DNA from: a virus
Direction: 5' to 3' (one strand)
DNA: 30,299 nucleotides
IMG/VR virus record: IMGVR_UViG_3300000235_000006
Span: 9,424-39,722 of that record
Shown: piece by piece, positions 1 through 30,299 of the stretch
How positions within the stretch are numbered: position 1 is the first letter of the stretch
Layout: each line of letters opens with the position of its first letter
The notes under the pieces: model-generated
Told to the model about the DNA's origin: nothing
Seen by the model: the letters and a program-made list of their open reading frames with translations, nothing else
Databases searched by the model: none
Position numbers and translations under genes: made by a program

Positions 1-33
1 TAAAAAAATTATTTTAAATTTGTGGAGGTTTAA

Positions 34-885
34 ATGAGTAATTTCAAGGATTATCTAAATACGTATGTTTTTGAAACAGATTTACTCGGTACAGGTAAGA
101 CATTAAAATTCAAACCCATTGTTACACACCAGATAAAGAAGCTTTTATTGTATGAAGCATCACAAGACCCAATGAGTATTGAAGAAGCTTTAGATGAGGT
201 ACTGAACGAGTGTGTGATTTCACCGGAAGGTTTTGATGTAGGCGACTTATATCTGCAGGATAGATTCTATCTTTTAGTTGAATTAAGACAAGCTACACGG
301 GGTAAGACTTACAGCTTCCAGACAACTTGTTCAAAGTGTGGGTCACAGACACAACATGTAATTGATTTATCAAAGTTAAAAACAAAAACCCTTAATAGAT
401 ATGAGAAAAAGACTCAACCGATTAAAAAATCTATTAAAAAAGGTAAGTTGATTGATTTATCAGAAGAAAAGATAGAAGTTCAAACTAATGACCATAAGAC
501 AAGTTGGGATGAAGTGGTCGTAAATGATAAGATTTCCGTTAAATTACATCTCATAACAAGGAATATGCAGAAAGAAGCTATAAAAAGGTTTAATGATAGT
601 CATAATGACGAAGAAGTTTCCGAAATACAACGAACCATTGAAATAACAACATTTTTATATGCATTATCCATTGTATCTATCACTACACCTAATGGAACGG
701 ATGAAAACCTATCATTAGAAGATCGTATTTTCTTTTTAGATAATATTCAACAATCAGAGCAAGAGCTTATAACATCTTGGTTTGACAAAAATGATTTTGG
801 TATAGATTTTTCATTCAATGTAGTATGTAATCAATGTAAAAATGCTGAAACAAAGGCGGTTCCTGTAGAAAATTTTTTTTACTAA
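34..885 (+). CDS. T4 gp26-like baseplate hub assembly protein with zinc ribbon
   Basis: A 283-residue protein resembling the T4 baseplate protein family that includes gp26, which helps assemble the central hub. It is longer than T4 gp26 (about 208 residues). Two CxxC pairs are visible, C99/C102 in CSKCG and C265/C268 in CNQC, and they probably bind one zinc ion. The start is well supported by GGAGG at about 22-26, eight bases before ATG 34. The gene heads the tail module, and the frame ends Asn-Phe-Phe-Tyr within a run of eight T. That run contains a possible -1 slippery site leading into the next ORF, so the gene may be the short product of a chaperone pair analogous to lambda G/GT. The family call is from sequence character and gene order; the chaperone analogy is inference. 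Confidence 0.65.
   Translation: MSNFKDYLNTYVFETDLLGTGKTLKFKPIVTHQIKKLLLYEASQDPMSIEEALDEVLNECVISPEGFDVGDLYLQDRFYLLVELRQATRGKTYSFQTTCSKCGSQTQHVIDLSKLKTKTLNRYEKKTQPIKKSIKKGKLIDLSEEKIEVQTNDHKTSWDEVVVNDKISVKLHLITRNMQKEAIKRFNDSHNDEEVSEIQRTIEITTFLYALSIVSITTPNGTDENLSLEDRIFFLDNIQQSEQELITSWFDKNDFGIDFSFNVVCNQCKNAETKAVPVENFFY
870..876 (+). promoter_or_regulatory. candidate -1 ribosomal frameshift slippery site (A AAT TTT)
   Basis: The heptamer AAATTTT fits the X XXY YYZ rule with AAT and TTT in the upstream frame, two codons before the TAC-TAA end of the gp26-like frame. The -1 frame is open from 849 through 1079, so one slip would fuse about 281 residues of the first protein to about 68 from the second frame, roughly 349 in total. 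A purine-rich AAAGGCGG lies at 852-859, about ten bases upstream, where a Shine-Dalgarno-like stimulator would sit. No strong downstream stem is obvious. Confidence 0.5.
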
Positions 886-890
886 TATAT

Positions 891-1082
891 GTGTTGTGTT
901 CGGGGATGAGTTTACATTCTATAACGGAAGATCAGTATTATCTGTCAAGTAAGGCTAATATTTCCATATCTGAAAGTAATAATTTACCAGATTTTGAAAG
1001 AGAAGCTTTTATAAATATGATTATAAAAGACATAAAAAACCACACGGAGAATGAAGCAGCGAAAGCTATGTTTAGAAAATAA
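891..1082 (+). CDS. small ORF after gp26-like gene, possible frameshift extension
   Basis: An acidic 63-residue frame that begins just after the gp26-like stop. Its own initiation signals are poor: GTG 891 has no Shine-Dalgarno sequence, and ATG 906 has only GGGG directly abutting it. The frame continues open upstream through the poly-T run, so it is better explained as the C-terminal extension of a -1 frameshift product than as a free protein. The segment YYLSSKANISISE followed by LPDFEREAF has the look of the short C-terminal parts of tail assembly chaperones. Its position corresponds roughly to T4 gene 51, next to 26, but I see no clear gp51 similarity. A terminator follows directly. Confidence 0.5.
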   Translation: MLCSGMSLHSITEDQYYLSSKANISISESNNLPDFEREAFINMIIKDIKNHTENEAAKAMFRK

Positions 1083-1128
1083 ACACATTATCTAATGTGC
1101 CCACTGTAATTTAAGATTACACGGATCT

Positions 1129-1173
1129 AATAAGGGTCTAAAGGGCTTCTTGCCAGTTAGACCCTTATTTTTT
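1129..1173 (+). terminator. intrinsic terminator with perfect 13-bp stem
   Basis: AATAAGGGTCTAA (1129-1141) pairs perfectly with TTAGACCCTTATT (1157-1169) and is followed by a T run to 1173. The 15-base loop can form a further short GGC/GCC pairing. It separates the gp26-like pair from the tape-measure-like genes, so downstream genes need their own promoter or read-through. On the opposite strand the stem is not followed by a T tract. Confidence 0.85.
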
Positions 1174-1185
1174 AAGAGAAATATA

Positions 1186-1431
1186 ATGAATACACAACCA
1201 AATCCTAATCCTAATAAAGCAAATACATCACCGGATTTTAATCAAAACTTAATAATTTTGAACGAATCAATTAATAAATTAAACGATTTATTAGTAAAGA
1301 ATAGTGTGGTTAAAACACCAAAGCCCATAGTAGCCGGAAAACAACAAGATGTAAGTACTAATTCCATTAATGACAATAGAACCACCCATTATGGGCAATT
1401 CTTTTTTCAAAAATATGGAAACTTTCTTTAA
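1186..1431 (+). CDS. small Asn/Pro-rich ORF overlapping the tape-measure-like gene
   Basis: An 81-residue frame from ATG 1186, just after the terminator, with only a weak purine-rich AAGAGAAA upstream. The N-terminus is low complexity (repeated Asn-Pro), followed by a helix-like segment INKLNDLLVKN. I do not recognise a family. The last ~60 bases overlap the start of the following large frame in the +1 register, around a TTCTTTTTTCAAAAA stretch at about 1400. It could be an independent small protein coupled to the next gene, or the true N-terminus of the tape-measure-like protein joined by frameshifting or separated by a sequencing error. The overlap is only 77 bases of common open frame (1355-1431). 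Confidence 0.5.
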   Translation: MNTQPNPNPNKANTSPDFNQNLIILNESINKLNDLLVKNSVVKTPKPIVAGKQQDVSTNSINDNRTTHYGQFFFQKYGNFL

Positions 1432-3883
1432 AAGAACTGCCACGACAACAATGTCATATACAATGTCTAAAACTGGTGATTATATATCAGGATTGTCAAA
1501 CGTGACATCAAGTGTTATGACGACTTTGTTTGGAAGAATACTGGATGATTTTAGACCAATAATAGATATAATGAAACTAACATCTAAATTTATGTTTGAT
1601 ATGGTCATAAAGCCATTGTCTAAATTAACATTTTCAATAGTAAAACTTCCATTTTCTATGATAGCTTCTTTTTTCACAAAAGACAGACAAACAGACAAAC
1701 TCACGAAACAAGTGCTTAAAAGTAATGATTCATTGAAAGGTATACTGAACGAGAACGAAAAACAGACGGAAGCCTCAAAAGAAAGAACAGTTCTTAATGA
1801 AAGTATGTTAGATGTTATATCATTACAGACAAAATTATTGAAAAAAATATCTTCTTGTAGTTGTAATAATGAGGAAGATAAGGAAGATAAGGAAGATAAG
1901 GAAGATAAGGAAAAAACATCAATTTTTGCCAAAATACCTAAAAGTATTGTCACGTCCATGAAAGGTGTTTTTTCTAAAATTCAACAGATACCCGTTATTG
2001 GCAGCATGATTAAGGTAATGTCCTTAATACCTAATGTAATGAAAAATGCGTTCACTGCAATTATGACACCAATTAAATTAGGATTTTCCTTTATATCTAA
2101 AGGAATTATGTCAATTGGTTCTGTAATTGGTGGTGGCATTTCAACAATAGGTAATCTTGCTTCACTTATCCCGTTTGTGGGCCCTCTTGTGGGCCCTCTT
2201 TTAAAGATTTTATTGCCTTTAGCGATAGGTGCTTTTGGTTTAAAGCTATTAGGGGGTACTTTTTCCGGTTTAATTGATGGACTTGAAAAAGCATTCCCTG
2301 AACAAGCCAAGGCCATAAGGGATTTCATAGATAATGATGTAAAGCCAATGATAGATAAAACAATGACATATATTGGGACTAGTTTTAAAAAATATGTTAT
2401 TGATCCTATACTTGTTAAACTGGGTCTTAAAGGTAAAGAATTAACAAAAGAAGAGAATAATGTTGTGGATAAAAGACTTGAAAAAGCTTATGGTTCAGAC
2501 CTAGAGAGAGTGAAATCGTTAGTAAACAAACCTAACCTTACTGCTAGAGAAAAATTTGATAAACGGAAATATTTACGTGACAAGGCCCATCTTGAATATA
2601 AACCGGCGAACGAAAGTAGTATTTTTTATTCTGAAGGTATAGAATCAATTAACTATGTAAAAGATTCATTGAAAAGTGCTCGTATACTTATTTTTGATAC
2701 AGCGAAAGAACTCATCCAATCTAAAAAAACAGGTGTGTCAAAGGCTACCGATAAGGATGTCTATGGTTCACAAGTTAATAGCCAACCGCTTTTTAATGTA
2801 AAAACAGGTGAAGAAGTAATAAAAAATAATATGAAGAATGATCCAATGGTTCGTAATGTTATACCTAACGAATTATCTGAAACAGATAAAACCATTATGG
2901 CACAGGTAGCACACCGTGAGTCCGGGATAAGGGATATACCTAGTGATGCAAAAAGAAAGGGAACTGATATACCGGTCGCATCTGGTGTATTCCAGTTCAC
3001 AAAGGCTACATGGAATACAGCAGCTTCAGCACTAGGGATCAGCACTTCTACAGGAATCTCGGATGACGGTAAAAGTTATGACCCATCTAAAGATGCTCGC
3101 CTTAATAGAGAACTGAGCATGAAAGCAATGGAGTATATGTTAAACAATTATAAAAAGTCATTAAGTATTATGAAAGAAGATTACAATTATAGAAATGTAC
3201 GGTTACTTCATTGGTTTGGCGCGGGTGATAGTAAAAAGATTATGAAATTGGCTAAAACAAATCCGAATGCTGCAATACCCCTAGACCAAAAGACTTTGGA
3301 AAAAAACAAGTTAGTAGGTGTTACCGTTGGTGAATTAATTAAACTTATAGATGAACAAGGTGATATCGGTAACATAAAAGATAAAATAACCTCATTGTTT
3401 GAAAATATGTTGAATTATACCAAAAAAGCTACTGGTTTTATAGGAGAAAAAGCATCTGATGCTGCTAAAACGGCATCTGATGCTGCTAAAACGGCATCTG
3501 ATGAAGCCAAATCCGCCACCGACTCTGCTAAAGAGGGTTTTACTGATTTCTTCACATTTATGAAGGATATGTTCTCTGATGTTACCGATTCCATTATGAA
3601 TTTGACATCAGATGATTTAAGGTATATAACAGCATACACACAGTCAGAAAGGGGTAGTGAAGCCATTGTATCTGCTGATAAAGAACTGGCGATGAAGAAA
3701 GCCGAGGTAAATTCTGATATTGAAAATAAGCCAGAACAAACACAACAGATAAATAGTATTGTAAATGGTGGAACAAGTGTTGTCACCCAGACCCCACAGG
3801 TACAGAGACATAGACAAAGCGATATACAATCAACTATTGGGCCTATGTTTGCTCTCAACATAATGAATTCTAATGAGGTATAA
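1370..3883 (+). CDS. tape-measure/hub-like tail protein with lytic transglycosylase domain
   Basis: The largest tail gene (837 residues), placed where a tape measure or gp29-like protein is expected. The N-terminal third is helical and hydrophobic. An EDK repeat lies near residues 169-183, preceded by a Cys-Ser-Cys. Strongly hydrophobic, glycine-rich segments span about 235-310. An SLT-type muramidase domain follows at about 500-650: probable catalytic Glu517 in AHRESG, then GVFQFTKATW at 539-548 and LLHWFGAGD near 612. A heptad-like SDAAKTA repeat and a polar C-terminus follow. The role would be length control plus local peptidoglycan cleavage during infection. None of the starts at 1370, 1391 or 1415 has a Shine-Dalgarno sequence, which suggests coupling to the overlapping upstream ORF. 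The muramidase fold is well supported; tape measure is inferred from size, hydrophobicity and position. Confidence 0.7.
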   Translation: MTIEPPIMGNSFFKNMETFFKRTATTTMSYTMSKTGDYISGLSNVTSSVMTTLFGRILDDFRPIIDIMKLTSKFMFDMVIKPLSKLTFSIVKLPFSMIASFFTKDRQTDKLTKQVLKSNDSLKGILNENEKQTEASKERTVLNESMLDVISLQTKLLKKISSCSCNNEEDKEDKEDKEDKEKTSIFAKIPKSIVTSMKGVFSKIQQIPVIGSMIKVMSLIPNVMKNAFTAIMTPIKLGFSFISKGIMSIGSVIGGGISTIGNLASLIPFVGPLVGPLLKILLPLAIGAFGLKLLGGTFSGLIDGLEKAFPEQAKAIRDFIDNDVKPMIDKTMTYIGTSFKKYVIDPILVKLGLKGKELTKEENNVVDKRLEKAYGSDLERVKSLVNKPNLTAREKFDKRKYLRDKAHLEYKPANESSIFYSEGIESINYVKDSLKSARILIFDTAKELIQSKKTGVSKATDKDVYGSQVNSQPLFNVKTGEEVIKNNMKNDPMVRNVIPNELSETDKTIMAQVAHRESGIRDIPSDAKRKGTDIPVASGVFQFTKATWNTAASALGISTSTGISDDGKSYDPSKDARLNRELSMKAMEYMLNNYKKSLSIMKEDYNYRNVRLLHWFGAGDSKKIMKLAKTNPNAAIPLDQKTLEKNKLVGVTVGELIKLIDEQGDIGNIKDKITSLFENMLNYTKKATGFIGEKASDAAKTASDAAKTASDEAKSATDSAKEGFTDFFTFMKDMFSDVTDSIMNLTSDDLRYITAYTQSERGSEAIVSADKELAMKKAEVNSDIENKPEQTQQINSIVNGGTSVVTQTPQVQRHRQSDIQSTIGPMFALNIMNSNEV
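1874..1909 (+). repeat. four tandem 9-bp repeats encoding Glu-Asp-Lys
   Basis: The unit GAAGATAAG occurs four times in perfect tandem inside the tape-measure-like gene and codes for repeated EDK. Copy number could vary by slippage in steps of three residues without breaking the frame. Confidence 0.9.
2177..2200 (+). repeat. two tandem 12-bp repeats containing GGGCCC
   Basis: GTGGGCCCTCTT is repeated exactly twice, encoding VGPLVGPL in the hydrophobic part of the tape-measure-like protein. The GC-rich palindromes stand out against the AT-rich background. Confidence 0.85.
3452..3493 (+). repeat. two exact 21-bp repeats plus a third partial copy
   Basis: GCATCTGATGCTGCTAAAACG occurs twice back to back and a third diverged copy begins at 3494. 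The encoded seven-residue unit (SDAAKTA) suggests a regular helical or coiled-coil spacer downstream of the transglycosylase domain. Confidence 0.9.
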
Positions 3884-3886
3884 CAA

Positions 3887-4990
3887 ATGCCAAAAGTATT
3901 AGAAATAACCAAAGAAAAATTGGCTAATTTAACACCTTTAAAGGCAATACTTAAAAATAGTGCCACAACTGTTTCTACAAGTGTAATGCCTGAAAATTAT
4001 GGGGGTAGAGAAGCAAAAAGTAAAATAAATTTTATAAACCCAACATTTATGTCTAATGAGGATCAAAATCTTATATGGGTTGATATCAAAGCTATACCTA
4101 TATTTAAACTGTCAAATAATGCAAGAGCCATAAAAGCAATAACAACAGAGACAGATTCATTAAAGGCTTCAGAGGCTCTTGCAATAAAGCTTGATGCCCC
4201 TATCTATACATTTAAGTTCCTGGCACAACAAGAATTAATTGAACAAATTTCACATTCGTGGGAACCTTATGATTCATACGCATCCTTTTTTGCAAAATTA
4301 TACTCTGACATAGGCATATCAATACCAGAACAGGTTGCAGGTTTAGCTGATTCTATTGGTGTAAGAAGTCTTGATGAAGCCAAGTCAAAACTTAAATCAT
4401 TGATACCAAAAATATCAAATAGTGTAAGCAACGGTACGGCATTTAAAGATGGTGTAAAATCAATGTTTGGCGCGATATCGAGCGCGGCAACTAGCGGTAC
4501 TGTAGCCAATTTTAGAGTAGACACACCATTACAGTATAAAGGATCAGAGCGCAGAAATTTTGAATTAATTTTTAATCTCATAAACACAGAAAAAGGTATG
4601 AATCATAGTAATGTAGTGTTGCCCGTAAAATTACTTGAAATGTTTTCTTCACCATCATATAACATAACACCTGATAAAAATGCTAATGCCGATATAATAT
4701 TGCCATATCTGTTTGAGATTAATACATCCCCTGGAGACCTGTTATATATAGATTTGGCCGTGTTGAAAGGTGTACAACCGACATGGAAAGGGCCCTGGAT
4801 TGACGGATATCCATCAAGATGTGAATTGAGACTTTCATTCACGGAATACAGACCTCTCGAACAAGGTGTATTCTACAATAACACGGAACATCAAATAATA
4901 CAGGTTATACAAAAGGAACGTGCCGTGTCATATAATAAGATTATTAACCAAAAATTAAACAAAAACAAACCCGAAATAAGGGGACACTAA
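3887..4990 (+). CDS. gp48/gp54-like baseplate tail-tube initiator
   Basis: A 367-residue protein close in length to T4 gp48 (364), which caps the baseplate and starts tail-tube polymerisation. The second half reads as tube/LysM-associated beta structure: FRVDTPLQYKGSERRNFEL, then LPYLFEI, and near the C-terminus a segment ending LSFTEYRPLEQ that is typical of tube-initiator proteins. The middle is helical. It follows the tape-measure-like gene after three bases, and a GAGGT at the end of that gene acts as its ribosome site. In T4 the equivalents are 29-48-54, so order agrees. gp54 is the alternative. No catalytic motif is seen. Confidence 0.5.
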   Translation: MPKVLEITKEKLANLTPLKAILKNSATTVSTSVMPENYGGREAKSKINFINPTFMSNEDQNLIWVDIKAIPIFKLSNNARAIKAITTETDSLKASEALAIKLDAPIYTFKFLAQQELIEQISHSWEPYDSYASFFAKLYSDIGISIPEQVAGLADSIGVRSLDEAKSKLKSLIPKISNSVSNGTAFKDGVKSMFGAISSAATSGTVANFRVDTPLQYKGSERRNFELIFNLINTEKGMNHSNVVLPVKLLEMFSSPSYNITPDKNANADIILPYLFEINTSPGDLLYIDLAVLKGVQPTWKGPWIDGYPSRCELRLSFTEYRPLEQGVFYNNTEHQIIQVIQKERAVSYNKIINQKLNKNKPEIRGH

Positions 4991-4992
4991 AA

Positions 4993-5370
4993 ATGACAGT
5001 AAGAAAAACAAATAAGACTTTTACCGACATAATGGGTACTAAACTGTCTAATTCGTCCTTATTGAAAATGTTTAATATCTATCAGGATGAATTAGACAAT
5101 ATGTTCTTAAATATATTTAAAACCTATGTTATTGATGAATCCATCCTTGAAAACTATGATAATACGGAAATGATAGGGGTTGTGTCTCCTTGGTGGGAAA
5201 ATATATCATTTTCTTATTACAGTGATGTGGATAGTTGGTGGGTTCCGGCATTGGCAAACAATGTCATTAATCCATTCGAGGAGTTAGATGAAAATATATC
5301 ATTAAAGGTGATTAAACCTAATTTATTACCGTATATCCAAAGAGATATGAAGGGTATTTACGAATTATGA
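4993..5370 (+). CDS. gp53-like baseplate wedge protein
   Basis: A 125-residue protein with the hallmark of the gp53 wedge family: YYSDVDSWWVPALANNVINPFEE, matching the usual aromatic stretch followed by an ANNIINPF-type core. T4 gp53 is longer (about 196 residues), so this is a compact form. The protein would sit in the inner baseplate and tie wedges to the hub. The gene ends with ATGA at 5367-5370, a four-base overlap with the hub gene that implies translational coupling. Confidence 0.6.
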   Translation: MTVRKTNKTFTDIMGTKLSNSSLLKMFNIYQDELDNMFLNIFKTYVIDESILENYDNTEMIGVVSPWWENISFSYYSDVDSWWVPALANNVINPFEELDENISLKVIKPNLLPYIQRDMKGIYEL

Positions 5371-6620
5371 ACACAAAATTTGGTGTTAAATTACTGACAA
5401 CAGATGGTAGCAGATATTTTGAAAATAATGATATAGTCGAAATAAATCTTGTAGAAGATATATTTTCGTGGACTATCACAGGCTCTATACTTTTTTATGA
5501 CCGGTTCGGATTTACCGAACAACTCGAACTAGCCGGCACCAATATTGTTACTATAACGTGGATTGAAGAGGATACTATAAGGGAAAAATCATTTATAATC
5601 TATGATTATAACAAGATAATTGGGGAAAACTATATAGATTCAAACGCAACGAGGACACTATGGTATTTGTCTGAAATAGAATTTTTATTATTAAGTAATA
5701 AGACCTATAGTAAGTCTTGGGGTGAGAATGTAAAGATATCAAGTATAGTTAAAGATATTGCATCAAGTATGTTAAAAATAAACACCTTTACGAAGTTTGA
5801 GGATACGAAAGAAGATATTTCAAATTTCTATATACCTTATTGGACGCCATTAGAATCGTTATCTTGGTTGATGAGAAGGGCGTCAAGTGAAAGATATAAT
5901 GTACCTGGATATGTGTTCTTCTCTAATTCTAAAGGGTTTAATTTTAGAACAATAGAAGGTATGATGAATGATACCGATAGGGAACAAAATTCAAATGGGC
6001 AGACAACAAAGTATATTTTTACCGGTGAAGGTGATGATTTTTACAATAAAGTATTGAATTGGTATATAAACCCTTCTGATATGATGTCTTTTAAGTATCT
6101 CAGCGGTGGCAGGTATGTCGGGTATGATTTCAAAACGAAATCAATCATAGATAACAGATATACATATAAGGATTCAATCAATAAATACAGTATATTTGGT
6201 AATACAACTTTGTTTCCTGATATAAGTGATCAAAGGTCAGAATTCAACTATAGTGCAGATAGTGATTCCTCGATGATAGATAATCAATATTATGATAAAT
6301 TCATAAGGAGATATATAAAACAATTCTCCGTTGGTATTGTAGTGAAAGGACACACTAAAAGATACGCCGGGATGGTAATAGATGTGGCGTGGCCGAGTGC
6401 AGATAAAGTGAAAAGAACAAATAAGATGTATGAGGGTCTATATCTTGTAAGGTCTATTACACATCAATTAACGTCTGGTATGGATATTGGGCCACAATAT
6501 AGACAGTTAATGATTTGTGTAAAAGCTGGGTATAATGAGGTAGATGACGTATCCTTAATGAAAATAAACAAAAACAGAATAATATCAGATAGTTACCTTT
6601 CTACGTATAAACAAGTTTAA
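5367..6620 (+). CDS. gp27-like baseplate central hub protein
   Basis: A 417-residue protein near the length of T4 gp27 (391), the trimeric ring holding the spike beneath the tube. Visible features fit: an N-terminal tube-like beta domain (LVEDIFSWTITGSILFYDR), a middle segment with IPYWTPLESLSWLMRRAS, and a C-terminal beta domain containing FSVGIVVKGHTKRYAGMVIDVAWP. The gene overlaps the gp53-like stop by four bases and lies just before the spike gene, the usual hub-spike pairing. No enzymatic motif is visible. Confidence 0.7.
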   Translation: MNTKFGVKLLTTDGSRYFENNDIVEINLVEDIFSWTITGSILFYDRFGFTEQLELAGTNIVTITWIEEDTIREKSFIIYDYNKIIGENYIDSNATRTLWYLSEIEFLLLSNKTYSKSWGENVKISSIVKDIASSMLKINTFTKFEDTKEDISNFYIPYWTPLESLSWLMRRASSERYNVPGYVFFSNSKGFNFRTIEGMMNDTDREQNSNGQTTKYIFTGEGDDFYNKVLNWYINPSDMMSFKYLSGGRYVGYDFKTKSIIDNRYTYKDSINKYSIFGNTTLFPDISDQRSEFNYSADSDSSMIDNQYYDKFIRRYIKQFSVGIVVKGHTKRYAGMVIDVAWPSADKVKRTNKMYEGLYLVRSITHQLTSGMDIGPQYRQLMICVKAGYNEVDDVSLMKINKNRIISDSYLSTYKQV

Positions 6621-6635
6621 TTAAAAGGTTTTGAC

Positions 6636-7727
6636 ATGCCTGAATCAAAATATAATGCTGGGGACATAAAATTACCGAGAAGTTCTCTTACTGGTATTTG
6701 GCGTGGCGTTGTGGAAGATAATAACGATCCCCTTAAAGCCGGTAGGTGTCGTGTCCGTATATTTGGTGTTCATACGGACGAGAAGGATATAAAAGATGTA
6801 TCTGGAATACCTACTGAACACCTTTTATGGGCAGAGCCAGCCACACCTATATTTGGTGGAATTTCAAAAATAGGTATATATGGTGTGCCAGAACAAGGAT
6901 CACATGTATTTTTGTTTTTTGAACGTAATAATATCATGCAGCCAAGATATTTTGCATCAGCACCAGGAATACCGGGAGAAATGTCAGATTCAAAATATGG
7001 TTTCTACGATCCATCAGAAACGTTCCCTTCAAAACAACATCTAAACACACCGGATTGGAACGAAAATTTTGAAGATGGTGTAACATACCCAAATGGCTTT
7101 ATTATAGCAGATAAAGTGGGAAATAAACTTGTTTTTGACTCCACAGAGGGTAAAGAAAGGATAATATTACAACAAGGTACTACTGGTGCAAGGATAATAA
7201 TCGATGAGAATGGCAGTATAAAAAAGGAATCCAGCAGAAGTACAGATGAAACCGTAACCGGATCACAAAAAATCCTTGTGGATGGTGACATTTCAGAAGT
7301 AATAACTGGTGACAAAAATGTAACATCTTCAGTAAGTGGTGAAGTTGTTAATAAATATAAGAAAATAAGTATTTCTGGCGGTCTTGATGAGACCGTGATG
7401 GGTAATGTAGCAAAAAAACATGGTTCTTTTGCCCATAACATACAAGGAAGTACGAATATAAAATCAACGGGTGCCGTTTCAATAACATCTGATAACAGCA
7501 TTAAATTGAAAGCACTTACAATGAATTTAGAAAATACTGCATTACTCGGTGCAATAAATAATTCTTCTATGACAACATCTACAGTTGCATTATTAACAGC
7601 AACATACAAAGGTTTAATATCAACTACTATAGGTGGTGGAATAATAACTAGTGTATCTGGAACGGTAACAACGGTAAGTGGCGACGCTATATTAAGATTA
7701 ACCGGTGGCATAATACTTATAGGATAA
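6636..7727 (+). CDS. gp5-like/VgrG-type tail spike without lysozyme domain
   Basis: A 363-residue spike protein. Residues ~17-115 form an OB-fold like the gp5 N-domain (GIWRGVVEDNNDPLKAGRCRVRIFG, and later GSHVFLFFERNN). From ~160 on there is a repetitive beta-helix rich in Val, Ser, Gly and Thr, ending with alternating hydrophobic residues and GGIILIG. T4 gp5 (575 residues) carries a lysozyme between these parts. Here none is present, and the only muramidase nearby is in the tape-measure-like protein. The ribosome site AAAAGG precedes ATG 6636. The trimeric needle would be tipped by the PAAR protein encoded two genes later. Confidence 0.8.
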   Translation: MPESKYNAGDIKLPRSSLTGIWRGVVEDNNDPLKAGRCRVRIFGVHTDEKDIKDVSGIPTEHLLWAEPATPIFGGISKIGIYGVPEQGSHVFLFFERNNIMQPRYFASAPGIPGEMSDSKYGFYDPSETFPSKQHLNTPDWNENFEDGVTYPNGFIIADKVGNKLVFDSTEGKERIILQQGTTGARIIIDENGSIKKESSRSTDETVTGSQKILVDGDISEVITGDKNVTSSVSGEVVNKYKKISISGGLDETVMGNVAKKHGSFAHNIQGSTNIKSTGAVSITSDNSIKLKALTMNLENTALLGAINNSSMTTSTVALLTATYKGLISTTIGGGIITSVSGTVTTVSGDAILRLTGGIILIG

Positions 7728-7731
7728 AGAC

Positions 7732-8499
7732 ATGAAAGATATCAATTTAATAACAACAATACCAACTGAAATAACCTCACGGGTTTCTATTTTGTCTGGA
7801 TTGGCCGCTGATATAACCTCGAAATTTAACGATCTTACAAATATAGAAACACCGAATACAACGAGTTTATTCTCTTATACAAACGAATTTGGTGAAGTTA
7901 CAAAAATATTTCCCTCTTTTACTGTATCACCTACATTAGTACCTTTTGAAAACCCCGTAACCACAGCGTTTGATGATTATGTAAGCCCGGAGGCATTTCC
8001 AGGATTTTTAGACCTATGCCATATATCAACATTTTCAATTTCTGGAATTTTATCTGCAATAATGGAGTCAATATCAGCGATATTACGTGCAATAGTATCT
8101 GCCATATCAGATATAGTTAAAAAAATTATAAAGATTTTTTCATTTTTAATTGAAAAGGTTAAATCTGTATTTGATTGGTTAATGTCAGTAATAGTAGAAA
8201 TTAATGGAAAAATCCACTCACTATATAGAAAATTTAGACAATCAAAAAGAGAGTCTCTTGATAAAGGTGATTCTGTGTTATCAATGCTTTGGGACAGAGC
8301 AATCATAATTATTAAAGGTATAATAGAAAAAATATCCGTAAAGATATCTGCATTAAAGGAATCTGTAAAAACCTTTGTTGATACGTTATTGGAAACAAGA
8401 AAAGTGTTAGGTGAACAAATAGAAACATTGATTAAACGTGTCCCAGAATGGTCAACAGATGTTGCTTGTGGCATCAAAGTAATAACTAATTTAGTATAG
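7732..8499 (+). CDS. unknown helical protein between spike and PAAR genes
   Basis: I do not recognise a family. The 255-residue protein has a Thr/Pro-rich first 95 residues, then a long, strongly amphipathic to hydrophobic helical region from ~98 to ~240 rich in Ile, Ser and Lys. The steadily alternating hydrophobic residues suggest a coiled coil or membrane-active helix bundle. There is no signal peptide. Its place between the spike and the PAAR tip, in a tight same-strand row, suggests a virion component or assembly factor of the hub, possibly injected. That role is inferred from position only. Confidence 0.5.
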   Translation: MKDINLITTIPTEITSRVSILSGLAADITSKFNDLTNIETPNTTSLFSYTNEFGEVTKIFPSFTVSPTLVPFENPVTTAFDDYVSPEAFPGFLDLCHISTFSISGILSAIMESISAILRAIVSAISDIVKKIIKIFSFLIEKVKSVFDWLMSVIVEINGKIHSLYRKFRQSKRESLDKGDSVLSMLWDRAIIIIKGIIEKISVKISALKESVKTFVDTLLETRKVLGEQIETLIKRVPEWSTDVACGIKVITNLV

Positions 8500-8508
8500 G
8501 ATACTTAT

Positions 8509-8805
8509 ATGTTACCATTGGTAAAGCTATTAGATACAACATTCGGTGTATGTGTTGGACATGAACATCCGATATCAGTTTCAGGTATTGTAATCGGTTC
8601 ACAAGGAAAAATAATAATCGATGGCTTACCTGCTGCTGTAATAATGGATACGGTGATTGCAGGGTGTGGACATACAGGTACTATCGTCTCTGGATCAGGA
8701 AAGGTTTTTGTCGGTGGTTTGCCAGCTGCAAGACTGGGTGATAGTTTCGTTGGAACATACTCTGGCACAATAACAAGTGGTTCAGGTAAAATTTTATCAA
8801 TATAA
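8509..8805 (+). CDS. PAAR-domain spike tip protein
   Basis: A 98-residue protein covering a single PAAR fold. Two PAAR-type motifs, GLPAAVIMD (39-47) and GLPAARLGD (70-78), frame Cys/His candidates for the tip zinc site: C15, H18 and H20 in CVGHEH, and C53 and H55 in CGHTG. The repeated Gly-Ser pattern is typical. The protein would sharpen the gp5-like needle for membrane penetration. Family recognition is firm; the exact metal ligands are not settled by eye. Confidence 0.85.
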   Translation: MLPLVKLLDTTFGVCVGHEHPISVSGIVIGSQGKIIIDGLPAAVIMDTVIAGCGHTGTIVSGSGKVFVGGLPAARLGDSFVGTYSGTITSGSGKILSI

Positions 8806-8814
8806 GGGTTAAAA

Positions 8815-10257
8815 ATGAATAAATTATCAAGTTTAGTGGGCAATGATTATCCAATAATGACTTATGGTTTAGATACCTCTACTACAACCATAAGTACTAA
8901 TTTGTCAAGTTTAACGGATGAAAAGGAAGCCGTAGAGGATATACTATCAACAATAAAGACTAATATGGATATAGAGCTTTTATCCAAAGAATCCTCACTT
9001 AGTGGAACATTAACAACATTCGGCAATTACGGTACATCAAATGTAGCAGAATGGAATATTGAACAATTTACTGTATTAGTATCTGGCCCACCGGTAAGTG
9101 TATCACCACCAACATCTGCAGAATATTCTGGTAATGTCACATCCTTATTTACTTCTGGAAGAACAATCGTTCCTGATAACGGCGCAGACGGTATGGCAAG
9201 ATGCACGGTCGTTAGTTCTACATACGATTCTGGTACAACAACTTTAATAGTAAGTGGTGGCATGATTACGAGTAACTTAACAGACATTCTTACTTCACAG
9301 GGTATATACGGTAAAGAGTATATTATCATAAATAATAGTGATCCACTAAAGGATTCTGTAGAATTTGTGGATGAAACAACTTTTAAGACAACCCATCAAA
9401 TACCTATCGGTACTTATATCGATATTGATGGGTCAACATCTTATATTGTATCGGCGGGGTTAGATAACACATATTTTGTTAATGGTGTCGTATCATCCAC
9501 GGTTTCAGTTATAAAGCTTATAAATGGTTCCTTATGGGATAGTGATGTAAGCATTACTAAAAATATAAGTGATTTTGATTTCGCGTATGACCATATATAT
9601 CAACCATTCGGTACAACTGGTACTTATGGTATACAAGCCAAAATAAATGCTATGTCAGGTGGAAACACAGTTATAACAAACAATAAAAATAAACAAACAT
9701 ATATAAACACTATGTATAAACAATACTCATCGTGGTCTGTATTACCCGGTACACCCGAATATATAGCAGAAAATTCTTTTGCATATCCAGGCAACACAAC
9801 ATCAACATTCACTTATGATAGAAATATATTGATAAATTGTGGTGTTGATAAAGATAAAGGTGTTAAGATAAATACTTCTGAATATATACCAACAAGTGCT
9901 AGCAGTTATACAGAATGTACAATTGTAAACGATATTTTAGAATATAGTGATACAGAAGATGTAAACCCTGTTTTTGACGATACAATGCTTACTATGCAGG
10001 TATCTGGTGGTAGTCTTATATCAGGTTGTGTTTATCAGGATGTTGTTACCTTTTTATGCCCCGGAGACCAGACCTCAATTTTAACAGAGGGTGTAAAATT
10101 AATAGGCACGTTTAATGTTGTCTCTATCACAAGATACTTTAAAGTATTGCAATCTGTATTACAGTCAAATCCGTTAGCAAATAAAACAATAATAACCATA
10201 AAAGATGGCTTACCTATAACCGAAAATATATCTACGATAAGTATTGTGGTGGAATAA
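8815..10257 (+). CDS. unknown virion/baseplate structural protein
   Basis: A 480-residue protein I cannot place in a family. After a helical N-terminal ~70 residues it is Ser/Thr/Gly/Val-rich with many predicted beta strands, as in tail and fibre proteins. VSGPPVSVSPPT near residue 90 looks like a linker. A helical interruption (IQAKINAMSGG to YKQYSSW) occurs near 275-310 before a second beta-rich part. AAGGGTTAAAAATG gives a ribosome site and start. The stop TAA directly abuts the ATG of the gp25-like gene. Position between the PAAR and gp25-like genes argues for a baseplate part. Confidence 0.55.
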   Translation: MNKLSSLVGNDYPIMTYGLDTSTTTISTNLSSLTDEKEAVEDILSTIKTNMDIELLSKESSLSGTLTTFGNYGTSNVAEWNIEQFTVLVSGPPVSVSPPTSAEYSGNVTSLFTSGRTIVPDNGADGMARCTVVSSTYDSGTTTLIVSGGMITSNLTDILTSQGIYGKEYIIINNSDPLKDSVEFVDETTFKTTHQIPIGTYIDIDGSTSYIVSAGLDNTYFVNGVVSSTVSVIKLINGSLWDSDVSITKNISDFDFAYDHIYQPFGTTGTYGIQAKINAMSGGNTVITNNKNKQTYINTMYKQYSSWSVLPGTPEYIAENSFAYPGNTTSTFTYDRNILINCGVDKDKGVKINTSEYIPTSASSYTECTIVNDILEYSDTEDVNPVFDDTMLTMQVSGGSLISGCVYQDVVTFLCPGDQTSILTEGVKLIGTFNVVSITRYFKVLQSVLQSNPLANKTIITIKDGLPITENISTISIVVE

Positions 10258-10644
10258 ATGAAAATAATATATTCAGACTTGAACAGAATGATGACAAAAA
10301 ACACACAAACTACTGATTTTGATGTGAAAAATAATGAAGATGCAGTGCGATCTTCAATATTTAATATTTTAACAACGAAGAAGCAAGAACGGCGTATGAT
10401 GCCTGAATTTGGCGCTTCTTTGGAAACAATGTTATTTGAACCAATGGATAATTATACGGCCAAAAAGATAGGAAATGTTATTTTAGAAGAAGTTTCATAT
10501 TGGGAGCCAAGAGTAATAATAAAAAACATATATGTTGTATCAAATACAGATGATATGCAATATGATATAACACTTGAATATATAATAAAATTATATAGTA
10601 ATGGGAACGTTAGTAATATAAATTTTGTCTTACGTCAAGACTAA
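10258..10644 (+). CDS. gp25-like baseplate wedge protein
   Basis: A 128-residue protein matching the gp25-like wedge family in length (T4 gp25 is 132) and features: an early Asp/Asn segment, RSSIFNILTTKKQERRMMPEFG, the LFEPMD segment, and the conserved EPR in SYWEPRV. Despite the old 'gp25-like lysozyme' label, family members are sheath-initiating wedge proteins. The start codon follows the upstream stop without a gap, so translation is coupled. Confidence 0.9.
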   Translation: MKIIYSDLNRMMTKNTQTTDFDVKNNEDAVRSSIFNILTTKKQERRMMPEFGASLETMLFEPMDNYTAKKIGNVILEEVSYWEPRVIIKNIYVVSNTDDMQYDITLEYIIKLYSNGNVSNINFVLRQD

Positions 10645-10654
10645 AGGAGCCACA

Positions 10655-12439
10655 ATGACATCAAATTTTAATGTTTTCAGTCCTGATTACATGAGTTTAG
10701 ACTTTAATACAGCTAAAGAAAGTTTGAAATCTAAATTAAGATTGAACCCTATCTTTAAAGACTTTGACTTTGAGGGATCAAATATATCCACTATGATAGA
10801 ACTTGTATCATATTTGATATCTTTGAATACATATTATATGAATATGATTGCAAAAAACTCGTTTATAACGACATCTAACATGTACGAGACTACACACATG
10901 TTATCAAGACTAAGCGGATACAATCCTTTCGGGTACAGGTCATCAAAAACAAATGTTAAAGTATCAATAAATCTAACTACTTTGAACGATTCCGTCTCTG
11001 GTGGGTATTTCAACTATAACGGTGAAAATGATAACATTATAAACATCAATGAATGGTCATTGTTAAAAAATAGTGCTGGAATCGTTACAGAATCAGGAAA
11101 TTTACTGACATTTGTTGTTGTAAATAGAATAGATGAGGTACAGGTTGATGACCTGAAAACAGCTTTTCTAATGTCTGAACCAACTTATAACATAGATTTA
11201 TATGTCAGGGAAGGATATGTTACATCATTGGCATACACGGGGTCAAATATTGTTGATAATAAGATATTTTTACCTTTTAATCCGTATGACCATGATGATA
11301 ACGTAATTGATGAATATGATACAATAAAATTGTTCGTAAATGATACAAAATGGAACCGTTTGAATGATTGGTATGAAGATGTTGAAGATATGAATGCCTA
11401 TATGTTCAAGTATAACAAATATGGTCAATATTATATTGAATTTTCATCAACAAGAAACGTACCTATATATAGTGATGCAATAGCAATGTACATTATAGTA
11501 AGTTCAGGTGTAAATGGTAATGTAGGCGTGGGAATAATAGATGCACCGGTTTCATCAGATTTTATAACAATAAACGGTACTACACTATCTACTGATTATT
11601 ATACGATAACTAATGAAGAAGCTTCTTCTGGTGGATCATCACCAGATACAATAGAAGAGATAAAGATTGGTGCAATAGGTTCATTACATTCACAATACAG
11701 AAATGTAACAAAGAATGACTATATATCACACCTTGAAACTAAATCAGATATAATCAAGGCAAGTGTATGGGGAGAACAAGATATAAGCCCAAGCGGATCA
11801 GTTATGGATTATAATAAGGTATATATATCAGTTATTCCTAATGATTTATCCATAGCTGCATTCGATAGAGTACCTGCCATAACAGGGGTCGAATCATTAA
11901 CAACACCTGTATCAGCAACAATGTATAATACAGAATTCACGGACGATGTGTTGGCCTTTCTTAAACCAAGGAAAATCATATCTGTTTATGAAACCTTTGT
12001 TTTACCTGAATTACTATATTTTGTGATTTATGGAGAAATAAAACTCAAGTTGAATTATGTATCTACACAAGTGTCACAAGATGTTAAAAACAAATTAATT
12101 TACTTTTTTTCACCTGAAAATAGAAAGTATGGTGAAATAATATCATTTATAGAGTTAGAGAATTACATATTAGATACTTCAATAGTATCACCTACCGATG
12201 GTTTCACCTATTTAAAGGGTTTAAATAGTTTTATGATTCGTGATATAAGTATAGATATATATGATCCATCTGGGTATACATCAAAAACCATAAATGAGCC
12301 AACTTCTAATTTATATCCTAAATATGTTGAGAGTGGCTTTGACTCTGCTGTTGATAATAAATTGAGAGGAATCGAACTCGGATATAATCAATTTCCATTA
12401 ATACACGCAACGAGAACGTCTATTGTATCGAGGACATAA
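10655..12439 (+). CDS. gp6-like baseplate wedge protein (baseplate J family)
   Basis: A 594-residue protein from ATG 10655, which is preceded by AAAGGAG. An in-frame TTG at 10625 would overlap gp25 and lacks a site. The opening matches gp6/J proteins: a short segment, then FEGSNISTMIELVSYLISLNTYYMNMIAKNSF. Later, VTKNDYISHLETKSDIIKASVWGEQD corresponds to the typical 'R.v...Dye' region of the J domain. Its length is near T4 gp6 (660). With the gp25-like product and a gp53-like protein it would form the wedge core. The gene follows gp25 directly, as in many contractile tails. Confidence 0.8.
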   Translation: MTSNFNVFSPDYMSLDFNTAKESLKSKLRLNPIFKDFDFEGSNISTMIELVSYLISLNTYYMNMIAKNSFITTSNMYETTHMLSRLSGYNPFGYRSSKTNVKVSINLTTLNDSVSGGYFNYNGENDNIININEWSLLKNSAGIVTESGNLLTFVVVNRIDEVQVDDLKTAFLMSEPTYNIDLYVREGYVTSLAYTGSNIVDNKIFLPFNPYDHDDNVIDEYDTIKLFVNDTKWNRLNDWYEDVEDMNAYMFKYNKYGQYYIEFSSTRNVPIYSDAIAMYIIVSSGVNGNVGVGIIDAPVSSDFITINGTTLSTDYYTITNEEASSGGSSPDTIEEIKIGAIGSLHSQYRNVTKNDYISHLETKSDIIKASVWGEQDISPSGSVMDYNKVYISVIPNDLSIAAFDRVPAITGVESLTTPVSATMYNTEFTDDVLAFLKPRKIISVYETFVLPELLYFVIYGEIKLKLNYVSTQVSQDVKNKLIYFFSPENRKYGEIISFIELENYILDTSIVSPTDGFTYLKGLNSFMIRDISIDIYDPSGYTSKTINEPTSNLYPKYVESGFDSAVDNKLRGIELGYNQFPLIHATRTSIVSRT

Positions 12440-12442
12440 TTA

Positions 12443-13324
12443 ATGACTACAAAAATAGAAAAAATGATAGTGGATGAATGGAATTCAGGGACAAAGACAG
12501 AAGTGGTAAAGTATTTAAAATCAAAGGGGTTTGAGGGCGAAGCTCAACACATAGGATTAAAACAATTTCAGGTATCTAAAATATGGTCAACCTATAAACC
12601 AGGTAAATCAACGGCTAAAACCGATATAAAAATTGGTGACAAAAAAATATCACTAAAAACAGCCAATGATCATATAATGATGTGCGCCAAACAGAATGAA
12701 TCAATTGCAACCATGATGTCCGTTGCTAGTGGTATGGATGATGAGTTTATGGTACTTTTACAAGAAGTATCCGATAAGATGAAAAAAATGGTTTCAGGTG
12801 TCTCTAATGTCACGATATCTAAAGCAAAAAAATTAGGTGATCCTATAATAAAAGATGCAGAATTGAACAATAAAGTGATACTTGATAGTTTATTGAAAGT
12901 GTTTGGAAATAAGGAGTTTAAAGCCAAGTTTATCAAAGAGATTCTATCAGGCAAGATGAAATTCGGTAATTTAAGTGATGCCTCTGCTGATTATATGTTA
13001 TACCTTACTTATAAACCCATTCTACATGACATTAATGATGGTAATTATATTCGTGATATAATTGATACAATAGATATAAGAATTGATTTTAAATCAACCC
13101 AAAAAACTCAAGGCCCGGAATCAGGCAAATATAGGTACTGGTCTGTATTACAAATAATATCAAAAGAATTTATTAAAGAAAGCTCAATGAATGAGGGTAT
13201 ATTCAATAAGCCTATATCCTTTATGATGAGTATCATAAATAAAATTAAAAATTGGTTTGATTTATTTTACTTTTTAGAAATAGAACCATATATAGAAATA
13301 GATATAAAAAATAAGGAGATTTAA
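12443..13324 (+). CDS. phage protein with PD-(D/E)xK-like nuclease motif, function uncertain
   Basis: A 293-residue protein whose residues 55-72 read KSTAKTDIKIGDKKISLKT. Asp61 followed by a strand ending Ser-Leu-Lys72 resembles the D...xxK active-site hairpin of restriction-like nucleases. An N-terminal helix-turn-helix-like region (VVKYLKSKGFEGEAQHIG) precedes it and a helical middle follows. I recall similar SLK-type proteins among structural genes of T4-like phages, but I cannot assign a role. The classical Glu is absent, replaced by Ser70, so activity is doubtful. It sits in the baseplate operon, immediately after gp6. Confidence 0.45.
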   Translation: MTTKIEKMIVDEWNSGTKTEVVKYLKSKGFEGEAQHIGLKQFQVSKIWSTYKPGKSTAKTDIKIGDKKISLKTANDHIMMCAKQNESIATMMSVASGMDDEFMVLLQEVSDKMKKMVSGVSNVTISKAKKLGDPIIKDAELNNKVILDSLLKVFGNKEFKAKFIKEILSGKMKFGNLSDASADYMLYLTYKPILHDINDGNYIRDIIDTIDIRIDFKSTQKTQGPESGKYRYWSVLQIISKEFIKESSMNEGIFNKPISFMMSIINKIKNWFDLFYFLEIEPYIEIDIKNKEI

Positions 13325-13326
13325 AA

Positions 13327-13584
13327 ATGTTAATTGATGTAAGGTGTCCTAAATGTGGCAAGACTTATGAAGATAAAATTATATTTAATGAAAATGAAGA
13401 TGTTATTTGTCCAGACTGTAATGTAAATTGTAATAAATTAAAGAGTTTTGACAGTACCTTTAGGTTAAAGTATGACAATAAAAAGGATTTATGTTCGTGG
13501 GGAGCAGAGGGATATAGTAAATCAAGATATTGGGAAGCCCAGGATAAACTAGCAAAGGGAAACATATTTCCAGTAACTAAATAA
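13327..13584 (+). CDS. small zinc-ribbon protein (FmdB-like)
   Basis: An 85-residue protein with C7xxC10 in CPKCG and C28xxC31 in CPDC, a classical zinc ribbon of the FmdB/CxxC type. A further Cys lies at 35. The C-terminal half is polar with aromatic residues. The start has a strong AAGGAGAT site. The partner is unknown. It could be a regulator or a small structural adaptor of the preceding baseplate operon. Confidence 0.65.
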   Translation: MLIDVRCPKCGKTYEDKIIFNENEDVICPDCNVNCNKLKSFDSTFRLKYDNKKDLCSWGAEGYSKSRYWEAQDKLAKGNIFPVTK

Positions 13585-13602
13585 TGAGGAGAACAATCAA
13601 CT

Positions 13603-13773
13603 GTGAATAGTAGCAAAGATTATCAAGATGAATACCTTACTGGTAGAGACATAGAGTTCATAGAGAATACATATCTAAAGATCAATAAATTAATTAAGAA
13701 TAAAGAACATGATCTTATTAATAAGAAACAATCTAAAAGAATAGATAAACATTCGGACTCTATCAGGCAATAA
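13603..13773 (+). CDS. small charged ORF, 56 residues, GTG start
   Basis: A short frame opened by GTG 13603 with GAGGAG about a dozen bases upstream, slightly long spacing. The protein is very rich in Lys, Asp, Glu, Asn and Ile, with a helix-like middle (FIENTYLKINKLIKNKEHD) and no cysteine. I do not recognise it. The opposite strand upstream may carry a leftward promoter reading antisense to it. It could be a genuine small late protein or a chance frame. Confidence 0.4.
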   Translation: MNSSKDYQDEYLTGRDIEFIENTYLKINKLIKNKEHDLINKKQSKRIDKHSDSIRQ

Positions 13774-13814
13774 TGGCTTAATGCCATATATTAACTGGCC
13801 CGACCGCTATGCTC

Positions 13815-13844
13815 ATTATGCCATACTTTGGGTAAAATGTAAAC
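13815..13844 (-). promoter_or_regulatory. candidate leftward early-type promoter (GTTTAC / CATAAT)
   Basis: On the minus strand TTTACA (13838-13843, within GTTTAC) is followed after exactly 17 bases by CATAAT (13815-13820). The -35 box matches T4 early promoter character and those seen at 22.9 and 28.5 kb. It points left, antisense to the 56-residue ORF and the zinc-ribbon gene, so any product would be an antisense or regulatory RNA. Chance occurrence in AT-rich DNA is possible. Confidence 0.35.
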
Positions 13845-13854
13845 ACATAAATTT

Positions 13855-14697
13855 ATGATTGAAACTGTTAGATTTTATAATCATGGTGGACTCGGTGACT
13901 TACATGTGTCCCGCACCTTTGTTAAAGAAATAATCAAAGAACGGCCAGACCTGCGTTTTTTTTATCATCACAAACACGACCCTTCCATATTATCCGATAT
14001 AAAAATTCCAACAGATAAGTTACATATAGGCTTAGAAAGAACAATAAAACATGAGATAAAGTTTTATTCAAATTTCTATATGAACACCTGGTATGGGTAT
14101 GATACACCCACTACCCTTAAAACATTATATGATAATTTTAAACCACTTTATAGGTCATTAAACCTAAATCAAAAAGAACTTATTTACTACTTACCCGATA
14201 TTGATTATGATAAATTTGCCATAGGGTCTATAGATAAGTTTAAATTTGACAAAAAAGTTCTAATATGTAATAATAGGGTTATTTCAGGTCAGTCTGATGG
14301 CTTTAATATGGACAACCTAATCAAATTGTTAGCCAGGAAGAATAAAAGTACATTGTTTGTGGTTACAAATAGTGATGTAGTATATAATTATAAGAAGATT
14401 AAGATGAATAATGTCATCTATTTTGATGACATACTGCCGAAAGAGAATAATTTGAATGAAATTGCTTATTTATCTACAACTTGTAATGCAATTATAGGTA
14501 AAAATTCAGGGCCACATACGTTTTGTTTCAATAAAACGAATTTATTGAGAAAAACAAATTTTATCTCATTCTGTTATGGCTGGTGGCCATTTTATGACTT
14601 TGGACTGGCAAGGGTCTGTGAAAACGTAAATTTCACAAATATTTTACCAACATTTAACATAAACGATATGGAGGTTATAATCTGTGAAAAAATTTAA
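13855..14697 (+). CDS. glycosyltransferase-like protein (GT9/heptosyltransferase-like fold), copy 1
   Basis: A 280-residue protein with a GT-B/GT9-like layout: an N-terminal NHGGLGDLHVSRTF loop like the Gly-rich acceptor loop, and a C-terminal motif LNEIAYLSTTCNAIIGKNSGPHTF like the sugar-nucleotide-binding 'GxxSGP' of heptosyltransferases. The length is short for GT9 (usually ~320-350). It is paralogous to the next gene. ATG 13855 has no Shine-Dalgarno sequence, but the start is supported by alignment to the paralogue's N-terminus. It opens the sugar cassette and overlaps the next gene by 14 bases. Donor and acceptor are unknown. Confidence 0.6.
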   Translation: MIETVRFYNHGGLGDLHVSRTFVKEIIKERPDLRFFYHHKHDPSILSDIKIPTDKLHIGLERTIKHEIKFYSNFYMNTWYGYDTPTTLKTLYDNFKPLYRSLNLNQKELIYYLPDIDYDKFAIGSIDKFKFDKKVLICNNRVISGQSDGFNMDNLIKLLARKNKSTLFVVTNSDVVYNYKKIKMNNVIYFDDILPKENNLNEIAYLSTTCNAIIGKNSGPHTFCFNKTNLLRKTNFISFCYGWWPFYDFGLARVCENVNFTNILPTFNINDMEVIICEKI

Positions 14698-15577
14698 TTC
14701 AATTGTGTTTTACAATAACTTCAATAAGGGTGATTTACATGTTGTTAGGTCTTTTTTAACCTATTTTAGAAATAAATATGATAAAGTACCTATGAAACTT
14801 AAGCATCCAAATGGAAATGAAATTCTAAAAGATATCAAATTTGATTACTTTTGGAAGCCCACTTCTAATAAATTTGATCTACGGGGCTACTATACAGCAT
14901 ACGGTGATGTTTACATAAATACCCAATATTTAGCGTATAATAGGGTATTTTTCAGAAAATTCGGTGCAACATTGTTTACCTTGTATAGTATGTTTAACAA
15001 ATCTTCGATAGATATCTTTGATGAACAGTTATCTGATGATATTTTAAGTTTCTTACCCGAAATAGATTATGACTTCTATGATGTAAAGTCATTAGATATA
15101 AGGAAAAACAGTATTCTTATATGTAATAATGATTTCTTATCAGAACAGGCGATAAAATTCAATTTTAATGATATTATAGAGTCCTTATCTACAATATTTC
15201 TTGAAAAAACCTTCTATATATCTAATAAAGATGACAATTATCCGATAATTAATAAGGAAAATGTAATATATATTGATGATATCACCAAAAATATTGAATG
15301 TAACTTAAACGAGATAAGTTATATTAGTACTAAATGTGACTACATCATTGGTCGGAATTCAGGCCCACATACATTTAGTTATACGAAGTCTAATATGTTA
15401 GATGAAAATAAGTCTTTTATAAGTTTTTCATCTAATTCTTATCTATATGGTAAGCCGGGTAATTGGATTGATTTCGGCATATCTAAACTTACCGATAAAC
15501 ATGCTAAATTTCATAATATAGATTCAACAGATTATGCCGAAAGGTTGAAAATACTCATTAAAATCATAGGCGGATAA
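14684..15577 (+). CDS. glycosyltransferase-like protein, copy 2 (paralogue)
   Basis: A 297-residue paralogue of the preceding protein. It shares FYNNFNKGDLHVVRSF at the N-terminus, the LPEIDYDFY segment and LNEISYISTKCDYIIGRNSGPHTF near the C-terminus. GGAGGT at 14670-14675, eight bases before GTG 14684, fixes an alternative start codon inside the upstream gene. The two copies are clearly diverged at DNA level, so the duplication is not recent. They may add successive sugars or act as a heterodimer; which one is not visible. Its stop shares one base with the next start. Confidence 0.6.
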   Translation: MKKFNSIVFYNNFNKGDLHVVRSFLTYFRNKYDKVPMKLKHPNGNEILKDIKFDYFWKPTSNKFDLRGYYTAYGDVYINTQYLAYNRVFFRKFGATLFTLYSMFNKSSIDIFDEQLSDDILSFLPEIDYDFYDVKSLDIRKNSILICNNDFLSEQAIKFNFNDIIESLSTIFLEKTFYISNKDDNYPIINKENVIYIDDITKNIECNLNEISYISTKCDYIIGRNSGPHTFSYTKSNMLDENKSFISFSSNSYLYGKPGNWIDFGISKLTDKHAKFHNIDSTDYAERLKILIKIIGG

Positions 15578-16182
15578 TGAAAATACAGATATTTGGTGCT
15601 GGTGGCTTTGCCAAAGAAGTATATTCCATAATAAAGAATTCACAACATGATGTGCTTCATTTTATTGATGTGGAGGAAAATGGTGATATTTATGGTCTCC
15701 CGGTAATATCTGAAAAAAATATGAGAGGCGATATTCCATCCGTGGTTGCTGTAGGTGACCCAAGATTAAGGGAAAATATAGTTAAAAACATAAGAGACCG
15801 GTATCCTAATATGAGATTTCCTGTGATAATTGACAAAAATGCAAGGATTCTCAATAGAACTTCTATTTCTATAGGCGATGGGTCAATAATTTGCTCCGGG
15901 GCGATAATAACTTGTGATATAAAAATAGGTCGTTTTTGTCAGTTTAACTTAAACACTACGATTGGACACGACACCATTATAGATGACTTTTGTACTACTG
16001 CCCCATCCGTAAATTTAAGCGGTCATACCAATGTTGGTAAACGTGTCTATTTTGGTACGGGGTCGGCCACAAAGGAATACATGTCTTTGTGTAATGATGT
16101 TACAATCGGTATGGGCTCTATGGTTGTTAAATCTATTTGCCATTCTGGGACTTATATAGGCATCCCTGCAAAGAAACTATAA
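15577..16182 (+). CDS. NeuD/PglD-type sugar N-acetyltransferase
   Basis: A 201-residue protein with the two-part architecture of the NeuD/PglD/PerB family. The N-terminal nucleotide-sugar-binding domain starts IFGAGGFAKEVYSII. A left-handed beta-helix follows (hexapeptide repeats such as IGDGSIICSGAIIT and NVGKRVYFG), ending in IGIPAKKL. The probable catalytic His lies in TTIGHDTIIDDF. The family acetylates the amino group of UDP- or GDP-linked 4-amino-4,6-dideoxy sugars, or sialic acid. Together with the aminotransferase two genes on, it suggests N-acetylation of an amino sugar. Its start and stop overlap its neighbours (TAATG-type junctions). Confidence 0.85.
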   Translation: MKIQIFGAGGFAKEVYSIIKNSQHDVLHFIDVEENGDIYGLPVISEKNMRGDIPSVVAVGDPRLRENIVKNIRDRYPNMRFPVIIDKNARILNRTSISIGDGSIICSGAIITCDIKIGRFCQFNLNTTIGHDTIIDDFCTTAPSVNLSGHTNVGKRVYFGTGSATKEYMSLCNDVTIGMGSMVVKSICHSGTYIGIPAKKL

Positions 16183-18641
16183 TGATTCATTTAATTACAA
16201 AAAAATTAATCCCTAATTTAGATAGTAATATAAGACAATGGCTTATTAAAGAAGATAAGCCATTATATGTAATACAGAAATATCTAAATACAATCCTTGA
16301 TGGCGATATTATATTATTTTCCAATGGATTACATACTAATAAAGACATAGAGAAAATAATTCAAGTATTTTCTGATGACATGGACGTTTTGTCTTTATCT
16401 ACTAAAGACTTATCTGAATACTCTTCTATAATGAAATTCGATGGTGATGCATATAAAGAAGGTGATTTAGTTGCCATTATAAAAAAATCAATAAGAAGAA
16501 GTTTACGTGATATATCGATAACATCTGATTTCCAAAAAATAGTTGGTAGAATTATACGGATATCTGGTGGCGGTACTCTTTATAGTGCATCAAATAGATA
16601 TATTGAACCCGTTATAACGCCATCGAAGGTAATAGAATATAACCGAAGGTCGTCCACACTTATTGAAAAAGTCCTTAAAATAAAGACCAATGTCGGCATT
16701 GGTGATTTTATATATCTTAAATCATTATTAGACAATGTTAAATATAATTACAGTAATATATACATATCACTAAACGATAAACTCATAGAGGTCATCAGGG
16801 ATGATGAGTATAGAAAATTTTCTAAATCTTTCTTAAAATTATTGTTTAATGAACCGCCTTATATTATAACTGATGATCAGACATATAGGTCTTATAATGT
16901 AACAACTTTATCAAATGAAATGGGTTTGCAACCAATGAAACCGTTTCTTAAACAATACTTATGTGATAACAGAAAGATATCTTTGCCGGAGTACTTTGTT
17001 GTGGTTACAACAAAGGTTCGTGGCGTACATAAGAGATTATATGATAAGATTAGAGTTGATTTTATAAATGAAATAAAGAGAATTTCTGAATTATATCCTA
17101 TAGTTGTCATGGGTGAAAGGGAAATAGGGAGAAATCTTGAATATACTGCAATCAAGGATTCAGTTTTTTCAATATATAACGACATTATTACTAACATTGA
17201 CAGTAGTAAGATAATTGATTTATCCGTGCCTGAATTGGGTAAAACATCTCCTAATATAGACAATATAATTAAGGATTGTACTATAATGAGTAGGGGTATT
17301 GCCACCATTTGTGTAGGTATTGGTGGTAATTTTGGTTTATCAACATCAGTATCAAACAAGACTATATGTTTCAAAGACCCTTCGGATGGTGAAAAAATAT
17401 CTTCTTTGTTATATACAAGACCCAATGCATACGTCAGTTTAGCAACGAACATTCATTCTTTTTCTAATTATGTTACTAAAGATATAATAAAACATGATGT
17501 AAAAACACTTCATTTTAACATAAATCTCGGTGTTGGTTCCCTTATTTACATGAAACTGGCGTTGGATAGTAAGAAAGACAAGTATAATGCTATTTATATT
17601 TCACCAAGAAAGGAAATAATAGATGTCTATCATGGCGGTGATAAACACTGGTTACAATTTACCGATAGTTTAATAAAACTTTTGTTTTCAACGCCACCAT
17701 ATATCATCACAAATGACCAAACCTATGAATCAGTAGATGTACCGGATTTATTCAATAAAGGCTTTGAATTTAAGTTAAAAAAGTTGCCACAACTATCAAA
17801 TAAATTAACACCTGACAATTTAAGGAATACTGAATATGTGGTGATTTCAACCAAAGTTAGATGGTTTTATAAGGATTTTTATAAAGAGCTTATGAATAAA
17901 GGTTTTTATAAAATCTTAAATGAATTATCTAAAAAATACAAACTCGTTATCCTCGGTGAAAGAGAGGTGGAGTATAATAAGGAATATGAGAATTTTAAGG
18001 ATCATGTTTACTCTATTTATCCAGATATTATAAATAATGTAGATAAAAGTAATATAATAGATATGTCAATGAAAGGATATGGTATATCCAAACCTTCTTT
18101 GATCAGATTTAAGAGTGATTGTTCTGTATTGTTAAATGCAAGATATTCCATAACATTAGGAATAGGCGGTAATTTTTGTATGTCAACAGTACTAACAAAT
18201 ACAATAAGTTTATTAGACCCACAAGACCCGGATAAAACATCTCAATTTCTTTTTGATGGTAAGAAACAATATGATAATCTGTACGCAACGAGGAACATAA
18301 GTAATTTTTTAAATAAAATTAAAGGAATCTACAATATGTCAGAAAGCTTTGGTAGTTTAATAGATAGACTAACAACAGTAAATTTAAAAATGTGGAATAA
18401 TCAAGAACTATTATATAAGATAAGAAAAATGACATTTGATGAGTACAAGAATGAATATTTTGAGACCGAAGATGGTGCAGAAGTCCTCTGGAATCAATTA
18501 AAAAAATCTTGTGATTTGAATGTACAAAGGAATGCCCTCATTGATGATATAGATAGGAAACTTGTTGAAGTTGTTGATTTTGTTGCTTCTGGAAAAGAAC
18601 CAGAAGGTTTATTAATCCAGAACAAACATAAAACATACTAA
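16182..18641 (+). CDS. large protein with duplicated glycosyltransferase-like domains
   Basis: An 819-residue protein from ATG 16182, which overlaps the acetyltransferase stop by one base. Residues 1-155 are an unrecognised domain. Two copies of a ~280-residue unit follow (about 160-435 and 440-715). Matching landmarks are NVGIGDFIYLKS/NLGVGSLIYMKL, PPYIITDDQTY/PPYIITNDQTY, TTKVRGVHKRLY/STKVRWFYKDFY, MGEREIGRNLEY/LGEREVEYNKEY and GIGGNFGLST/GIGGNFCMST. The last resembles the C-terminal donor-binding loop of GT9-like enzymes. A helical tail from 720 (TTVNLKMWNNQELL to LNVQRNALIDDID) resembles helical domains found beside phage and bacterial glycosyltransferases (DUF4254-like). Function is inferred from cassette context and weak motifs. 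Confidence 0.55.
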   Translation: MIHLITKKLIPNLDSNIRQWLIKEDKPLYVIQKYLNTILDGDIILFSNGLHTNKDIEKIIQVFSDDMDVLSLSTKDLSEYSSIMKFDGDAYKEGDLVAIIKKSIRRSLRDISITSDFQKIVGRIIRISGGGTLYSASNRYIEPVITPSKVIEYNRRSSTLIEKVLKIKTNVGIGDFIYLKSLLDNVKYNYSNIYISLNDKLIEVIRDDEYRKFSKSFLKLLFNEPPYIITDDQTYRSYNVTTLSNEMGLQPMKPFLKQYLCDNRKISLPEYFVVVTTKVRGVHKRLYDKIRVDFINEIKRISELYPIVVMGEREIGRNLEYTAIKDSVFSIYNDIITNIDSSKIIDLSVPELGKTSPNIDNIIKDCTIMSRGIATICVGIGGNFGLSTSVSNKTICFKDPSDGEKISSLLYTRPNAYVSLATNIHSFSNYVTKDIIKHDVKTLHFNINLGVGSLIYMKLALDSKKDKYNAIYISPRKEIIDVYHGGDKHWLQFTDSLIKLLFSTPPYIITNDQTYESVDVPDLFNKGFEFKLKKLPQLSNKLTPDNLRNTEYVVISTKVRWFYKDFYKELMNKGFYKILNELSKKYKLVILGEREVEYNKEYENFKDHVYSIYPDIINNVDKSNIIDMSMKGYGISKPSLIRFKSDCSVLLNARYSITLGIGGNFCMSTVLTNTISLLDPQDPDKTSQFLFDGKKQYDNLYATRNISNFLNKIKGIYNMSESFGSLIDRLTTVNLKMWNNQELLYKIRKMTFDEYKNEYFETEDGAEVLWNQLKKSCDLNVQRNALIDDIDRKLVEVVDFVASGKEPEGLLIQNKHKTY

Positions 18642-18651
18642 AGGATTGACT

Positions 18652-19731
18652 ATGACTCCTATATATAAACCATATATAAACCCTAGAGTGACAAAGTATG
18701 CATTTGATGCAATATCTACGGGATGGATAGCAAATGGTGACTATAAAAACATTGCCGAAAACAAATTAAAAGAATATCTCGGTGTAAATTATGTAATTTT
18801 ATTAAATTCAGGCACTGCAGCTCTTCATCTAATGGCAAGAGCTTTATACAAATTCAAACCTGAAATAACTAAAATAATAGTGCCGAATAATGTATATGTG
18901 GCTGCGTGGAATGGGTTCATATATGACAATAAATACACTCTTATACCAGTAGAACCAGATGTTAATACATGGTGTATGGATACTAATAAAATTGGCTCAA
19001 TAGATATAAACAACACGGCAATTCTTGCAGTACATAATGTAAGTAGTGTAATTAATGTATCTAAATTAAAAAGAGATTATCCAGGTATTACCATACTTGA
19101 GGATGCTTGCGAAGGGTTTAGTGGTAAATATGAGGGGCATCTTGCAGGCACAGAAGGATTAATGTCTGCTTTTTCATTTTTCTCAAATAAAACAATAACT
19201 TCCGGTGAGGGTGGGGCATTTGTTACAAATGATAAAGATATATATGATTATTGTTATAAACTGCACGGGCAAGGACAATCTGATGTAAGATATGTACATG
19301 ATGAGATTGGGTATAATTACAGGATGACAAACGTGCAAGCAGCACTATTATACGGACAATTATTGGAATTAGACATAATATTAAATACAAAGAGAAATAT
19401 ATTTAATAGATATAGGGAGAAGTTTGAATTATATGGTATAAATTATCAAAAATATGACTATGATACAGAACCATCTAACTGGATAATGGGGATAAGGTTA
19501 AATGGTCGTAAGTACATTGATATAAAAGAACATTTTGATCTGAATTATATGGAGACACGTCCAATGTTTTATCCGATGTCTGTACATACACCAGAGATAT
19601 CTGTATATAGTAATAGTGATGACGAGATAATTGCAAAATTACTATCTGATGAATGTTTTATGATACCCAGTTATGTTGAGCTGACGGAAGGTGAACATAA
19701 TAGAATTATTGAAGTAATAAGGAGGGCATGA
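18652..19731 (+). CDS. DegT/DnrJ/EryC1 aminotransferase, perosamine-synthase-like
   Basis: A 359-residue PLP enzyme from ATG 18652; AAAGGA lies upstream, and an in-frame TTG at 18646 falls inside the spacer. Diagnostic elements are NSGTAALHL (52-60, phosphate binding), Asp151 in LEDACE contacting the PLP ring nitrogen, and Lys180 in FFSNKTITSGEGG as the Schiff-base lysine. Next come LHGQGQSDVRY and IGYNYRMTNVQAALLYGQL, very like GDP-perosamine synthase, which aminates GDP-4-keto-6-deoxymannose with glutamate. Other 4-aminotransferases remain possible. No 4,6-dehydratase is present in the window, so the keto sugar must come from the host or another locus. It ends in a four-base overlap with a minigene. 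Confidence 0.85.
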   Translation: MTPIYKPYINPRVTKYAFDAISTGWIANGDYKNIAENKLKEYLGVNYVILLNSGTAALHLMARALYKFKPEITKIIVPNNVYVAAWNGFIYDNKYTLIPVEPDVNTWCMDTNKIGSIDINNTAILAVHNVSSVINVSKLKRDYPGITILEDACEGFSGKYEGHLAGTEGLMSAFSFFSNKTITSGEGGAFVTNDKDIYDYCYKLHGQGQSDVRYVHDEIGYNYRMTNVQAALLYGQLLELDIILNTKRNIFNRYREKFELYGINYQKYDYDTEPSNWIMGIRLNGRKYIDIKEHFDLNYMETRPMFYPMSVHTPEISVYSNSDDEIIAKLLSDECFMIPSYVELTEGEHNRIIEVIRRA

Positions 19732-19733
19732 TT

Positions 19734-19829
19734 ATGTTTTGGTTAAATATGGATGTTTTGGATGAAATCTGGAGTACGGGGGAAGAAAGTTCCATTTGGA
19801 TAAATGAAGAATATTACTGGTGGTTTTAA
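19734..19829 (+). CDS. 31-residue Trp-rich minigene at the end of the sugar cassette
   Basis: A tiny frame from ATG 19734 with a near-ideal GGAGG (19721-19725) eight bases upstream; an ATG at 19728 overlaps the aminotransferase stop. The peptide has five Trp, ends YYWWF and is acidic. It closes the operon directly before the terminator stem, whose left arm overlaps its stop. I do not recognise it. The strong ribosome site argues for translation; a small membrane-associated or partner peptide is possible but speculative. Confidence 0.5.
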   Translation: MFWLNMDVLDEIWSTGEESSIWINEEYYWWF

Positions 19830-19888
19830 CAAGTTAGAGACCTAATCACAATTACCGACGATTAAGTCTCTAACTTGTTAGATTTTTT
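19828..19888 (+). terminator. terminator with perfect 14-bp stem between convergent operons
   Basis: AACAAGTTAGAGAC (19828-19841) pairs exactly with GTCTCTAACTTGTT (19866-19879), extendable by one pair. An inner TAATC/GATTA pairing narrows the loop to 12 bases. A T run lies at 19883-19888 for rightward transcripts. On the opposite strand no T tract follows the stem, so for leftward transcripts it may act only as a 3' end-protecting hairpin. It marks the junction of the two convergent halves. Confidence 0.85.
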
Positions 19889-20159
19889 AAATTACCTTTA
19901 CGACATCTGATTCTACAGGATTTTGTTCAACAAAATCCGTAAACACAACATTGAATTGATTTTTTTCCTTTGTTACATTTACAACGGTAAAGATTCTTGT
20001 GCCGTCTATGATGACAGTATTTAATTTAGGCAAACCATTCCCTGCATCAAGTGTCAACATCAACTTGCCCTCATTGATATATACAACTTTGTATTTATTG
20101 TTCAGAAAACTGCCCACAGTAGGAAGAAACATTAGTTTTACTTTCTTCGGTATGTTCAT
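19887..20159 (-). CDS. small unknown beta-rich protein, last in minus operon
   Basis: A 90-residue protein starting MNIPKKVKLMF, with alternating hydrophobic and polar residues suggesting a small beta barrel (YKVVYINEGKLMLTL, then VIIDGTRIFTVVNV). No family is recognised. Its ATG overlaps the stop of the upstream gene by four bases, so it is co-translated with it. Its stop lies in the T run of the rightward terminator. It is the last gene of the leftward block. Confidence 0.55.
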   Translation of the reverse strand: MNIPKKVKLMFLPTVGSFLNNKYKVVYINEGKLMLTLDAGNGLPKLNTVIIDGTRIFTVVNVTKEKNQFNVVFTDFVEQNPVESDVVKVI

Positions 20160-20446
20160 ACGGAACGCACCACAGCCCTTAACTCATTAAATATGTTATC
20201 CTTGTTTTTACTCATTTCGGAGATATACTTCTTTAAACCTATTGTATTTGCTGTGTTACTTTCCTCACCTAATTGGATGGCTTCGAGATAAAGCATATTC
20301 TCAACAATTACTGATGTCTTTGCATAAACATCAGCAATATTATTTACCTCAACATCCTTTATAGTAAGGGATACAGTTGGCTTTATAGAACCGAAATTAC
20401 CGTTTGATATCGTAAGTGATTTTTCTATCTTTAAGTCTGCCTGCAT
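20156..20446 (-). CDS. small unknown phage protein
   Basis: A 96-residue protein with an N-terminal half of beta character (DLKIEKSLTISNGNFGSIKPTVSLTI) and a helical C-terminal half. The phrase 'ekslTisNGnfgsIkPtvsltI' recalls small conserved phage proteins that I cannot name with confidence. It is coupled to its neighbours: two bases from the upstream stop and four bases overlapping the downstream start. Its role is likely linked to recombination or replication only through gene position. Confidence 0.5.
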   Translation of the reverse strand: MQADLKIEKSLTISNGNFGSIKPTVSLTIKDVEVNNIADVYAKTSVIVENMLYLEAIQLGEESNTANTIGLKKYISEMSKNKDNIFNELRAVVRSV

Positions 20447-20448
20447 TT

Positions 20449-21273
20449 TTAAATTCCTTTCAACAAAGTTTTTATTGTTTCGGCACAGTTTTCTATTCTC
20501 ATTTCTGGATAATACTTGTCTATTTTCTCATACGTATCTAATAACAAGCCAACATGAACAAAATGGTAATTCTTTTTCAAAATGTATTGCCAGTCATTGG
20601 ATGATATCCATCTTAAACCCTGATAAAATCTATGTTCTTCAGGTATGATAGGAATACAGTTGTTTTCTAATGCCTGTATGATTTTTTTATCCAAAACACC
20701 CCTTTTATATTCCTCATCACTTCCAATGAGTATTGTATACTCAACATCAGCAAATGTAAACTTACTTTTTTCTACTCCGGTTCCACTAAAATTTGCTTTT
20801 TCATACAAGGCATCATCTATGGTCATACAATGAACATTTAAATCGATATTTGTATAATATTTTTCAAATGTTTTTGTTCTGTTCTTTAATCTGCCTATAT
20901 ATCCGAGATTTATGTTTCTTTCACCATAAGTAATACCAATATCCTTAATGGTTTTTATCTTTATCCAATTAGGTAAATATGATATATTGTTCCTATGCAA
21001 TAAAGACGGTTCACATAATTTTATGTTTTTTTGTTTTATAAGCCATTCATACTCAACATTGGATATCGACATAGTTCCGTCAAATATTACCGTAGGTGTG
21101 TTCTTTTTGATACTATTTTCGATAATGTTAGTCTGGATAAGCAAGTCAGCAGTCCTTGATTTATCTGACGTGCTTATCCAGTCTATAAAGAAAGACTTGT
21201 AATTCTTACCATCGGTATATGGTATTCCTAAAATCTTAACAAGTTTATTATCAGTATTGAAACAGCTTATCAT
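20449..21273 (-). CDS. GT-B-type glycosyltransferase-like protein among recombination genes
   Basis: A 274-residue protein that looks like a GT-B glycosyltransferase. NLGYIGRLKNRTKTFEKYY (122-140) resembles the start of the donor-binding domain, and DKKIIQALENNCIPIIPEEHRFY (195-217) resembles the 'EALA.GciPI' donor loop of GT4- and exostosin-like enzymes. No membrane segment or signal is seen. It is not similar at a glance to the plus-strand GT9-like genes. Location three genes from uvsX suggests either DNA base glycosylation, as for T4 glucosyltransferases, or an outlier of the sugar cassette on the other strand. No nucleotide hydroxymethylase is visible in the window, so the DNA hypothesis is open. 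Confidence 0.6.
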   Translation of the reverse strand: MISCFNTDNKLVKILGIPYTDGKNYKSFFIDWISTSDKSRTADLLIQTNIIENSIKKNTPTVIFDGTMSISNVEYEWLIKQKNIKLCEPSLLHRNNISYLPNWIKIKTIKDIGITYGERNINLGYIGRLKNRTKTFEKYYTNIDLNVHCMTIDDALYEKANFSGTGVEKSKFTFADVEYTILIGSDEEYKRGVLDKKIIQALENNCIPIIPEEHRFYQGLRWISSNDWQYILKKNYHFVHVGLLLDTYEKIDKYYPEMRIENCAETIKTLLKGI

Positions 21274-21283
21274 CTTTAAGCAC

Positions 21284-21598
21284 CTATTTTTTGGTTGTTT
21301 TCCTCGTTGCCTTCGGTGGCTTTACGCCCTTCGTGATATCTTCACTTGTGCCAATATCCTGCTGTTGTACATTAGATTTGTTTTGTGACATAAAACTTTC
21401 AATGATATTCATTCTTACCTGTGTGGACACATCATCAAGTCTACAAACAACCCCATTTGATAAAACACGGTACTGTTTATTAAGAACCTTTGTTAAATGA
21501 TTGAGGGCCTCATCTGCTGTTGAGGCAGCAATGAAGGCCGTCCAAGAATTCATGCTTGGAATAAGCTCATACTCAAATTTATATACATTTACTTCCAT
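21284..21598 (-). CDS. small unknown protein with Lys-rich tail
   Basis: A 104-residue protein. The first ~75 residues form an alpha/beta domain (VNVYKFEYELIPSMNSWTAF, then TADEALNHLTKVLNKQY). The polar tail ends in KPPKATRKTTKK. AAAGGA precedes ATG at 21598. I cannot name it. The basic tail resembles those of the small ORF and of UvsX just upstream, which hints at a shared nucleic-acid-binding setting. Confidence 0.55.
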   Translation of the reverse strand: MEVNVYKFEYELIPSMNSWTAFIAASTADEALNHLTKVLNKQYRVLSNGVVCRLDDVSTQVRMNIIESFMSQNKSNVQQQDIGTSEDITKGVKPPKATRKTTKK

Positions 21599-21601
21599 GT
21601 A

Positions 21602-21700
21602 TCACCGTCCTTTCTTTTTAGATGTTTTAGGTGTTTTAGGTGTTTGTTTCTTCTCGTCCTTTGCAGGTTCCTGTTTAACTGGCTTCTTCTTACTTGTCAT
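21602..21700 (-). CDS. 32-residue Lys/Pro-rich mini-protein
   Basis: A short frame between uvsX and the 104-residue gene. It encodes a peptide of which more than a third is Lys, with a repeated PKT motif (TPKTPKTSKKKGR at the end), and it resembles histone-like tails. A run AAGGGGGA, located in the last codons of uvsX, can act as the ribosome site for the ATG at 21700. Only one base lies between the uvsX stop and this start, typical of real overlapping phage genes. Low complexity leaves room for doubt. Confidence 0.5.
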   Translation of the reverse strand: MTSKKKPVKQEPAKDEKKQTPKTPKTSKKKGR

Positions 21701-21701
21701 T

Positions 21702-22835
21702 TTACTTTTTCCCCCTTTTAGGTGTTTTTGTTTTTTCTTCTTCTTCAAATACAACATCTTTATCTAACTTATATGTTACCTGATTCTCATCAGAAATAAC
21801 ATCTGTATTGATGTTTTCCTCTATACGTTTTATCTCCTCATTAACATTAGAATACCTTGTCTTACCAAGCCATTCATTTAATTCTTCGAGTAAAGAGGGA
21901 AATTTACCAATAGCTTTTGTTGCATTTATTTCGCCTTGACCTAATTTTTCACCCTTATACGAATACCAAGAACCTGATTTCTCAACAAGGCCGGCAGTAA
22001 TACCAAGATTAAGGATGCCGGAATATGGATTAATACCATTAATATAATCAATACTTATGGTTGCTGTCTGGAATGGCGGATACATACGATTTTTTATCGT
22101 AGTGGCAGAAATTTCATTGCCAATGATGTTTTTATTTGCATCCTTAATATAACTCTTTTTCAATTGAATCAATATTGAGGGAAATAGTCTCATTGCTTTT
22201 CCACCAGATATTTCATCAGGCATAGGAACCGGGCCTGGCCTACTATATAAATGTGATGTAACAATACCAATACTGTCCTGCTCAATACAAATGTTCAAAA
22301 ATAGTTTTAACATAGACCGTATCTGACGTTGTAATTGGCCTTGATCTGCTTTTGGATCATCACCGAGGGCAGACTCATAGGCACCATATTTATCTATACC
22401 ACCCACACTATCAAGACCAATAATAAATTTCTTGTCACCACTGTTTTTTAAAGAAGCAAGTACTGACTGAATCTTACTAATCCACGGTGTATAAATATAC
22501 AGAACTTTTGACAAATCAAGGCCCCATCTCGAAGCAAATTCATTTTTTACACCACCTTCTGTGTCAATTATAACGGGTGTGTATCCATGATTTATTGCCT
22601 CTACCATACAGAGAACCATGTATGAACTTTTCATACTGTGTTCTGGGCCTGTTATGCCAACAAGGTTTCTATTTTGTATTCCACCGAACAAATTTCCACT
22701 CAAAATTCTGTTCAAATCAAGGTTCGGCGTCTTAATGAAATCAGTACTTGTGGTAAGTTCGGATTCTGTCATTGTAGATACATGAACACCCTCAACATTC
22801 TTTTGAATTAATTTTTTAAGGTCTGCAAGATTCAT
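21702..22835 (-). CDS. uvsX: UvsX-like RecA-family recombinase
   Basis: A 377-residue strand-exchange protein that would coat ssDNA and drive homologous pairing. The P-loop is GPEHSMKSS (63-71), with Met where RecA has Gly. T4 UvsX likewise lacks that Gly, so this points to the phage branch of the family. The Walker B strand is KFIIGLDSVGG (near 132-142), followed by ADQGQLQRQIRSML and IVTSHLY. The length is near T4 UvsX (391). The C-terminus has an acidic helical part, then KTKTPKRGKK. AGGAG lies seven bases before the ATG. A GTTTAC-type promoter is seen upstream, and gp46-like is the preceding gene. Confidence 0.9.
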   Translation of the reverse strand: MNLADLKKLIQKNVEGVHVSTMTESELTTSTDFIKTPNLDLNRILSGNLFGGIQNRNLVGITGPEHSMKSSYMVLCMVEAINHGYTPVIIDTEGGVKNEFASRWGLDLSKVLYIYTPWISKIQSVLASLKNSGDKKFIIGLDSVGGIDKYGAYESALGDDPKADQGQLQRQIRSMLKLFLNICIEQDSIGIVTSHLYSRPGPVPMPDEISGGKAMRLFPSILIQLKKSYIKDANKNIIGNEISATTIKNRMYPPFQTATISIDYINGINPYSGILNLGITAGLVEKSGSWYSYKGEKLGQGEINATKAIGKFPSLLEELNEWLGKTRYSNVNEEIKRIEENINTDVISDENQVTYKLDKDVVFEEEEKTKTPKRGKK

Positions 22836-22886
22836 TTATCTCTCCTATATGTTTATTTTAATGACCAGAACAATTCTTTATAATTC

Positions 22887-22916
22887 TTTTTATCCTATTT
22901 TAATCAAAATGTAAAC
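22887..22916 (-). promoter_or_regulatory. candidate early-type promoter for uvsX (GTTTAC / TAAAAA)
   Basis: In the gap before uvsX, TTTACA (22910-22915, within GTTTAC) lies 17 bases from TAAAAA (22887-22892) on the minus strand. GTTTAC is the usual -35 character of T4 early promoters. The -10 is weak (4 of 6 against TATAAT). The gap 22836-22915 otherwise holds the uvsX ribosome site and no clear terminator. Confidence 0.5.
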
Positions 22917-25099
22917 TATCTTATTTGGTTAATTACTGAAAATCCATTAGATTTTGATACATTATACACATGATCAAAATCTACGTCGGATACCTCTTGC
23001 CGGTGCGTTATTATAAAAATCTTATTGTTTTCCTCCATCTGCCTTGTTTTTATTATTCTTAATATATTCGTCATGCCGAATGAGTCTATTGAACTGTCTA
23101 ATATTTCATCAAGCATTAATATATCAGGGAATATAGTTGATCTCATTTTTGATATATCAAGAAAGGCGAATTGTATAGATAAATTAATACCTCTTTGTTC
23201 ACCACTACTTAAACTGTTATATGTCACAGAATGCATCCCGTTACCGTTTATATCAGCAGTTAGCCATTTATCAAATTTAATATAATGGGCATGACCCGAT
23301 TCAGAAAGATAAAAATTTGTCTTATTTTCGAGATATGGCAATGTAGATGATATGGCATATTGTTTTACATTATCATCTTTACAAATAATTTTTATCTGTT
23401 CAAAATAATCAATAAGAGAGGACATCTTTGTTTGTTTAATGGAGTTATCTTTTATCTTTTCGTTATTTTTATTGATATTTACAACATTCTCTGTAATAAT
23501 ACCGTTTATATTGTCTATAATACTTCTTTTAGACTCAATTTCACTCTTTAATTTATCCAGATATGATTTCAGGGATTCAATTTTCTTGATTCTATCGATA
23601 ATCTTACTTTTTTCTGAAATTAAATCTGTAAGCCTTGATTTTATTGAGGTCTTTTCTGTGTCCATCTTTTCTATTTCAGAAGTTAAGTTGAATATGGCTA
23701 TTTCATTATATGATACCGTTTCATCATACTCTTCAACACACGAATTTTCCTCATTCATCTTTAAGATAGAATCCATCTTACTGTTAATAATGTCTTTTTT
23801 ATTTTTTTTAAGTAAATTGGTCTTAATTGCATCATCATCATCGGAAAGTGTTTTAGTTATAACAGTCATCCCTTCAAGTAAGGAAGTAATCTTTAATTTT
23901 ACTTCTTGTATGTGTTCATCTATACGGCTTTTAGTTGATAAAAAATTATCGTCATTAAGGATAATTTCACAACTTTGTCCACAAGTAGGGCACACACCGT
24001 CCTTTATCAAATTGAATTTTTTGATAAATTCCTTTAATTCAAGTTCAGATGATATCAAATCATTGTTTAATAATTCCTTTTCCTTAACAATATCAGATAT
24101 CTCAAATGTACATTTTGCCCTATCAGACAGGGTTGGTTCGTTTATACCGATACTTTCTAACTCTATCTTTAAATCATTAAGTTGCTTTTGTGTCTTTTCA
24201 TGCCTGTTACTCATTTCCGTTATTTTATCTAATATATTTTTGTTTTCCGATGAAATCCTTACTACATCTATCTTTTTTGAATTAACCGCCTCATTGATGT
24301 CATTAAATGATTTAGTCAAAACATCTATTTCTAATGATATTGGTTCTTCGAGTACTGGTTCTAATTTATCATAAAGTTCTAATTCAAGTTCCTTCTCTGC
24401 CAGTTCTTCTATTAAAGGCTGTATTGAATTATCCCTTATCTTTAACTTCAAGGAGTTGTTTTGTTTTTCAAGATCAGAAACAGATATTTTTAACTGGTCA
24501 TTCTCCGTACTTAATTTCAATGTTACATCGTATATATTCTTTAATCTTTCGTTTGATTTCTCATTTAACTTTGTATATACCTCAAGACCGAATATATTTT
24601 CAATGAAATCCCTTTTTTGTGGTGTTGACATCCTTAATAAGGGTGTATTTGAATTAAGATTTGTATAAATCATATACATAAACATATCAAAATCAAGCGA
24701 TGTATTTAAAACATCTGTCTCGAACTGCTTTTGATACATCCGTACATCAGAAGGCGGTTGTATTAGAACACCGTTTTTGTATATTTCTAATTTATCCGGT
24801 TTAATTGCTCTTAATATAGTATAGGAGTCATTGTTTTTAGAAAAATTAAGGGTTACCTCACAATTTTTCTTATTGTTCCAGTTTATTATTTGATCTTTTT
24901 TAACATCCTTATCTGTCCTGCCAAACAAGGCAAATGGTATGGTTAAAAGAGATGAACTTTTACCAGACCCATTAGACCTATTTAAGTCAACATCCGAACC
25001 AGTAATAAGGTTCATTCCGGGCAAGAACTTTATGAATTGTGGACTATTACCGTAACTCATAAAGTTCTTGAACGATACATCAACAAGATTAAAATCCAT
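22916..25099 (-). CDS. gp46-like Rad50/SbcC recombination ATPase subunit
   Basis: A 727-residue SMC-type ATPase that would pair with the gp47-like nuclease to resect DNA ends. Elements in order: Walker A RSNGSGKSS (41-49), two long coiled-coil arms (about 170-365 and 385-560), a zinc hook CPTC at 370-373 with C377 nearby, the ABC signature LSSGEQRG at 630-637, Walker B ILMLDEILDSS (660-670), and an H-loop in IITHRQE. It is longer than T4 gp46 (560), mostly in the coiled coils. The gene starts one base from the previous stop. T4 codes 47 and 46 in the same order with fewer genes between. Confidence 0.92.
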   Translation of the reverse strand: MDFNLVDVSFKNFMSYGNSPQFIKFLPGMNLITGSDVDLNRSNGSGKSSSLLTIPFALFGRTDKDVKKDQIINWNNKKNCEVTLNFSKNNDSYTILRAIKPDKLEIYKNGVLIQPPSDVRMYQKQFETDVLNTSLDFDMFMYMIYTNLNSNTPLLRMSTPQKRDFIENIFGLEVYTKLNEKSNERLKNIYDVTLKLSTENDQLKISVSDLEKQNNSLKLKIRDNSIQPLIEELAEKELELELYDKLEPVLEEPISLEIDVLTKSFNDINEAVNSKKIDVVRISSENKNILDKITEMSNRHEKTQKQLNDLKIELESIGINEPTLSDRAKCTFEISDIVKEKELLNNDLISSELELKEFIKKFNLIKDGVCPTCGQSCEIILNDDNFLSTKSRIDEHIQEVKLKITSLLEGMTVITKTLSDDDDAIKTNLLKKNKKDIINSKMDSILKMNEENSCVEEYDETVSYNEIAIFNLTSEIEKMDTEKTSIKSRLTDLISEKSKIIDRIKKIESLKSYLDKLKSEIESKRSIIDNINGIITENVVNINKNNEKIKDNSIKQTKMSSLIDYFEQIKIICKDDNVKQYAISSTLPYLENKTNFYLSESGHAHYIKFDKWLTADINGNGMHSVTYNSLSSGEQRGINLSIQFAFLDISKMRSTIFPDILMLDEILDSSIDSFGMTNILRIIKTRQMEENNKIFIITHRQEVSDVDFDHVYNVSKSNGFSVINQIR

Positions 25100-25615
25100 T
25101 TACTTGCCCTTACCATTTATTGCCAAAATTGAATAGCCACAGATATCATTCCAAGGCGATTCACCGAAAGCATCCTTATCAGTAGCTATTCTGAATAATT
25201 TATCTATTACCCTCACTATGGCCAAAAAATCCTTATACTTATCTGTTGTTACACCATTAGGATACAATGTTTGCAGAATAATTCTGGATTTCTCAAAGGA
25301 ATCACCATAGGCAAGGTTTTTCTCACTTACCAGTTTACCAATTCTTTTACCTATTTCCTCATAGGTTTCTGTATTAACTGCCCCTGTTGGATAAGATGAA
25401 TGTGAAATATTCGTAAAAATATCCGGATCAAAAACTGATCCTTTAATAGAGTTGGTATCAATGGTATTAACAGGGCCGTCATCTGGGATATTACGCCAAG
25501 AATCGGGGTCAAAAGCATTCAAGGTTTCATGTTTACCTTTTTCAATTACAGATTGCATAAAATCGTACTCATCACTTTCTCGTTTTTCTTTGTAAAGTTT
25601 TGAATTTTTTGACAT
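25100..25615 (-). CDS. protein with DUF1599/Nmad1- or MazG-like helical domain
   Basis: A 171-residue protein. Residues 1-80 are polar and apparently disordered. Residues ~85-165 form a helical domain: VSEKNLAYGDSFEKS, then FLAIVRVIDKLFRIAT and ESPWNDICGYSILAI. The YGDS, IxDKxxRI and ESPWxDIxGY pattern recalls the DUF1599 (nucleotide-modification-associated) group, distantly related in style to all-alpha nucleotide pyrophosphohydrolases. That would suit its place beside thyX and recombination genes. The family call is tentative and no substrate can be given. The gene abuts gp46-like without a gap. Confidence 0.45.
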   Translation of the reverse strand: MSKNSKLYKEKRESDEYDFMQSVIEKGKHETLNAFDPDSWRNIPDDGPVNTIDTNSIKGSVFDPDIFTNISHSSYPTGAVNTETYEEIGKRIGKLVSEKNLAYGDSFEKSRIILQTLYPNGVTTDKYKDFLAIVRVIDKLFRIATDKDAFGESPWNDICGYSILAINGKGK

Positions 25616-25617
25616 TC

Positions 25618-26097
25618 CTATTCCTCATTACTTTCTTGATCATCACGTTGGCTATAGATACTTTCAGCCAGACTTGAGATTCGTTCTTCCCACCGCGGAT
25701 CATCCCTGTTTAATTCAATCTCTTCATAAAAATCACTAACATCATGTGGAACAAGTTTAAATGGTTGTTTTGCATCATTATCAATAAAGATGTGCCTGTA
25801 CTGGTGTCTTAAAATCCTCACCCTATCTGGTTCAGTAACAGCATCCCATGAACACTTATCAAGAAAGATTATATATTGATAGCCATCCTCATCATTTGCC
25901 TCATTTATAGTAAAAAATTTGAGAACTTCGTTAGTTTTTTGACACCTACCAACGACAACCCTTCCCATTTCTGTTTTCTTTTTGAGGTCGAACACATAGT
26001 TAATCTTTACATTACGAAGTTCTGGGAAATACTCATCAATAACGGTACCGGCCAATTCTTTAACATTTTCTGTAACATCTTCATATCTTGTTGCCAT
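25618..26097 (-). CDS. putative phage metallopeptidase-like protein with HQxxH
   Basis: A 159-residue acidic-tailed protein resembling the small phage metallopeptidase family. A helix RILRHQYRHIFID (94-106) provides HxxxH (H98, H102), and a downstream PHDVSDFYEEI gives H118 as a possible third zinc ligand. The usual catalytic Glu of HExxH is Gln99 here (codon CAG), so the protein may bind metal without peptidase activity. An AAGGAG site precedes the ATG at 26097. It lies in the leftward operon between thyX and the DUF1599-like gene; its function there is unknown. Confidence 0.55.
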   Translation of the reverse strand: MATRYEDVTENVKELAGTVIDEYFPELRNVKINYVFDLKKKTEMGRVVVGRCQKTNEVLKFFTINEANDEDGYQYIIFLDKCSWDAVTEPDRVRILRHQYRHIFIDNDAKQPFKLVPHDVSDFYEEIELNRDDPRWEERISSLAESIYSQRDDQESNEE

Positions 26098-26123
26098 GAT
26101 TAATTCTCCTTAATTTTTATTCA

Positions 26124-27014
26124 TCATAACACATTTCCATCAACCTGTAAATCTTTGAAAACTTCTCCAAAAGCAATCATTTTCATCCCATTATAAGTCT
26201 CAAGTAATACCTCTCTGATCTGTGGATGGGCCTTCTTTGAAAGTCTGAGCATAAAAATATGTTTCCACTCCTCAAGTGAGGCTGTCACAACAATCTCTGT
26301 TTTAAGGTCATTAGGCAAGATACCTCTTGCCTCTTGTGCATTTTTTCCCATCTTCAGAAGATTCATATAAGATTCCTCTATAGAGAGCATACAATCAAAC
26401 CATTCTGAAGATTCTTCCGACAAGAATTCTGGTTTATTTTCTTTATTATAAGACCCTGGTTTTAAATCAGATATATAATGTGGGATTATATATGTTAATT
26501 CATTGTTAAACTTATTTTTTGAATAATTACAGTACCTCGTGGATTCTTGTGAATATGAAGCAACCCTATGCCTTACTAACTCATGTGATACACCTCTATT
26601 GCATATCAAGTGAGCTGTTGCTGATAACATGTGCCATGCCTTTTTTTTAAGAACTTCCCTGAAAAAGTTACTCGCATTAATATATTGATAGGATTCAGAA
26701 GCACCACACTCTAAAAAGGCTCTTTTATTACCAGCAACTACTACGCCATCATCTGTATATAAATAATTCAAGAACTGATATTCCTTGGATATCGTCTCAT
26801 ACATCCGAAAATCCCAAGAATGTTCCAATACGGAAAAATGTTTATTTTTCAGAATATTATCAATAAATCCAATGGTGTCATTACTCATGTCTGATTTATA
26901 ACATATCCTACCGGCAAACTCAATTAATTTATTACCATCTGGCTTATAATTGTTCTCTGTTGTATACTCACCAGAAAATGCAATAACCTTTGATTTTTGT
27001 TCAGTTAATATCAT
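26124..27014 (-). CDS. thyX: flavin-dependent thymidylate synthase
   Basis: A 296-residue ThyX that makes dTMP from dUMP using methylene-tetrahydrofolate and reduced FAD. The signature RHRxxSxxxxSxR is intact at 148-160 (RHRVASYSQESTR). An upstream HSWDFRMYETIS segment and the later ILPNDLKTEIVVTASLEEWKHIFMLR are typical of the C-terminal half with dUMP-binding residues. The length is somewhat above the usual 220-260. Phages with this enzyme support DNA synthesis independently of host ThyA. Three bases separate it from the gp47-like gene upstream. Confidence 0.95.
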   Translation of the reverse strand: MILTEQKSKVIAFSGEYTTENNYKPDGNKLIEFAGRICYKSDMSNDTIGFIDNILKNKHFSVLEHSWDFRMYETISKEYQFLNYLYTDDGVVVAGNKRAFLECGASESYQYINASNFFREVLKKKAWHMLSATAHLICNRGVSHELVRHRVASYSQESTRYCNYSKNKFNNELTYIIPHYISDLKPGSYNKENKPEFLSEESSEWFDCMLSIEESYMNLLKMGKNAQEARGILPNDLKTEIVVTASLEEWKHIFMLRLSKKAHPQIREVLLETYNGMKMIAFGEVFKDLQVDGNVL

Positions 27015-27017
27015 TTC

Positions 27018-27992
27018 TCAATCTCCTATAAGTTCTTTAATAATTCTGTTTAATAATTTAACATTTAAGTTTTCTGGTATATCAAAAAGCTTAATAAAAT
27101 CAAACAAATTCTCATATTTTGACTTTATTTCAGTTTTATCCACCACAGTAATGCCATCATTGGTATTTTTAACATCATAATGTATGAACATCCTCATAGG
27201 ATTATATGAGGACACTTCATCAAGTATTTTTTGGTTCTGTACGGTTCCATGATCTTTTGTAAAAATCAATCTAATGATGTTACCGTTTATCTTACTCTTA
27301 TCAATATCGATATCATAAACATTTACAAATTCTATACATTTATATGGTATAAACGTCAGGTGCCCATCGTATATCTCATAAAACCCATGTACTGAACCAA
27401 CATCATTAAATGTTAGATGATAAGGTGACCCTATGTAGGTAATGTTATTGATTTTTGATGGTAAATGATAATGGCCACTAATAACACCTTTAAATCTATT
27501 GAAATCAGAGATGTTATTAGGCATATTGGATGATATCTGGTTTTTTGTTACAGGAAAGCCGTTTATTTCAAAATGTCCGAAAAGATAGGGGCAGGTTGTT
27601 TTAATTTCATTACGCCAAGAAACAAGACAATAATCATCATATTCTAATGAAGTATCGACTATTGTTATGTTTTTAAACATTTTAAACATGTTTATAGAGT
27701 TTATTGTTGTATCTAATTTATGGTATGTGTCGTGATTACCTATAACCATAAATGTATGTATACCACTATTATCTAATAAGGTTGCTATTTCAAGAGCGGT
27801 ATTTATGGCCTTCAATCCTATGTTCTTTCTATTATCGAAAAAATCACCGAGAAAGAAGATTTTATTTATATTCTCTTGTTTACAATGTTCTATAACAGTT
27901 TTAAATAAATCAACTGCCTGAGATAAAAACAGATCATCATCACTACTGACACCTATATGGGTATCAGATAATAAAACAATTTTTTCTAACAT
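27018..27992 (-). CDS. gp47-like Mre11/SbcD recombination nuclease subunit
   Basis: A 324-residue calcineurin-like phosphoesterase, partner of the gp46-like ATPase, close to T4 gp47 (339). The metal-binding motifs are complete: LLSDTHIG (D10, H12), LGDFFDNR (D50), IGNHD (N86, H87, D88), FGHFEIN (H140) and ISGHYH (H174, H176). A C-terminal ~80-residue region would contact the ATPase. It is closely spaced with thyX and the sigma factor gene (two bases). The T4 cluster 55-47-46 is conserved here with thyX and two other genes inserted. Confidence 0.93.
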   Translation of the reverse strand: MLEKIVLLSDTHIGVSSDDDLFLSQAVDLFKTVIEHCKQENINKIFFLGDFFDNRKNIGLKAINTALEIATLLDNSGIHTFMVIGNHDTYHKLDTTINSINMFKMFKNITIVDTSLEYDDYCLVSWRNEIKTTCPYLFGHFEINGFPVTKNQISSNMPNNISDFNRFKGVISGHYHLPSKINNITYIGSPYHLTFNDVGSVHGFYEIYDGHLTFIPYKCIEFVNVYDIDIDKSKINGNIIRLIFTKDHGTVQNQKILDEVSSYNPMRMFIHYDVKNTNDGITVVDKTEIKSKYENLFDFIKLFDIPENLNVKLLNRIIKELIGD

Positions 27993-27994
27993 AT

Positions 27995-28441
27995 TTAATT
28001 CTCCACACTTTCTTTTGAAAAAAACATAATATCAGTATAATTAAGGGATATATCAGACATCATATCTTTTGTATTTTCTTCCTTATATGTTTCATATCCC
28101 TTATAACACATATCCTTGATCTTACTATGTTTTTTCTGTTCGTTTATATACACTATAAAACTATTTTTTATTATTTGTGTTACATAGGCAAAGGCATTGG
28201 TTGATTTTTCAGGATTGAAGTTTTTTAGATATTTCACGCAAGTAAATATAGCTTCGGATACCATATCCTGTCGCCAGGTATATCCTGCAAAATTACCCTT
28301 GGATGAGTATTTATTTGCAACTAATAATAACATTTTACCGAGTTCTTGTGACATAATACCCGTTTCTTTATACTTAACAATTTCGTCATAAAGATCACGG
28401 TTTGTTACATAATAGTTTGTTTTTTTAATCAAGAGCACCAC
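27995..28441 (-). CDS. gp55-like late-transcription sigma factor
   Basis: A protein of up to 148 residues resembling T4 gp55 (185), which directs host RNA polymerase to late promoters. The N-terminus (TNYYVTNRDLYDEIVKYKETG) matches the gp55 opening. NFAGYTWRQDMVSEAIFTCVKYLKNFNPEKSTNAFAYVTQIIKNSFIVYINEQKK is the sigma region-2-like core. The start is uncertain: GTG 28441 overlaps its own Shine-Dalgarno sequence (AAAAGGTGG), which is better placed for TTG 28432. An early-type promoter ends a few bases upstream. This gene predicts TATAAATA-type late promoters for the plus-strand genes, but I find none in the non-coding gaps of the window. Confidence 0.8.
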   Translation of the reverse strand: MVLLIKKTNYYVTNRDLYDEIVKYKETGIMSQELGKMLLLVANKYSSKGNFAGYTWRQDMVSEAIFTCVKYLKNFNPEKSTNAFAYVTQIIKNSFIVYINEQKKHSKIKDMCYKGYETYKEENTKDMMSDISLNYTDIMFFSKESVEN

Positions 28442-28458
28442 CTTTTCAATTTTTTACA

Positions 28459-28488
28459 ATTTTATCATTTTTCAGGAGAATTGTAAAC
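28459..28488 (-). promoter_or_regulatory. early-type promoter for the gp55-like gene (GTTTAC / TAAAAT)
   Basis: TTTACA (28482-28487, within GTTTAC) and TAAAAT (28459-28464) on the minus strand are spaced by exactly 17 bases. The -35 box lies in the last codons of the upstream gene and the -10 just after its stop. The expected transcription start, near 28452, gives a leader of only 10-20 bases before the sigma gene. This is the best promoter match I find in the window. Confidence 0.65.
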
Positions 28489-28848
28489 AATTTTCAATTG
28501 TTCCTCTACCCTTGCTTTTATTCTCGACAATTTATTATTTGCTTCTAACAATAATAATGTTATATTTTCTGATTTTTTTCTATTTTCACTTATACTTTCA
28601 GATCTTTTTAATGGTTTATCCGTTTCCTCAATAAAATCATAGAAATACTTACCATTATAAAACTTTCTTAATTCGTTGTTTAGAGAGTCTAATATAACGT
28701 AGACGTTATTTACATTATATTTTTCACATATATCATTTATAAATGAAACATTTTTATTTTTGTCCTTTGTAAGACCTATGTACATTGATCTAAATCTATT
28801 AATTTCTGAATCATTAATAGATAAGGACAAGAATTTCATTAGTCTCAT
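28465..28848 (-). CDS. unknown small helical protein upstream of gp55-like gene
   Basis: A 127-residue protein from the ATG at 28848, chosen because GGAGG lies at ideal spacing; a longer frame to 28869 would overlap the upstream gene. It is Lys/Asn-rich and mostly helical, with the C-terminal part (ENITLLLLEANNKLSRIKARVEEQLKIV) likely to be coiled coil. No known motif is visible. Its last codons contain the -35 of the sigma gene promoter. Confidence 0.55.
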   Translation of the reverse strand: MRLMKFLSLSINDSEINRFRSMYIGLTKDKNKNVSFINDICEKYNVNNVYVILDSLNNELRKFYNGKYFYDFIEETDKPLKRSESISENRKKSENITLLLLEANNKLSRIKARVEEQLKIVYNSPEK

Positions 28849-28852
28849 TTTT

Positions 28853-29401
28853 TTAATCCTCCCTGTCATACATAATTCCTGCTAAAACAACATTTACTCC
28901 ATTGCTAGGATCAAAACCATTGATTGACTCTACTGTAAGTGTTCCCTCATCAACAGATATCGATTGAAATGTAAATGGTATTGTTTTATTCTCCATTGTA
29001 TTATAAGCCATTACTAACGGAAACCACGTATCCAGATGATGGGTAACTGTTGCTGTATGTGTTGACCCGATTATACCCCACGCTGTAATTAATTGATTGT
29101 GGAATCTTGGTGTTACAAATTCAAATTTAACGTTAGAAACAACCTTTGTATCGATAGAGGTACCTGTTATAGTTATTGAAAATGTAGTATTCGTTGTGTA
29201 TAAAACATTCCAATCCACCCAAAATTCAAAAAATCCCGATGAATCTGTAGATACCTCAAATACATTAGTATCGCCTAATGCAGATGTATATAAATCAACT
29301 AGCACAGAAGGGTTATTGTCCTCAACAACAGTAATTGTTGCCCCTGTGACCGGTTGGCCATCATAATTTAATACATATTGCCAGTAATGTGCCCTATTCA
29401 T
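28853..29401 (-). CDS. tail/baseplate-like structural protein with Ig-like domain
   Basis: A 182-residue protein. The first ~95 residues read as an Ig- or carboxypeptidase-regulatory-like beta sandwich (NYDGQPVTGATITVVEDN, then TDSSGFFEFWVDW). The C-terminal half contains STHTATVTHHLDTWFPLVMAYN, a beta motif common in phage tail proteins, and ends in a further beta stretch. It shares that motif with the next gene upstream and overlaps it by eight bases, so the pair may form one structure. It is encoded with early-type genes on the minus strand rather than in the main tail block. Confidence 0.5.
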   Translation of the reverse strand: MNRAHYWQYVLNYDGQPVTGATITVVEDNNPSVLVDLYTSALGDTNVFEVSTDSSGFFEFWVDWNVLYTTNTTFSITITGTSIDTKVVSNVKFEFVTPRFHNQLITAWGIIGSTHTATVTHHLDTWFPLVMAYNTMENKTIPFTFQSISVDEGTLTVESINGFDPSNGVNVVLAGIMYDRED

Positions 29402-30299
29402 TGAGTTCCCCCTTAATTGTATAGAAAAAAGTCATATATTGATTCTTTAACATATTTATTTTAGAACATTGTGTGTAAAAAAGATCTTTTAAAGATATGT
29501 CATTAATACTAACTTCCGTTATATAGATATCTTTTAAAGCCTTTATTATTACCTTTATATAGAAAGTTGTTTCGGGAACCGTTGGATATACTGTTTCAAT
29601 AGACTTAACGGCATAATCAACATTAACCTGATATGGGCTAATCACATGATCATCGTTCATTTTAGTATTTTCATTATATCCAATGGAAACATTGTTTACA
29701 ACATCTATAACATCTGTAACAAAAACATTAAGTTCTGTTGCTATAGCCCGTAATGTAACGAGAAAATCTTTAGAAATCGTGGTTGAAAGAGATATCGTTA
29801 CAACTGTTTCATCTACTATATTTATTTCAGCAGGTTCAATTTTTTTCAATGAATTATCGGGATTTTTTTCAAATACATTTACAATCAATGCCTGTGTTGC
29901 AAGAGAATGCGTTATCGTATGAGTCTGTGTGCCAATTGATCCAGTAATTGTATGACTTACATCACCCATTAAATTTGTCTCACTTATTTCATCCAATGAG
30001 ATTTCATCAAAAGATATTGTTCTTGTGTTACCTACATAATCCAATACATAGGACATCGGATATACTTGTTCATTATTAATCTGTATATGTTCAAGATTCT
30101 CTATATATCCAGCAGAAACAACATAACTACTTGACCCAGAAGGGAATTGAGTATATGTATCATTAATATGGCCTACATTTAATGTAGCAATAAATACATA
30201 TAAAAAACCATCTTCTTTTTTATTTGTCTCTATATAAATATCATTTCTACTTGTGGCTAACACACTCTTCGGGACAATTTTTGTCAATATTTGGGTTTC
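29394..30299 (-). CDS. structural tail-like protein, 5' end beyond the window
   Basis: A partial gene of about 302 visible codons. The frame stays open to the right edge (four codons beyond a TTG at 30287 that has no ribosome site), so the true start lies outside the window. The protein is beta-rich, with GTQTHTITHSLATQALIVNVFEKN in the middle echoing the neighbour's HTATVTHHLDTW motif. The C-terminal ~80 residues (TFYIKVIIKALKDIYITEVSI, then KNQYMTFFYTIKGELNE) look like another beta domain. A fibre- or baseplate-associated part is likely. No enzyme motif is seen. Confidence 0.5.
   Translation of the reverse strand, partial: ETQILTKIVPKSVLATSRNDIYIETNKKEDGFLYVFIATLNVGHINDTYTQFPSGSSSYVVSAGYIENLEHIQINNEQVYPMSYVLDYVGNTRTISFDEISLDEISETNLMGDVSHTITGSIGTQTHTITHSLATQALIVNVFEKNPDNSLKKIEPAEINIVDETVVTISLSTTISKDFLVTLRAIATELNVFVTDVIDVVNNVSIGYNENTKMNDDHVISPYQVNVDYAVKSIETVYPTVPETTFYIKVIIKALKDIYITEVSINDISLKDLFYTQCSKINMLKNQYMTFFYTIKGELNE

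Follow-up and report, generated by a model that had tools for sequence, protein, structure and literature searches.

Overlapping gp26- and gp51-type reading frames in a T4-like virus: a tail assembly chaperone probably completed by -1 ribosomal frameshifting

The IMG/VR record IMGVR_UViG_3300000235_000006, a 46.8 kb virus record with a T4-like tail module, raises the question whether a gp26-like protein and the small open reading frame at its 3' end are two separate products, or a short and a frameshifted long form of one tail assembly chaperone (TAC). The window analysed here is a stretch of 30,299 nucleotides of this record; all features below lie on its plus strand. The initial annotation had proposed a programmed -1 frameshift that fuses the gp26-like protein to a short extension, and had suggested a search of homologous phages for the same slippery site and open -1 frame; both were found in every one of the 101 homologous loci compared.

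Reading frames and gene order of the chaperone locus

The gp26-like open reading frame (positions 34–885) encodes the predicted short form of the chaperone, TAC-N, with 283 amino acids and the C-terminus VENFFY; read directly, its zero frame closes with the codons GTA GAA AAT TTT TTT TAC TAA (stop codon at 883–885), and T873 to T880 form a run of eight T. It matches the Pfam family T4_baseplate (PF12322) with an E-value of 8.4e-24 and 84.9 bits against a family cut-off of 24.5, and the baseplate hub family phrog_150 with an E-value of 1.6e-22. Positions 849–1079 are open in the -1 frame, exactly as initially annotated, with a terminating TAA at 1080–1082. Its portion past the slip site (879–1082; 67 amino acids plus stop) is the putative gp51 domain of the long form (TAC-C), identified by alignment to the extensions of relatives and by a modest match (E-value 6.4e-5) that places the -1 product in phrog_634, “baseplate hub assembly catalyst” (gp51); the -1 products of relatives match the same family with E-values of 3.6e-4 (contig L003) and 2.6e-31 (phage Syn1). 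A tblastn search of the GenBank phages with a 71-residue extension gave no match, and profile comparison was therefore required. The earlier identification of the two frames as gp26- and gp51-like agrees with these family assignments.

The genes 5' of the window are visible in contig L001, which is 100% identical to the window over the shared part of gp26; there, a tail sheath gene is followed by three tandem tail tube genes (gp19-like paralogues, positions 2015–3984 of L001) and then by the chaperone gene. The resulting gene order (tail tube genes, gp26-like ORF, small ORF in the -1 frame, intergenic hairpin, presumed tape measure gene) places the TAC locus between tail tube and tape measure genes, the latter assigned only weakly by profile, and it bears out the analogy to the lambda G/GT arrangement that had been drawn beforehand. 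The presumed tape measure gene is an 837-amino acid ORF encoding a large tail protein (1370–3883), named for its position and its matches to phrog_4067 (transglycosylase, E-value 3.4e-8) and phrog_4070 (tape measure, E-value 0.009). The gene seems to begin at 1186, past the terminator hairpin, and to run in one frame through 1186–1431 and in another from approximately 1370–1430 onward, with the frame change near TTTTTTC at 1402; in relatives it is a single ORF. This frame break is either an assembly indel or a second recoding event, and an exact-pattern search of IMG/VR returned no second copy of it.

The intergenic element between the TAC and tape measure genes (1096–1175) consists of ATGGATC, a spacer of 3–18 nucleotides, GGTCTAAAGG, and a hairpin of the intrinsic terminator type; it recurs in L003 (5328–5407), L014–L017 and L113–L118. 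TGGATC can pair with GGTCTA, and since this helix is nearly invariant, covariation is uninformative either way. The motif was found in 22 IMG/VR contigs; in L126 it also separates tail tube genes, and in L128 it precedes a different ORF; a search of Rfam gave no match, and an assignment to a known Rfam family was discarded. Six of the relatives (L122, L125, L130, L132, L136, L139) appear from their sequences to translate TGA into an amino acid; their open-frame coverage is 0.24–0.43 with TGA as a stop vs. about 1.1–1.3 with TGA read, and a TGA in gp26 sits at a conserved tryptophan. In the window, 6 of 34 genes use TGA as their stop.

The slip site and its conservation

The comparison covered the closest relatives, contigs L003/L011, L014–L017 and L113–L118, together with 80 cyanophage-type IMG/VR loci, and the GenBank phages Syn1, MA01, pf16, Milchi, YB07, AS-zj, R11Z, phi-pp2 and RHph_N34. 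A slippery heptamer of the form T TTT TTN occurs at the same position near the 3' end of the TAC-N gene, followed by gp51 in an open -1 frame, in all 101 loci and in all 49 members of the non-redundant set that remained after collapsing similar loci; the 45 Phe-Phe codon pairs elsewhere in these genes all lack this form (Fisher test, 3e-26, a P value that ignores phylogenetic dependence and is only indicative). The gp51 frame is always -1 and open across T TTT TTN in the window clade, in cyanophages, in pf16 and Milchi, and in Stenotrophomonas, KVP40-type, Ceceduovirus and Rhizobium phages. The gp26 protein of the window carries a mid-protein insertion, and its identity to the relatives found does not exceed about 49%; its nearest relatives, at 37–49% overall identity, have kept the slip site. 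T-rich heptamers are common in the window, which has 32% GC and TTTTTT[CT] at 33 start positions on the plus strand, so that the slip site by itself is no evidence of frameshifting; its conservation is. The comparative evidence for the predicted -1 frameshift is very strong, and the TAC is very probably encoded in two overlapping frames, with -1 ribosomal slippage on T TTT TTT giving the long form, TAC-NC.

The exact heptamer differs from the one first proposed. A AAT TTT (870–876) is present two codons before the stop, where it had been placed, and overlaps the conserved site, but is not itself conserved: cyanophages have TCT or AGT TTT TTC in its stead, and others GAT TTT TTC. The heptamer common to the relatives is T TTT TTY, and its version in the window, T TTT TTT (873–879; zero frame AAT TTT TTT), lies one codon further 3' within the T run. 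The gp26 genes of L003 and L011 end in AAT TTT TTT TTC TAA, and those of L014–L017 and L113–L118 contain AAT TTT TTC. The extension, initially counted as 68 residues, has that length if the shift occurs at 870–876, and 67 residues if it occurs at 873–879; the fusion comprises 349 amino acids both ways.

In low-GC genomes, RNA polymerase readily slips on long T runs, and the long form could in principle arise from its adding or omitting a U in the mRNA rather than from the ribosome; the T run is eight nucleotides long in the window and in L122, and nine in L003/L011 and L142. Yet nearly all homologues, including L014–L017 and L113–L118, have only six T followed by C (T TTT TTC), a run that is short for efficient polymerase slippage and, being in phase with the zero-frame codons, fits tandem tRNA slippage; what stays constant is the phase of the codons and not the length of the run. 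Polymerase slippage as the source of the long form is accordingly improbable, although the T8 run would permit it if the window is taken alone, and ribosomal slippage on the conserved heptamer is preferred.

Candidate stimulators of ribosomal slippage were sought on both sides of this heptamer. The Shine-Dalgarno-like sequence noted in the initial annotation, AAAGGCGG (852–859; about 13 nucleotides 5' of the slip site), is present as a weak match and is a possible weak stimulator, but it is not conserved in the window clade: a Shine-Dalgarno-like 4-mer at its position is found in none of eight window-clade representatives, and its counterpart is absent from L011, L014–L017, L115 and L118. A conserved stimulator of this type is consequently not supported for the window clade. 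Such elements are enriched in the cyanophage-type loci (16 of 34 vs. 0.8 expected), where they overlap a conserved Glu-Gly-Leu peptide. A pseudoknot or stem-loop 3' of the slip site gained no support either, as the 81 nucleotides at 880–960 fold no better than shuffled sequences (z -0.28). Stimulatory elements are not obligatory for frameshifted TAC loci. It is conceivable, although rather unlikely, that the window lineage has dispensed with Shine-Dalgarno and RNA stimulators and combines ribosomal with transcriptional slippage on its T8–T9 runs, in which case its ratio of TAC-N to TAC-NC would be unlike that of lambda or the cyanophages.

Some more distant loci show variants of this arrangement. 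Phage Cassandra (Arenbergviridae) shares the T TTT TTC site, followed by an open -1 frame without PHROG match; in three vibriophages of Ackermannviridae type and other affiliation (L103, L105, L106), the -1 frame is open but the site is looser, reading CTT TTT or CTT TTC. In Bacillus phage SP-15 (L007), the frame open past the end of gp26 is +1 and not -1, and the site reads GAA TTT TTT CAC; +1 or -2 frameshifting is possibly used there. A second independent copy of the window junction was not found in IMG/VR by exact pattern, and no relatives of the locus were found in cellular genomes.

The -1 peptide as a coding sequence

Selection on the extension was assessed in 27 cyanophage-type representatives, in the region 5' of the usual first ATG (codon 21 in most of them). 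Across -1 codons 3–20 past the slip site, differences by codon position number 1101/1002/2732, and the synonymous/nonsynonymous ratio is 1.31 in the -1 frame vs. 0.12 and 0.09 in the other frames. The concentration of changes in third positions of the -1 frame, together with this ratio, indicates that the peptide just past the slip site is selected as protein in the cyanophages, with purifying selection confined to the -1 frame. All loci compared have an open -1 frame, and the extensions of the window clade align over their entire length from the slip site onward.

These results bear on the possibility that gp51 is a separate, unfused small protein, translated by reinitiation at GTG891 or ATG906 after the stop codon at 883–885. 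Database annotations often give gp51 as a separate ORF, and GTG891, the first in-frame start after the slip site in the window, lies only five nucleotides past the stop, with ATG906 further 3'. However, GTG891 is not preceded by a Shine-Dalgarno-like sequence, in keeping with the earlier observation that the small ORF lacks a usable ribosome site, and in nearly all representatives none was found ahead of the earliest start codon available to the extension. The start codons of the small ORF vary between relatives whereas the slip site is constant, the 27 cyanophage-type loci have conserved, in their -1 frame, the peptide that precedes the usual ATG, and in T4 gp51 the domain is fused to a gp26-type domain. 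Some cyanophage-type loci contain GTG and TTG codons earlier than the usual ATG, and the use of such an unusual start codon in some of them is formally conceivable. Loss of the slip site, or a conserved start with a ribosome site for the small ORF, was sought among the relatives and not found, and a separately initiated gp51 is very improbable. An accidental overlap or a homopolymer sequencing error, with gp51 as a relic, might be imagined for an assembled virus contig with frequent T-rich heptamers in an AT-rich window, but is refuted by the identical site and frame relation in 101 loci and can be dismissed.

The preferred reading, -1 slippage by the ribosome, would operate as follows. Most ribosomes would stop at 883–885 and release TAC-N, and a minority would slip back one base on 873–879 and read on in the new frame as far as 1082, producing TAC-NC, a protein of approximately 349 amino acids in which TAC-N would be followed by a gp51-type domain of 67 residues. 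Lambda gpG and gpGT offer the best-supported mechanism; on their model, the tape measure protein would be coated by TAC-N, and subunits of the tail tube would be brought in by the C-terminal domain of TAC-NC, which would afterwards depart. We infer the ribosomal nature of the slippage, its efficiency and the chaperone action of the products; the slip site, the open -1 frame, their conservation, and the selection on the -1 peptide of the cyanophage relatives are direct observations. An AlphaFold2 model of the window gp26 (pLDDT 81) found its best PDB matches in YqbN (3KLU, Z 6.1), 3FGX (Z 5.7) and the tail assembly chaperone of HK97 (2OB9, Z 5.7), ahead of a fourth match with Z 4.5 and of matches with Z of at most 3.3 from rank 5, with a Foldseek E-value of 0.25; this similarity to a tail-chaperone-type fold is suggestive only.

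Relation to T4, lambda and other frameshifted chaperones

The likeness to lambda lies in arrangement and mechanism, a short chaperone and its longer, -1-frameshifted form being encoded after the tail tube genes and ahead of the tape measure gene, and is not based on sequence; the lambda slip heptamer is G GGA AAG and differs from that of the window. T4 has homologous proteins, equivalent to TAC-N and TAC-NC, but encodes them in two genes with an in-frame fusion, whereas the window has one locus with a slip site. In T4, gp26 and gp51 each have a gene of their own, the two on opposite strands, and the gp26 gene closes with TTC TTT and has no slip site; a run of six T at the gp26 end is absent from T4, AM101, G37-3 and PS2, all with separate gp51. 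T4 gp51 contains a complete gp26-type domain (residues 1–201, Pfam E-value 3.9e-52) followed by the gp51 C-terminus and is, on sequence comparison, a paralogue of gp26 that carries the extension as an in-frame fusion; together with the separate genes, this suggests that the short and long forms of T4 derive from a duplicated gene. T4 is said to use genes 26 and 51, and frameshifting is reportedly conserved in several T4-like groups. The earlier remark that frameshifting is not standard for gp26/gp51 is therefore valid for T4 itself, but not for other T4-like groups in which it has already been reported.

The chaperones of T4-like phages were identified by Vladimirov, Gautam and Davidson (2022, Virology 566:9-15), a study cited in the PRFect paper (PMC10885494) for T4-like phages with separate short and long genes, and in the paper on phage Adele (PMC12846349) for polyT frameshift signals in T4-like TAC-N genes. 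As far as these accounts describe them, the published loci share with the window a gp26-type TAC-N, a polyT slip site, a gp51-type domain in the -1 frame and an adjacent tape measure gene; the window differs in its T8 run and in having no clear Shine-Dalgarno stimulator. Frameshifted TACs of T4-like phages are already published, and the present locus adds an example, not a new mechanism. The TAC locus of Vandenendeviridae and Andersonviridae, as outlined for phage Adele (PMC12846349), similarly has a -1 frameshift at a T-rich sequence (GTTTTT) at the end of TAC-N, but belongs to other phage families and uses another slip sequence.

A 2016 review (PMC5009743) describes G-T frameshifting as widely conserved in long-tailed phages “except T4”; the comparison of 101 loci is consistent with the two-gene arrangement of T4 as a derived exception. 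In cyanophages, “gp51” has been annotated at only about 20% of the length of T4 gp51 (according to PMC3037559), a shortness that the probable frameshift explains, since the annotated ORF represents the frameshift extension only; gp51 in frameshifting genomes would be better annotated as a joined CDS. The window's unclassified T4-like lineage is placed in the frameshifting group.
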